A DNA stretch of 64,000 nt from Coriolopsis trogii (taxonomy: Eukaryota; Basidiomycota; Agaricomycetes; Polyporales; Polyporaceae), in assembly GCA_020543525.1 (NCBI GenBank), contig JAHYIO010000036.1:2807465-2871464 (forward strand). The letters are read 5' to 3'. Shown here in pieces: positions 1-64,000 of the stretch. The stretch's first letter is position 1; every line of letters starts with the position of its first letter. The translations under genes and the position numbers were made by a program. The notes beneath the pieces are model-generated. The model made no database searches and had not been told where the DNA came from. It was given only the letters and a program-made list of their open reading frames with translations.

Positions 1-624
1 CGAATGGCGATCAGGGTCCACCGACCGATCCGGCGGATACCGATATCCCAGCGTGAGCGCGGGCCAGGAGCACATACATAGGCATGTCGGTCCCACCGCC
101 CCGTCGAACCAGAACCGGAGCCGGAACCTGGACGCGCCGCGCCGCGCAGAACGTCGAGGAGGAGGAAGATGTAAAGAGCGAGTAGGATAGCTAAGAGTAC
201 AAGCCGGCGTGAACCCCAGACTGCATGCGATGGATGTGGATGGATGGATGGATGTGTGTATGTGTGTGTTGAGAGATGTGCGTTGCGCGATATGTGATGG
301 GATGAACGGGCCGATAGACAGATGATGTGGGATGGATGGACGAAACGCAATTGCAGAGAACCAGCTGGGAGCAGTGTGCGGGACGGCAGCAGGGTTTGAC
401 CTCCCAGAGTCCTCGAAACGAAGCCGGCGCCGCGCCGGTCCTCAGATCCGCCAGACAGGAGGGAGAAGGAGGAGGAGGAGGAGGAAGCAGAGCACGTAAA
501 GTAATAGTACACGGACAGAAGCCGAAAAAAAAACAGACACCGAGAAAACATGGATACACCAGAAGAGAAGGGGTGCCGGAGGACTATCGTCCCGCGCGAA
601 CACCATGCAAGTCCACGCACGCGC
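1..624. other. Gene-free stretch with GGAT/TG-rich simple sequence
   Basis: No open reading frame here has recognisable protein character. Positions 228-345 are low-complexity, with GGAT and TG repeats followed by GGATGGATG-like runs, and 460-485 is a GGA run. The minus-strand gene that ends at 625 would place its 3' untranslated region here. Confidence 0.5.
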
Positions 625-3308
625 TCACCATCCCGAGTAATGGTACTCGTCCGCCCAGCTGCGATTGCGCGCCATCGCCCGCCGTTTCCGCTCTTCCCTA
701 TCCTCCACATTCGGCTCCTGCTCTCGCGGCTGCCCCTGTCGCTGGCCATGAGGCCCAGGCTGAGCCTGAGCCTGAGCCTGAGACTGCTGTTGCGCCGCCG
801 CCGCCGCAGGGCCCTCCCCGCCGGTCATCGCCGTCAACGGCCTCAAGCCGCTCCCCAGCACGCCCGGCCGCCGCGTGATGTTGATCCTGCTCACCTGCCG
901 CTCCCACAGCAAGTTCCGCCGCAGACTCTCCGACAGCTCCGTCTGGAGCATCTGCCGGCGCGTCGTCCGCGGCGTCATCGGCGGCGCAGGCGCAGGCAGG
1001 TTGTACGGGTGCGTCAGCGGGATCGGCGCCGTCGCCACGCTCGTCAGCTGCCCCCGGCCGTTCGCGTGCTGCATCTGCTGCATCTGCTGCTGCTGTTGCG
1101 ACAGCAGACCCCGCTCGGACGTCCGGCGGCGGTTCGGGTCGGCGAGCGCGGCCAGCTTCTGCTGTGCGAGGCTCCGGGAGACCTGGATGGTGTCGTCCGG
1201 GTTGTCGTCTTCGCTCTCCGTGTCTTCGAGCTCCTCGCCCTGCGGACGGCCCTTTGGCCTGTACCCGCCTTGTCGTCCCTGTTCGGGAGAAGCCACCGGC
1301 GCCTGAGCAGTGACCTGCGCAGCCAGAGGGACCGCGACCGAGCTCTTGCTCATGGGCAGCATGGGCGCTGTGCCCTGTCGTCCGAGCTGCGTCATGTCCT
1401 GCGTCGACCGGCTGGTGCGATACGGATGATTGGGCGGGAAGATGTTCGGATCGGGGTTGAGCAACTGCGATAGCAACCCGGAGCGTGTGCGGTTGAGGTT
1501 GGAGTACGAGCGTTTGGGGACCTTCGCGAACATGTCCTCCTCTGTCGCCTTGCGTTGCCGCGCCTCTTCGACCTTTGTCGTCTTGCGCTCCTTCTCCCGG
1601 TTCTCCGAGCTGTTATCTGATGCCCACTCGTCGGAATCGTCGTCCGAGTCCGTCTCGTACTCGGATGAAGTGCTGATCACGATCCCGCGCCTCGGATGAG
1701 ATGGTCCGGCACCGTTGGCGGCCGTCTTCGCAGTGGTGGCCACGGTGGGCGCCGCAGCGGCCTGCTTCGCCGCGGAGGTCGCAGGAGGGTTGGAAGGGCG
1801 CGCTTTCGTCGGCTCGCTCTTCTTCTCCTTCGGCTTTTCCTGTTCGGGAACATTGCCCGAGCGGGATCCGTTCGACGAAGCCGACCCGATGTTGAACGCC
1901 GCCTTCTTCGTCTCCTTCGCCTCCACCGCCGTCGTCTTCTTCTGGGACGTGGTCCGCAGACCGTGTGAATGCAGGCGCTGGAGCCCGGGGCGTACCGGGG
2001 CGTGCCGTTCCTTGGGTTTTCGCACCTGCGCGCGAGGCCGCTTGGCGGCCGTGCCCACCGCGCTCGGATGGCTGACCAGATCGGACTTGATGTGGCTCGA
2101 CGTGGCGCTGCTTGGGCTCAGCTCATCGCGTCCTGGGTCCGGTTCCTGCGCATGAGTGTCCAGACGAGGAGCGCCTGCGGCCGACGGGACCTCGGGAGAT
2201 GGAAGACCATCGGGAGAAGGCGAGCCGCCGTCCTGCAAGAAGAACCGCCGGTCGGATGCCTTGAGCGTGTCATCGTTGTACGTCTTCGACTTTGTCGCGG
2301 TTGTCGAAATGGCGTCATGGGAAGACGGCTTCGATGCTGCTAGTATCGCGGACTGCGGCGGCGGTGCGGCCGCAGATGACGATGGTTGTTTAGCCTTGAC
2401 GCTGGGAGATGCAGCAGGAATGGTCAACGCGGCCAACGAACGCGCTGGGGGCGGGGGTAACAAGTGCGTGGAATGTTGAGGGGCAAGTGTAGGCGGATGT
2501 GATATGGCAGGAGTGGCGGGCGGCGTCGGGTGCGGTGTGGGGTTCACGACCACAACGCGGGGAAACGATGGTCCATCCGGCTGTGGGGGAGTTGCGGGCA
2601 GTTGCACTGTTGGTATCGACGCAACAATCGGTCGGGGTTGGGCGATGCGAGTGGTGGTGGGTGAACGCGGGACGTTGACATCAAGCTTGCATGGTAGGAT
2701 GTCCATTATCATTTTCCCGACGCCGACGGAACTGTTTGACTTGCGTCGTTCCATTGGGGCGCTAGCCGTGCTCAGTCGGCGACCGGCTGTGATGACAGTG
2801 TTTGCAGAGTTGTGGGCGTGCCATGAATATGCCGTTGTGATAACGGCTGAAGGTGATAGGCATGGATGAGGTAGGGGGACTAACCAGAGCGGGTTGTCAG
2901 CATTTTTGACCGCTAAATCGGCGAAGAAAAGATGGGGAGAGAAGACGATGGGGGACGCACGTTGTGGAGTGACAAGCCCGTCCTCGGATATGGGAGTGAT
3001 AGGTGATGGGCTGCGCTTCTCGGAAAAGGAAGGGGACAAAGAACCGGGGGACGAGGAGGGCGTATTCTGGGCAGAGGCCATCTCGCGATACCAGAGGCGC
3101 CAGGAGATGTTCTCTAACCGTCTGCCGTCCTTGAGGGACTCTTTGCACTTTGTGAAGACTGCATGAGAAAGAAGTGAGCGTGAGGGGACAAGTGCGTGGG
3201 GGAGGTAGACGCACGGGCCCAAAGACTGGAGAGCGCATCCTCGCCCTCGAGGTCTTTGACGACATCTTGGGCGACGGAGAGGATGGGGGACGGGAAGTGG
3301 GAGATCAT
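625..3308 (-). CDS. AreA GATA-like (DUF1752) domain protein
   Basis: Probable nuclear regulator carrying the short N-terminal domain of fungal nitrogen regulators (Pfam 'nitrogen regulatory protein areA GATA-like', DUF1752). Exon 1 is 3308-3215, a 56-nt intron follows (GTGCGT...CATGCAG), and exon 2 is 3158-625, giving 875 residues. Splicing joins SSLWA to LFTKCKESL and recreates the motif ending GRRLENISWRLWYREM (residues about 27-60). The rest is Ser/Pro/Ala-rich and disordered-looking, with an acidic patch (EYETDSDDDSDEWASD) and a basic C-terminus ending NRSWADEYHYSGW, which recalls the C-terminal DUF3295 region of these proteins. No GATA zinc finger (CX2CX17CX2C) is present, so direct DNA binding is not supported. 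An additional in-frame intron starting at 2960 (acceptor at 2847 or 2787) is possible and would remove 38 or 58 residues. The family call rests on motif recognition. Confidence 0.8.
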
Positions 3309-6300
3309 GTTATCGAGTAGGGGCAGAGCGAGAAGCGTAGAATTACAGATATGAAACGAATGCAGGACGAGAACGGAAAGCGATAGGGCGAGAGATGTAC
3401 AGAGGGGGGCGGGCAGGCGCAGACACGGTCGAAACGTGAAGGGGCCTGTTGAGAGGTTAGAACCGGCTTGCGGTGCGAGCGGCCGACGGTGAAACCGAGT
3501 CGGACGTGAGAGGCAAAGCAAGGTGGCCGATGATAGCGTAGGCCGTCGGGGACAATGGTCGTCAGAGCGGGAGGAAGGAGGGAGGGGGCGGGGGAGGGGA
3601 GGGGATGGTGATGGAGAGGGACGAGAGAGCGAGGGCAGGCGGTCGACATTCGCTCGACTGACACTGACCACCAGACAGACGCACAAGCACGCGACGGGCC
3701 GGGGGCCGCCCTCCTGCCTCATTGGGCCATCGCCACCCGACCGGAGCCCCTCCCGGCCCACCCGGCTGTCCCCGACGTCCGAGTCACATGTCCGCCTCGT
3801 CGCAGCGTGTACAGACTGATGTCCTCAACATGCTTCAGACAAACGTCTTGTAGTTTCCTCTAACCCAACTTGGCTCACATCTCCTGACCGACCCATTATT
3901 GCTGATCACTCATATTCCTCACTCGTTGCATCCTCCCAGGCAGAACGTTTCGCATTTTGCACCCGTCAAGCGCCAGTTCCGCACTTAAGTATACCTCCGG
4001 ACGCCCTCCTCTACCAATCAGCGTCCGTGATCGTCCCTCGAACAGCTCCTGCACGCGTGCTGCGCCTCCCCCGCCTGTACATACATCCTCCCTTAGCATG
4101 TACCCCCTGTTGCCACTCGCCCACAACCTTGGCTGAGGCCGTCAGCCTCTCCCAAACGTTGCGTTGACAAGGTCCCGCTTCAAGCACATCCGGGCTCCCC
4201 TTGACGGCTCCGGACTTGCTCCTCCCTCATTCGCTCGTCTCTGCAAACCCGCTTGCTCTCCGTACGTATCTGCTCCCGCTCCACTCTCCACGAGCCTCTC
4301 GTGCACCAAATCGAATGGTCGACCGCCGCCCCAGCTCAGGCCCCCTGCCGCAATCTACCGATTCCGTGTGTGTCTGTCTATCATACTAAGCAGCTATTCT
4401 ATTCCGCCGATATCCAATCGCGCTACCCGCTCCTCCCTGCATCACCAGATGGTGCGTCGGTGTATCGCTGGAGTCTGCGCTCCTCGTCGACGCGTCATGC
4501 CGCTCCCGAGCTCGCCTTCACACTGGCGGCAGGCCCCTCCCGGCTCGTCTGCAGCGGTCATTCGAGATGTCCCATGATAGGCCATAGTATGCTTGCGCAC
4601 GCATTACATACATCTGATGCTTGCAACTTGTCGTTTGGACACGCTCGCACAGGCTCCTTTTCCTCCTTTGGTGAGACGGAAAGCGGACGGAAACGCGGGC
4701 GGGGCGCGTATGCCATCTACATACATATCATTTTACACCCGCCTAGTTGGCATTGGGTCCACCACGACGATATCTTCGTCAAAGGTCAGAGACATGCAGT
4801 CGTCTGGCATTCTAAACGTCTTCCTATAATCATACGAACAGATGCGAATATATGTACCAAACGCATCTTTCCGCCGATCTGCATTCGATTTTTCCTCCCG
4901 ACGTCCGGATCCGTCGACGCAGTGCACTGTGCAGCACGGCCGAGTCTCGAACGGTTCAACTTCCAAAGGACGGTGCGGTATTGGTTGCGCACTCGAGGTT
5001 CACGATTTCCACCATCGTGCAAAGGGTGATAACGTCTGAGGCTGTATACGTACAGGCTGGAGACGCGCCAATTGCAACCCGCGTCCGCACCCGCACCCAT
5101 TGCAAGTCGCCGATCATCTTCGCCCGCCTCGCCCGCCTTCCTCGTCTCCATGCGCCCTTCTCGTGTCGCTCGGGGCGCGCGACGCCGTAGGCGGGGCAAA
5201 CGCTTCTCGGCAGGGACCTCGTGAGTCGTGAGCCCGTCATCCGACAAGCGAGAACGCCGAGCTCAGGAAGGCTATTAGGAAGCCCAGTCAGCCAGTCAGC
5301 GGCCTTTACGCAAGCGCTAGCGAGCGTTGTGGGTTCATCCGCTCTCTCAGTCTGCTAGCGCTCCCTCGCTGTCTCTCAGTCGGGCCTACGTGCGTGACTG
5401 CACCGCGACCGTTTCGGCTGGCTTGGGGGATTCGAACATCGTGCGACTGCAGATCGACCACGGGCGACGCGAAGTGCTCGTTACGTGACTCCGATTCTAC
5501 CGTGGTACGCATGTCAAACACACGTTCTATAGACTGCCTTCAAGTTGACCTCGTCCCTCAGGCCTCAGGCTTCGACCCGACTTTTAGGGTCTCCTGGGCT
5601 GCCGGCGTTGAACGGGCCTTGAGAGTGACGTCCGCATGCCAGAGACTGTAGTCCAAGCTCGTCAAAAACACGGGCAGGAGGATGCCCAGGGAAGCAAGCA
5701 CGGCCTACCACTGTCACCCGCTCTCTCGACGACGTGGCTCACGAACAGCGAGCACCCAGTCAGCATCCGGTCTCGGCAGCGTAAGTACTGCCAGTGCCAG
5801 TGAGCACCCAGTCAGTACCGGTCAGTACGTACGAACGCCGGATCCGGAGATGGCGCAACGCACGTCAACGCAAACCCTCGCCGCCCTCGCGTTCGCCTCC
5901 CCCACGTCTTCCCCACATCCTCTGATCTCGATACTGTACACCCACACCAACCGCAAGTCGAACACTCCGCGGCACTCGCAGGCGCGGATCGCGAACCATG
6001 TCGTTGATGCCACCGTCACCGTCACTCTCACTGTAAGTAGCAAGTACTCATGTTGCCCCCGTACCACCATAGTGCTGCAGCGCCGTCCCACAAAAGGCAA
6101 GCTCCCCCCCCGCGCGTCCATCGTTCGTACACAGTCTCCACCCTCCCGGCGCCGCTTTGCCTCAGAGTCTTCCGCCCGCGCCCGCGACGGGGCTTGCTTT
6201 GGCCCGTCCATTCCATCCTCGCAATCCGACTGCCACATGTACTCTATATCCCGAACGCACCTTCTGAGGACATTTACTGCGCGCCCCGCGAGTGGCGTGC

Positions 6301-6769
6301 ACGTCACGCTGGCCCTCCTTCGCCTCCATCCGAGAGAGAGAGAGAGAGAGAGGGGCATCATGAGAGTCCGCTCCGGCGTCGCCACCTTACGGTACGCACT
6401 CGGGCTCGGGCTGCTCGGGGTACTCACATGGGGATCTCCAGTTGCGTTTTCCAGCCTGCGCTACGCTCTCTGACATGTCTACGTAGAGCCCAGTGGCGCG
6501 AAGCCGCGAGTGGCTTGCTCTCATGTACCGCAGCGAGAGCACGCCGATCCAAAGAGATGTACAGGAACACGCTAGCACGCTATTGATACATTCACTCCAT
6601 CTACAGTTTGATACACACCGTCCGCGCACGCACCCCACACGGAACGTCGCCCGCCGACACAGCAAATACAGGACAAAAATACACAGGTACACCATGACAC
6701 GAACACTCTACGATACTCCCACACCCAAAGACCTAAACAGAGGAGGACGAGTCCACAAGCGAGGGAGGC
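3309..6769. other. 3.4-kb intergenic region, no supported gene
   Basis: Open frames exist on both strands (for example 4253-5029 plus, and 5682-6473 plus against 5822-6427 minus), but none shows conserved motifs, signal peptides, membrane segments or plausible exon chains, and opposite frames are open over the same bases, as expected in GC-rich DNA. Positions 6331-6352 are an AG dinucleotide run. The left part should contain the promoter of the gene starting at 3308, and the right end the 3' untranslated region of the gene ending at 6770. Confidence 0.5.
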
Positions 6770-8354
6770 TCAAGACTGTCCGTCGGACACGTCCTCCGCA
6801 TCCGCGCCCGCACCCGACGCAAGCGCACCGACAGCCGCAGAGAGCGCGACGCTGCTCGGGAGCGCGGCGGACGGGAGCGCGGCGAGAGCCTCGGGGGGCA
6901 GCTGCGCGCGCGGACACGCCTCCGCGTTCGTGCACGTGCCCTTTTCGAGATGGTACTTCAGGCCGTTCGGGTTGAGGTACTGCTGCGGGTGCGACGGGCG
7001 CGTCAAGGGCTTGCGCGTAGAACAAAACACGACACGGGCTCACTTTTGTGCAACCGGGGTGCTGGAGGCGCCGCCGAAAGGTAGAATGATGATTCCATGC
7101 AGGTGCGATGGGGGAGAAGGGCGTATCAGTAAATTCGCGTATCGACAGGATAGAAGACCAGATGGCTCGCCCATTGGAGAGTGTCTGTCTCGGACGTTGA
7201 AGAGCGCGTCACGCCCACAGCACCCCATGGGGAAGGATGGAGTGCGTGTGAACAGAGTCGCTCGAGGGTGATAGAGGGGTCCGCCGCCGCTCAGGGCCCC
7301 GCACGCATACACAGAAATATAAAGTCTGATCCGGCGACTCAACCGGGGGAAACACTGTCGCGAGCGCGACAGGGTATGCCCGGACGCGCAAAGCACCAGA
7401 TGTCATTGTGAATGAATGCACGCGATGACATCCGGGCGCGCAACCGCCAGCCCTGAGCGGAGCGACGCTCTTGATAGGACCAGGCGGCCTCGGGACGCGA
7501 GGAGAAGAAGGCAAAGTGACGACTTACCGGGCACTTGAAGGCTTTCTCGCGCCCTTCCTTTTGTCTGCGCACCGGGAGGAGAGGCGCGCGCTCGGGAGTG
7601 GAGGCTAGCGAGCGGTTTTTGGCGACTGGGTCGACGCGGCCTGTCCGCTGTGGCCCTGAGAGAGGGTGTGTGCAGGAACGGTCGATGGAGGTATGCTCGA
7701 GGCCGTCGCTGTCGGGTCTCCGACGTGTGGGAGGTGTGCGAGGCCGTTGGACAGTGAAGAGGGCGGGAGGAAGGCAGAGGGGTTGTGCGAGGGTCGGGGA
7801 CGAGTAGCACGAGGTGGTGGTAGACGAGGCGGTAGAGAGAGGAGAGTGAACGAGGTCGGGCACGGGAGGAAAGGGAATGGGGAGGTCGGCTAACGGACGA
7901 GAGATGTTGTGAGGGAGGGGATGGAGAGGCGGATTGGGCTGGGGATAGCTGATGATGTAGGAAGCGCGTGGGGGAGAGGGACGGGGGTGCGCGTAGACGG
8001 GACTGGAGTAGAGAGGGCGGTTATCAGAGGGCAGAGGGAGGACGTGCGCTTCTTCAAAGTGCTCGAGGAGGCGGTGGAGGTCGGGGAGGGTTTGGCCGCA
8101 GCACGAGAAGTTTGAGCACTGAAAGAGTGTCAGATGGCTAGAGGAGGAAGAGTAAGCGAGACTGACGATGGATTGATCGAGGTAAGAGTGGTAGTACGGG
8201 TCGTCGAGGAGGTCGGAATACGGATCCGAGACCGGGTCGGGCGAGGGGACACGGAAGTGGTCAGAGAGGGAGGTGCTACGGAAGGAGCAATGTCAGCTGG
8301 TGTAGGAGATGGCGAGCAGAGGACGTACTCGAAGGAGTCATAGGGAGAGAACAT
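6770..8354 (-). CDS. Sfp1-like C2H2 zinc-finger transcription factor
   Basis: Four exons: 8354-8329, 8275-7528, 7061-7044 and 6982-6770, giving 334 residues. Finger 1 is an atypical C2H2 beginning CSNFSCCG (Cys62, Cys67, His81, His86) and continuing LPDLHRLLEHFEEAHV. Finger 2 (Cys257-X4-Cys262-X12-His275-X5-Cys281) reads FKCPHPGCTK then QYLNPNGLKYHLEKGTC. This split pair with a distant second finger is the layout of fungal Sfp1-type factors, known in yeast for ribosome-biogenesis and growth control. Finger 2 is assembled from three exons, including an 18-nt microexon (7061-7044, residues HPGCTK) behind a 466-nt intron. The X12 spacing comes out exactly right only with this model. The region between the fingers is Ser/Pro/Thr-rich. 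The start codon at 8354 begins MFSPYDSF and is the first ATG of the open exon. DNA targets are unknown. Confidence 0.8.
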
Positions 8355-10190
8355 GGAGGGAGGGGAGAGAGGGAGAAGGAGAGGACTTGCTGGGACGACG
8401 GGTGATATATGAGAGAGAGATGGGAGGATTCGAACGAGAAGAGACAGAACAGGGCAGGAGAGAGACGGGGGAGAGGGCGAGAAGGGATCGTCGTAGTGTC
8501 GTTGGTGTTCGAGTGACGGGATATAAGACGGCGAGTCGGTGGGGGATGACGAGGACGGTGGAGAGCGCGCGGACGGCGGGCAGGGCGGGCCAGGCGAACA
8601 GAAAGCGGGGGAAGATGAGGAGCTCACCGGTGGATCCACAGCTCCATCTCCATATATGGTCACTCACCTGCGCGTCGAGTGGCGAGGATCTGTGGGCGTG
8701 CTGCAAAGAGAGTCCGATGGGAGCTGGGATGGGATGGGAGCCCTCGTCCTGCTTTGTCTCCCTCGTGCGTACGCGTCTCGCCTATAGCCTCCATACGTCC
8801 CCTCGCCTCACCACTCCAGACCCTCCCACCGCTCTACCCACGACCCACACAAATAACCTACCTCGCGGTCAATATCCTTGCACGCGCAGGCATCCAAGCA
8901 AGACGTCCTTCAGAAAGCGTAATCTCTTACGGCTCAAGTCTGTCGCAGTATTGTGTGAGCCTTGACACGTCCACCGTTTCGGAAGCACGTACCTCTCATA
9001 ACGCACAAGTCGTCATCGAACTCGTGCATGTATGCGAACAGCGCAAAGACAACGCTCAATCGACAGATCGACACCTCACTTTCGCCCAGCTCTGCATTCC
9101 ACACGTGAGCTCCGGATATTGCCGTCACCCTTCAACTTGCCAATGACACGGCGCTGACCGTTTACGCAAGTCGTGATTGATATTAGCCACAGCTTGTTCT
9201 CAATCCCTTCAAATACTAACAACCTACCCGCAAGTCCCACTCAGACTCACAGAGTACGCAAAAGACTGGTCGGATGCTCGCGTCGAAACGGCGACTCTGC
9301 ACTCTGCGGCGCTCAGTGATGGCAAGCTCAATTTGTTCGCAGACCGCTCCAAAGGCAGCTCACGAACGAAGGCCCCGCGACCCAAGCGTTCTCTTCCACC
9401 ACGCCGCGGCAGGCACGCCGGACTCGGAACGGCCAGCTTGGCAACTCAGAAGTCTATCTGTGGCTCCACGCCTGCGGTCACATCCTCTCCTTACCCAGTC
9501 CTGCGAGGGCAAACTTCACCTGTCTTCGCCGCTTGACACCATGTCCATCCGACTGTCCCACGTCATTGTCTAACGATACTCGACCACCGAGGTCCGAGGT
9601 CCTTCACAAACGGTTCAGACACTGATCAATCTGTAGTCCAATAGCATTTTTATTCGCTACTTTACTACATACTTTACAACAAGTCAGGGGTGCAGCCTCG
9701 TGCATCGCTGCACATGTGCGCCGCGTACCAGGAGCGGGGGAGCGATGGAGAGCGTTCATCTTGCGGATGGACGCCCTACGCGGTCGTCCTTCGTCCGTCA
9801 ATTGGGGGGAGGAAAGCCAGCGCGATGAGGAGCTCGACCGACGGCTTCTGGAGACGGTTCTGCTGGGTGTGGAAGGGGCAGCGGCGCCTCACCCGCTTGT
9901 CGCAGAGCGCTGCAATGGACAGGCTCCGCCCACATGAACCGAGCACGCTCGCCGTCGGATTCGGGGAGACGACGCGTTGCTCCAGCGGCGCGCCACACAC
10001 GGGGCTAGGGACCTGGCTGTACCCGACCGTGCTGTGGCGTGGTCGTGCCCTTGCACCAGTACCGGCCGTGGGCGACGTACCGATGCCCGCTCTTCGGCGT
10101 GCGCCCTGGTCGCAGCGCCGCAGGCTGCCGATCGCACGTATCAAGTCAGGAGGACGGTGAGCATCGGACGAGGGCTGGTTGGCCGCCCTG
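8355..10190. other. Intergenic region, nothing recognised
   Basis: The first 200 bases hold the promoter of the gene starting at 8354, with a minus-strand TATA-like element (CTTATATCCC) near 8517-8526. Beyond that I see only overlapping opposite-strand frames without protein features. Positions 9640-9685 form a short AT-rich patch in otherwise GC-rich DNA. Confidence 0.45.
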
Positions 10191-11075
10191 TCAATCACAG
10201 ATGTGAAGTCGGTGGGGCGGCGGGCGGGCCCACGGCGCTTTTGGCGACGAGCGGGGTGGAGGAATGGAGAAGACGGGAGGGCAGAGCTTGCCGTCTGCGC
10301 CGCTGACGGGTTGCACCGTGGCGCGTGTTGTCGTTCCGCGATGTGAACCTCTGGCGATGAGCTCGAGATGTCGGACACCTCGAGGGGTGTGACTGGGAGC
10401 TGTGGCCGAGCCGACACTGGCCCGTTCGCAGAGCGCGTTCCGGACTGAGCGTGCCGAGGTCGTCGGTCTTGCAGCGACGGGTGGCCAGTTGATCTCCCAG
10501 AGATCGATGGGTAGGCTCCCCGCGAGGCAGCCGGTTTCGACATACGACCCTCCCTCGATCGAGGCCTCTTCTCCGGCGATTAGGGAAGCCGCTGCGGACC
10601 GTACAACAGTCACGAGCGCGGATAGCACGGCCAGGCTGCTCGGCGGTGGTCTCGGGGACATATTCGAGAACGTGCACGCCGTGTCGCAATCGTGGCCCAG
10701 GACACGCCAGGTGCATAGTAGCCGCAGCCCGGATGCCTAACCACCCTCCCAGGCGAGCTCCACTGTCTCCGACCGCGCTCTTCCGTGGCGGGGAGGCAAT
10801 GCGGTTCGCATCAGCGGTCGCTGGTGCTGTGAGGAACCGTCGTTCGCGTCAGAGGATGGCAATGGGCGAGATGCGGAGACTGGGCACTCACTCGGAGCAG
10901 TACCGCGCGCATGTGAGGGGTACAAGGCACTGGTCGGTCAGAGCGACGCGCCGGGAAGCCACTGGCACCCAGCCCATGTCGCAGGCAGACCCGCGCAGGA
11001 TCCGTTGGTTGAGAAGTTTATCTGTGAGTGAAGCAGAGGAGACGCAGAGCGTGTTTGTAAGAAAGGAGGACCCAT
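10191..11075 (-). pseudogene. Decayed membrane-protein gene, copy A
   Basis: Probable minus-strand gene with TATA box near 11131 and ATG at 11075. If the leader is spliced from ATGG to the acceptor CACTCACAG at about 11025, it encodes MDKLLNQRILRG and continues open to a donor-like GTGAGT near 10890. Further along, a frame ending at 10191 contains a hydrophobic helix (SLAVLSALVTVVRSAAASLI) that resembles the helix of copy B at 14.3 kb in position and composition. I could not chain the exons into one intact frame. It is therefore reported as a degenerate paralogue of copy B, of unknown function. The alternative is a real gene with an exon structure I failed to find. Confidence 0.35.
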
Positions 11076-11125
11076 GGTGGATGAGAGAGAGGGGATGCGG
11101 ATGTCTTCAGCGTTGGGGAGGGGGC

Positions 11126-11137
11126 CTTTTATACGCC
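11126..11137 (-). promoter_or_regulatory. TATA box of copy A
   Basis: On the minus strand the sequence reads GGCGTATAAAAGGCCCC, about 55 bases upstream of the ATG at 11075. The equivalent element GGCGTATAAATAGGCCCC stands in front of copy B at 14.55 kb, so promoter and leader were duplicated together. Confidence 0.5.
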
Positions 11138-11139
11138 TG

Positions 11140-13055
11140 AACCATAGACATCACGGGACCGTATCGGTTCGCGTCAATGCCCGCGGTCAACTGTGTTTGC
11201 TATTGTCCGTCCCGTACAAAGGGCAGCCGCAATGCTTGGCTTAGCGACGTCCATGACGGGGAGTCATTTTGGCTGAATTGCCGTCCAGGCCGTGGCGTTG
11301 TCACATCGCTCCAAAGCACAGGCCACGGCCGAAGCAAGGTGTCGGGCCACGCTCCACAAAGGTTATGATCTTTCGCGTCTGGCACGTGAAGTGAACATCG
11401 CCACTGAGAAAGCGTTGAGTATAACCAACGACGTAGATCAGCGAGCGGCATCGACGTTCAGGTTCGACTTGTCAGCTAGAGGAAAAGACACGCAGCTCAG
11501 TTTTCGACAGGCTCGTTGTCATAGTCGAGGGACAAAATCTCCAGATTTGGCGAGCCCGTCTTCTGCCAGTGGTCTTGACCGCGCCAACCACGCCATCCTG
11601 GTTCAACCCACGAAAGTATAGCAAGCTTTTGGATCGGTAGGGATGCCATTGAGACGTCGGGTGCTGCTGGAGATACTCAGTCGAGAACAGGTTGTCGAGA
11701 TATCCGTCAAGGATGAAACGAGCAATATGACGCAAGAAGATAGTCTATTGATGCGGAAGATCGCTCTCACCAAGAACAACCGACATTTGGAGCTAGAGTC
11801 TGAAGCCGTCGCTGTCATGCTCTCCGACCTGGAGGGCAAGCTGGAAGGTGTGGGAGAGATACTGCGAACTAGGGGACAGTAATCGTTATCAGCTTGCCCC
11901 ATCACCAACCCTTATGCCAACGAATAATAGCGGCTCAAAGAGATGCTGCCCCTGTAAGGCTGAGAACGAGTGAGCTGGCCAACGTCGAGTGGCAGGACAC
12001 ACATACCTTGACATGCGTTGACGGACATGTTGGAGTGACAGACACCAAATGGAAGTGTCCATCTCAAAGTGACTCTCTTGCGCTGCACGACCGAGTCGTT
12101 GTCTGCGTTCGGAATGGTCACAAGTCTATCCCAGTGACTTTATCCGTCCTACAGCTTGCCGGCCATGTGCCTATGCATAGATCCTCCATGTGTCTATGTG
12201 CGTGAAAACTCTACACTCTCCGCAATTATACCCACTGCGCTCTAGAATTAGCTCACTTCACTGCCAAGGATCTTGCAGGCACATGCAGACCGATCTGCGT
12301 CCAGGCAAGACTCTGTCCTTCTGGCGGATTCGAGAGCTCAAGCTGTTAGGACAAGTCCATGTAAGTATTTTCTCTGACACATCCACGTGGAAAGAACATG
12401 CCTCCGACATTCATGATTCAGCAGCAGTGCGAATAGTCAACGAATAGCATCACTGTGTACACGAAGCCAGGACACTTGAAGTTCGGAGCAGGTTTGCCGG
12501 AGTTGGTGTCGGAGTCGTGCGACGGCCACGTGGAGACCGGAGACTGCCGTTCACTCTGAGTCTCCCTACAATCCTCCTGGCTCCGCCAGTGCTTGACAAA
12601 AGTTTGACCATGGCATCATCGAGTATGTGTTGATCTTCACTTTCCCTGACATCGTCGACGTCATTTCAAGCTCTGACAGTCCATTGACAATTGGAAGAAT
12701 GAAATTCAGACGTACACAAGCTCAGACAACGGCGCATTGTTGAGGTATTAAATAGCATTGTTATCGCTATCATTAATGGTATCATTACATTTACGGTCTA
12801 CACTCAATATCTTCCTTCAACGTCGCGCGTCTTTCGGAGTGGGCGGACCCATTTGAACGATCCCTACGCGCCCCATACCGCTTTCCAGCTCCCTCCTCAG
12901 AGAATCGACCTCTGCCCGAAAACTCAACCACCACTTGCGGGGCTGGCTATACCAACGAGCTCACGTGCGTACAATGACGCCATGTTCGGCAAAAAGCTCG
13001 CCCCAATCGAGTCCAGGCGTCGCAGTGGCCGTGAGGGCGAGCGGCCGCCTCCACC
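11140..13055. other. Intergenic DNA with a coding-like remnant
   Basis: On the plus strand, 11643-11882 encodes a charged, coiled-coil-like stretch (LELESEAVAVMLSDLEGKLE) ending at a stop, and 11292-11621 is open in another frame. No start, promoter or exon chain supports a complete gene, and I recognise no family. The remaining sequence to 13055 shows nothing, apart from an AT-richer patch at 12725-12810. Confidence 0.3.
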
Positions 13056-14479
13056 CTAACCTCCATTCTGCCCATGTCTGGCTCGGCAGCGGTCGACCAT
13101 GTCCGTAGTTTCAGTGACATCGCTGCCAGACGGTGACGGAGCCTCTTGGAGGGACGCGATGTGGGAGGTGTTGGAGACGTCGGAGGGGGAACGAGGTGAG
13201 GGATCACTGATGTTGACCAGCAGGAGACTGTCGCTTGGAAGCATCAGCGCCACCGTGACCGTACGTACGGCTCCACTGCGTCGCACGGCGAGTTCGAATC
13301 GAACGCTGCCTCCGAGGGAATAGACACACCGCACAGTCGGTGAGGCAGAGCGCGTTGGGCGCTTGTGTGTACACGATGAGCGAGGAGTCATCCGCAGTGC
13401 AGGGACAGGTGCGCATCAGGACGCGGGGGGCATGCGAGAAGCGGGTGTATGAGGGCGCGCATCGTGAGTGCCTCGATAGTCTTCAGCGCCTCGCACGTGT
13501 CGATCGTCGCGAGCACGTCTGCGCCCGAGGCGTCCAATGGCTCCGGGCCGTTCTTGGGGCGATCTTCTCTAGCGCAGTGACGAAGACTTGAACAAGGCCT
13601 GTGCCGAGTGATGACGGCGAGGACAGGAGTGGTGGCGGTGGTTTCTATAGGGAGTTTGGATAGGTCAGCCCACTCATCAGGGATAGAGAGGCTATTACTC
13701 ACCCCGCTCCTCTTAGGCGCACCATAACCACTTGCGGACCGCCGTCCGGGTTTGTAGCGGGCACCATGTATATCAACAGACCTTGTCTCAAGAAGGGGCA
13801 TCTCGAGAGTTCAACAGAACCCCTAAGGCGATGCAGGGCCATCTTGGACGCCTGTCCGAGCTCTTTGAGTGGACTAGGTAGCACATCACGTCGTCCAACA
13901 TCAAGCCACCCCTGGAAGTTGCCCGGTACCATCGGTATTGGGATGGGCATCGATGGACGCTACGAGAGAAGATAATGGCCACCTCATCTTGCACTGCACG
14001 AGCTGATGGGTACATCCTGGCCACCACCGGTGGAACCAGCAGGCTGGGCGTATGCTCATAGCCACACCTGCCATTGTTCGCACATGATCAGAAAACGATC
14101 ACAGTCAAGCGCATTGTCATGAGGACTCACCAGGTTTGCCAGCCGGCAGCTACAAAGCGGCGGCTCCTATCCGGGTTGCAAGTTGGGCATGGATGAGTTG
14201 CAGGAACCGTGCCGTCGGTAACTCTTTCGGGTCTACGCGGTCTGTCGCCGGAAACGTTCATGGATGAGAAGTTTATCTGTGAGCGTTTCCCGAGGCCAGC
14301 GACGGAGAGGGACCCGACTGCAGAGATAGCGTAGATCCCGAGAGCTGTCAGAGCGATTCCGATGGTGCTCGAAAGGGCGTCGCTAAGGACGTCCGTGCGA
14401 CGTCGGAGTTGAGAAGTTTATCTGTGAGTGAGGGCAGAGCAGGCCCAGGAGGCGAGGGTAAGGAGAGCAGAGTACCCAT
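13056..14479 (-). pseudogene. Decayed membrane-protein gene, copy B
   Basis: Paralogue of copy A, with a TATA box (14541-14550) and ATG at 14479. A leader spliced from ATGG to the CACTCACAG acceptor would start MDKLLNSDVART, but that frame stops. One base out of register, the sequence continues TDVLSDALSSTIGIALTA into a clear membrane helix (GIYAISAVGSLSVAGLG), so a single base appears to be missing near 14395. Downstream pieces at 13788-14027 (LVPPVVARMYPSARAVQDEV) and 13699-13950 (NFQGWLDVGRRDVLPSPLKE) look coding-like but lie in different frames. Function is unknown. It could be a decayed gene or one damaged by assembly deletions. Confidence 0.35.
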
Positions 14480-14540
14480 GGAGGATGAAGGGAGGTCGAG
14501 AGGAAGGGAATGATGAGGTCCGCCAGCGTTGGCGAGGGGC

Positions 14541-14550
14541 CTATTTATAC
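14541..14550 (-). promoter_or_regulatory. TATA box of copy B
   Basis: The minus strand reads GTATAAATAGGCCCC about 65 bases upstream of the ATG at 14479. This is a near match to the element of copy A at 11.13 kb. Confidence 0.5.
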
Positions 14551-14551
14551 G

Positions 14552-15108
14552 CCGCTGTCCGTCGACGTAGGGCTCAGGTTACGGCGTCTCGGCCTTTGCC
14601 CCGCGGGTATGGTGGCTGGTCTCAGACGCAGCCACCTTAGTCCACTGGACACAGCCATTGTCCCGTTCAAAAGCGGCGGACTTTAGGCCAAGTTGCCACT
14701 GTGGCTTTGGTTTTGTCACGTCGCAACTTGGATGACAGGCAGACACGCGACCGTTAGAACAATAGCAGTCGGCCCTGTACCCTAGAAGTTATGCCCGTCA
14801 CCACGACCTGTGCACAATACCCCAGGCCGACGTCAAAGCAATCAACGACAAAAGGGCGTTGAGCAAGTTGGTACGTAGCAAGGACAAATGCACGCGCATA
14901 TTCCTACACTTGCCATGACTCCGAGACAGAGATGTGAGTTCCAACCTTGTGTACGATACGCGGAGATAGACGCACTCACTGAGCACCGACAGGAGGAGTC
15001 TGTAGTCCCATGAGCTTCGGCTCGATTTCGCCAGCAGCGCAGATGTCAAACATATATGCACTTTAGTCTCGATTTCTGTCGGACTCTAAGCTAATACGGA
15101 GACCGAAC
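14552..15108. other. Intergenic, nothing recognised
   Basis: Contains only short shadow frames. It would include sequence upstream of copy B and the 3' flank of the membrane-protein gene ending at 15109. Confidence 0.4.
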
Positions 15109-15651
15109 CTAATCCTGGAAAGCGTGATCAACGACCTCCCTGAGCCCGCTCGGCTCGACTAAGCAGATGCTCCCCGTCCCCAGCGCGACGACGCCCGCAA
15201 CTGCGAGCACACCCGATCCGCTCAATGTGAGGGCCAATAAAGGCGTCACATCTGTTGGCGACAGGATGACAATCCCGACGGCGGGAGAGACCATGCCGCC
15301 GAGGATGGAGGCGGTGAAGGTGGGCCAAAGGAAGTGGCAAACCTCGACAGCCGGGTTGAATGTCACAGCCGTGAGGACGGTGCCGTATAGTAGGGAGCCG
15401 CAGAGTGCAGCCAGCGCTCCATCGACTGAGAAGAGGCCGGTGTAGGACTGGGCACCAGCCAGGAGGACGATGCCGGCAAGCGCGAAGACCATGCTCGATA
15501 CGAGCGTGATAAGGCTGCACGATAGGAGGAGTGCGAGGAAGAGGACGGTGGTGTGGAAGGCGTATCGGATGGACTGATCACTGTCTTCGCGAAGACCGGG
15601 TCTCATCGAGCAAGGGCCGTATTCCGGGTCGGTTGAGAGCGAAGTGACCAT
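15109..15651 (-). CDS. Small multi-spanning membrane protein C, unknown function
   Basis: Single exon of 180 residues from the ATG at 15651 (MVTSLSTDPEYGPCSM). The frame is open further upstream to 15765, but the upstream residues look like leader sequence. After a polar N-terminus of about 35 residues come at least four hydrophobic segments: TVLFLALLLSCSLITLVSSM, LAALCGSLLYGTVLTAV, a segment containing GGMVSPAVGIVILSP, and LSGSGVLAVAGVVALG. The short acidic tail ends EVVDHAFQD. The layout (polar head, four helices, short tail) matches the proteins at 19.6 and 20.7 kb, so these may be divergent members of one fungal family. I recognise no enzyme or transporter motif. Confidence 0.6.
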   Translation of the reverse strand: MVTSLSTDPEYGPCSMRPGLREDSDQSIRYAFHTTVLFLALLLSCSLITLVSSMVFALAGIVLLAGAQSYTGLFSVDGALAALCGSLLYGTVLTAVTFNPAVEVCHFLWPTFTASILGGMVSPAVGIVILSPTDVTPLLALTLSGSGVLAVAGVVALGTGSICLVEPSGLREVVDHAFQD

Positions 15652-17575
15652 GGGTATGCAATCGCGAGAATCGCGACGATTCGTTATTGGAATCGGCGTG
15701 TGATGCACAGCATGAGAAAGTTTTTCTGAGGTTGAAAGTGGTGTGTGGTACGGTAGGGGACACATGGTGCGATAGAGTCGGCGGGGCAGCCAACCTGCGA
15801 TGGACGAACGGGCTACTTGTACCGTGCCCTTGTTGAGTCATGCCACGCCGCATTCACGCAACAGCTGCGTTCATGTAACGAGGGAAGAGCAATTCGCTGA
15901 CACCACGCACCGGATGAGAAGGAACATGCAATTCCCTACGTGTCGAGCTTGACCTGCCTCGAGGCCTCGGACAACGGAGGCGAGGTCACCGCGTGCGTGC
16001 CTACAAATGACACGAGCTGATGATATGCTTCCGCAGCATTGGCCATAGTGTCGCTCTTGCATAGTGAGACGTAGCTGAGAAGAGAGGAACAAGGAGGATC
16101 GACGTCGGTGTCAGGAGTCGAGGGACATGATGGTGCGCAATGTACAAGCACAAGCGCCGACTGACAGGGGCGGCCCGCGCGGTTTGCCAGTCCTTCGACA
16201 CAACAGACAAGTATACGCACGACAGTTGAGGACCGTCCATCCCCCCATGTATACAATAGGTCCGTAAATCGTCTGCCTAGGGGAGACGACATGAAGTACC
16301 AACACAAGCGTGATACGTGTCGCATGCAGGCTACATCGGACCATCATTCCCTCGTCAAAAACCGAAAGCTCCCTTCTGCCATTATCTCTTTGGACGCCTT
16401 CGTGGTGTTTCAACGTCCTCGGCCCCATTTCGATGGCGTCGAGGAGGATACATGGGTCGCTATGTTCTCGCCTTCCTACTCTCTCGTCCCCAACGAGCAG
16501 TACTAGTCGTACCGCGGGTCCACACCGATGAAAACCTCCGATCTGCGACACGCTGACATCGAGAACTTGAATCGTTCTCGAATCGGAAAGCTGGAACAGA
16601 AAGCAAAAGTGGCGCATGCGCAGATAGCGGACGTCGTCGAGCTGAACCTCGCCATATTACGTGAAGAGTTCATGTTCGCGGGTAGAGAGCTCTCTCGCGT
16701 AAAGGTCCCATTCAGACGACGATGTAGGTACGCCGTAGTAACTCACCACCACGTGGGCAAGCAATTGAGGGAGGGGTGCCCGTATTTGGCGCTGTAGAGA
16801 TGTCAGCGCTAGTTGTAACTTGGACTGGTTCACGTTCATCATCTGGTGCGTTTCGGCCATCGTGGCTCATTTGGAGGCACCAGAACGGATCCAGACAATG
16901 TCAGGAACGGACGAGACGGTCAATGCTCACATATCCTTGCACTGGGTTGCCAACGTGTTACTAATACTATGGCAAGTGCACGCGAATACGGCAGGTCAGT
17001 ATATGTATCGGCAACCGATGCAATCAAGGTACCATGTGCAATCTCCTCTTTAGCCTCTCAGATCTCAGCGATTCAAGTCATGTCTTTCTTAGAACTTAGC
17101 CTGATCCTACCCCGGTTAAGAAAATATCATGCGCCGGCTGCGGACTTGATCAGGTCCTCGTCGCACGGGTTCGTCAACATATGCTACCCGCCACTTGGCC
17201 CACATGGTCTCGACTTCTCTCGCTGTTCTTACTTCCCGCCGCTCGTTGTCTCAATGTCACCTCCTTACTCAGTATGGAGTCCTCGAGTCCTTCTAGCCAC
17301 ATCCCGACCGATAACATGGCCTGCGCTTTGCGTGTCCGCGACAGTCCATGCGGACACCCGCGATCATGGAGCTTCATTTTGATCTTTACAAGTGACAGTC
17401 CTCATGGATGGCTCGCCTAGAGATGCAGAACGGCTCGATGACGCATACGCTTGCCCTGAGCGCGCAGCTCTAGGACAGATAAAAGCAGGACCTTCGAGTC
17501 GCTTCGCAGCTTTCCAGCAAGAGTTTCTTCCAAAGGAACTGCTCATTCCGCCCCTGGACGAATCAAGCGCACAAG
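15652..17575. other. Intergenic region with possible coding remnants
   Basis: On the plus strand, 16528-16710 encodes a charged helix-like stretch (ENLNRSRIGKLEQKAKVAHA, then VVELNLAILREEF). On the minus strand, 15936-16325 and 16111-16617 are open over partly the same bases. Neither can be extended into a gene. A TATA-like GATAAAAG at 17477-17484 lies about 95 bases before the chitinase start and is its best promoter candidate. Confidence 0.35.
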
Positions 17576-19452
17576 ATGGTCTCGTTCTGGCTCTCCTCCG
17601 TCCTCTCCGCGCTGTCTCTAGCTGCGCTCAAGGCTTCGGCCTTTGATATCAACCGACAAGACAATGTACGTGATGTGGCCGTACAGCTGCACTTTTGCTG
17701 ACGATTATCTGCATTGCATAGGTGGTATTGTAAGACAGTCTACTCGGTACCTACCTTGTCATCTTACTCACGTATCCTCCAGGTACTGGGGACAGAATTC
17801 GTACGGCGCCACCCATGGTAACGACCCCGCAAACTGGCAGAAGAGCCTCGCGACTTACTGTCAGGTACCATTCTCGCGGCCAACTCTGCTGCCCAATCCG
17901 CTCACTCGTATCTCTGAGCGATAGGATGATGCGGCGGACGTGATCCCCATCTCCTTCTTGAACGTGTTCTTCGACGTTGGTGGTCTACCTTCCATCAACC
18001 TTGCGAATGTAAGCATACCTCTCCATATTCCGGATATTGGTATCTAACGCGAAGCCTTATGACCCGCAGAGCTGCAATTCAGTCGACAACTCGTCCTTCC
18101 CGGGGACGAATCTAGCCAACTGCGGCTCTATAGCCTCCGATATCCAGTTCTGCCAGTCCAAGGGCAAGATCGTCCTGCTCTCTCTGGGCGGCGCCACTGG
18201 CGCGGCGAGCTTCTCCTCTGACGCGCAGGCGACGGCCTTTGGCGACACCATCTGGAACCTCTTCCTTGGTGGCTCGAGCTCGACGCGTCCGTTTGGCTCT
18301 GCTGTCCTCGATGGCATTGACCTCGACATCGAGGGTGGAGGCACGACGTACTTTGCGTCCTTTGTGAACCGCATCCGCCAACTGTCGAACGGGGCGAGCA
18401 AGAAGTACTATGTTACGGCTGCTCCCCAGTGCCCGTATCCTGATGCGTACTTGTCTACGTGAGTTGTTCTCTCTAGACCATTCAATCTGGTGATTTCTCA
18501 TCGAGTTCTAGGGTTTTGAACGCGGTCGGTTTCGATGCCATCTTCGTGCAGTTCTGTACGTCCGCTCTATAATTTCGCGTATTCAGCCGTCTACTGATCA
18601 CAGTATGTTTACGCAGACAGCAACTACTGTTCCGTTTCTGCGTACCCCGGAAGCTTCGACTTCGACCAATGGTGCGTGTCTCGGTAAATGGTCATATGCA
18701 ATAGCTATCCTAACATTGTTCGCCAGGGACACGTGGGCAAAGACCGTTGCTGTGGACAAGAACGTCAAGGTCTACGTTGGCGCACCTGCCTCGAACACTG
18801 CGGCGTCCGGCTACACGGACCTCACGAACCTCATCAACATCGCGCTCGCCACACGCAGCCAGTACTCCTCCTTCGGTGGTGTCAGCCTCTGGGACGCCTC
18901 ACAAGCCTACGGTGCGTCTCTATGCTACCTCCCACCATCTGGCTCAAGGGCTGATAGTATTGTCCCGCCCTAGCAAACGGTCGCTTTGATCTCGGTATCA
19001 AGAACGCCATCAAGCAGGGCGGAAAGGAGACTACGACCTCGATCCCTATCACTGTCTCGACACCTACGAGCACGACGACGATCCCGCCCACAACGACCGT
19101 CACGACCACGTCTGGCTCGTCCTCGACCGCGTCTGGGAGCTGTGCGAACGTGCCCATCTGGGTCAACAACGTCGCTGTACGTTTCTCTCTCCTCCTTCCA
19201 TAGCCTGTCACTGATGGCTCGAGCGCGCTTGCATCCTTGCCTTTGCTCTTGATGTAGTACAACGGCGGCACGCAGGTGATATACGCTGGCCACCTTTGGA
19301 CGGCCAAATGGTGGTCATACGGGAGCACCCCGGGCGGGAGCGCAGGCGACTGGCAGGACAATGGGGTATGCGCCAACTTTGCGGCCGCGCTCCCGACTGC
19401 GCATCGTGCGGCCAAGTCCGTACTCTTGCCCGCGCCCTCGCCGAGTGCGTGA
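17576..19452 (+). CDS. Class III endochitinase (GH18) with CBM5/12-like module
   Basis: Secreted enzyme expected to hydrolyse beta-1,4 chitin in cell walls. Ten exons: 17576-17665, 17722-17729, 17783-17864, 17925-18008, 18070-18458, 18512-18555, 18617-18671, 18727-18911, 18974-19176 and 19258-19452, giving 444 residues. A signal peptide (residues 1-22, SFWLSSVLSALSLAALKASA) leads into the first GH18 strand NVVLYWGQNSYG, which is completed only by the 8-nt microexon. The active-site motif DGIDLDIEGG gives the DXXDXDXE signature with catalytic Glu176. A Thr/Ser-rich linker (about 323-360) joins a C-terminal module with WVNNVAYNGGTQVIYAG and WTAKWWSYG...WQDNGVC, typical of CBM5/12. All key residues are present. 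It may act in wall remodelling or in attack on other fungi; the sequence does not say which. Confidence 0.92.
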
Positions 19453-19611
19453 GCGAAAACGCAGGGTAATGTGGAGAAAACGCAAGGTGCGGCGGATGGA
19501 TTGTGTACAACGATATCTGGAAGTCTTGGAATAAATACATATCATCGCTCGATGCGCCCACGCAGGATGCGTTCGAGACCGACCGTGTGTAAACTATGCG
19601 ATACATGCAGG

Positions 19612-20241
19612 TCAGAAGTGAGTGCCAGGATCCTTAAAAAGGGGGTATAGAAGGCCCGCGATGACTGCGATGACTAGCATCGCACCTATGAAACCCAGAA
19701 CCGGGCCCACCACAACAGCCAAGCCTAGCATGCCTGCCTTCGCTGCATAGCCCGCTGTGTACGTTCCAGGCAGCACGATGTTCGGTGAGATGATGATCCC
19801 AACAGAGGCAGTGAACATGCTCGATGTAAATGCGCTGACGGACCCCACGCCGACCATCACCATGGGTCCCTTCCCCTTGACGTACGCCTCCTGGAGCCAC
19901 CCGAGCAGGAATACGAGGACAACGTTGCAGGGGAACAGGAGGGCGGTGCCGTGTAGGACGACGTGGTAAAACTCGTCACCGACCTCATGCTTGTCGAGTA
20001 TTGAGTCGCCCAACATGGTGTTGGAGACACCGCCGACACAGATTATGACGAGTATCATGGTCGTGCCAATGGCGAGGAGTACAAATGAGCGGCAGCGTTT
20101 GCCCTTGGGGAACATGTTGCGAGCTGCAGCCTTCCATCCTGGGGGCGCCGCTTCGGTCGCTGGAGCGTTCGTCTTGGCGGCTTCTGCGACAGGTCCGAGT
20201 TCGATGTCGTGCCAGACGGGGGAGGTGGGTGTCCTTGGCAT
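19612..20241 (-). CDS. Small multi-spanning membrane protein D, unknown function
   Basis: Single exon, 209 residues, starting MPRTPTSPVWHDIELGPV. The frame is open upstream, but a TATA box at about 20405-20416 places transcription start inside that extension, so the ATG at 20241 is preferred. A polar N-terminus with a basic patch (KGKRCR) is followed by four hydrophobic segments: SFVLLAIGTTMILVIICVGG, ALLFPCNVVLVFLLGWL, FTASVGIIISPNIVL, and the long pair AGMLGLAVVVGPVLGFIGAM/LVIAVIAGLL. The motif SVGIIISP resembles AVGIVILSP of protein C at 15.1 kb, suggesting common descent. No catalytic motif is visible. Its 3' end faces the chitinase gene, about 160 bases away. Confidence 0.65.
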   Translation of the reverse strand: MPRTPTSPVWHDIELGPVAEAAKTNAPATEAAPPGWKAAARNMFPKGKRCRSFVLLAIGTTMILVIICVGGVSNTMLGDSILDKHEVGDEFYHVVLHGTALLFPCNVVLVFLLGWLQEAYVKGKGPMVMVGVGSVSAFTSSMFTASVGIIISPNIVLPGTYTAGYAAKAGMLGLAVVVGPVLGFIGAMLVIAVIAGLLYPLFKDPGTHF

Positions 20242-20741
20242 GGTGGTGGATAACGGAAGATTTGGAGAAGTCGAGAACGATAAGCGTGAAAAATTGGTTA
20301 CGCGGAGAAGAGAGAAATGAGCGGCGGGGACGACTTCGTCTAACTGTAACTGGATGTGGTCGGGGAGAGTGCGAGGATCTGGATGGCAGTGAAGGCTAGC
20401 CTGAGCCTTATATACGCGAGCAGCCATCGGGGTTTGATTATGTTTAGCCGGGACCGACTTCCGCTTGTGCTTTGTAGGTAAAATCTTGACAAGAGATAGT
20501 GTCAGAAGTCAAAGCGCTTGGTGGACACGAGGTTCGCCTTGACCAAGTTTGGTGACTCCCGCTTCTCAAACACGAAGGGCAAAGCGACAAGTGGGTATTG
20601 CAGGGGCGGATGCCGATGATATACTGTAACAATGAGAGTCTACAACTACACATTGTAGTACGTGCCCGACAAGGAAGTAAGAACCTATGATGAAGAGTGA
20701 TCATAGAACGGAACAGACTCACTGTAAAGCCCTACATGAGG
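20242..20741. other. Spacer between membrane-protein genes D and E
   Basis: Holds the leader and TATA element of D and the 3' flank of E. No further gene is seen. Confidence 0.4.
20403..20416 (-). promoter_or_regulatory. TATA box for membrane protein D
   Basis: The minus strand reads GCGTATATAAGGCTC about 165 bases before the chosen ATG. It lies within the upstream open frame, which argues against the longer N-terminus. Confidence 0.5.
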
Positions 20742-21371
20742 TCACGATTCCCCTTGCAGTCCGCCGCGGCCGAAACATGTCCGATACATGTACACCAGAA
20801 CGGCAATCGGACCCAGTATGACCGCCGTACCTAAAGGGCTTGCCTTGAGGGCTTGAAGCGGAATCAACCCTCCTTCACCCAGGTACCGCCGCACTATCGC
20901 AACGCCAATAGGAGCGGCCAAAGCACCCGCCACAATCGTCCCGGCCACCATGACCGCCCAGAAGATCATAGTTCCAGACCTGTTTGCCCATGTCGCAAGG
21001 GTTGTGGACACCAAAGCCGCGAGGCATGTTCCGCTTGCAATAATGGCGCATCCGCAGACCAGTACTTGTGCGAATGCTGGAGAGACGACGGAGCCTGCGT
21101 AGGCGGTGCGGATGAAGCCGGTGTAACCAAGGATGAGCGCACCTGCAAAGGTGTACGCCACTGCGAGTCCAAATGCGCACAATGTGGCAAGTTGAGATAT
21201 TGAGGGGCAGGACAAAGAGGAAAAGCATGGAGGAGTCGCACGGACATGCTTGATAGTGGCATACACGCCTTCACTGGCAACTCTCCGCCGCGATGTAGCG
21301 AGGGAGGCTTTCCGGTGGCCCGGGTTGCACAGCGAAGCTGTGATGAGGACACCTTTCTCGGCACATATCAT
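20742..21371 (-). CDS. Small multi-spanning membrane protein E, unknown function
   Basis: Frame of up to 209 residues with four convincing hydrophobic segments: CAFGLAVAYTFAGALILGYT, FAQVLVCGCAIIASGTCLAA, MIFWAVMVAGTIVAGALAAP, and GTAVILGPIAVLVYMYR, ending FGRGGLQGES. The N-terminus is uncertain. The frame opens at 21371 (MICAEKGVLITAS), but an upstream exon beginning MPSNAPTPIDSSALPYTPG near 21489, joined through one or two small introns, is an alternative. The topology resembles proteins C and D, and it is probably a member of the same local group. Function is unknown. Confidence 0.55.
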   Translation of the reverse strand: MICAEKGVLITASLCNPGHRKASLATSRRRVASEGVYATIKHVRATPPCFSSLSCPSISQLATLCAFGLAVAYTFAGALILGYTGFIRTAYAGSVVSPAFAQVLVCGCAIIASGTCLAALVSTTLATWANRSGTMIFWAVMVAGTIVAGALAAPIGVAIVRRYLGEGGLIPLQALKASPLGTAVILGPIAVLVYMYRTCFGRGGLQGES

Positions 21372-21738
21372 AGATAGCCTGTAGACGGAAGAAAGGAGGC
21401 TGCTGGGACTGTGAGCCTAGATATGTCCGCCAACCTGGAGTATAGGGGAGTGCCGAGGAGTCGATGGGAGTGGGAGCATTCGATGGCAAGGAATGCAGGA
21501 GTGAGTAGTCAGTAGTATATTCCGGTTTGTACTGTTTCCTCCCTTTGATTATGCTGCGTCGTCAAGAGGTCGTGATATAGAATCACTACGGCATCGAGTC
21601 GAAGGAAATACAATAGCAAGTGGGGCCTGCCAGATATGTTGAGTCTTCATAGTACATTTCTCATCTCAGCAAAAGGCTCCAGATGTACTGGAAAGCATGG
21701 TGCGTTGACACAAAGAGAGGCAGGATGGTAGGCTGGTG
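21372..21738. other. Left flank of the transposon, nothing recognised
   Basis: Contains the possible upstream exon of gene E (21489-21400) and otherwise no feature until the target duplication at 21739. Confidence 0.4.
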
Positions 21739-21746
21739 GGCGTACA

Positions 21747-21765
21747 CAGGGGGCAACCAGCCGAG
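21747..21765 (+). repeat. Left terminal inverted repeat of the outer transposon
   Basis: CAGGGGGCAACCAGCCGAG, exact complement of 31279-31297 and adjoining the TSD copy at 21739-21746. Similarity continues inward less perfectly (to ACTCCA at 21775-21780). Confidence 0.85.
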
Positions 21766-23758
21766 AGTCCGGCGACTCCATGTCTGAAAAGTTTAGCGCT
21801 GGACCCCGAACACCACTTGGGGGAGGAGGTCCCCTAGCCGAGATAAGATTACGTGCGCGCTGCATTATCAGTCTATACGAACCGCTTTCTCTCTCCGTTC
21901 AACCACCACCGCCGTCGACGGCGCCCTCTCCCTCTTCAGCTGGACCTGCCGGTCAAGGTCCTGATGCAACTCCTCTATCCCGTCACTACTAGGCACGCCA
22001 AAATCATCCCTCCACTCCTTTGTCACCTCCTCATCCTCAATACCCATCAAGTTCTCTTCGTTCCGGGAGATGTGCATATTGACTACCAGGCTGGCAGGCA
22101 CATCAGGTACGTTCCCGGCTTCATCAGCATGGCCGAGTAGATGGTGTAGTGCGTTGTACTTCCAAATGGTCGCCGGTTGGCCTGGGGAGATCGGGGGGCA
22201 TAGTGGACAATGGATGGGCACGTTGGTACATGGCGTGTTGGGAGATACTTTACGTGCTGCGGTGTACGACATGGATGTATGGTGATAGGGGCAGCTGGAA
22301 GCAATCTTGTATGAGTCTTTAGTCTTCGTTAATCGTGTTATACACCCGTCTTCTCCACAGAAGCCGCATGGTTCAAGCCCGATCTAGATGCTCACCGTCA
22401 GTGCTAAACATGTTGTCCAACAATTCCCGGTAGTTACCTCATGCAGAAGCATTCTTTCATCACTGACACCTCTCATTGCATATAGGATGTGGCCGCCAAC
22501 ATGATTTCGCATTCGGGCGAGCTGCATGGTCTCTCCGCACAGGAGGCACCCGACAGAGGACTTCGGAGCACGCTTCTCTAGAGTGAGTTGCGGCGGAATG
22601 TCTGTGATTTCCAGTACGCTGACTACACCTTGATATGAGCAGTCTGTCAGGCTGTATATTTGCGATGCATACCTTGCTTGTCCATGTACGGTAAGCCATC
22701 AACTTGTGAGATGGATGGCAGAAGTTCAATGTTGAAGGCAATGTCAGCTATTTCTGGCCCGAGAGCGTCCCACGCCATATCAAGACATTCACGAAGCTGG
22801 TCACCCGAAAGTGACCATGTAACCTCAGCAACGGACCGGAGGAACGTATCAGATGATCCAGGCGCGTGTTCGCGAGGTGTCGGAGACTCGATGATGGTAG
22901 GAGCAAGAGGGTATAAGAGATGTGCAGGAACACTCAAGGTATGTTGCTGCCGCCGTGTGTTTGTCTTTGTGCCTGCAGTGAACTGAGCGTATGAGTGATT
23001 CCACAGCCACAGCGTCTCTGTTCCACTTGAGAGCGCATCTGTACTTCGAAGCTTGAGGATTTGGACGGTCACGGTTGTGTGCGAACCGTGCGGTGCCTCA
23101 AGTTGTGTGACCTCGATAGCAGTTGCTCGGCGGGTGCGTGCCTTCTCTCCTCTCGTTTCAAACTCCAAGATTTCCGCGACGGCCAGACAGATACGCGAGT
23201 CGACTCGGACTAGGAGAGCGGCGAGGTCCCCTGCCTTGACGAGATCGACACCAGGGGTGAGATCCTGAGTGTTGAAGCGATCAAACTTGCTGCCATGTAG
23301 ATCTTCGATTGTGACACCTCTCGAACGCAATGTACGCATCGTGACCTTGCGGGAACGCTTCGCGGTGAGTACAATAGCAACGACCGAGGCTTTGAGGTAT
23401 TTCTTCCCTTCAACGACCAACCACTTGTCTTCAGAGAACTGTGACGGAACGCCATGGGCACCGGGGATCTGCGTTGTCTGGGAGGGTAAGAAGTCATCGA
23501 TGGCTAACCCTTCAGGTCGATCATCAGGCTCTCCATCGTCCTCTTCATATTCGTCGGGAACAGCCACTGGCAGCGATGAAGCCTGCGTTGGCAGGCAGTT
23601 GGACACGGGTTCAGCCGGACCGGATGGGGAACACATGTCCGAGCAGCGGTCTCGAAGTGCAGATCCGACCTCAGGCTCCTCCGTCCTTGCATCGTCCGGA
23701 TCATACTGGACACCAACATAGTCACCCTCTGGTCGAAGAAGGTCACAGTCTGTGTGCG

Positions 23759-23766
23759 TGGATAAC
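23759..23766. repeat. Left target-site duplication of the hAT
   Basis: TGGATAAC, identical to 28044-28051. Eight bases is the canonical hAT target duplication. Both copies are unmutated. Confidence 0.9.
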
Positions 23767-23777
23767 TAGTGATCGAA

Positions 23778-23990
23778 AGTCAGGTCAGAAGACCGGTCGT
23801 GACCGTTCTAATGACCGGACATAACCGGTAAATGACCTGACCTTGACCGCAAATTTTGCGGTCATGCTATAGGTCAAGTTCCGGTCATTGACAATGGGAT
23901 ATTTTGTCTGACCGGTCATGACCGGCTATGACCGGTTTATGACCGATATTTCTAACCGGTTTTAACCGGTTATCGACCGGTTATTCATGT
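23778..23990. repeat. Left subterminal GACCGGT repeats of the hAT
   Basis: About a dozen overlapping copies of GACCGGT and ATGACCGG in both orientations, locally palindromic (GACCGGTCATGACCGG). Such arrays are the usual binding sites of hAT transposases. A similar array fills 27825-28036. Confidence 0.8.
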
Positions 23991-24173
23991 ACTTGATTGG
24001 ACATTGGGCGGGCGGACCATCGCAAGCGCCAGACAAAACTGTGTAGATTATACCAATTTTGGCCTAAATGCAAACAAACAAACAAACTATGCTTTGCGCG
24101 ACTGCAAAATTCTCCCACTGTCTTCGACCCTGTGCGTCTTCCGTGCTTCTTTTCTCATCGGTCAAAGCTACAT

Positions 24174-27100
24174 ATGGCGAACCGGACATCCACGAGCCGT
24201 GCTATACAAAAAGCTTCGGGAGCAATCAAGACATCAGCCGGGGGCGGCACAACAAGTACGGTGCACGCAAAGCGCAATCGCGAGGAGTCCTCCGATGAGA
24301 GTTCGGGAAATGAAGCACATCCGGCGAAGAAGAAACCTGGTACTGCACCCGCTGCTAAAGTAGTAGCGGGTGTTAGACGCTCCGACCGGCATCGACGCAA
24401 GTCACGTAAGGCGATAGAGTCCACGTCGGGGGACATTGTCTGGGACGACGAGGACAGAGAGGAACAGGAATAGGAGAAAGATGAGGAGAGCAGGGTGGGT
24501 GAAGGAGAGGATGGCGAGGCAGTGGAGGACGGTGGCGAACGGAGTGACAGTCCTATTGTGGTATGTGGAACCATGTTAGCAGAGGTGGGAGTACGCATTT
24601 GAATATGACTTACAATGATAGATACCGAGTGAATCGGATGACTCGGACGTTGATGGGGTCGTTGGCAAGCTTGTGAGACGAAGGACGAAAGCGGAGATGA
24701 CAGCCGACTTGTTGACGATCTTCACGGCTCGAGAGAAAGTGCATTTTGAAGGTGAGGGGGAAGTTAAGGGGCGATGGTGTAAAATCTGTCGGTAAGTACA
24801 TCAGCACTTGGCAGGAGAGAGGATGCTATGCTTTAGAAATATGTACTCACGATCATCACAACAGGGAAGACAAGCGAGTGCGCAAGGCCAAGGGCCGACA
24901 CGCTGGTTGGTACCTCGGCCACAACTCAACCTGCCGCGAGCACATCAAGTCGGCGCATTACGAGGAGTATGCAAAGCGGTGTAAAGCCAAGGGAATAGAC
25001 GAGAATAAGCGGTGCGTACCAGATAGAGTGAAAAAGGCGAGGGCAGAAGCGGCGGCAGTGGCGGCGGGGAAGAGAGGAGGGCAGCGCACTCTTGAGTCTC
25101 TGGGCGTACACAAGGTTGCAGCTCCGCCCGATTTCTCAGAGGAAACAATCTTGAAGACGGTCGCCGAACACGTTGTGTGCGGCCAACAGGTGCGTGTATA
25201 TAGTAATCTGCAACTTAATCTCAGCCCCCGATTTAGACGACATAAACTCTAATTACCTTCACAGCCCCTCGCAGTGGCGGGCGAAGTCACTTTCACAAAC
25301 TGTCTCGTGGTCATGCGCCCAGGCACGAAGTGGCGAGAGCTCCCGACGCCTGACAAAGTCAAGACTTACGTTCACAACTCTTTCGTGACCTTTGTGGAGA
25401 CCATAGCATCTGACATCGTGAAGGCTCCTGGGAACACGTCCGGCCTGTTTGATATGTGGACGGCTGCGCACACCTCAAACGCATTCTTCGGTCTGATCCT
25501 GCAATGGATTGACGTCGCGTACGACCACATCACCGGGAACTGGACCTTCACTTACCGCAACGAGGTTGCTGCCTGTCACCAAGTCCTCGGCGACCATGCC
25601 GGTCCCAATCTGGGACGTTACCTCTTGGCTCTTCTCGACCGTGCCGGGGTCACGTCGAAATCTCTCTGCAAGGTACGTATCCTCCTCCCCCCCACCCTCC
25701 CAACCAGTCCCCCTCTTTGTACACACGCCCCCGACCGGTCCTCACTGCGCACGCCTCGCTCCCCTGCCTCTCAGCTTGGACATCTCACAACCGACAACGC
25801 AACAAACAACTCCGCTGGCGTGAAGGAGTTAGAACGGCGCCTCAGGTTGAGGAACATCCTACCGGACAATTGGGTCACATCGGAACGGCTTCTCGGGTGC
25901 GCGCACTCATTGTCTCACCTGTATTCTCATGCTAACTGCTCTATTCTCTAGCTGCTTTGGACACATCGTCGAGCTAGCTATCAATGACTTCATGGATACG
26001 ATCACAGACACGAAGATAGCGGAGTCACGAGAAGAAGTCTGGAACTTCGACCCGCAAGCACGATCAGAGCGTACGGACCTGATAGCGATGGTGCGCACCT
26101 TGGCAGTGAAGGTACGCATGTCTGTACACCTGTGTCCGGTCCTCCGTCTCCGTGGTGGTATGCAGATCTTCGTAAGACGTTGACCAGCAAGACCATTCAC
26201 ATCCGAAATGTAGACGTCTGGCTTGATATGCTAACGTTTTGGTATTCCAGATTCAGGCTTCGTCCCAGCGCAAGGAGCTTTTCCATTCCCTACAGAAGGA
26301 GGCAGGAATCAACCCACCGCTTGTCATCCCCCTTCATAGCAATGTGCGCTGGGGCAGCGCCCATAATATGTTGTTACGTGCGTACGAGCTTCGTGAGGTA
26401 CGCGATCATCTCTTCTGCGTCCCACCTAGCAGCTAATTGAACCTCGACGGTCCTAGCATATCGACGCGTTCATCGCTATGGCGGATGTCAAGTTTGGCCC
26501 CATCACGAGGCAGCGTCGCCGCGGCCAGCGCGACAAGAAGATTCCATGGGCGGCCTTCCAGTTCACCAAGGAGCAATGGGAGACGGTTCGGCTGTGCAGC
26601 GAGATACTCACGGTGAGCAGACTCTCCTCCCTGCGCATCAAACTCTGACATGTTCTTTCTTTCCAGGACTCACATCTATACCAGCAAGTATGTTCTACCA
26701 ACCGAGCACCGACCGTGCATAAGGTCATCCCGGTGATGGAGAACCTAGCAACACGGTGGGAGAAGAAGGCGGCCAATGCTGCATACGCTCCCTTTCATCA
26801 CGCACTGAACGCTGCTCTCGCTAAGCTGAATAAGTACTACAAGAAGCTCGATAACGCAGATGCGTACATTCTTGCAATGTGTAAGCTTTTGTTTATGCAC
26901 TGATTCACAATCTCTTACGAACTCCTTTCAGATCTTCATCCGTACTTCAAGCTTAACTATATCAACAACAAGTGGGGAGGAGAGGCTGAGTACCTCAAAG
27001 ACATCGAAGATGGCATACCAGACCCTCGCAATTGGAAGGCCTACGCATCTGACGTAGTTGAGAAGGTGGTAAGTCTGTTCGGTGCTACCTGTCCGTATTA

Positions 27101-27757
27101 CGCTGATGTTTGAAATCTAGCTCGAGTATTACTGGCCGAAGCGCCTGCGTCCAGAGGACTTCACGCCGAAGGAACAGAATGATGAGCACGACAAGGGTAA
27201 ACAGCCGGCTGCGGCCTCTCCGGACATCAATGCTCAGAGTCTCGAGGATGACGAGGATGATTACGACCGTGAGCGGCGCCTTCAGCTTGAGCGCGCTGAG
27301 AGCGATGATGGGTGGAGGTCGGAGATGGCACGTTACACTTCGACACGTGACCTACAGGTCAAGAAGGATGCGGACACTGTTGCTTGGTGGGCGGTGAGTA
27401 TGCCGAACTCCGCTTTGGCTTGAGCGTATACTTACTTGTTCTATTTTGTCTCAGCAACATGCTTCCATCTATCCGACGCATGCACGCATGGCGCTCGATA
27501 TTCTCCCGATCGCAGGGGCGACTGTTGGCGTCGAGTCGCTGTTTTCACACGGTGGACAGGTCCTCACGGACCGTCGCTCACGTCTTGCACCGCAGGTGTT
27601 TGAAGAGCTCCAATGCCTCGAGCATCATTGGAAGCCCACCATCGTGAATTACGCTCGCGAGAACGAGAAGAATGTTGAGTTTATTGAGATAGAGGAGTAC
27701 GAGTATATGGAGATGGAGGACCAGATGCTGAGGGCCGTCGATGACGTTGATGAATAA
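24174..27757 (+). pseudogene. hAT transposase with BED finger, one nonsense codon
   Basis: Twelve exons: 24174-24560, 24622-24791, 24865-25189, 25265-25672, 25775-25896, 25952-26111, 26251-26397, 26457-26612, 26667-26880, 26932-27068, 27121-27393 and 27455-27757, 934 codons in phase. A BED-type zinc finger (GRWCKICR...HNSTCREHIKSAH) is followed by the transposase core. Core motifs are FDMWTAAHTSNAF and LGHLTTDNATNNSA (the two Asp positions) and the C-terminal dimerisation region WWA/QHASIYPTHARMALDILP with GVESLFSHGG (catalytic Glu). Codon 100 is TAG (24471-24473) inside an acidic stretch that continues open in the same frame for 29 codons to the splice site. A downstream ATG in exon 2 (near 24697) would keep the zinc finger and core, so activity is not excluded. 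Confidence 0.85.
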
Positions 27758-27824
27758 TTAGATGTTATACGTACATTATAGTTCCACGATGGTGTGCTTT
27801 TATGTGTTACTATATGTGTGATTG

Positions 27825-28036
27825 ACCAGTCATGACCGGTTTATAACTGGTCATAACCGGTCATGACCGCTGTTCAGTCATGACCGGTCATAACTGATGA
27901 CCGGACCGTCGGTCATGTCAGGTCATGCAATGACTGATTGTTCGGTCCAGTCAGACAAAACCGAACCGGTCAGGTCCAGGTCCGGTCACCGGTCATTGTC
28001 CAGAGGGGCCAATGACCGGACTTGACCGGACTTTTA
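27825..28036. repeat. Right subterminal GACCGGT repeats of the hAT
   Basis: Counterpart of the array at 23778-23990, with repeated ATGACCGGT and TAACTGGTCAT variants just inside the right terminus. Confidence 0.8.
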
Positions 28037-28043
28037 ATCACTA

Positions 28044-28051
28044 TGGATAAC
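28044..28051. repeat. Right target-site duplication of the hAT
   Basis: TGGATAAC, identical to 23759-23766. Removing the element plus one copy restores the host reading frame. Confidence 0.9.
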
Positions 28052-31000
28052 TTGTTCCAGTGGTTGGTGACTGTCTCGTTGCTGTAATATGCCTTCAGAA
28101 GCCGGTAAGCTTCCTCCCGTCCACGTGTCCATTCAGCTGTCAACTCAACATCTCCAACGTGTACGTTGCCTACCCAGGACCGGGGATTCACATGATCAAC
28201 ACCTAAAGCGTCCTTCAGAGCCAGACGTCGATGACCACGGTCCAAATCGGGGTTCCTCTCGAAGACGCTCTGGATGAGAGCGCCTGTGGCAAGCTTTTCG
28301 GAAAGCTGCAGGATATCGAAGTTACGGCTGTGGTCCTGAGTGCGGCAGTCACTGAAGACACCTTCGAGGCGGTCTGTGCCCTCGAGAATGATATAGAATG
28401 GTAGATCCTTGTTTACAAGCTGGAGACGAGCAATGGTGATGACGATATTCTTGACGATGGCCTGTGAATCTGCGAAGAGTGCACCCGTGATAGATCGTGT
28501 GTGATGTTGAGTCCAGAGGAAAGAAACGAGGTGAGCATATTTGATGAGAGATCGGAGCTGCTCTGATAGAGACATAGTGACAGAAATGAAGGGTAGAGTG
28601 AAGGATCCGAGGACATGAGCAAGGAATGAGAGCATGCGCTGCCGGTGGTGTGCGGATGGAAGGGAAGGGATGGCGCTGTCGCTCTCAAGCTTCAGGAGGG
28701 TCTGTATAAGGTTCACAGCTTTGGGAACATTCTGCTTGTCCGCGGGATCGAGTAGCTGACGTGCCTTCTCCGTGTCCATGCCGGGGAGGGTTTTCAGAAG
28801 TGCAAAAACATCATGGCATGTGAGAAGTGTGTCTGATATCTGCACACCCTTTGGATTTCGAATGAGCGTTGCAAATCCTGTCCGTAAGTCAACCTCTTGT
28901 GTGTACCACCTCGGAGAGCATACCTGCTTATGTTTGATTACATGCTTAGGATCGCATGTTCCGCATAGTCCATCGACGCCAGTATATGTGTTAAGACCTG
29001 TCAGCGGCACAAGGAGCTGTCCGAGAGAAGACGACGGGGAAATTGGCTCGCGCATGCATAGAATAAACTTAGCACGGCGGAACGATGCCTCTCCGTCAGT
29101 CGCAATGGCCCATATGGGTCCATGAGTCGCCTCTCCATGAGGATGGGTCTTCCATGCATCGAGCACAATCCTGAGCCAAGCGACCATCTCCTCCCCCGTT
29201 TCTGCCTTGCATGACGGAGAAACCAGTAGAGGGACAGGGGTATAGTGTTCCGTCTGAGCATACGGGGCGACGGCAACCACAGTTCCATCCTGTCCGTAGT
29301 GCGCAGAGGTATTTGTTGAGAACGTATCATTGTCGACCTCTTGGGTGCGTTCTCGAGGGTGAAGCGTGGCCTCAATGTTCAGAATGTCTTTGAAAGTGGT
29401 CACCTTCTTCGGAATACCATCTGAATGCTCACGGCAGACACCGAGAATGGTGTTATCTTCAGCACGGTACCGGCAGCGACCCTCAAGTGCAAGTCCATCG
29501 ATTTGCATCACGTTCCCTGCAACATGGACTGAGAATGGATCGGGGGACTGTATGAGCATCGGTGGTTTGAGGTCAGGGTGAAACAGGGCTGAGATATTTG
29601 TATGGATCTCTTCGGACACGGGCCTGCTGAGACAGGGAATCAGGCGAGGGATCTGGAGGCGTCGGGCGAGAGTCGAAGCAGATGCAAAGCCATGGGATTG
29701 TTGTAGAGCAAAGAGCAGGCGCGGACCTCCGAGAGCCTTTGCCAGAAATGCGATCTGGAGGTCGCGATCTGAGAATCCTTTACCACGGGGAGTGTAGAGT
29801 CCTCGGAGTGAGTCCTCAATCCGGGAGATGAGCGTCTTTGGACTGGCTCCTTTCCGGAGAGCGACTTCGAGAAGATCACGAAGACGCTTTACATCATGCG
29901 TTGCGAGAAGCATTGTGAGCCGCTGGTGGTCATGAACCTTCGCTCGCAACCTTGAAAGCTTATGACCTGCATTGCGGTACTATAGACAATAAAATGATTC
30001 AGGGCCCAGTGGTACTAGAGCAGCCCTACAATGAGACAAGAGTACCTTGAGACGAAGTTGTCGGTACTGGCCAACTACTTTTTGCAGGGCTACGAGGATC
30101 TGGGCATGTGTCAGGGCCCAGTGTTGCGTGTGAAGAGGAGCTTCTTTCGCGCGTTCTATCGCAATCTTCATCTTTGTTGAATGTGCAATTTGGCTACAGG
30201 CAACGCATGGTCCAGACAAGTGAGGTGGGAGAACCAAGTGACAATTGAATGACCGGAGACGGAGCCACCTCTCGTTCTGAAATCCAACAGGTTCCCAAGG
30301 GAAATCGTGTTTGAGGTGCCGGTGATATGGGTACGTACTCCAGATAGAACCAGGGGTCCATTCTACCAGTGCTCCAGGACATGCATGCATGCGATATGGC
30401 GATCCATTCTATTCCCCAATGTGCAAGACAGAAATACAATACATCAAGTAGTACACACCTCTACTGCACTCGTGTTATGCATCCCAACTACACCTACATC
30501 GGATCCTGAGACTGCCGGCACGTCTCCTGACATTTGCGGGCTAGTGTTGCCACTAACCAGAGGAGGGGGTGTCGGAGAATTGTTTGAAGAACGAGATAGA
30601 GGGGAATCGGTCGGCATAGAAAAGTCAGAAGTAGTGGGAAGATGCGGAGATGCCGCGGCCGATGCGTACGGCTGGCTGGTAGGGACCAATGAGGAGCCGA
30701 TAGAAGCGCGAGCTTGTGAAACTTGTTGCCGTAACCTCTGTCGAGCTTGCTTATTGACTCGATCCTTACAGGAGTTGGAATCGCGGTGGCGCAGGAAGCT
30801 TGCGGGGTGGCCATTCTCATTGAGGGAGATGGTGCGGCCACAGAGATCACAGTCAATAACATGCGTGCGAATATCCCATCGTGTTTGCAGAACGCATCCG
30901 TCAGTGAGCTCGATGTTCTTTGGTTTCTTCTGCTCTTCGCTCGGAGCGGCGGGGGGCATTATGGTGTGAGGAGGCTCGATACATGCATATCTGATGCTTG

Positions 31001-31278
31001 GAGTCCGATATAAGCAGTCCCAATTAGGCAATTTCAGGCGCTCACGTGGTGCTCAGGTATACGATCGGACATGGGGCACAGAGTTGCTACTTGTTCGCCT
31101 CAAAAACAGTCACGGATGGTTTGGATATGTCCTCAAAATATATTCTCCAAGTTTCGTACAGTTTCATAGACATATGAACTCACTATGGGAGAATCACTGA
31201 AAATCGAGGGAAAAGTTCAAACTGGGACCCCGTACACCACTTTGGGGGGGAGGAGGTGGCACTTGGAGTCAGCGCTCG

Positions 31279-31297
31279 CTCGGCTGGTTGCCCCCTG
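31279..31297 (-). repeat. Right terminal inverted repeat of the outer transposon
   Basis: CTCGGCTGGTTGCCCCCTG, exact complement of 21747-21765 and followed directly by the TSD copy GGCGTACA at 31298-31305. Confidence 0.85.
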
Positions 31298-31305
31298 GGC
31301 GTACA

Positions 31306-31644
31306 CTTGAGGAATTTGAGATCGGACGCTGCTGTAGGCTCGGGATACACGTGGCTCCTCCACAAATGGCAGCCTTAACGCTGGTCGGATGTGGGCTGGA
31401 ACTCGCAAGGTCGCGCCCCCCGATCAACATAGTCGTACCACCTTGAGGGTGCATGAACTAAGGCTAGATTTATCACTGAGATGCTTGCCTCTTCCTCAGC
31501 TTGGCGCTGAATGAATGATACCAGGTAATCGTACCAGATTGTACTCGTCTGTTCACCGAGTCGCCATACGTGACAGCTCTCGAAGCCCCTCCAGGGATCA
31601 TACAAGACGCGCTGCCAGACGGGAACTCGGCCTCGCCGCAGCGC
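31306..31644. other. Spacer right of the transposon
   Basis: No gene seen. Could contain the promoter of the frameshifted membrane-protein gene that follows. Confidence 0.4.
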
Positions 31645-32492
31645 ATGACACACCTGACACCCTGGAGCAGCATGGACAACGTGCTCATTGCGAGCGACGA
31701 TGATCACGAGACACCCTTGAGTCCTCTAAATCTCGGGCTCGAGCGCATCCTACCGCACAAAGTCGGACCCGCTCCAGGATCTTCTGTGTCCCGCCCCGCC
31801 AAGGCTCTTACAAAGAACGGACCTGGTGTACAAGGCCTGCCACGAACTGATCATTATTTGCCCACTCAACAACAAGCACACGACGCTGATAGGATGTTCG
31901 TGGAGCTGCTGAAGAGACGGCTGAAGAAGCGTCCGATGGGCGAGAAACTCCTCTCGCAACTCTCGAGCATCGAGACCAAGGGGCGGCTCATCATCTGGAG
32001 CGCGGTCTGCGCAGTTGTGCCGTCGTTCACCGCACTCTTCCTTGCGCTCATCGGGGGAAGGGTCATGGATGCGGCGTCGGTGTACAAGGACGTGCCGGTG
32101 TGGCGGATGGGCGGGATCGCGTTTGCCACCGGGCTCCTCCTGGGATGCATCCTCGCTTTTTCACATGCATCCGGGTGTTTCTGACGAGGAACTGCTTGGC
32201 GAGAGACGTCGAGCACAAGAAGGATTTGGGAGATGCGGGGAGTGGGACTCAGAGCAGGGAGGACGTACCAGTGCGCGAGGCGACGCGTACCCTGCTCTTG
32301 ACGAGCATTGCAACGGCAGGGGTGCTCGCGCTGCCCGTTGGACTGCACGCGTTCAGGCAACCGGCTGGAATACGGGGCCACGACGGGCTGCTTGTGATCG
32401 GTGCAGCGTTGGGGAGTGTGTGTATGATACTGAATGTTGTGGCATGGTGCGTATGTGCAGTGCGTGTATTCCTTAGCACATGTAGAAGATGA
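31645..32492 (+). pseudogene. Multi-spanning membrane protein F with a frameshift
   Basis: Frame 1 runs from an ATG at 31645 (or 31672) to a stop at 32184. A polar domain with a basic stretch (LLKRRLKKRPMGEKLLSQL) is followed by helices LIIWSAVCAVVPSFTALFLA and WRMGGIAFATGLLLGCILAF. At the T5 run 32157-32161 the natural continuation is in the next frame: FTCIRVFLTRNCLARD, then helices TLLLTSIATAGVLALPVGL and LLVIGAALGSVCMILNVVAW, ending at 32492. One missing T would join the two halves into a four-helix protein. It is either a recent pseudogene or a homopolymer error in the assembly. Function is unknown; the layout resembles proteins C, D and E. Confidence 0.6.
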
Positions 32493-32896
32493 TAGTTTGT
32501 TATTATCCAGTGGGCAGGCGAACAAGCGCACAAACACTGCTGTCTTTTCGCACATGTAGAAGAGGCAAGTAGTATGTAGTAGGAAGTAGGAACTCCGTGA
32601 CCGTGACTCTGAGCTTGTGATCGTGTAGTCACGTCATCCTGTGACCGCAACTCACGCTCTGCTGCAGCTACGCGCGTCCGAGTCTGCTTCAAGCCACAGC
32701 TCCGACAAGTCCATTCTTGTACACGGTCAGAGTCTTTCCCGCAACTCTTCTGCGACGGTGAATACTGCAAGCGTGCATTCAAGGTCAAGATCTCATCCTC
32801 TTCTAAGCAATCCAACTTGTGCCTGTCTGACTCAAGTCTCGAGTCTGTACGCAACTAGTCCATCCATCTGCGGCTCAACGTTGACAGCCCACAGCT
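32493..32896. other. Spacer before the tRNase Z gene
   Basis: No gene recognised. Presumably 3' flank of gene F and promoter of the following gene. Confidence 0.4.
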
Positions 32897-34664
32897 ATGC
32901 CGCACAACATCACTGTGTCATTTCTCGGAACGACAAGTGGCGGAGGTCCCACAGAGACGCGGAATTGCTCCAGCCTTGTTGTTGATGCCCTGGGTCAAGG
33001 ATCACTCTGGAGTGAGTATCCACGACTCGCACGCCACGATCACCATGTACTGAGATACAAGCCCACGTATATGAACGAACGAATGGCTGAGCATGTCACT
33101 GTTTACAGTGTTTGACTGCGCGGAGGGAACGGTCCGTCAATTCACTCAGCAACCATCGCGCCCTGGTCGCTTTCGCCCACGAGTCGGAAGCGTTGACAAG
33201 ATCTTCGTCACTCATATGCATGGTGAGCAATATTATTCATCGACGCTTCTGCTTGAAAACAACTCGTTTCATTTCGTCCGGTACGTGACAATAACACGAG
33301 TCTCGTAGCGGACCATACCATGGGTCTTCTAACCCTTCTTCGCAATGTCCTCGGCGCGCCATCCTTCAACTTGAAGCCGTCTGAACAGGATACATCGCCG
33401 CCGCCCAACAGCAGACCTCCACGAGTGGAGATATACGGCCCTCGAGGCCTCCGACGCGTGTTGCGCGTGCTATGGAATGGGACACATACGCGCAGCGAGC
33501 ACTCGTTTGCGGTACATGAGTTGCTCTTCCCCGGAGAGCTCCCGTCGGCTCCTGCAGACTCTGTGTCAGCGGAGGACAGCACGAAAGAAGACATCCGGGG
33601 AGATAGCGAGTGCGTGGGCAGGGATATCCAGTGCGATGGCGGCGGATTCTGGAGGTCAATCCATAGCATCCAGCCAAAACGCAACAACTGTGGTGTCATC
33701 GTCGATGCTGGTCCTATTCTCCATCGAGGTAAGCTTGGTATATTTGTGTAAGATTTGCAAGCTCACTCATCTGCGCTGAATTGAGACCCATGCATTGGAT
33801 ACATCATTCGCGAAGTACCGCCTATGCCCTTGGATATCTCCGCCCGCGTGCCGCGCAAGCTGGTGATCCTGGGCGACACGTTCGACCCCTCTCCGATTGC
33901 TCCCCTTATCCACGACGATCCCGCATTCGCTCTCGCACTACCTGGTGTCGACCTACTCCAGACTGGAAACTGTTTCAAGATCCCTGTGTCTCTCTTGATT
34001 CACGAGGCGACCGACGCGTACATCCCTCGCAATATCGACCCCGACGGTCGCACAGGGAAGAACCGTACCCAGGAAAGTGTGAAAGCCAAGACGATCGAGC
34101 GCGGACATAGCACACCCGAGATGGCTGGCGCATTTGCGCGTAGGATCGGGGCGGAGAGGCTCGTGTTGAACCACATCGGTGCTAGGTAAGATATTGACAG
34201 TTCCTGGACGTTGCGCTGGAGGCGAGGACTGCTGTTGATGTGCACGCAACTTCCACAGGTTCCCTGCGTTGAGTCCCAACCAGCGCGGTCCTGGTGCAAA
34301 GTTCCGTTCGGCCTGTATCCATGAGATAGAGCGGCAGGCGGCGCAAGCATGGGATCCCAGGGCACTCATGACTCCACCGAAGGCTGCTTGGGACTTCTTA
34401 TCTATCGAGGTGCCTCCGAACCAATCTCGCTTGAATCATGGCACGGTGCCGAACGTAGACTCGGTGACGCCTGTCGCTGACGAAGTGCGGCCTGCTGAGG
34501 CAACATCCGTTGCTGCCGCTGAGTTCTTATCGATATCTGTCTCGGAACATCACCTGGTCGACAGAAATGCTTCTCAGAGTCACGCGCGCTCAAGGGTTCG
34601 AAACTGGAGAGGGCGAGGTAAGAAAGGACCTGCTAACATGGAGGGTTGCGGCGTTGATATATAG
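32897..34664 (+). CDS. tRNase Z (tRNA 3' endonuclease, metallo-beta-lactamase fold)
   Basis: Enzyme that removes the 3' trailer of tRNA precursors in nucleus or mitochondria. Exons: 32897-33011, 33109-33222, 33309-33728, 33786-34185 and 34259-34664, giving 484 residues. The N-terminus NITVSFLGTTSGGGPTETRN and FDCAEGTVRQF are typical of the family. The zinc site HXHXDH (THMHADHTMG, His74, His76, Asp78, His79) spans the exon 2/3 junction. Further ligands and motifs follow in order: ILGDTFDP (Asp), LIHEAT, and LNHIGAR (His). Substrate-contact loops around 105-190 contain a Ser/Asp-rich insert (about 160-185) with no counterpart I recognise. The length lies between short (about 300-360) and long (about 800) forms. 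All catalytic residues are intact. The C-terminal 100 residues after KAAWDFLSIEV look disordered. Confidence 0.93.
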
Positions 34665-35330
34665 AGTATATGAACACGGCGTACGGGATGACGGTGAGTG
34701 TCATGTCAAAGAAGCGGTCTGGATGAATCGCTCACGCATTCTCATAGATTTCACACCGCGCTGCCGCTTGACATCTAACACCGCAGCATGGCCGACTGCG
34801 TGACAGTTCGCGCCTATCTTGCTCGGGTTTGTGTGTCTGGTGGAAGCTACCGAATATATGGTGCTTGTACCCTAGTGGTTCGGGATATGTGGTATCCACT
34901 CGCATGATTACTCCGCCTGAGAGCGTTTTCGCGATTACATTCCAAGCATGATTGCATCTGCCATGCCATATCTGCTCATCAGCTCTGTGCAGGAACGAGA
35001 AGTATGACAAGCAACCTTGTACGTATGGCTACAATGGGAGCGCCAGTGGGATCGTTGGACTGTATCGCAAACACGACCAGGGGAAGTGTATTCGTCTCTT
35101 CTCCTGCAATCCTTCACTTTTATAGAGACGCGTATATAACAAATGCTCTCAGTGGAGGGAAGAGCGGACGGCAACGAAACAGCGCTCATCTAGACTCAAG
35201 GTGTCTCATAAGCTCGAGCGGATGGCATACATAACTCTATCAAGTTCCTGACAGGGTCCTCGCCCCGTACCTAATGAATACGGACTGGTTTCTCGCTGTC
35301 TCGTCCTCTGACCCCTCTCACCTTGCCGAC
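34665..35330. other. Spacer between tRNase Z and DUF4419 genes
   Basis: No coding character recognised on either strand. Confidence 0.4.
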
Positions 35331-36928
35331 ATGCCCGTCACTTTCCAGGTAGCTCAGCACAATGCGAACCCAGTTTTCCGCCCTACAGCTGCGGGGACTA
35401 TCTCGGCCGGGGCTGCAGCGAATCAAGTTGCCGACGTCAAGCCTGAAGAGCAGTTTTTCAAGAGTGCATGCTACAAACAGTGGAGTTCAAGCAAGGGGCT
35501 GCTGCAGACGTCCGTAGTACACAACCCGGACACCCGGCTGATTTCGCAGAAGAACGGGTTCGTGAACACGGTTATGCAGGCGTACGCCGGGCACCATCAT
35601 CTCAGGATTCGGTACGTCACGCTATCCAAACAATACTATTGCGTTGATTCACTCATATTGCCACAGACCTGACGACGTCTGGATTGCTATTCTCACTCAG
35701 TTGAGCTTCTAGTGAGCAAGAGACATTGAAGAGTTTAGTTCATTTGCTCACGGATTCTATGCCGCTTCAGCGTGAATGCGCACGCGGAGGAGCTGCGCGC
35801 GTACTTTGTTGCCCATGAAGGAAAGAAGGCCCTGACAATCGATCACAACGGCGGATCGATCCACTCACTAGACTATGGCCACATCGCAAGACGGATGTCC
35901 GAGCTGATTCACGAAAATGTAAGTCATACCTATCGCTTTCTACTTGTGGTAGTCCGTACAAGTTGAGACCATTCCTATCAATAGGTTGTCGACTCAACGT
36001 TGTGCGAGTGGATCCTGCCGGACTTCACCACTTCGACCGTGCACGACCAAACCATTTGCTCGATAGTCATGATGTCGACGTTGAAAGCGTGAGTCTCAGG
36101 CCCGAGGGCAGTGTTCTCTTCTGCGTGGCATACTCAGCTCTATTTGTTCACCACGGCGCTGCAGCTATTTTGGGTTCAAGTGCATGATCACCTGTGGGAT
36201 CCCTACAGTAACCCTCGAGGGTGAAAAGAGCGACTGGGAGAGGCTCTACGCTCGCTTGGACCGTCTGCCCGAGCTTGGAGAACAGCCTGCATGTTGGGCA
36301 ACTATGCTCGAGCCGATCTTGCGTCGCTTCGTAAACGCTTTCGACGGCGAACCGGACCTCACCTTTTGGTCTTCTATAGCCAGACCGTCGGTTGTGGGGA
36401 GCAAGTCTTCGACGGGTGGATCACTGCCTTCTGCGCATGGAGCTCCGAGGGAAAGTGGCGAGGAGGCCACATGCCTCGGCCGGTCTCTGGAGCAAAGGGG
36501 AGCGTGTTGAGTGCTGGTATGTGAGCATATATGGCTAGTTTGCATGCCTACTGATGAAGGAGGATAGACCGATGGGGAAGCACATACACACTCGACGGCA
36601 TATGCTACTTGACAGTCGACTTGGATGATATTCCGGCTGGGTATAGTGAAGTCGACCTGCTGGTGGATGGAGTTCCGTGCTCAATGGTCGCGGGACACGT
36701 CGGAGCCGCCGTCTCCAAGTCTTTCTTGTCGCGGCGTGAGCCAGAGTCGGAGGACGCCGCGAGCGATTCGCTCGACACGTTGAGTCCAGCCCCTCAATGG
36801 TTCATATATGTCAAGGCGGAGAGGAGCAGCGGGAAGAGGTGTTTGCAAAGATGAGGGAGGAAATTGAGCGGCGTCTGGCAGAACTTCGCAACCGCAGACT
36901 CGGGTTATCGACTGACATGCTTGCATAA
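35331..36928 (+). pseudogene. DUF4419 protein gene with two single-base frameshifts
   Basis: Exons 35331-35611, 35667-35711, 35771-35918, 35985-36088, 36165-36516 and 36568-36928. Family signature throughout: FVNTVMQAYAGHHHLRIR, PDDVWIAILTQLSFYVNAHA, LPDFTTSTVHDQTICSIVMM, YFGFKCMITCGIPTVTLEGE, KSDWERLYARLDRL. Within exon 5 the frame ending in DLTFW is followed by FYSQTVGCGEQVFDGWITAF one base out of register (break near 36370). In the last exon QWFIYV is followed by QGGEEQREEVFAKMREE in another frame (break near 36811), leading to a coiled-coil-like end at 36928. Both breaks need one added base. The exons are otherwise well conserved, so decay is recent or the assembly lacks bases. The biochemical role of DUF4419 is not known to me. 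Confidence 0.8.
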
Positions 36929-37274
36929 TCTGAAAGGAGAACGACTTCTCTCAGCCATACATGTTCTCTGCCTTCGTGCAGAGCTCTTTCAATAAACTCA
37001 AGTCGTGTAGAGTTTGGTCAATACTAGGCACCATGGTCGAGAATGCATCACTGCCAGCCTCGGAAAGTGCGGATGAACTGATTCGCATCCCGCGCTTCCT
37101 GCCTCATACACGTCTCACGACATCATTCCGAGAGACTCTACACATGCGGTACGTAGCATGTAGTGTGCAGTGTAGCTGTAGACAGAAAGGAACGTCGAAC
37201 TGTACCCATCGTCCTTCGTCAGTTACATAGATGTACCCCGAGTCGCATCATCTCTCGACTCAGCGCAACGCCTC
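36929..37274. other. Short spacer, nothing recognised
   Basis: Separates the 3' end of the DUF4419 gene from the 3' end of the minus-strand P450 gene. Confidence 0.4.
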
Positions 37275-39779
37275 TCATCCACGCCCACGCCCACGCTCCC
37301 GCTCCCGCACGCGGACGACAACGGGCAGCGCAGGCCGCGAGCTAACCAGATAATCATGAAAGTCGCGCTCGTACCCGCCCGCGTCGAACCCGCCCGCGAG
37401 GCGGAAGTGGAGCGTGCGCACGAGCGCGCAGAGCACGAGGCGGAGCTCGAGCAGCGCGAACTGCTTCCCGACGCAGTTCATCGGCCCGTGCGAGAAGGGG
37501 AGGTAGGCGTCGGTGTTGTGCACGAACGGGGGCGGGGCCGGCTTCTGTGGCGTCTCGTGCGCGTCTGTGGAGCGATCTGCGGGGCAGTCGCCTGGAGAGG
37601 GAGAGGCAGTGGACGAGGTGGGCGCGTCCTTGTTGGTCGGATAGGACGCGGAGGGTGCTGCCGCTGCTGCTGCTGCGAGGAGCCAGCGTTCGGGCCAGAA
37701 GCTCTCGGGGTCGGGCGTGAAACTTTGCGGGTCGCGGTGCAACGAGTACGCGTGGATCCAGAAGGCCGTCCCGGGAGGTATGTATCTGGACCGGCACGCC
37801 GAATGTCAGAGGATGAAAGTAGATCCAGGCGCAATGAAAGTCTGACTCACAGAGAGCCGACGGTCACTCCGTTCGAGCCTGGAGGTACTTTGCGCTGAGA
37901 GCCTCCGGGTCCAGGAGGGAAGAGGCGCATGGCTTCGTTTCTGGTGATCTCAGTCAGCGAACGGAGTACAGAGATATTCCAGAGATTCTACTCAGCACTC
38001 GATAGGATACGCACATGACAGCGTCCAGGTACTTCATGTCGCGGTGCGGCCTTGTGTGGTAGATATCCTCGCCAGGGGGATAGAACCGGTCGACCTCGGC
38101 TTGAAGCGTCTTGTACGAGTTCGGATGGGTGAGGAGGCAATAGAAGACGCTGTTGAGCGCGCCGGAGACTGTGTCTGCCCCCGCGACGATGGCTAGTATG
38201 CCGTCGCTGGTGACCTGGTCGAGCGGGGGTTGGTCCCCGTCTGGGACGTCTTCGTGGTTCTAAACATGTCGAAGCGAACATATTTGAGCAGACGTGAGAC
38301 AGGTGGGCTGAGAGCAAAAGAGGTAGAGATGGGGGACTGACGAGGTAGTGAAAGAGGTCCCGGACGGACGAGCCGTGTTCTAGTCGCTGCATCGTCAGCT
38401 CCTTGCACTGCTTGACGAGCGTCCTGATCGGGCCCGTCGCTGCGGGAATGTGTCCAAAGTAAACTCCTAGCCAGGGAACATGGCCAAAGAACGTCATCGC
38501 ACTGTTGCCGCAGATAATGAGTTCGGCGCGTGTAGGGTGTGGACACGAGGAAAAGGCGTGGATGAGGTGAAAGACGTACACCATGCCTTCGCTCAGTATA
38601 GACCACATATTGTGTCTATCTCCGTCCCGAAGCAGCTCGGAGCCGCCCCCAAAGCTGTGGGGTGTAGACGATGCTTAATGATCGTCATCGAAGGAGAGCG
38701 GGAGGATACATACGTGACGTCGCACATCGCATCGTACCTTGCCGTTTAGGGACTTTAGCGCAGCGGCCACGGCGGAAGTCATAAGAGGCAACTTACGAGA
38801 AATAGTCCAGCCACTTGTCGAGCCGCACCTCCTTTCCGCTTCGTCCCTCCAATGCGTGTACTAGCTGCCTCGCCCTGTTTGCAACGAGTTCCTCATACTG
38901 AGCGATGGCTGTGGAAGTGAAGGCCCGGTTCCAGGCACGTCGACGGAGAAGGTGAGTGCGCGTGTCTTCGATGCCGAGCATGGGCAGGTTTTTGTCCGTC
39001 AACATTCGTCCAATAGCGTCTGCAGAGTTGTGCGATTACTTGCTTTCAGTGACGTTCGAATGCAGAGGTGAGAATAGAGGGAGGGACGTACGAGGGCCCT
39101 TGGGGACTCCATTCGGACCGAGAAGTGGGAGAACTGCGGACGGTTCGCGTATGGAGAGCTCATTGGGACCTGCACATGCAGCGCAAGGCAGGCGACAATA
39201 AGCAATAAGACTTGCGCTCGGTCGTGGTGACGGAAATGAAGGAAGGCTGTGGTGCGCAGGGTAGGCATAGTATATGAAGGAGCGGTGCATACCTATGCGT
39301 ACCACGTTCCCGTACCGCTCGTGCAGTGCCTTGTAGTACTTGTGCTGGTTCCCTGACCTCGAGATCACTGCCATCCAGAGCTTCGATAGCTTACAGCCTA
39401 GTGGTCCCGGGTAACGGGCGAGTGGGTGTACGGGGGAGAGGCGGTAGATGGCGATCGAAAGCAGAAGGCCAGCGAGGTGAGAAGCAAAAGACAGGCAGAA
39501 GGCACGTAGGAGGCATGCCGAGGGGTGCGTCGCTGAGAGTGGCGCCGTTGTTGATGCCGCGACTAGGAAGGGCGGGAAGAGGAGGAGAGGCAAGTGCACA
39601 AGTATCTTGTATGTCTCGTGGCGCAGGAATGCTTGGTGGGTGAGCTGATGCAGTGTGATTAAGACTGATGGTGTACGACGACCAGTGAGACTCACCAAGG
39701 CAGCCCCAAGCGCAAGCCATACTATGTGCGCATCGAGTGTCCTAGGTAGTAGGGAGGGTGCTTGCACCTCGGTCATCAT
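37275..39779 (-). CDS. Cytochrome P450 monooxygenase (paralogue 1)
   Basis: Membrane-anchored (ER) haem monooxygenase. Ten exons: 39779-39696, 39644-39293, 39169-39092, 39019-38797, 38737-38714, 38654-38580, 38501-38342, 38259-38015, 37940-37851 and 37785-37275, giving 613 residues. The N-terminus has two to three hydrophobic segments before the proline hinge RLSPVHPLARYPGP. I-helix AGADTV is present; the K-helix ExxR is INEAMRLFPP; FWPERW is the PERF region; and the haem loop FSHGPMNCVGKQFALLE has Cys ligand 548. An Ala/Ser/Pro-rich insert of about 50 residues separates the PERF and haem regions. All catalytic motifs are intact. Exons 3 and 5-9 match in length the gene at 42.6 kb, which is transcribed the opposite way. 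Substrate and CYP family are not assigned. Confidence 0.93.
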
Positions 39780-42609
39780 GTAGCAAGGAGTGTGATGTGG
39801 GGCCAGAGCAGACGTAATGAGTGGGTCACGTACGGTGTTGTCTTACCGTTATGGACGAGAGGTATCCTTATACTCTGGCCTGCTGACTGAGCATGCCCCA
39901 TGGCGGCGATGGTCGGGGGGCACGGCCACGTTCACTTGCGAGCCATGCGGTGCCATACAGCTGAAAAAATTCGAGAGGGGAGAGAAAGCGCAGTGGATCG
40001 GGCCTGCTCTGTCTGTGCATTCGCACAGGAACGACCCCGAGATCGAAGTGGGAAGTGTGAATGACGATCATGACTGGACGGTGGGGAGCTCGCAGGGACG
40101 TCGTGTATGCCATACGATGGCTTGCTCGAGCCCCGAGATATAATATGAGCCTCAACGGAAGCGGTGGCAGGGTGAAAAGAGGCTGGCCGCATCGCATGAC
40201 CGATCTTCGGTCAGGGACACGTGTTTGCGTCTTGGATGGAAAATGTAGCTGTGTAGCGAAGCGACCGGACAAATCAGGAACGCGGGAGATGACTCGAGTG
40301 GGCGATGGAGCCGGCAGTCGATGCTCTACGTGCGGCAGACGGATGAGAACCACGAGGCGAGTCATCGTGAGCGATAGCCATGATGGTGAACCATTAGAAG
40401 GGCCCGGATCTCCATAAGTGAAGTTCAGGGTAGAGAGCGTGGGTTGTCGCCCGATGGTGGACCGAGTGCAGCGTTATGAGCTGGATGCCGACTAAGCGGA
40501 TGGGACGTTGACGTTTCTGATGGAGTGTACGACGGGCGAGCGGTGATGATGACCATTCCAACTAGGAAAATCGGGGTGGGGATTGCAATGCTACGGAGAT
40601 CGCGCCGGCGGAGATGGAATGTGAGGGCAATGGAAGAGTGTTGAGCGGTTGGGAGTACATCGGCGGAGAGAGTCAGGTTGGAGCGGGGTCCGTCGAAAAG
40701 AACTGAGCGCGTAAGAAGTCGAGTGGGCTGGCGGATGCGAAGGATGAACACGAGGGAGGCTCGCTTCGGAGCTCGCCGGGAGCAGACCACCGGGGTGTGC
40801 TCGGACACCAAGAGACGGCATTCGGCAGGTAGTGATGGCTCGTAAAGGCCGTATATCCTAAGCGTAAAAAATGAAGTCGTTAGCGTACTTGCGCAAGGAG
40901 GGATAACAGGCGTGGTTATCCCGGAGAACAATACTGCCAAGGGTGAATGCGGGTGAGTGATCTCACCGAATCCCAGCTTATCGCATTCTGCGAGTGCAGA
41001 AACCCTGAAACCTACAGGACACGCACGGATCGGCTGTGACAATGGACTGAGCTCGCACGCATGCAAGGAGGAAGGAGGACGACACGCTAGCGAACCCGGG
41101 CTGTTGTACACCGGTGGGCGAGCGTCAGTTGATGGATTGTCGGCGGTTGAGATGGCGGCTGAGAATTTGAAGTCGGTGTGATACTAGTTTGGGACGCGGC
41201 GTGCACGGACACGAATGAGGAGTCAGTGCTCGATGTGGCCAAGCGGCGGACGACCTTGGGTTGCTAACCTCGGCCATCCCCGCCGACAATCTTCACAAGC
41301 GCCCACTGAGGACATGGCACGTGACCTACGTCTCTCCAAGTTGGATTCCAAGTTCAACGTCTCTCACTTGTCTCTCACCCCGACTTTCAACCACACACAC
41401 TGACATCGTTTGTCTCCTTCTTGTCTGATTGTAGTCCTTTTGCGCAGGACGCAAGTCAGCTCGGCCGCTGCCCGGTCGCCAAGTAGTATCCGAGAAGGGC
41501 CACCCCGACTTGAGCTCGTCTATTGGCTTCAATATCTCTGTCCGACCCAGATGATACGGGCTTCTGGGTCGCACCTCACGCTGCTGCAAAGATACTACTC
41601 CCGTTCAAGTCCTTCCGCCGGCTGAACACCTTCCAGGAAGCAAGCCCACCCCGTTCCGACTTTGTGCACTCCGGGACCACTCTCGGCGGGTTACGGTCTC
41701 ACCTGTCCGCATATTCTCTCCCCCTGCGATTGAGCAGGACATGGTTCTACATAGGACCCCGGGCCTATCTAGATGAATCACTCCCTATGCAGATCGGATG
41801 CATGCTTGGAACGTGGTGATCCCGACATCTTTGCTCGTCGCCGGGGCCAGAGTCCGTATCCGGCCACCTGCATAAGAGCGACGTTCATCCTCTTCGCTCG
41901 CTCTCGGCTTACATTCATTCGAACAGGGTAGAGCTCAGTCGTCATCCCGTAAGTCGCCGGGCTCAGACGGCCTCTACGTCATCTCCGGTCTTTTCTCTGC
42001 CCCTGCCTTCTACTCTCCCTGCCGCCCGTATACAACCGACGCCTCTCGCAACCCTAGGCCATCCTGAAACGTCACCCAGAGCCTCAAGACAGATGGGTGG
42101 CCTTATCCCGCTCGGCTGAAATGCACATCGTCTAGACAGCGCAGCAGAGACCTAGGTCTTGCGCGTCTCTCATGGAGTGATACTCAGCAGCACCTTCTGC
42201 AATTTCTCCATGCGACACTTGGCATTCGGGGGTCAAGTTACCATCGATGAATTGCCGTCTCAGGCTGACACTTGCGCTTCCTGCCAAGTGGACGTTCTGT
42301 GAGCGCTCTCGTCCAATTCAATGTAATGCTCCGTGTATCGGCGTTTGGAGGGCAGATCCATGATATAAAATAGTTCGTGCGGAACACTGCGCAGCAGCGC
42401 CGGTCTCATTATGTCGGCGGGTACTTTTACAATTCGCTGAGGTCCGCTTGAATAGGTCGAAACTTCTCGCCAACAACCCTGAACCAACTTCGCGATGAGA
42501 AATGCCAACTACTTCACGGCCGTCATCCGGGATAGCTCTATGTCCGTCCCCAATCGCCGCCTTCAGTACGGCACTTTTTGCCAGTATATAGCCCACTTCC
42601 CTTCCTGTC
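39780..42609. other. 2.8-kb region between divergent P450 genes
   Basis: Shared upstream region of the two P450 paralogues. A 228-codon minus frame (40425-41111) contains a short hydrophobic stretch with TSFFTLRIYGLYE, loosely like basidiomycete DUF6533 membrane proteins, but the rest does not hold up, so I do not call a gene. No binding sites can be assigned. Confidence 0.4.
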
Positions 42610-45214
42610 ATGCTTCCCACGACTGCAAGAGCCCTCACCATGTTTCCCTTCAGCACATGGAGAACACTTTCCGTCGTGCCCTCGATCTCGCGAGCGCTCT
42701 TGACAGCTCTTGGCATAGTGAGTACTGCATACGTCTCGCACGCACAGCCGTAACTCAACATAGCCATCCTCGTGGAATAGGTCACCCATCAAGCCTTTCG
42801 CAAATACGAGACCTACGCCATCTCCGTCCACCTCTCTCTCCTCCTCGCTCCTCCCACGCTGCTCGCTCTCTACGACGCTCGGACGACATCCCAGGTCCCG
42901 TCGCTTGACACTATGCTCATATACATCGCAATCCACCTCACCGCGATCTCTGCCTCCGTTCTGGTGTACCGCCTGACGCCTCTGCATCCACTCTGGCGCT
43001 ACCCTGGCCCCTTCTGGTGCCGGGCCACAAACCTCTGGCACGCCTCCGTGACGGTAACAGGGAAGCAGCACCTCTATCTCCAGGCTCTCCACGAGCGCTA
43101 TGGCAATGTCGTGAGGATAGGTGAGTGGGTCACATTGCACAAGCCTGGATTCGAGATCTGCTCGGCGCTCTCGCCTTTATATGGGAGATGTAAGAAGGCG
43201 GTCGGGATCATCGAAAGCGGCTTCTCAGAGCCCCTGTCGCCGAAGGAAGAATTTGTCTTTGCGTCGATAATGCTGCCCGATAGGATTCAGTTGAGCTCCC
43301 ACACACCCTGACAGCATCACTTTCGCCTCTTCTCCGACTCATTGCCCTGCTCCGAATTTCAACACTGCTTCACTTACTGATGCGACCGTTCGCTCTACAG
43401 GCCCCAACGCTCTATCCATTCGTGACGCGTCGCTCGTGAACCCGCTCATGGGCACGTCCGGTCTCGGCAAGGGTCCAAGTACGTACACCCACCTTCGTAT
43501 CGCCACTCCTCTCGCCAGTTCCACATTGACGCGCGCCTCGCGCGACACCGCGAAGACTTCATAGGCGCGATGTTGACCGTCGAGAACGTCCCTATGGCCG
43601 GCATCATGGACACTGAGGAGCATCTCCGGCGGAGACGGGCGTGGAACCGTGGTCTGGGCCAGACGGCCCTGCGGGAGTACGACCACCTCATCACGAAACG
43701 CGCCAAGCAGCTTGCGACGACGCTTGCAGAGCGGGCGGACGCTGGTGAAGAGGTTGTGCTCGGGCGGTGGTTCAATGCGTACAGGTACGTCACCCTTAAG
43801 ATTGGCGGCGATGCATCAGGCTACTTACCAGACCTTAGTTATGACTTCATGTGCGATATGGCGTGCGTCAATGTCCGTCTGCACAAACGGATGACACTGA
43901 CTAGACGATGACAACGGCAGCTTTGGCGGAGGCTCGGAAATCATGCGAGACGGAGACAGGAGCAACGTCTGGCACGTCATCGAAGAGGGCGTTGTGTACG
44001 TCGCATCTTGTTGCCATGCGTCCGCCGAGCTGACCAGACTGTCTGCAGGCCTGCCAGCTTCCTCGCACAGGTTCCATGGCTGGGCATATACGTCAGCTAC
44101 ATCCCGTTCGCACTGAAGTCGCTGAACGCCTTCCTCAAGCACGGGCAGACGTTCGCACTGCGCCGGATGGAACGGGGGTCGGTCGCTCGTGACTTGTTCC
44201 ACTATCTCGTATGTCATTCTCCCGGGACACGTCCTCGTATGTATCCGTCGACTCACTCCATTGGGTGCGATCAGAATAACGAAGACCTTCCGGACAAACA
44301 AACGCCCCCGCTCCAGCAGCTCGTCGACGATGGCATCCTCGCTATTGTCGCCGGGGCGGATACGGTCGCGAGCGCGCTCACGAGCATTTTGTACTGCGTG
44401 CTCACCCATACAGAGACGTTCCGGAAGCTGCGGGCGGAAGTAGACCATTACTACCCGATGGGCGAGGACCCCCTCAATCCGAGACATTATCGCGAAATGA
44501 CCTACCTGCAAGCCGTCATGTAAGTTCGCGCTTCTTGCCGGCAGACACCGTGTTGCTGATCATTGACGTCGCCTGCGTGTGCACACAGTCATGAAGCCTT
44601 GCGCCTCTTTCCTCCCATCATGACGAGCAGCCCCCGGATGGTCTCACCGAACTCTGCCGGGACAACGGTTGGGTCGCTGTGGGTATCACGTCTCTCTCAC
44701 CTCGGCTGTCATGCTGATATCGCATGCCAGATACCTCCCTCCCGGAACCTCACTTCTTCTTCCTCCATGGTCCCTCCACCACGACCCGCACAACTTCACA
44801 GCGCCAGACAGCTTCTGGCCCGAGCGCTGGCTCATCGCCTCTGGGCAGGCCCGACTCGAAAATGTTCCACCGCCCCCGCGACCGTGCGTGCCTCCCCTAC
44901 CCGGCAGCACGCCGAATCGCGACGCGGCGGACCGGCTGGGAGCCAAGACGTCCCCTTCCGGAAGCACTGAGCACGCGCACGCGACGTTCGTGCACAACGA
45001 GACCGCCTTCCTCGCGTTCTCGCACGGGCCGATGGGGTGTGTCGGCAAGGGCCTGGGCTTGCAGGAGATGCGCGCCGTGCTCGTCGCGCTCGTGCAGCAG
45101 TTCGACTTTCGGCTGAGGGAGGGCTGGGACCCGAGGACGTACCCCGCGGCGTATCAGGACTACTTCATCGCGACTCGGCCGGAGGTACCGGTCGTGCTCG
45201 AGAGGAGGTGCTGA
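42610..45214 (+). CDS. Cytochrome P450 monooxygenase (paralogue 2)
   Basis: Ten exons: 42610-42717, 42781-43120, 43401-43478, 43556-43784, 43839-43862, 43921-43995, 44049-44208, 44275-44519, 44589-44678 and 44731-45214, giving 610 residues. Alternative start at 42640. Hydrophobic N-terminus; hinge RLTPLHPLWRYPGP; I-helix AGADTV; ExxR in IHEALRLFPP; FWPERW; haem loop FSHGPMGCVGKGLGLQE with Cys553. Acceptor 43555 was chosen because it yields GPNFIGAMLT, aligned with GPHAIGRMLT of paralogue 1. Intron positions and phases match paralogue 1 throughout, so the pair arose by duplication and inversion. The first and last exons have diverged most. Substrate unknown. Confidence 0.92.
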
Positions 45215-45754
45215 GGCAGCTTGTGGGCACGCCTTGACATTCGCCCCTCGTACTCCTCCCGGATTCGACACTCAGCGTTGGAGCACGTCGCTTATGATAC
45301 CATTGCTACAGACTTCGTAGCTACATACCTAATAGGTCGCTTGCGATCAGTCACAATTGATACGCTTGGTTATATTTTACTTGCATGACTACTCTGGAGC
45401 CGTTGTAGACTGAAGCGATTGAAGACATGAAAGTCTTCCTGCCAGTGATCTTTGGTGTGCCTGTGATATTCGTTGATTTGCGACTGACCTGCTGGCCGTG
45501 GTCGATGTATAATTGTTGACTATACAAGATGCATGGTGCTACAGTGTCACTCCGTTTGTCGGGCAAGCCTGAACTGTGTTGACAAACTGCGTACCGAATA
45601 CTATGTACATCGCATCTTTACTTTTGCAAGAAGTCCGTGACAAGCTAAGCTCTTCGGCTGCTCTAGGATACCGTCATGTGACTACTATACACTGCGCACG
45701 CTTGCGCGAACACAACGTTGCTTCCTCTCCCAGAAGCTCCCCTCTCACTACCAC
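45215..45754. other. Convergent 3' spacer
   Basis: Lies between two convergent 3' ends and should hold both terminators. AT-rich stretches at 45340-45380 and 45470-45530. No gene. Confidence 0.4.
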
Positions 45755-48700
45755 CTACTGCCCATTGTTCGTCCCGTCAATGAGCGGTTTGCGTTTGCTC
45801 CGCCCGAGACCCATGCCGACGCGCACGAGGGTCTCCAAGCACGCCCGGCTGTTGATGAGCAGGTCCTCGTCCCACTCGACGACGCCCTTCTCGAACAGGA
45901 CTACAATTGTCGAGCCGCCTATTCAGATCAAAACCATAAGTCACGGCACAACAAGATCGAAAACAACAAACGAGAGGATGGACACTCACCGAACGCAAAG
46001 TAGCCAAACTCGTCTCCACGCTTGACCTGCTGACCCTCCTCCACCGTCGTGTGGATGCTGCCGACCATCATCGCGCCGATGCACACGCACATCACGCGTC
46101 CAAACTGTGGGCTGTCGATCGGCACAATCTTCCGCACGTTCTCGCCGTAGACGTCCAACGCCGTACGGATCGCTTGTGGCTGTCCCGGAGCAGGTCAGTA
46201 TGGTAGACTAAGTACCCCAGCAATGATAGGTAAACTCACGTTGACGGTATAGTACTCGCCCGCAATGTCGGACATGGGCCCAATCGTCCCGTCCACGGGG
46301 ACGTGGAAGCGGTGGTAGTCTTGAGGAGCGAGCCGGAATATGCATAGCGCCCCACCGACATACTTGTCTGCTTCAGCACGATAGGCATCCCCAAGCAGTC
46401 GCCCTACAGAGAAGTCGCGGCCCTTGATCCACAATCGTGTCGCTTCCGAGACGGTCTCGAACACCATGAGACGGCAGTCTGCACCACTGACAAGGCGATA
46501 TGGGTCGTCTGGAGCCTCAACTGGACGCGCGTTGGGCTTCAGTTTCCTGAGAGTGGATTATAGGTCAGCACCAGATGCGGTGAGGTTGACATGAGGGCAC
46601 GAACCGGTAGAAGAAGTCGTTGAACGTCTCTGCAAAGGGGGCGATCGAATGAGTAAGCAAGAGGACGCATCAACATTTGGTTAGACACGCACTGAATGAG
46701 TCCAGGGGTTCGAGAATCTCGTCCACGTTCAGGTTGTGGAAGGCAATGAATGTCGGGATATCGCGCGCAGACTCGGGTGAGTCGTACTTGAGTCCTTGCT
46801 TGATCGACAGCGACTTGAGCAATCGTCGCGCTGCGAACAGGCAACGTCAGCCATCAGTGGACTCGCCTCCTCATCGCGTGCAACACACCTCGAGCGCCCT
46901 CCATGCGGCTCTTCCAGCCCTTGTATAGGAGCCGGATGCCAAGCCGGACGTACACCTGCATCTTCTCCTCTTCGAGCTGGCCCGTCATCCTGTTCTGCAC
47001 GATGATGTTCGCCGAGTTCTAGATGTATGCGAACACATCAGCTTCAGCACGCCGAGTCACGAATCTATGATTCCAACGCACCGCCCCGAGCTTGTAGTTC
47101 CCCGAAGAGACCTTGGAGATCACCTTCGTGTACCACTTCCGCTGCGCCTGGCTCGCCGTCACGTAGTTGCCCACCACGATCCGGTCCACGCGCGCCCAGT
47201 CTTGACTCGCGCACACAGCGAGATGGGTCACGATGTCCACCTCCGCCTTCGCGCTCAGCCGCGGCCGGTGGCAAAGCGGACAGTTCTTCACGTTGATCAC
47301 ACGCTCAAACGAGCTCGCGCTCTCCCCGTTCGAGCCCGAGCCGGACGAGTCTTCGGCATCGGACGATGAACTCGAGTGGTTCCGGTTGAACGCCGTGCGA
47401 GACTGCGACTGCCCTGGGGTCGCCGCCCCAGCAGCGGCCTCACTCAAGGGCTGCTGCATCGGCTCCGTCGGATGCGGGGCAGGTGCGGTGAGCTGCTCAG
47501 GCCCAGGCGTCCCGCCCGCCATAGCAGCCGCATTCTGGGGCATGCCCGAAAAGTCGAGCTTATCAAAGTTGAGGTTCTGCTGCGCCTCGATGCCGCCGCC
47601 GCCGACGGTGAGCGCGGGGGTGACGGGCATGCTCGTGTCCATCGCGCTCTCCTCCTTGGTCGGGTCGATCCGCTTCTTCTCGCTCGCGGGCCGGCAGAGC
47701 TCCGTCTCGAGACACTGCACGGCCTCGTCGAACGTTAGAGCGTCCTCCTGGGGGCGCTTGTTGAACCGCCTCCAGAACGAGTTCACGGTCTCGTGCGAGA
47801 GCGTCGAGCCGAGCGAGTCGAGCATCGACGTGAGCTCCAGGTGGGAGATCGTACGGGTGTCGTCCGTGTCGTATTGCTTGAGGTACTCCCGCCAGAACCG
47901 CTGGCGGAGCGCGTCGTACGGCTGGTACTTTGCTCGGAAGGTGATGACCGGGTTGTGCTTGGACTCCCATGGCATCTCCTTTGCCGTCGTCAGCGGGAGC
48001 TCAAAGTCGGTCATCGAACGCTTCCCGTCTTCCTCTTCTGGATAGAGCCCGGTCTGGGGATCCTTCTTGGGCGCGTCGGCGAGGAGCTTCGCGACGTCAA
48101 AGGACGCTTCCCCGACCCGGTCGTTGGACGAGAGCTTGTCCCAGTCGAGGACCGCGAGCTGCACCTGGTACGAGGTCTCGTACCGACGTACGTGGAACAG
48201 CATCTTCTCGTCCCACTGCGGATTGAGCGAGTGCCGGATAACGCGCGTCCGGAACACCTTCTTCCCGAACGACACGACGACGAACGGATCCATGTCCCAG
48301 CCCATGCGCGTCACTGACAAGCAACAGATCGGTCGTCAGCAAGCGGGGATGCGCGTGGCAAGAGGAGAAGGGATACGCACTGTTCTTGAGCTTCGGCAGA
48401 TCCTTGGCGCCCTGGATCTCGAGCATAACGATCCCGAGGATGTCGTTCGCGGCGTTGAAGTTGAAGTCCTTGCCCTTCCCCGCGGCCCAGCTCCGCCGAA
48501 ATTTGCTCTTCTGCTGCGTCATCGCCGGCCGACCTCCTACGGGCGTGCCAGGCGTAGAAGGCGGCGCGAGGGCAGGCGTGGACGCGCCCGAGGTCGGCGC
48601 AGTCACCTGCATGCCTCCGCTTACCGACGTGGTCGACGTCGCGCCCGAGGCGGCGGGTGTAGTCCCTGATGCCGACGTCGACCCGGACGGGGTCGACGAC

Positions 48701-50038
48701 CCAATGGAGGGCACAGAGTCGGCGGAGAGCGAGCGCGGAGTGGAGGACCGTTTGGGGAACATAGTCGGGATGCGGAACCCGGGCGAGAGCGGCTTGATCG
48801 CCTGGGGCGTCTTCAGGACGGCCGCGGGCGTTGGGGTCGCCGGTGTCTGCGTGTCGACGGACAAGGGCGATGGCGGCTCGGGGGCGAGGCGGCCCGGCTC
48901 TGCTGAGCCTGTAGCGGACGCCGAGGGCGGGATGTAGAGGTTGGCGAGGCGGCTGCTGGTGCTTGCGCTCGCGCTCGCGCCTTGAGCAGGAGATTCCTCA
49001 TCCTCATCTTCGCTGTTGGTGTCTCCGTCGTCCGAGCTGAGCCCGTCATCCTGGTAGGCTGCGCCCGCCTGGTTCGAGCGGATAGTACCGACACCTTCGG
49101 TCTGTTACGGGCCGGGCGACAGTCAGCACTTTGAGTGTGCGCCGTTCTGGCGTCACTCACCGGGGGGGCAGAGACGAGACTGGGCCGGGACCTCTTGACA
49201 AGCTCTTCGTATATCTCTGGAAAGTCGAGGAGCACCGTCGTGTTCGGGGGAGGGACGAATCCGAGCTTGATTTGGATGCTACCGGTTGCCGGGGTCGAAT
49301 TGCGGGTGGAGATGACTTTCGTTTGGATCATCTGTGCTCAGGGACGTATCAGACCATCTGCTCGCTGCACAGTCTCCCCCCGTAGTCGGTATGCGCAGCG
49401 CGCACACTACCCTCGTGGTCACGATACAAAGTGCAACGGCCGAAGCACGACACACGCTCGAATATATGAGTGACTGACCTTGTTGTTCGGATCGTCGAAA
49501 GCGAACGCGTTCCCGTCTCTGAACCAATCCTCGAGCGGGATCCATGCCTCGCCCAGATAGTCCTTCTTGAGCATGTCCTTGTCCCACACGACGAGCTCGA
49601 TGACCCCGAGTCGGTCGGCGAGCGAGAGGTGGATGGGAAAGTCAAAGGTCGCGTCCTTGGGGTTGTACGTCGGGTTCACCGTCCGTTTCGCGACGGCCGT
49701 CTGGTGTCGGTTGCCCAGGATGGAGACGACGACGAATCTGGAGCGTCATACATACATGCGTCGGGACGTCAGGCGGGTTTGAGGGGAGATGGTGGGGTGA
49801 GAACACAGATGAAAGGATGAGGAGAGAGGGAGACTCACGGATCGCTGTTCCCGTTCTTGTCCTTTGCGAGCAGGTTCGTGCAGCTGAGGACCTGCACGCG
49901 TAGCATGACGATCGGCTGCTCTCCGGGGAGGGGCGCGAATGCCCCGCCGCCGCGGCCGCCAGAGACACCGACACGGGCGGGGAGCCGCTTGAGGGCGCGG
50001 CCAATCTTGATGGCCTTCTTCTTGGGTGCTGGGGCCAT
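45755..50038 (-). CDS. Phosphatidylserine decarboxylase, C2-domain (PSD2) type
   Basis: Converts phosphatidylserine to phosphatidylethanolamine on endomembranes. Eleven exons: 50038-49839, 49737-49479, 49331-49161, 49101-48381, 48313-47082, 47018-46889, 46830-46693, 46629-46605, 46546-46240, 46179-45990 and 45918-45755, giving 1178 residues. C2 domain 1 (about 40-160: [20 protein letters not shown]) and C2 domain 2 (about 430-560: [42 protein letters not shown]) surround a Ser/Pro/Thr-rich linker. An EF-hand-like [12 protein letters not shown] lies near 600. The catalytic domain follows: [26 protein letters not shown], and GGST at 1125-1128, where Ser1127 would become the pyruvoyl group after self-cleavage. 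A 25-nt exon (46629-46605) encodes KTFNDFFYR. Everything needed for activity is present. Confidence 0.95.
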
Positions 50039-50722
50039 CGCGGACGAGTGCTGTTCGCGGTCGGGGTCGTAGAGATGTGCAAGTGTGGGGCTGTCGTAGG
50101 CAAGTATGCGGTCGAGACGGGGCTCGAGTCAGGGATCGTCGCCGTCGTCGAGCGCAGGGTAGGGATAGCTGTCGACGGCGGTGGATATGACGGTTTGGAG
50201 CAGAGGAGAGGACGGAGGTGGTGACGGCTAATATGAGCGGAGAGGGGCGGATATGAGCGGCATGCGGCCGACGACCATGGATTGCCAACGGTGCTCGCTC
50301 GTTGGTCATTCCGCACTGCGTTTGCCGTCTGCCATCATCCCGCATCGCCTGCATCGTCCAGAATAACATCACTGCACCGCCAGAAACACCTCAACATCCC
50401 GCAGGCATTGTTCGACAGCCTTTGCTTACGGCCTTGCGGGGATCAACAAATGACGCCTCGGCACGGCTATGAGAGAGTACAGCCACACTCACTGACCGTC
50501 AGACGAGCTCAGCAACGGGTATGATTTCGAGCGACATGCACGGATGGAGGCAAGAAAATGTAATACGTAGTCCGAAGCTACAGGTAATGTAGTGTGCTAG
50601 TTGGAGAGATGCAGCTACGTCAAAAACGAAACTATCCTGTCGAGTCACCACGCCTTCAAGTCCATTAGATTTCACCACCGTCCCGTCCACTCGTAAGTGT
50701 CGTCAAGGAATCGGCGTGGGCA
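50039..50722. other. Spacer upstream of the decarboxylase gene
   Basis: Promoter region of the PSD gene plus 3' flank of the next gene, both on the minus strand. No gene seen. Confidence 0.4.
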
Positions 50723-52004
50723 TTAGGCCAGGAATGCAACAGCAGCGAGGACTCCAGCGATGGTCGCGAAGCTAGAGATGCGCATGGCCGCCGCTCCGTT
50801 CTCGTCCGCACCACCAGTCGCCGACGGGCTCGAGGACCCACCGGTACGAGTCGCGGTGGAGCCAGCGCCAGAGCCGCCACGCGTGGTGCCGGTGGGGGCG
50901 GGACCAGCACCAGAACCCGTGCCAGAGGCCGTGCCGGTGGCGGCCGCGAGGTCGGTGAAGAGCGCGGCCGACGAGAAGGTGACACAGTTTGAGGACGCGG
51001 GGTACTTGGGGTCGTAGGGCATGGTCGAGATGGGGCCGAGCGACTCAGGAGGCTGCGAGTAAGTCAGGACCTGGCCGTTCTCGGTGTAGATGCCAGGGGG
51101 GTCCTGGTTCTCGCCCTCGCAAGCCTCGAAGACACCATCCTTTGCCTGGTTGGGGCAATTGTAGAGAACGCCGATACGATCATAGATGTGCTGGCAGAGC
51201 TGTGCAGCATTGGGACCTGCAGGATCGCAAACCTTGAAGCAGAACGAGTTGGAGCCCATGAAGCTACGGCAATGAGCAGAGTATACACGAGCAGGGGAAC
51301 GACAACTTACTTGTGCCACTCAATCACCTGCTGATAGGTGTCGTTGTTGCCGTTGTTGCTCGTGAAGGCGTTCGAGTAAACGAGACCTCCGAGGGGGTTA
51401 CCACGCTGTCGGAAATGAGCCCGGGGAGTGCGGACGAACTAGGAAAACACGTACGAGATCGGCACCGTGGGGGTCAAGCTCTCCTCCACCGTCTCCGTCC
51501 TGGATGTTGATCTTGGTCTGGTCGATGAAACCAACGATCTGAACGTAATCGGGAGTTTTCATGTACTGGAGACCGGTCAGGGCGCCAGCAGGGATGATAC
51601 GGGTACCACGGCCCTTCTTGGTGCACCAAGCAACTTCCTCACCCTCGGTGTCACCGATGGTAGAGTCGGGCTTGGGGGGTGCCCAGACACACCAGTCATC
51701 GGCGTGGTTGACGAAGGCGGTCTGGCAGAGCGAGTCTGGGCCCTCAGTGGTGGAATTGCAGAGGTTGTACCCCTGCTGGGTACCACGGACGCCGTTGTCG
51801 GGGTCGGCCTGGTAGGGCTGGCGGAAGGCGAGGCGTCAGCAGGTAGTTGACATCGGCGCATTTATGATGACTCACGATGCCGTCGGGGTAGGAGAAGTGC
51901 TTGGAAGCGAGGGGGACAAAGGCGGTGGAGGAGGGGTCCTGGGCGAGAACGCCCGAGGAGGCGGCCGCGAGGGCAAGAAGGGCTGAAAGAGCGACAGGGG
52001 ACAT
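50723..52004 (-). CDS. Macrophage-activating-glycoprotein-like GPI surface protein
   Basis: Exons 52004-51876, 51817-51455, 51405-51311 and 51263-50723, giving 375 residues. A signal peptide (SALLALAAASSGVLAQ, residues 7-22) precedes a cysteine-containing ectodomain (YNLCNSTTEGPDSLCQTAF, DDWCVWAPPKP, EEVAWCTKKGRGTRIIPAG). A Thr/Ser/Gly/Ala-rich stalk follows and then a C-terminal hydrophobic tail (SSFATIAGVLAAVAFLA) after a small-residue site, the pattern of a GPI-anchored wall or membrane protein. I recognise the ectodomain as the mushroom family usually annotated 'macrofage activating glycoprotein'. Its biological role in the fungus is not established. All exons are in phase and no defects are seen. 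Confidence 0.85.
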
Positions 52005-53399
52005 TGGGAGAGACGCGTAACGGGCGGCGAGGGAGAGGACCGCGACGAAGAAGGGAGGCAGGAGCCCGGTGAGGAGGAGGAGAAAGAGATCGTTGCCAAC
52101 AGCGAGCTCCCACCCCGTCTCTATATACGTCCACTTCGCACTCCGCATTTAGCCGGCCCCTTCCCGACAGCCGCCCCCTGCGCACGGACCACTCGCACGT
52201 GATCCCGTCTCCATCGCCCATCGTCTCTACCGCCCTCGCCATCGTCTCTACCGCCGTTGCCATCGTCTCTTCCGCCCTCGCCATCGTCTCCAGTCCGCTC
52301 GCCATCGTCTCCAGTCCGCTCGTCATCGTCCTCTGCCTGCCGCACGTCGTGTGAGTAACAACCAGGGTGAGCCGACGCGGCGTCCTTCCGCAGCGCCTGC
52401 CCAGTCTCTCGGCCCCTCTTGTCCTTTCAGCCGTGCTCGTCGTGCATGCACCCACGCTTGACACGCCTCTTTTGGACGACTCGAGCACGCTGCCATCCAG
52501 GCCAAATATAGACTCTGCCAACCTTGACGCTGCTCCCAAGCTATGAATAGCGTTCGCGTACGGACAAACGGATTCGCCAAGTCTCTCGCCAACGCTCATG
52601 ATCCACCACAACCATCACCGCTGTGTGCACTTCGTACCTCGTTCTTCAAGTCCACCACCTCTCTTCGCCCATCTCGGCCCTCGATATCCCCGCCGTCCGT
52701 CTGTCTCTCTCGGTATAGAGTGATGTAACATGCGTCCCATTGCAGGGTAACCATGTACGTCGTCCTTGACTCCCTTTTTCCGCCCATTTCTGGTGTTCTG
52801 TGTCCATGTCCGCGTACTGCGCACTGCTGCATACCGCATCCGCATTCCGTCCATCACGTACTGTCTGTCTCTCACACCGTATATATGCCCTCGCCCGCCT
52901 CCGGCTACCCACTGCGCGCCACGACTGGCGCAGAAAGCGGAACGAACGAACACTTTCGTGCGCACCCCTCTTGCTACGCTTACTGTAGTCTGTCAGTATG
53001 TGTAGTCGCTCCCTCTTTGCGCTCTCACTCGCAAATGCAAATGCATGTATGTCACATTTGCCCCTTGCCCCCTTCTGTGTATGAACGGCAACCCGACGAC
53101 TCGTGGGAGAGGAAGAAACTGACCGTCTGTAATCCCACGGATGGGTTGCTCGAGGACAACGTCACGGTTGCGCCCCGGAAAGAGGTGTGAGTCGCGTGCT
53201 CACCGTTAAATCGTTGGGGGCCGAGCGTGACAGAGACGGCGAGGACGTCGATGTGCTTGAGGATTGAGGCCCTCCCCTCGTTGGAGAGCTTGCCCCCCGC
53301 TTCATGGCTGCTGGCACTGGGAGAGACGACGAGAATGATACGACCGCGACGTGGTCACCCGAAAGAGGAAGGCGGGGCAAAGTACCAGCTCGAACTGAG
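52005..53399. other. Intergenic, promoter-proximal simple sequence only
   Basis: 52210-52330 is a degenerate tandem of CATCGTCTC-type units. On the minus strand 52090-52130 holds a TATATAGAGACGGGG element that could be the promoter of the gene starting at 52004. No further gene supported. Confidence 0.4.
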
Positions 53400-53645
53400 G
53401 TCGATAACCCCAGTTCTCGTAGTATATATATTCACATAAGTCTCCGGGATAAGCCCGGGAATGTACCTAATTATAACCATAAGTAACATAGTAAGTAGCT
53501 TGGCATAGCAGGTGATAAGCGATCGAAGACATGTGAGTAGCTTATCAGTAAGTATGGCATAAGTGGCGGCATATGTAAAGGTCAAATGATATTCAGCATA
53601 GGAGCATAATGGGTCATATGGGCGACTATGTCTTGTCTCGTAACA
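53400..53645 (-). repeat. Probable 3' LTR of a Ty3/Gypsy element
   Basis: On the minus strand, just after the polymerase frame, a purine-rich tract (GAGAAGGGGGTA) leads into TGTTACGAGACAAGAC at 53645, the usual polypurine-tract/LTR junction. A TATA box (AATATATATACTACG) follows within the repeat. The distal LTR boundary was not identified, so the end is approximate. Confidence 0.4.
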
Positions 53646-53765
53646 AATACCCCCTTCTCAAGAATCATGTCCTCACGATTCCGGAATGTAACCTAGGGTC
53701 CAAACAGTTCTATAGTACATAGTATTTGACTTCTGCCATCTGTTCCACCTTCTTGTCCAATGATT

Positions 53766-54605
53766 TCATACACCATCACTATCGTTCCATACACAATCAC
53801 TGCTATCATACAAACAAACAAGTCTGGAGTGGGGTGCTATCCTAATAGTGGGCATACGAGGAGCTGAAGGATTCTGAGTATGGAATTGGTCAATGAGAGA
53901 TTTACTAAACTTGAGAAGATCAATGCGCTTCTCCCATGTATTCTCTGACCGGGGTTTGTCCTTCCATTTCACTAAGTATTGTAGACCGCCGCGTACTACT
54001 TTTGAGTCCAAAATTTCTTCAGGCACAGAAGCAGTACCTGTAACATCTGGGGCTGTGACTTCCATTCTGGGCTGATTGGGAAAAGTAGGTGGATGGGCAG
54101 GAGAGAGCAGTACTTCATTAAAGACAGGGTGGATTGCTTTCCATTGTTTAGGAAGTTTCAGACAGTATGCACTAGGACCAATCTTTGCTTGAATCTGGAA
54201 AGGTCCATATCGCTTGTCTTCCAACTTCTTATTGGGTCTTTCACTAGCTATGTGAAAGAAGTCCAATAGAACCCAGTCTCCAACTTTGTAGTCAACAGAC
54301 TCTCTGCGGTGTCTATCATACTTTCGCTTCATAGCTTCCTTGGCTATCTGTAGAGATGCCGAGGCCTGCTGCAAAATGTCCTTCATTCTATCTGCAAACT
54401 GCTGAGCAGACTCTGCAGCTACAGGTCTCCTAGTCTCCACACCAGTGAAGGCATTATGTCCATGGGTCATGTAGAATGGAGAGAAGCCAGTGGCTGAATG
54501 TTTTCTGTTCCGATATGCAAACATCGCCAAAGGTAACCAGTCAGCCCAGTCATCTTGACGATGGTTCACAAAGATACGAAGGTAATTTTCTATCTCTTGA
54601 TTAAT
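53766..54605 (-). pseudogene. Ty3/Gypsy integrase C-terminus plus chromodomain, 5'-truncated
   Basis: Fragment of a chromovirus-type retrotransposon polyprotein. The frame contains the end of the integrase core (DDWADWLPLAMFAYRNRKHS, TGFSPFYMTHGHN), the GPY-type C-terminal domain (VGDWVLLDF, RYGPFQIQAKIGPSAYCLKL, IHPVFNEVLLSP) and a chromodomain (EEILDSKVVRGGLQYLVKWK, ENTWEK). Chromodomains target such elements to heterochromatin. Protease, reverse transcriptase, RNase H and most of the integrase are missing. Similarity stops at 54605, where interstitial TTAGGG sequence begins. Confidence 0.85.
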
Positions 54606-54624
54606 CTTAGGGTTAATCTTAGGG
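54599..54624 (+). repeat. Degenerate interstitial telomere repeat
   Basis: GATTAATCTTAGGG then TTAATCTTAGGG, followed by TTATGAGAGAG. Two TTAGGG units point toward the present chromosome end and abut the broken Gypsy frame at 54605. Confidence 0.6.
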
Positions 54625-55738
54625 TTATGAGAGAGATTTGGTGTTCTAGTGTTATGCGCCGGGGGCCTTGCCCCAAGGCCCCCAGGTGGCAAACTGTTTT
54701 GGGCCATAGCGGCTCATCCGTTGCTTGGATCCGCAGTGGCAAGGGAGCACTATTGTAGCTAGAAAGCATACAAATCGAACGATACCTTACCTGAGGCCAT
54801 ACCATAAATCCCCGCGGAGATATGGCTTGCCCATCGCCGAGTTACAGTTTTTGAGTTTGCTATTAGTGGGAAAGATGGGGCTGTTGCGGACCAACTGTTG
54901 GTCGGATCAGCAGTGGCAAGGGAGACATATTATAGCCCCAGTCCATAGCTTTCCAACGGTATATGATACATGGCTGTACGCCATGTCTCCGTGGAGAAAT
55001 GGCTTGCTACCTCACGCAGGCACGTCCCAAGTGTTATGCGGTTCTTGAACAGATGGGGCTGTAGTGTACCAACAGATGGTCAGATTTGTGGGGGTAAGGG
55101 AGACCAATTGTAGCCCCAGTCTATAGCTTTCTAACGGTATATGATACATGGCTGTACGCCGCATCCCCGTGGAGAAACGGCTTGCCCATTGCCGGGTTAC
55201 AGTTTTTGAGTTTGCCATCAGTGGGAAAGATGGGGCTGTTGCGGACCAACTGTTGGTCGGATCAGCAGTGGCAAGGGAGACTAATTGTAGCTCCAGAGGA
55301 CAGCTTTCCAACGGTATATAGATTGTGGCTGTGCGCCCGATCCTCATGGAGATATGGCTTGCCATCTGGTGCAGATGGGTATAAGTACTGTGCAGAACCA
55401 CTACACATGGCTCTGTTGATGCCCACGTGTTGCTTGGATCTGTGGTGGCAAGGGAGACATATTGTAGGCTCAAAGACTAGCTTTCCAACAGTATATGAAT
55501 TGTGGCTGTGTACCATCTCCTCCTCCACTGTGTTATCTCCCCAAGTTGGTGCAGTTTGAGCACGTGCTCTTTCAACAAGTCTTGCCCTAGGACCTTCTAG
55601 TACCTTAGGGTTATGAGAGAGATTTGGTGTTCATAGGCTTGGATAAACCCTAGGCTTGGGCAGGACCTAACCCTAGTGTTATGCGCCGGGGGCCTTGCCC
55701 CAAGGCCCCGAGGTGACAAAACAGTTTGGGCCATAGCC
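54619..55738 (+). repeat. Two copies of a module border beginning TTAGGGTTATGAGAG
   Basis: 54619-54715 and 55605-55738 share TTAGGGTTATGAGAGAGATT, TGGTGTTC, then TAGTGTTATGCGCCGGGGGC, CTTGCCCCAAGGCCCC and TTTGGGCCATAGC. The second copy has about 45 extra bases (55634-55675) containing AAACCCTAGG and ACCTAACCCTAG. The first copy adjoins a Gypsy fragment, the second a helicase fragment, and both then continue into the same 177-bp satellite. Confidence 0.75.
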
Positions 55739-56400
55739 GGCCAACCGTTGCTCGGAATCTTGGTGACAAGGGGTCCTTCCTATAGCCAAGAAGCAGGAGT
55801 ATCCAACAGTGTTGGTTTTGTGGCTGTGCGCCCAGTCCCCATGGAGATATAGCCAGGTGACAAGCCTCAATGCCTTTTGGCACCGGGTGACAAGCTCAGT
55901 GTGGAGCCCATTGTGACTCAACCCCTGGGCAGAACCCAGGTGACAAGGGGTCATATGAAAGCCAGGATACAAGGCTACAAAATGAGGGTAGAACCAGGAC
56001 GATCCATGGAGTCTCCGCTGAGAAATGGCTTGTCACCTGTTGTCACTGGATTCTAAGGCAGAGTTGGTCCGGGTGGTGACAAGCTCATTGTGGCTGCCCC
56101 TCTGGTCGGAACCCAGGTGACAAGGGGTCCCCTAGGAGCTATAACACAGGGCTACAAGATGGGGGTACAATCATGGGAATCCATGGAGTTTCCGTGGAGA
56201 AACAGCCAAGTGACAAGCAGAGTTTACGTTCTGGGGCTGTCATCAAGGTCATTGAGAGTCTGATTGTGGGCCAACCGTTGGTCAGAACCTTGGTGACAAG
56301 GGGTCCTTTGTATAGCCAGAAAAGAGACGAATCCAACGGTACCCATTTTGTGTCTGTACAATGTGTCCCCATATAGAAACTGCCTTGTCACCTCCGGAAT
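54700..56400 (+). repeat. 177-bp subtelomeric satellite, about nine units
   Basis: The anchor GGCAAGGG/GACAAGGG recurs at 54738, 54915, 55093, 55270, 55447, 55765, 55942, 56119 and 56295, that is every 176-178 bases except for one 318-base step that holds a helicase-gene fragment. Units share CTTTCCAACGGTATATGATA, GGCTGTACGCC and TCCCCGTGGAGAAATGGCTTG. The first five units (GGCAAGGGAG) and the last four (GACAAGGGGTCC) form two subfamilies. Because 177 is a multiple of three, repeating open frames arise; I do not regard them as genes. Confidence 0.85.
55516..55604 (+). repeat. 89-bp fragment of the subtelomeric helicase gene
   Basis: Matches 62971-63059 in exon 11 of the helicase gene at 86 of 89 bases, same orientation. 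It includes TCTCCCCAAGTTGGTGCAGT and CTTGCCCTAGGACCTTCTAG. It is flanked on the left by satellite sequence and on the right directly by TTAGGG. It is a relic of another helicase copy. Confidence 0.9.
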
Positions 56401-56690
56401 ATCACATTCTGGCATGCTGGGTTTGGTAGATTGGACCATGTGACCTGACCAGCTGTCCAGGTCATGTGACTAAACTTGCTAGCAGTAAGGAAGTATGGTC
56501 ACATGACTGGGTCACCCATCATGTCACATGACCTCAGTTGCTTACTACTGGTAAGTCTGATTATGTGATTTGTCTAAAGGTGATGGAGTGTTATGTTTGA
56601 GTGGCTGGTGTTTGTTTGTATGTGCTTGTAGCCATACACTGTGGCTATCTGATGGTACCAGACTTGTTGCGAATGGACCTTTATTGGGGG
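56401..56690. other. Spacer with CATGTGAC-type palindromes
   Basis: Contains CATGTGACCTGACCAGCTG followed by CAGGTCATGTGAC (56438-56469) and further ATGTGAC words, related to the motifs in the array at 56.9 kb. No gene. Confidence 0.45.
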
Positions 56691-57450
56691 AGTTATAGGC
56701 CATATACACTTGCCCAAATGCGGAAAGTTGGGGGTGTTTATAATCGCTACTTTGGGCGCTTACGTCAGCATGTTGTAGACGTGATCAATAGCTCACTAAC
56801 AGTACCAGTCTTATTAGAAACGGACAAGTATTGACCCCTTTATGACCAATATACATTTGCCCAAATGCGGAAAGCTAGGGTCTCTTCAACGCTCTTGGGC
56901 GCTTGTGAAGAGATCATGTGACAAAGTGACGCAGCGTCAGACTGTCACGTGTACCCGGCGCTTGTGACCTTGTCACGTGACAAACTGACGCAGCGTCAGA
57001 CTGTCACATGCATTGGGCGCTTGTGACGTGATCATGTGACAAACTGGTACGGTACCAGAAGTGTGGGCGCTTGTGACGTAGTCACGTGACAAACTGGTAC
57101 GGTACCAGAAGTGTGGGCGCTTGTGAGAAGATCATGTGACAAAGTGACGCAGCGTCAGACTGTCACGTGTACCCGGCGCTTGTGACGTCGTCATGTGACA
57201 AACTGACGCAGCGTCAGACTGTCACGTGGCAACCCCCGTAGGCGCGCAATCTCGTTGCAAACTGCCCTGACCTTCCGCATTTGGGCAAGTTTATATTGCC
57301 CTTAGCCCAGTCAATACTAGTCCATTTAAGTAGAGACTAGTACCGTTAGAAAGCGTACAACCGCGCCTACAATATGATTATGTAAGCGCCCAAAAAGGCG
57401 TCCTACCACAGTCTAAATTTCCGCATTTGGGCAAGTTTGTATTGCCCATA
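56690..57450. repeat. Large imperfect inverted repeat
   Basis: The 17-mer TTGCCCAAATGCGGAAA occurs at 56710-56726 and 56857-56873 on the plus strand; its complement TTCCGCATTTGGGCAA occurs at 57273-57288 and 57419-57434. Spacing (147 and 146 bases) and intervening words such as TTTGGGCGCTTAC and AGTATTGAC are shared by the two arms, so about 190 bases on each side are complementary around the palindromic array. It could be a foldback or non-autonomous element, or a structural subtelomeric element. Confidence 0.7.
56897..57240 (+). repeat. Six-unit palindromic tandem array
   Basis: Units start GGCGCTTGTGA at 56898, 56957, 57016, 57066, 57116 and 57175 (lengths 59, 59, 50, 50, 59, about 59). 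Each has an ATGTGAC or CACGTGAC box followed by a hairpin core. In units 1, 2, 5 and 6 it is TGACGCAGCGTCA, in units 3 and 4 CTGGTACGGTACCAG. In the 59-bp units the arms extend outward with GTGACA and TGTCAC. Confidence 0.85.
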
Positions 57451-57631
57451 GCCCTACCAATAATGATTGGTTTGACATGCAACTGGTGTCATCTGAAAGC
57501 ACTCATTTATGTCTACATTATGGAGGGTAGCATAGTCATGCTAGAGCTGAGCATACTCCGTCAGGTAACTCAACTTGCTAACAGTGGGCAAGTCTTATCA
57601 AGCAAACAAACAAATATCAACAAAGCTCTCA

Positions 57632-57639
57632 TATATAAA
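57632..57639 (+). promoter_or_regulatory. TATA box of the helicase gene
   Basis: TATATAAA about 98 bases before the ATG at 57737, in the AT-rich stretch between the inverted repeat and the gene. Confidence 0.55.
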
Positions 57640-57736
57640 GCTCTATCTGATTATCAGTTTCTGATCTTTCCCCCTCTCATCTCCCCACTCCCTGCTCATC
57701 TTCCAGCCTAACATTTTGCTATTTCTACCTTCTAAC

Positions 57737-60700
57737 ATGCCTATCTGCCAATACTGCCAGCAGTCCTTCTCCAAGGCTCAATCTGCGCATCTCAGAGAGT
57801 GCACCAAGTATCTTTTTGATATTCATGAGCATCCACTCACCAAACAGGGTGCTGTCACTCAGATTGAAAGAGATGCAGAGGATAGAATCATTTGTAGATG
57901 TGTAGATTTGGAAGGGAATATCTGCTCTCTGACTTTCAAGAATCAAAGAATGCTGTGGAGGCATCTTACTCAAAATCCCAACTACACCTGGCTGGTATGT
58001 ACCAAGTTCTAATATTTTAAATATTATCTTCTCACTAGTGTATAGATAACAACTGCCTCTAATTCGGACTCTGACTCCTCTCATAAATCTGTTCAAGTAT
58101 GTTGTTGAATTCATTTATTAATATGATACTAAATGATATGCATATTAGGATCACCCTGGCTCTCCAATGGCTCAGGATGTGTCTGTGTCCCCAGTTTTGT
58201 CTGCTATCTCTGTGGATCATGTTTCTGCTCGTGAATCTGTAAGTGCTATATAATATAATGTGATTACATACACTTACATTACAATTGACAGAGCTCACCT
58301 TCCAATGTCACCACCCCTATGGCCTCTCCCTCACTGTCTGCACAAGTAAATAGTCCTCGATCACAGTCTTCCCACATGTCTCTGGATCCTATGCCTCTGG
58401 AGCTGAATATGCCACCCAACTCAGATTTGCCAGAGGTATAGCTTATAGCATTGATGAGGAGCTTTATCTAAATTACATCTTCTTAGCTCTATGATCTGGA
58501 AGGCAGTCCACTTACTGCTTGGGGTTTCCAGATTAATCGTCGTCTCAAGGCCTTGATTTGTCTAGCATGCCAGGCAGTCGTGCTTCCAGCCCACATTCCC
58601 AGCCATGTCAACAAAGAGCACAAATCTGCTAGGCTTCAGGTGGACAAGATAATCATAGCTCAGGCTGTTGAAGAACAAGATCTCTGTACCACATGGCCAC
58701 AGATTCCCTCATCACCAATTCCTATCCAGTATCAAGGTCTCGAATCTATCACTGCCCTCTGCTGTCCAGTTTGCCCTAGTATTCTAAACAATCTAAGCTC
58801 TCTAAAGCGACATGGAAGCAAGGTTCACAATATCCTTCTGTCAGCCAATGGGCGTTACCATACTGTTGATGCTCAGCGTCTCAGCAAACATCCTGATGCA
58901 CACTCCTGGTTCCGTGTTCATCACACTCCTCCTCCTTCCATTACTCCATTTACCACCTATCTATCTGGCTTGCGCAAGGAGTTGGACATTCCAGCAGTGC
59001 TTGCCCCTACTGAGATAGACCATCGTCAAGTTAACCCTTGGCAGGCGAGCACTCGCTGGAACCAATGGGTGGCTACTCAAGACCCGGCTCTTATGGTCCA
59101 GCTAGTCGAATATCCCAAGGCAGACAGTGATCTGGCCAATCTAGCCTCTGTGGTCCAACACTTCCTCAATCGAGCATACAAGTTTATTCCAGTAGCTGGT
59201 GAATTGTGCTGTCAGGTACTTAATACGGAGACTCAAACAAGGTACGCCATACCATACTAGATTGAGAACTATCTTGATACTAACAATTTGTAGTGACTAC
59301 AACCACACTCCATTTGGCCAACATCAAGTTCAGGATTCATTCAACTCATACTGCCGCCTCGCTGTTCAACTTCTTGCCTTTCTCATCCGTGCTTCCACTC
59401 ATCCTACCTATCAATGTGGCTGGAATGATGGCTTTGTTGCAATGATGGAGACATTTGCACAAAGTATCCGCTATGAAGATGTCAATCTTCAGGATCCTAG
59501 CGAGTTTGATGAACATCTCAAGAATGTTCTTCTTACTCTTTGGACAGAAAAGTGGCCTCTCACGCACAACAATCTCTTCCCTGATCCAACTATCCGGTTC
59601 ATTATCCACACTCAGGTCAAGGCAGATGGGACACTCAAGGATCCTCGTGAAGTGACTGGTATTTTGGCCAAGCTGACGTACATTATGGTGTGTTTGTATT
59701 TGATTGTTAGCTATTAGTTGATTAATCAAACTATACAGCGGCTATCATTCCTTGGTGCAGCCATGCTGGAGTTTGAGGAGAATGATGCACCACCTGTGGA
59801 CACTATTCTCCAATATCGCCAGTTCTTCACAGTTGGAACAGACTCTACCTTCCACTCCATTCGTTCTCTTCAGCATCGGGCTACCAGCCTCGTCATGTCC
59901 ACCCAGAATGAGCCAAACATGAAGTGGAAGCAGGGATCAAAGAAGACTGCTCTTATTTTCAAGGGTGGTGAAGTCAGTTTGGAGAAACTACGTCTTTCAC
60001 AGGGGGCTTTGGAGGACAGAACCATCCAGGTTCTCAAGGACTTGCTGTTCAATCATTCTTTCCACATCGACCTCACACAGCTCAAGGATGATATGGGCAA
60101 CACCACACCTGGCTACTCCCTCTTTACTGATCGTGCCAACACCCATGTCTTTGGCCCTATGGATGCTCTGGCCCAGCATATTCTCAATACCCCTGCCCTT
60201 CGTAACCGGTTCATGATCTTCTCCAATGGCCAACCTCTCTGGAACGCTATCGCTCTTGCTGACTGGCTGAGAGAATATGCTACCCTAGATCTTCTCTGCC
60301 TTGTTCAGGTGGAGATGAACTGTGGAGCTCCTGGCCGGACCACAGAGCTGACTGCTATGCCTCGGATCAACACTACAGGTGGAATGCCACGTGCTTTGCG
60401 GATTATAGATGATCATATTGCCCTTATGCGCACGTACCACAAGATGCGTGCAGCTCATGGCCATGATCGTCTTATCCCTCACTCTCTCAATGCGGCTCTG
60501 GGTGCAGTCATGATCTACAAAGAGGCTATCTGTCGCCCCTTTGCTCAGCTCTGTGCAAGCATCCTTTACCCTGGGAACCAGACTGTCAAGCACCTGTACC
60601 AGACCTTTTTGTTTGTCAACTATGACAAACCATTTACTGGTGACAATCTGTCCCATGAAATGAAGGTTTGGACAGGCAAGTACGTTGGTATACAACTGGG

Positions 60701-63686
60701 AGTTCGTGACTGGCGCCAAGTGTCCACTCCGCTGCGCCGTGAACATGCTGGTCTGGAGGAGATGTGGTTGGAGGAGGAGTTGGACACTGTGGACTCTGCA
60801 CAAGCTGGCCATTCTCATAGAGTGGACTTTTTGCGCTATGGGGTCACAGATCGGGCCTCAACTGGTCTAGCCGAGGATTATATTGGTCCTTTTTTCACCA
60901 CATCCGTTCTATGGCATCAAGTTCTCCATCTTGTACCAGGTTTGTGTTTTTATCATGTTTGCTGTAAATGTTCTAATATATATTATATAGGTGGACAGCG
61001 TCTTATGCTTAGCGAGGCTACCCGCAACAAGTTCCAGCCTCCTACTTCTCGCTCCCTTCTTAGTGAGGCTAAGCAAAAAGAGGTGGACTTGGTTGCACAG
61101 GCTGTGTGGGAGAAGATTGAGCCTAGACTGAACGCAATGGAGAAGAGACTTGGAGAAGTAGCAACTGCTCAAGATCTGCAACACATGTTCACACAATTGC
61201 AACAAATGTGGAACACAAGACCTGCAGCACCAGCTGCTGACCCACCTAGATCTGTTCAACACCATGAAGGTATAGTGCAAGTTGATATATTATATATTCT
61301 AATTGTTAACTTTCTAACAACAGAGCATAACATTGACGATCTGTATGCTGACCCTATACCTCAACAAGTTGGACCCTCAGCTCCCATCCTAGCGCCCTCT
61401 ACCTCAGTTCAACCCTCTATACACCATGAAAGTTCTGAACAACCAGCACCTCCCATACTACCCTCTCTATCTATCAATACTACACGCACAGCTCCTAAAG
61501 ATGCAGAACAACTACCTATACTACCCACACCGATTGTGCCACCTCCAGAGAGAGGTAAGCATAACTGAGTCCTACAATACTAATTGCTAACATATATTTG
61601 TACAGTTCCTTCTGAGAACGAGGCCTTACAAGGCCTCCGTATGGTTCTTCATAACTCTCAGGCACAGTGGCGTAATGAGGGGCAAAAACTTGCTATTATG
61701 GCAGGTCTTTTGTGGGAAAAAGACGTAGTAGTGATTCTACCTACTGGGTCAGGCAAGAGTGCAATTGCTGCTACAATTGCTCATCTGGAGACAAACAGAA
61801 TCACTGCCATTCTGTGTCCTCTACGCTCTCTCCTTCAAGATTGGCACCGGCGTCTTACTGCACTTGACATTCCTCACTCTGTATTCGACTCTACCCACCG
61901 CCAGATCAATGACCAACATTCACTAGTCCTGGTTTCTCTTGACATCTCTACCACGGTATCTTGGCAACAAGCTATTGCAAGTCTACGAACCGAGATTCCA
62001 CTGTGCAGACTTGTCTTTGATGAGGCTCACTTGGTTCTAACGGAGGTCGAATACCGAGAAGTCATGGTCAGGGTCAAGGAGCTACGTGTTCAAAACCTCC
62101 AAGTCATGCTTCTCTCAGCCACCATTGCTCCTACATCTATCAACTCCCTTCCTGCCGCATTCAATCTCACCTCCGGATTTGAAGTCATTCAAGCTAGCTC
62201 CAACCGGCCAGAACTTCATTTCATGCGCCCACAAACACTGCCACGTCTTGATGATGCTGTAAGTTGCCTCATATTACATATATCAACAATATACTAAACA
62301 AAATAATAGGCTGCCCATCGTATTACTACAGAGGTGATGCTACCTCTCAGAAGCTCACGCTGTGATCCTCGCAGCCGTGCTTTGGTCTTTGTGCAGCGCA
62401 TTGCAGATGGCAAGAAGTTGGCAAAACTTCTTGATTGTGGGTTCTACCGAGGGTCGAGTGACAAGGACTTTACCAACCAAGACCGGGATGTCACTGCTCG
62501 CCAATGGTGGGAGGGGGCCAAGGTTCAAGACAGAGTCATGGTGGCTACAGATGCGTTTGGACCAGGGAATGACTACCCGCATGTCCGCTGGGTGTACTTT
62601 GTTGGTGCACCTCGTGGTGTGGTGGACTTTCTTCAGATGGCTGGCCGTGGTGGTCGGGATGGAGACAAAGCCACAGTCCAAGTCTTCCTTCTCAGCAGCC
62701 CAGGATTCAGCAATCTAACTGGCCCAATTGCCGATCATCTCGGAGTTACTACTCTGAAGGTGGTGCTGATGCGTCCGGAGGATCGATGTTGGCGTAGCCT
62801 GTTCACCAAGTTCTTGGATGGGCAAGAGCATGGATGCTTGGACAGCGAGTTTGACTGGCGGTGCCCTGCTTGTGCTAAGCGGTCCAACAGTCCTCGACCA
62901 CCTCGATGGATCACCATTGTCAACAATGAGTCTACCAACATTGTGCCCACCCTTCCTCCAGCCCCTCTGCTCTCCTCCTCCACTGTGTTATCTCCCCAAG
63001 TTGGTGCAGTTCGAGCACGTGCTCTTTCGACAACTCTTGCCCTAGGACCTTCTAGTACCACAGCTACAGCCAGCCACCACTCTGCCCAGGATGACGTTCA
63101 ACGTGGAGCAGCATTTGCTGAAGCTGTACAGGCTGCGAAACGGGCAAGGCTAGATAGGGAAGCACAACTCCAGCCACTACTTGAGCGGTGGAGGAAGGCT
63201 TTGGACAAGTTTTCTGGGCACTGTGGATTGTGCCAAATTACGAGGCCGAAGAACTACCCGGTGCAAGATCAGCACAACATTGTTCATTGTCCAACCATGG
63301 TGGAGCTGCTGAAGAAGACAAATGAGGACAGTCGGCGGACTGGTGGAGAGTACTTGGACTGGAGGAAGCAGCTGAGGTACTATGGGTCAATGGGTGCATG
63401 CTCAAAGTGCCACATACCGTTCCTTCAAGATCTTCTTCATCCTACGAATGCTGGGAAGGGCAAGGGGACAAGCTGCAACGTGGCGTGGCTGGACATGATA
63501 GGGCCGATGGTATACTGGGCATACTACTCCAATGAGTGGTGTAGGTTGGCAGAGAGGGAGTTTGGGATAAGTTGGGCGAATGATACGTCATTTGCAGCAT
63601 GGTTAGTGAGTAGGAACAAGGATGAGAGATATCTGAACATAGCTAGGTTTTGGTTGTGGTTGGTAGAGTGTTGGCTAAGGCAGTAG
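57737..63686 (+). CDS. Telomere-linked RecQ-type helicase with N-terminal zinc fingers
   Basis: Eleven exons: 57737-57994, 58046-58096, 58149-58238, 58292-58435, 58487-59241, 59294-59687, 59739-60939, 60991-61269, 61324-61554, 61606-62258 and 62310-63686, giving 1810 residues. N-terminal C2HC-like finger (ICQYCQQSFSKAQSAHLREC); from about 200 an OrsD/DUF3505-like zinc region (LICLACQAVVLPAHIPSHV, CCPVCPSILNNLSSLKRHGS). A long middle domain follows, with SRRTD-type motifs absent but NCGAPGRTTELTAM resembling fungal telomeric helicases. The superfamily 2 core has Walker A LPTGSGKS (1179-1186), LVFDEAH, LLSATIAP, VMVATDAFGPGNDYP and motif VI QMAGRGGRDG (from 1461). The C-terminus has further CPAC and CSKCH-type cysteines. 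Helicases of this kind occur at chromosome ends in several fungi. No frameshift or stop was found, so it may be functional. Confidence 0.9.
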
Positions 63687-63930
63687 GGTAGTATTTGTGG
63701 TGTATTGGATTAGTTGTGTGTTGTAAGAAATGTTGATTGATTATTTTGGGTTATAAAGTGTGTATGTGAACTTAGGGGGAAGTAGGGTTGATTATGTGTT
63801 GTAAGAAGGGATAATTGGATATTTTGGGTGTAGGGTTGAAGCTATTGGGTGTAGAAGTGGTGAGGGGTTAGGGTTTAGAAAGATTTTGTAAATTTTTGAA
63901 AGTGTTAAACAAGCTATAAGGAATGTTTAG
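63687..63930. other. 3' flank of the helicase gene with an internal duplication
   Basis: TGTGTTGTAAGAA followed by ATTGATTATTTTGGGT at 63716-63752 recurs as TGTGTTGTAAGAA and ATTGGATATTTTGGGT at 63796-63830. Degenerate GGGTTAGGGTTTA begins at 63863. Contains the presumed polyadenylation region. Confidence 0.55.
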
Positions 63931-64000
63931 TAGGGTTAGGGTTAGGGTTAGGGTTAGGGTTAGGGTTAGGGTTAGGGTTAGGGTTAGGGTTAGGGTTAGG
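63931..64000 (+). repeat. Telomere, (TTAGGG)n
   Basis: Seventy bases of perfect TTAGGG repeats (about 11.5 units) run to the end of the window. The G-rich strand points outward, as expected for a right chromosome end. It starts only about 245 bases after the helicase stop codon. Confidence 0.97.

Follow-up and report, generated by a model that had tools for sequence, protein, structure and literature searches.

A probable P-superfamily-type DNA transposon with zinc-finger-like clusters in the mushroom-forming fungus Coriolopsis trogii

We analysed a 64-kb window of the Coriolopsis trogii genome, in which a 9,551-bp element at 21747-31297 is bounded by perfect 19-bp terminal inverted repeats (TIRs) and a perfect 8-bp target site duplication (TSD). 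This element is very probably a cut-and-paste DNA transposon of the P-superfamily type from an Agaricomycete. The data are best read as a deep mushroom lineage of the P superfamily, in which zinc fingers take the place of the animal THAP domain and extra C-terminal domains are present. All coordinates are positions in the window (Table 1).

Element ends, copies and mobility

The perfect TIRs and duplication described in the initial annotation were confirmed (21739-21765 and 31279-31305). Throughout the 64-kb window, this was the single pair combining an exact 8-bp TSD with an exact TIR of at least 8 bp at a spacing of 1-15 kb. In 20 mononucleotide shuffles screened at a TIR length of 8, four such pairs were obtained altogether, and by extrapolation from this result a 19-bp TIR lies far beyond chance. 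The subterminal 44-bp repeats at the two ends lie in direct, not inverted, orientation and represent a candidate transposase-binding region.

A second copy in the same genome (C36) is 98.4-99.2% identical by piece and has a different perfect 8-bp TSD. A distant element of this genome, with 35% protein identity, ends in 17-bp TIRs of its own and is flanked by an 8-bp TSD. All three elements examined, which come from one genome, thus have TIRs and 8-bp TSDs. The element family is mobile, and two copies that are nearly identical and lie in different 8-bp TSDs show that it multiplied recently.

Being large, multi-exonic and equipped with zinc fingers, and having no Pfam transposase domain above cut-off, the gene might be taken for an ordinary host gene lying between chance inverted repeats or captured by a non-autonomous element. 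However, it fills two near-identical elements, a third element with other TIRs is occupied by a gene of 35% identity, and the core of the protein is predicted to have an RNase H fold with a DDE triad. The three elements refute the host-gene explanation in this genome, and we give it next to no credence.

Table 1. Features of the element and its nested insertion (residue numbers are those of the modelled core)
Feature	Position	Strand	Details
Left TSD GGCGTACA	21739..21746	.	same letters as 31298-31305
Left TIR CAGGGGGCAACCAGCCGAG	21747..21765	+	perfect over 19 bp; identical in C36 copy
Left subterminal 44-bp repeat	21786..21829	+	repeat family D6, 80% identity
Exon 5	21868..22383	-	C-terminal zinc clusters 2 and 3, stop
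Exon 4 (both ends approximate)	22460..22635	-	C-terminal zinc cluster 1, CxxC...H...H
Exon 3, second part (3' end approximate)	22671..23766	-	acidic linker and C-terminal beta-rich domain
Nested hAT TSD TGGATAAC	23759..23766 and 28044..28051	.	
Nested hAT transposon, 4,277 bp	23767..28043	+	breaks exon 3; own transposase on + strand; missing from C36 copy
Exon 3, first part	28044..29979	-	helical N-terminal part, RNase H domain, helical insertion domain; modelled core 645 aa
Predicted catalytic Glu, E539, DRLEGVF	28363..28365	-	helix alpha4 (536-547); E in 68/68 non-gap rows
D536, three residues ahead of Glu	28372..28374	-	D in 68/68 non-gap rows; spacing as GTP-contacting D528 of P transposase
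D(2)H motif DPKH, D343-H346	28942..28953	-	directly after beta5 (339-342); D and H in 73/73
Predicted catalytic Asp 2, D295, ATDGEASF	29095..29097	-	just past beta4 (289-294); D in 73/73
Predicted catalytic Asp 1, D161, QIDGLALEG	29497..29499	-	strand beta1 (156-165); D in 71/71 non-gap rows
66-bp intron	29980-30045	-	GT..AG, read by eye
Exon 2 (5' end approximate)	30046..30417	-	second N-terminal Cys/His cluster and helical linker; homologue P0137 from residue 82
Exon 1	30567..30959	-	start codon 30957-30959; N-terminal C2HC finger; homologue P0160 residues 1-151
Right subterminal 44-bp repeat	31210..31253	+	repeat family D6
Right TIR	31279..31297	-	perfect 19-bp partner of CAGGGGGCAACCAGCCGAG
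Right TSD GGCGTACA	31298..31305	.	perfect match to 21739-21746

Gene structure and state of the copies

The gene lies between the TIRs, as had been proposed, on the minus strand, with an ATG from 30959 and a stop at 21868. Six homologues together span the whole of it in tblastn searches, with the 3' boundary of exon 1 placed only to between about 30417 and 30567. The roughly 1530-residue open frame described at the outset is not contiguous in the window, where the nested hAT splits it; the C36 copy is free of this hAT. The nested transposon matches Dimer_Tnp_hAT (PF05699, E 1.5e-10) at 27455-27754, and without this insert the element would be about 5.3 kb long. Because of the hAT insertion the window copy is dead. 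The C36 copy has a Copia insertion as well as an in-frame TGA, and neither of the two near-identical copies is intact. Coding capacity is conserved across mushrooms, and the N-terminal C2HC motif and C-terminal Cys/His clusters noted in the initial annotation are conserved among homologues.

The annotation had also described the protein as lacking THAP, and indeed no THAP domain was found at E <= 1 in six pieces of the window or at E <= 0.1 in 33 family members scanned with Pfam profiles. THAP is confined to animals, as stated in the available part of PMC7776569, and its absence therefore excludes the narrow animal P/THAP9 family but not the superfamily.

Predicted transposase core and its relatives

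Structure prediction gave the core an RNase H fold, whose best structural match is the P element transposase of Drosophila (PDB 6p5a, 6pe2), with a similar fold over 385 residues. This supports the likeness to P/THAP9 transposases suggested initially. A structure lacking the RNase H fold had been named as evidence against a transposase; since the predicted core has this fold, with P as the best match, the structural check does not refute the transposase reading.

Residue conservation was counted in the non-gap rows of a 73-row alignment. Three features of the P superfamily were found in the predicted structure: aspartates on beta1 and on or just after beta4 with a glutamate on alpha4, a D(2)H motif (defined in the available part of PMC8230255) right after beta5, and, between beta5 and alpha4, a mostly helical insertion domain (GBD) with the P fold. 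Two of the three acidic motifs picked out earlier contain triad residues, ATDGEASF the second Asp and DRLEGVFSDCR the Glu, whereas GTCDPKHVIK is the D(2)H motif and the true first Asp (29497-29499) had been missed. Against the P reading, 55 of 60 sister-branch members show a gap in the column of this first Asp. Model helices 71-132 may correspond to the helix-turn-helix domain ahead of the RNase H domain in P; judged by its end points, the aligned range, which begins at P residue 155, includes them.

The D-D-E positions, a D(2)H motif following beta5, the mostly helical insertion and the TIRs are shared with Drosophila P, judging from the accessible portions of PMC7776569 and PMC8230255. In contrast to that protein, the mushroom protein has a C2HC finger and a second Cys/His cluster instead of THAP, an extra C-terminal beta domain with three zinc clusters, and 134 rather than 73 residues between the first and second Asp. 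The available part of PMC7776569 singles out P transposase as the only transposase that binds a GTP cofactor and also describes its residues D528 and E531. Among its GTP contacts (K385, K400, V401, S409, F443, D444, N447 and D528) a clear positional counterpart was seen for D528 only, namely D536; K400-V401 may correspond to N417-V418 of the core.

These incompletely matched contacts, together with the differing N- and C-terminal domains, could also point to an independent superfamily, sister to P (and to RAG/Transib and hAT), which has the RNase H core and helical insertion in common with them but split off too anciently for the P label. Sequence searches give this reading some room: no significant link to P transposase was found among PDB sequences or Pfam P models, and searches of PDB sequences with the family returned no transposase, the top match being a chain named THR2 (E 0.017). 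In the Pfam scan (33 members, E <= 0.1), PF21787 (RNase H, TNP-like) appeared in two members with a best E of 0.02. In a separate search the C5 element matched this model at E 0.26; all of these hits lie below the 24.6-bit cut-off. A helical insertion domain is likewise found with the RNase H cores of hAT (Hermes) and Transib/RAG1. We regard a separate superfamily as unlikely and retain the P-type assignment.

The Drosophila P element makes an 8-bp TSD. This length is not specific to P, since 8-bp TSDs are usual for hAT and are also made by Zisupton (PMC12730594, part available). Membership in hAT or in the KDZ group (Kyakuja, Dileera, Zisupton), whose large DNA transposons are abundant in mushrooms, has therefore to be weighed; in Marasmius oreades about half of the DNA-element fraction consists of KDZ and Plavaka (PMC8290104, part available). 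Across the 33 members, neither KDZ nor the associated cysteine-cluster models, nor the hAT dimerisation domain, matched at E <= 0.1, and the same library detects the latter in the nested hAT. Pfam includes KDZ models. In favour of hAT, one of the 33 members touched zf-BED (E 0.0048), a finger known from hAT proteins. The best fold match is P. We consider a hAT or KDZ origin very improbable.

Lineage, putative mechanism and implications

The claim of a new transposon family stands insofar as the three elements are real and mobile. The novelty is at the level of a family or lineage only, because P-superfamily elements with 8-bp TSDs have already been reported from rust fungi (PMC3164196, part available). 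These rust elements (Repbase P-1_PSt, P-1_MLP and P-2_MLP) are likewise basidiomycete and are likened here by description only. The hosts differ: those named for the mushroom family are Agaricomycetes, and rusts belong to the Pucciniomycotina.

In the putative mechanism, the N-terminal zinc fingers and helical domain would bind the element ends, possibly at the subterminal 44-bp repeats. Two metal ions at the D161/D295/E539 active site would serve to cleave these ends, and strand transfer at positions staggered by 8 bp would yield the TSD. Like P transposase, the protein may use GTP through its insertion domain. Added to this P-like core are the C-terminal beta domain and the three zinc clusters.

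On balance it seems probable that mushroom-forming fungi carry an unrecognised deep P-type branch with at least two sub-branches, both having N- and C-terminal zinc-finger-like clusters and the first also a new C-terminal beta domain. Zinc fingers would then replace THAP in DNA recognition, several hundred 'hypothetical protein' clusters would be explained, and a second independent system for testing GTP-dependent transposition would be available. For the two branches found, with TIRs checked in one genome, the data support the idea that a whole basidiomycete family of hypothetical proteins consists of transposases. At least 209 related proteins were found for one branch and at least 405 for the other, two sets that may overlap. 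They are annotated mostly as 'hypothetical' in mushrooms, and among the matches listed (the best 120 of 209 and the best 120 of 405) one protein has a Pfam domain.

This large unlabelled set of mushroom proteins can be reclassified as transposases, which alters Agaricomycete gene counts and repeat libraries. With a distant natural relative that has the same core and possibly changed contact residues, it becomes possible to test how the GTP cofactor arose and whether it is needed. As the modelled mushroom family suggests, the P core would not be tied to THAP.

Ends and copies of the outer element

When the whole window was scanned for pairs 1-15 kb apart that combine an exact 8-bp TSD with an exact TIR of at least 8 bp, the ends of the outer element were the sole pair found. 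In the control, run at a TIR length of 8, 20 shuffled windows gave four such pairs in total. The element proposed in the initial annotation, with perfect 19-bp TIRs and a perfect 8-bp duplication, is real, and its ends were confirmed. A subterminal repeat is present at both ends, in direct rather than inverted orientation.

Coordinates of the elements and of features within the outer element
Feature	Location	Strand	Length	Description
Outer element	window 21747-31297		9,551 bp	perfect 19-bp TIRs at ends; perfect 8-bp TSD GGCGTACA outside
Subterminal repeat	window 21786-21829 / 31210-31253		44 bp	80% identity
Intron	window 29980-30045	minus	66 bp	GT..AG, read directly from sequence
Beta-rich C-terminal domain	window 22650-23765			model m7a689b5c494e, residues 175-353
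Nested hAT	window 23767-28043		4,277 bp	TSD TGGATAAC; ends TAGTGATCGAAAGTC / TAGTGATTAAAAGTC; GACCGGTCATGACC-type subterminal repeats
Second copy	C36:1108780-1120553 (loci L005, L029)			TIRs same as window copy; own perfect TSD TGTCGCCT
Sister-branch element, contig C5	L006:2704-8818			perfect 17-bp TIR CAAGGGGGTCGCGGGAT; TSD ACAAGACC

The assembly (38.8 Mb in 39 contigs) contains a second, near-identical copy on contig C36. The flanks of the two copies did not match, and 60 differences were counted in 5,274 bases compared. A gene on contig C5 is more distant (35% identical in the core, the modelled part of the transposase). A scan around this gene, tolerating at most 1 mismatch in 8 for the TSD and at most 4 in 14 for the TIR, gave exactly one solution. 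Thus, TIRs and perfect 8-bp TSDs were found in all three elements examined. A search with its left flanks turned up no empty site for the outer element. That the outer element is a transposon is a near certainty.

Damage and probable decay in the two near-identical copies

The nested hAT, which matched the hAT dimerisation domain (E 1.5e-10), disrupts the third exon of the window copy, whereas the C36 copy has no insertion at this position. The latter carries one in-frame TGA and, at another position, a Copia LTR retrotransposon with 584-bp LTRs and the 5-bp TSD CTACG. Neither of the two copies is therefore intact. Their 60 differences comprise 58 transitions and 2 transversions, and 45 of them lie at CpG sites; CpG in the window copy faced TG/CA in C36 at 34 sites, with the reverse at 10. 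Such CpG-biased transitions, presumably a mark of methylated-cytosine decay, suggest that cytosines were methylated and that the C36 copy has decayed.

The transposase and its probable link to P transposase

Spread over about five exons, the gene runs on the minus strand from an ATG at 30959 to a stop at 21868, as judged by tblastn with six homologues; the ends of exons 3 and 4, like the 3' end of exon 1, are approximate. In the alignment of family homologues, 29 of 33 proteins measured 1,271-1,640 aa, consistent with the earlier figure of about 1,530 residues. Metal-ligand columns were defined as at least 80% Cys or His and counted over non-gap rows. The N-terminal C-C-H-C was conserved in 23/23, 22/22, 27/27 and 19/23 rows. 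Conservation ranged between 27 and 29 rows out of 28 to 30 in a second set (C-H-C-C-C), and between 22 and 29 out of 24 to 29 in three C-terminal Cys/His clusters. These columns bear out the N-terminal C2HC finger and C-terminal clusters noted initially. Pfam matched zf_C2HC_14 in 6/33 homologues (best E 0.00076) and zf-BED in 1/33 (E 0.0048). The beta-rich C-terminal domain was predicted confidently and is kept across the family; it had no clear match among solved structures.

Several points speak against a link to P transposase. The Pfam TNP-like RNase H model gave only sub-cut-off matches (E 0.02-0.26), and four sequence searches of the PDB returned no transposase, the best match being a chain named THR2 (E 0.017), so that P transposase lies beyond the reach of sequence methods. 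Of its eight GTP-contacting residues, D528 alone is clearly matched, by D536 of the window core, three residues ahead of the Glu; K400-V401 may correspond to N417-V418. Since these contacts are matched only in part, GTP use by the mushroom transposase is a guess. In contrast to animal P transposases, the mushroom family lacks a THAP domain, which a passage in PMC7776569 reports from animals only. We nevertheless consider it very likely that the transposase of the outer element is of P type.

Distribution and novelty of the family

The closest proteins among the matches listed came from the polypores Polyporus, Daedaleopsis, Lenzites and Trametes (60-65% identical), which makes a polypore the probable host of the window. 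A first search yielded 118 proteins. Aligned with the window core, 72 of these served as the query of a second search, which yielded 209 (120 listed), and a search with the C5 core yielded 405 (120 listed); the two larger sets may overlap beyond the rows listed. We take the named hosts among the matches listed to be all Agaricomycetes, many listed rows having no source name. No relatives turned up among viral or prokaryotic contigs, each set being scanned once. A Pfam domain was present in just one protein among the matches listed, P0174 of Antrodiella citrinella, and a Pfam label in none of the 120 listed C5-branch proteins. The P0174 gene model joins a transposase of the family to a GMC oxidoreductase, a fusion that may be an artefact or a capture.

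Rust fungi are reported to carry P-superfamily elements with 8-bp TSDs (PMC3164196). The main text of PMC12730594, in which Kojima (2025) examined the DNA transposons of fungi, nowhere uses the terms 'P element' or 'P superfamily', and no account of P elements in mushrooms was found in the portions of literature searched, Repbase being outside their scope. We regard the family as a new form among P elements of the kind already known: a mushroom lineage, very probably P-type, that has zinc-finger and C-terminal domains of its own.
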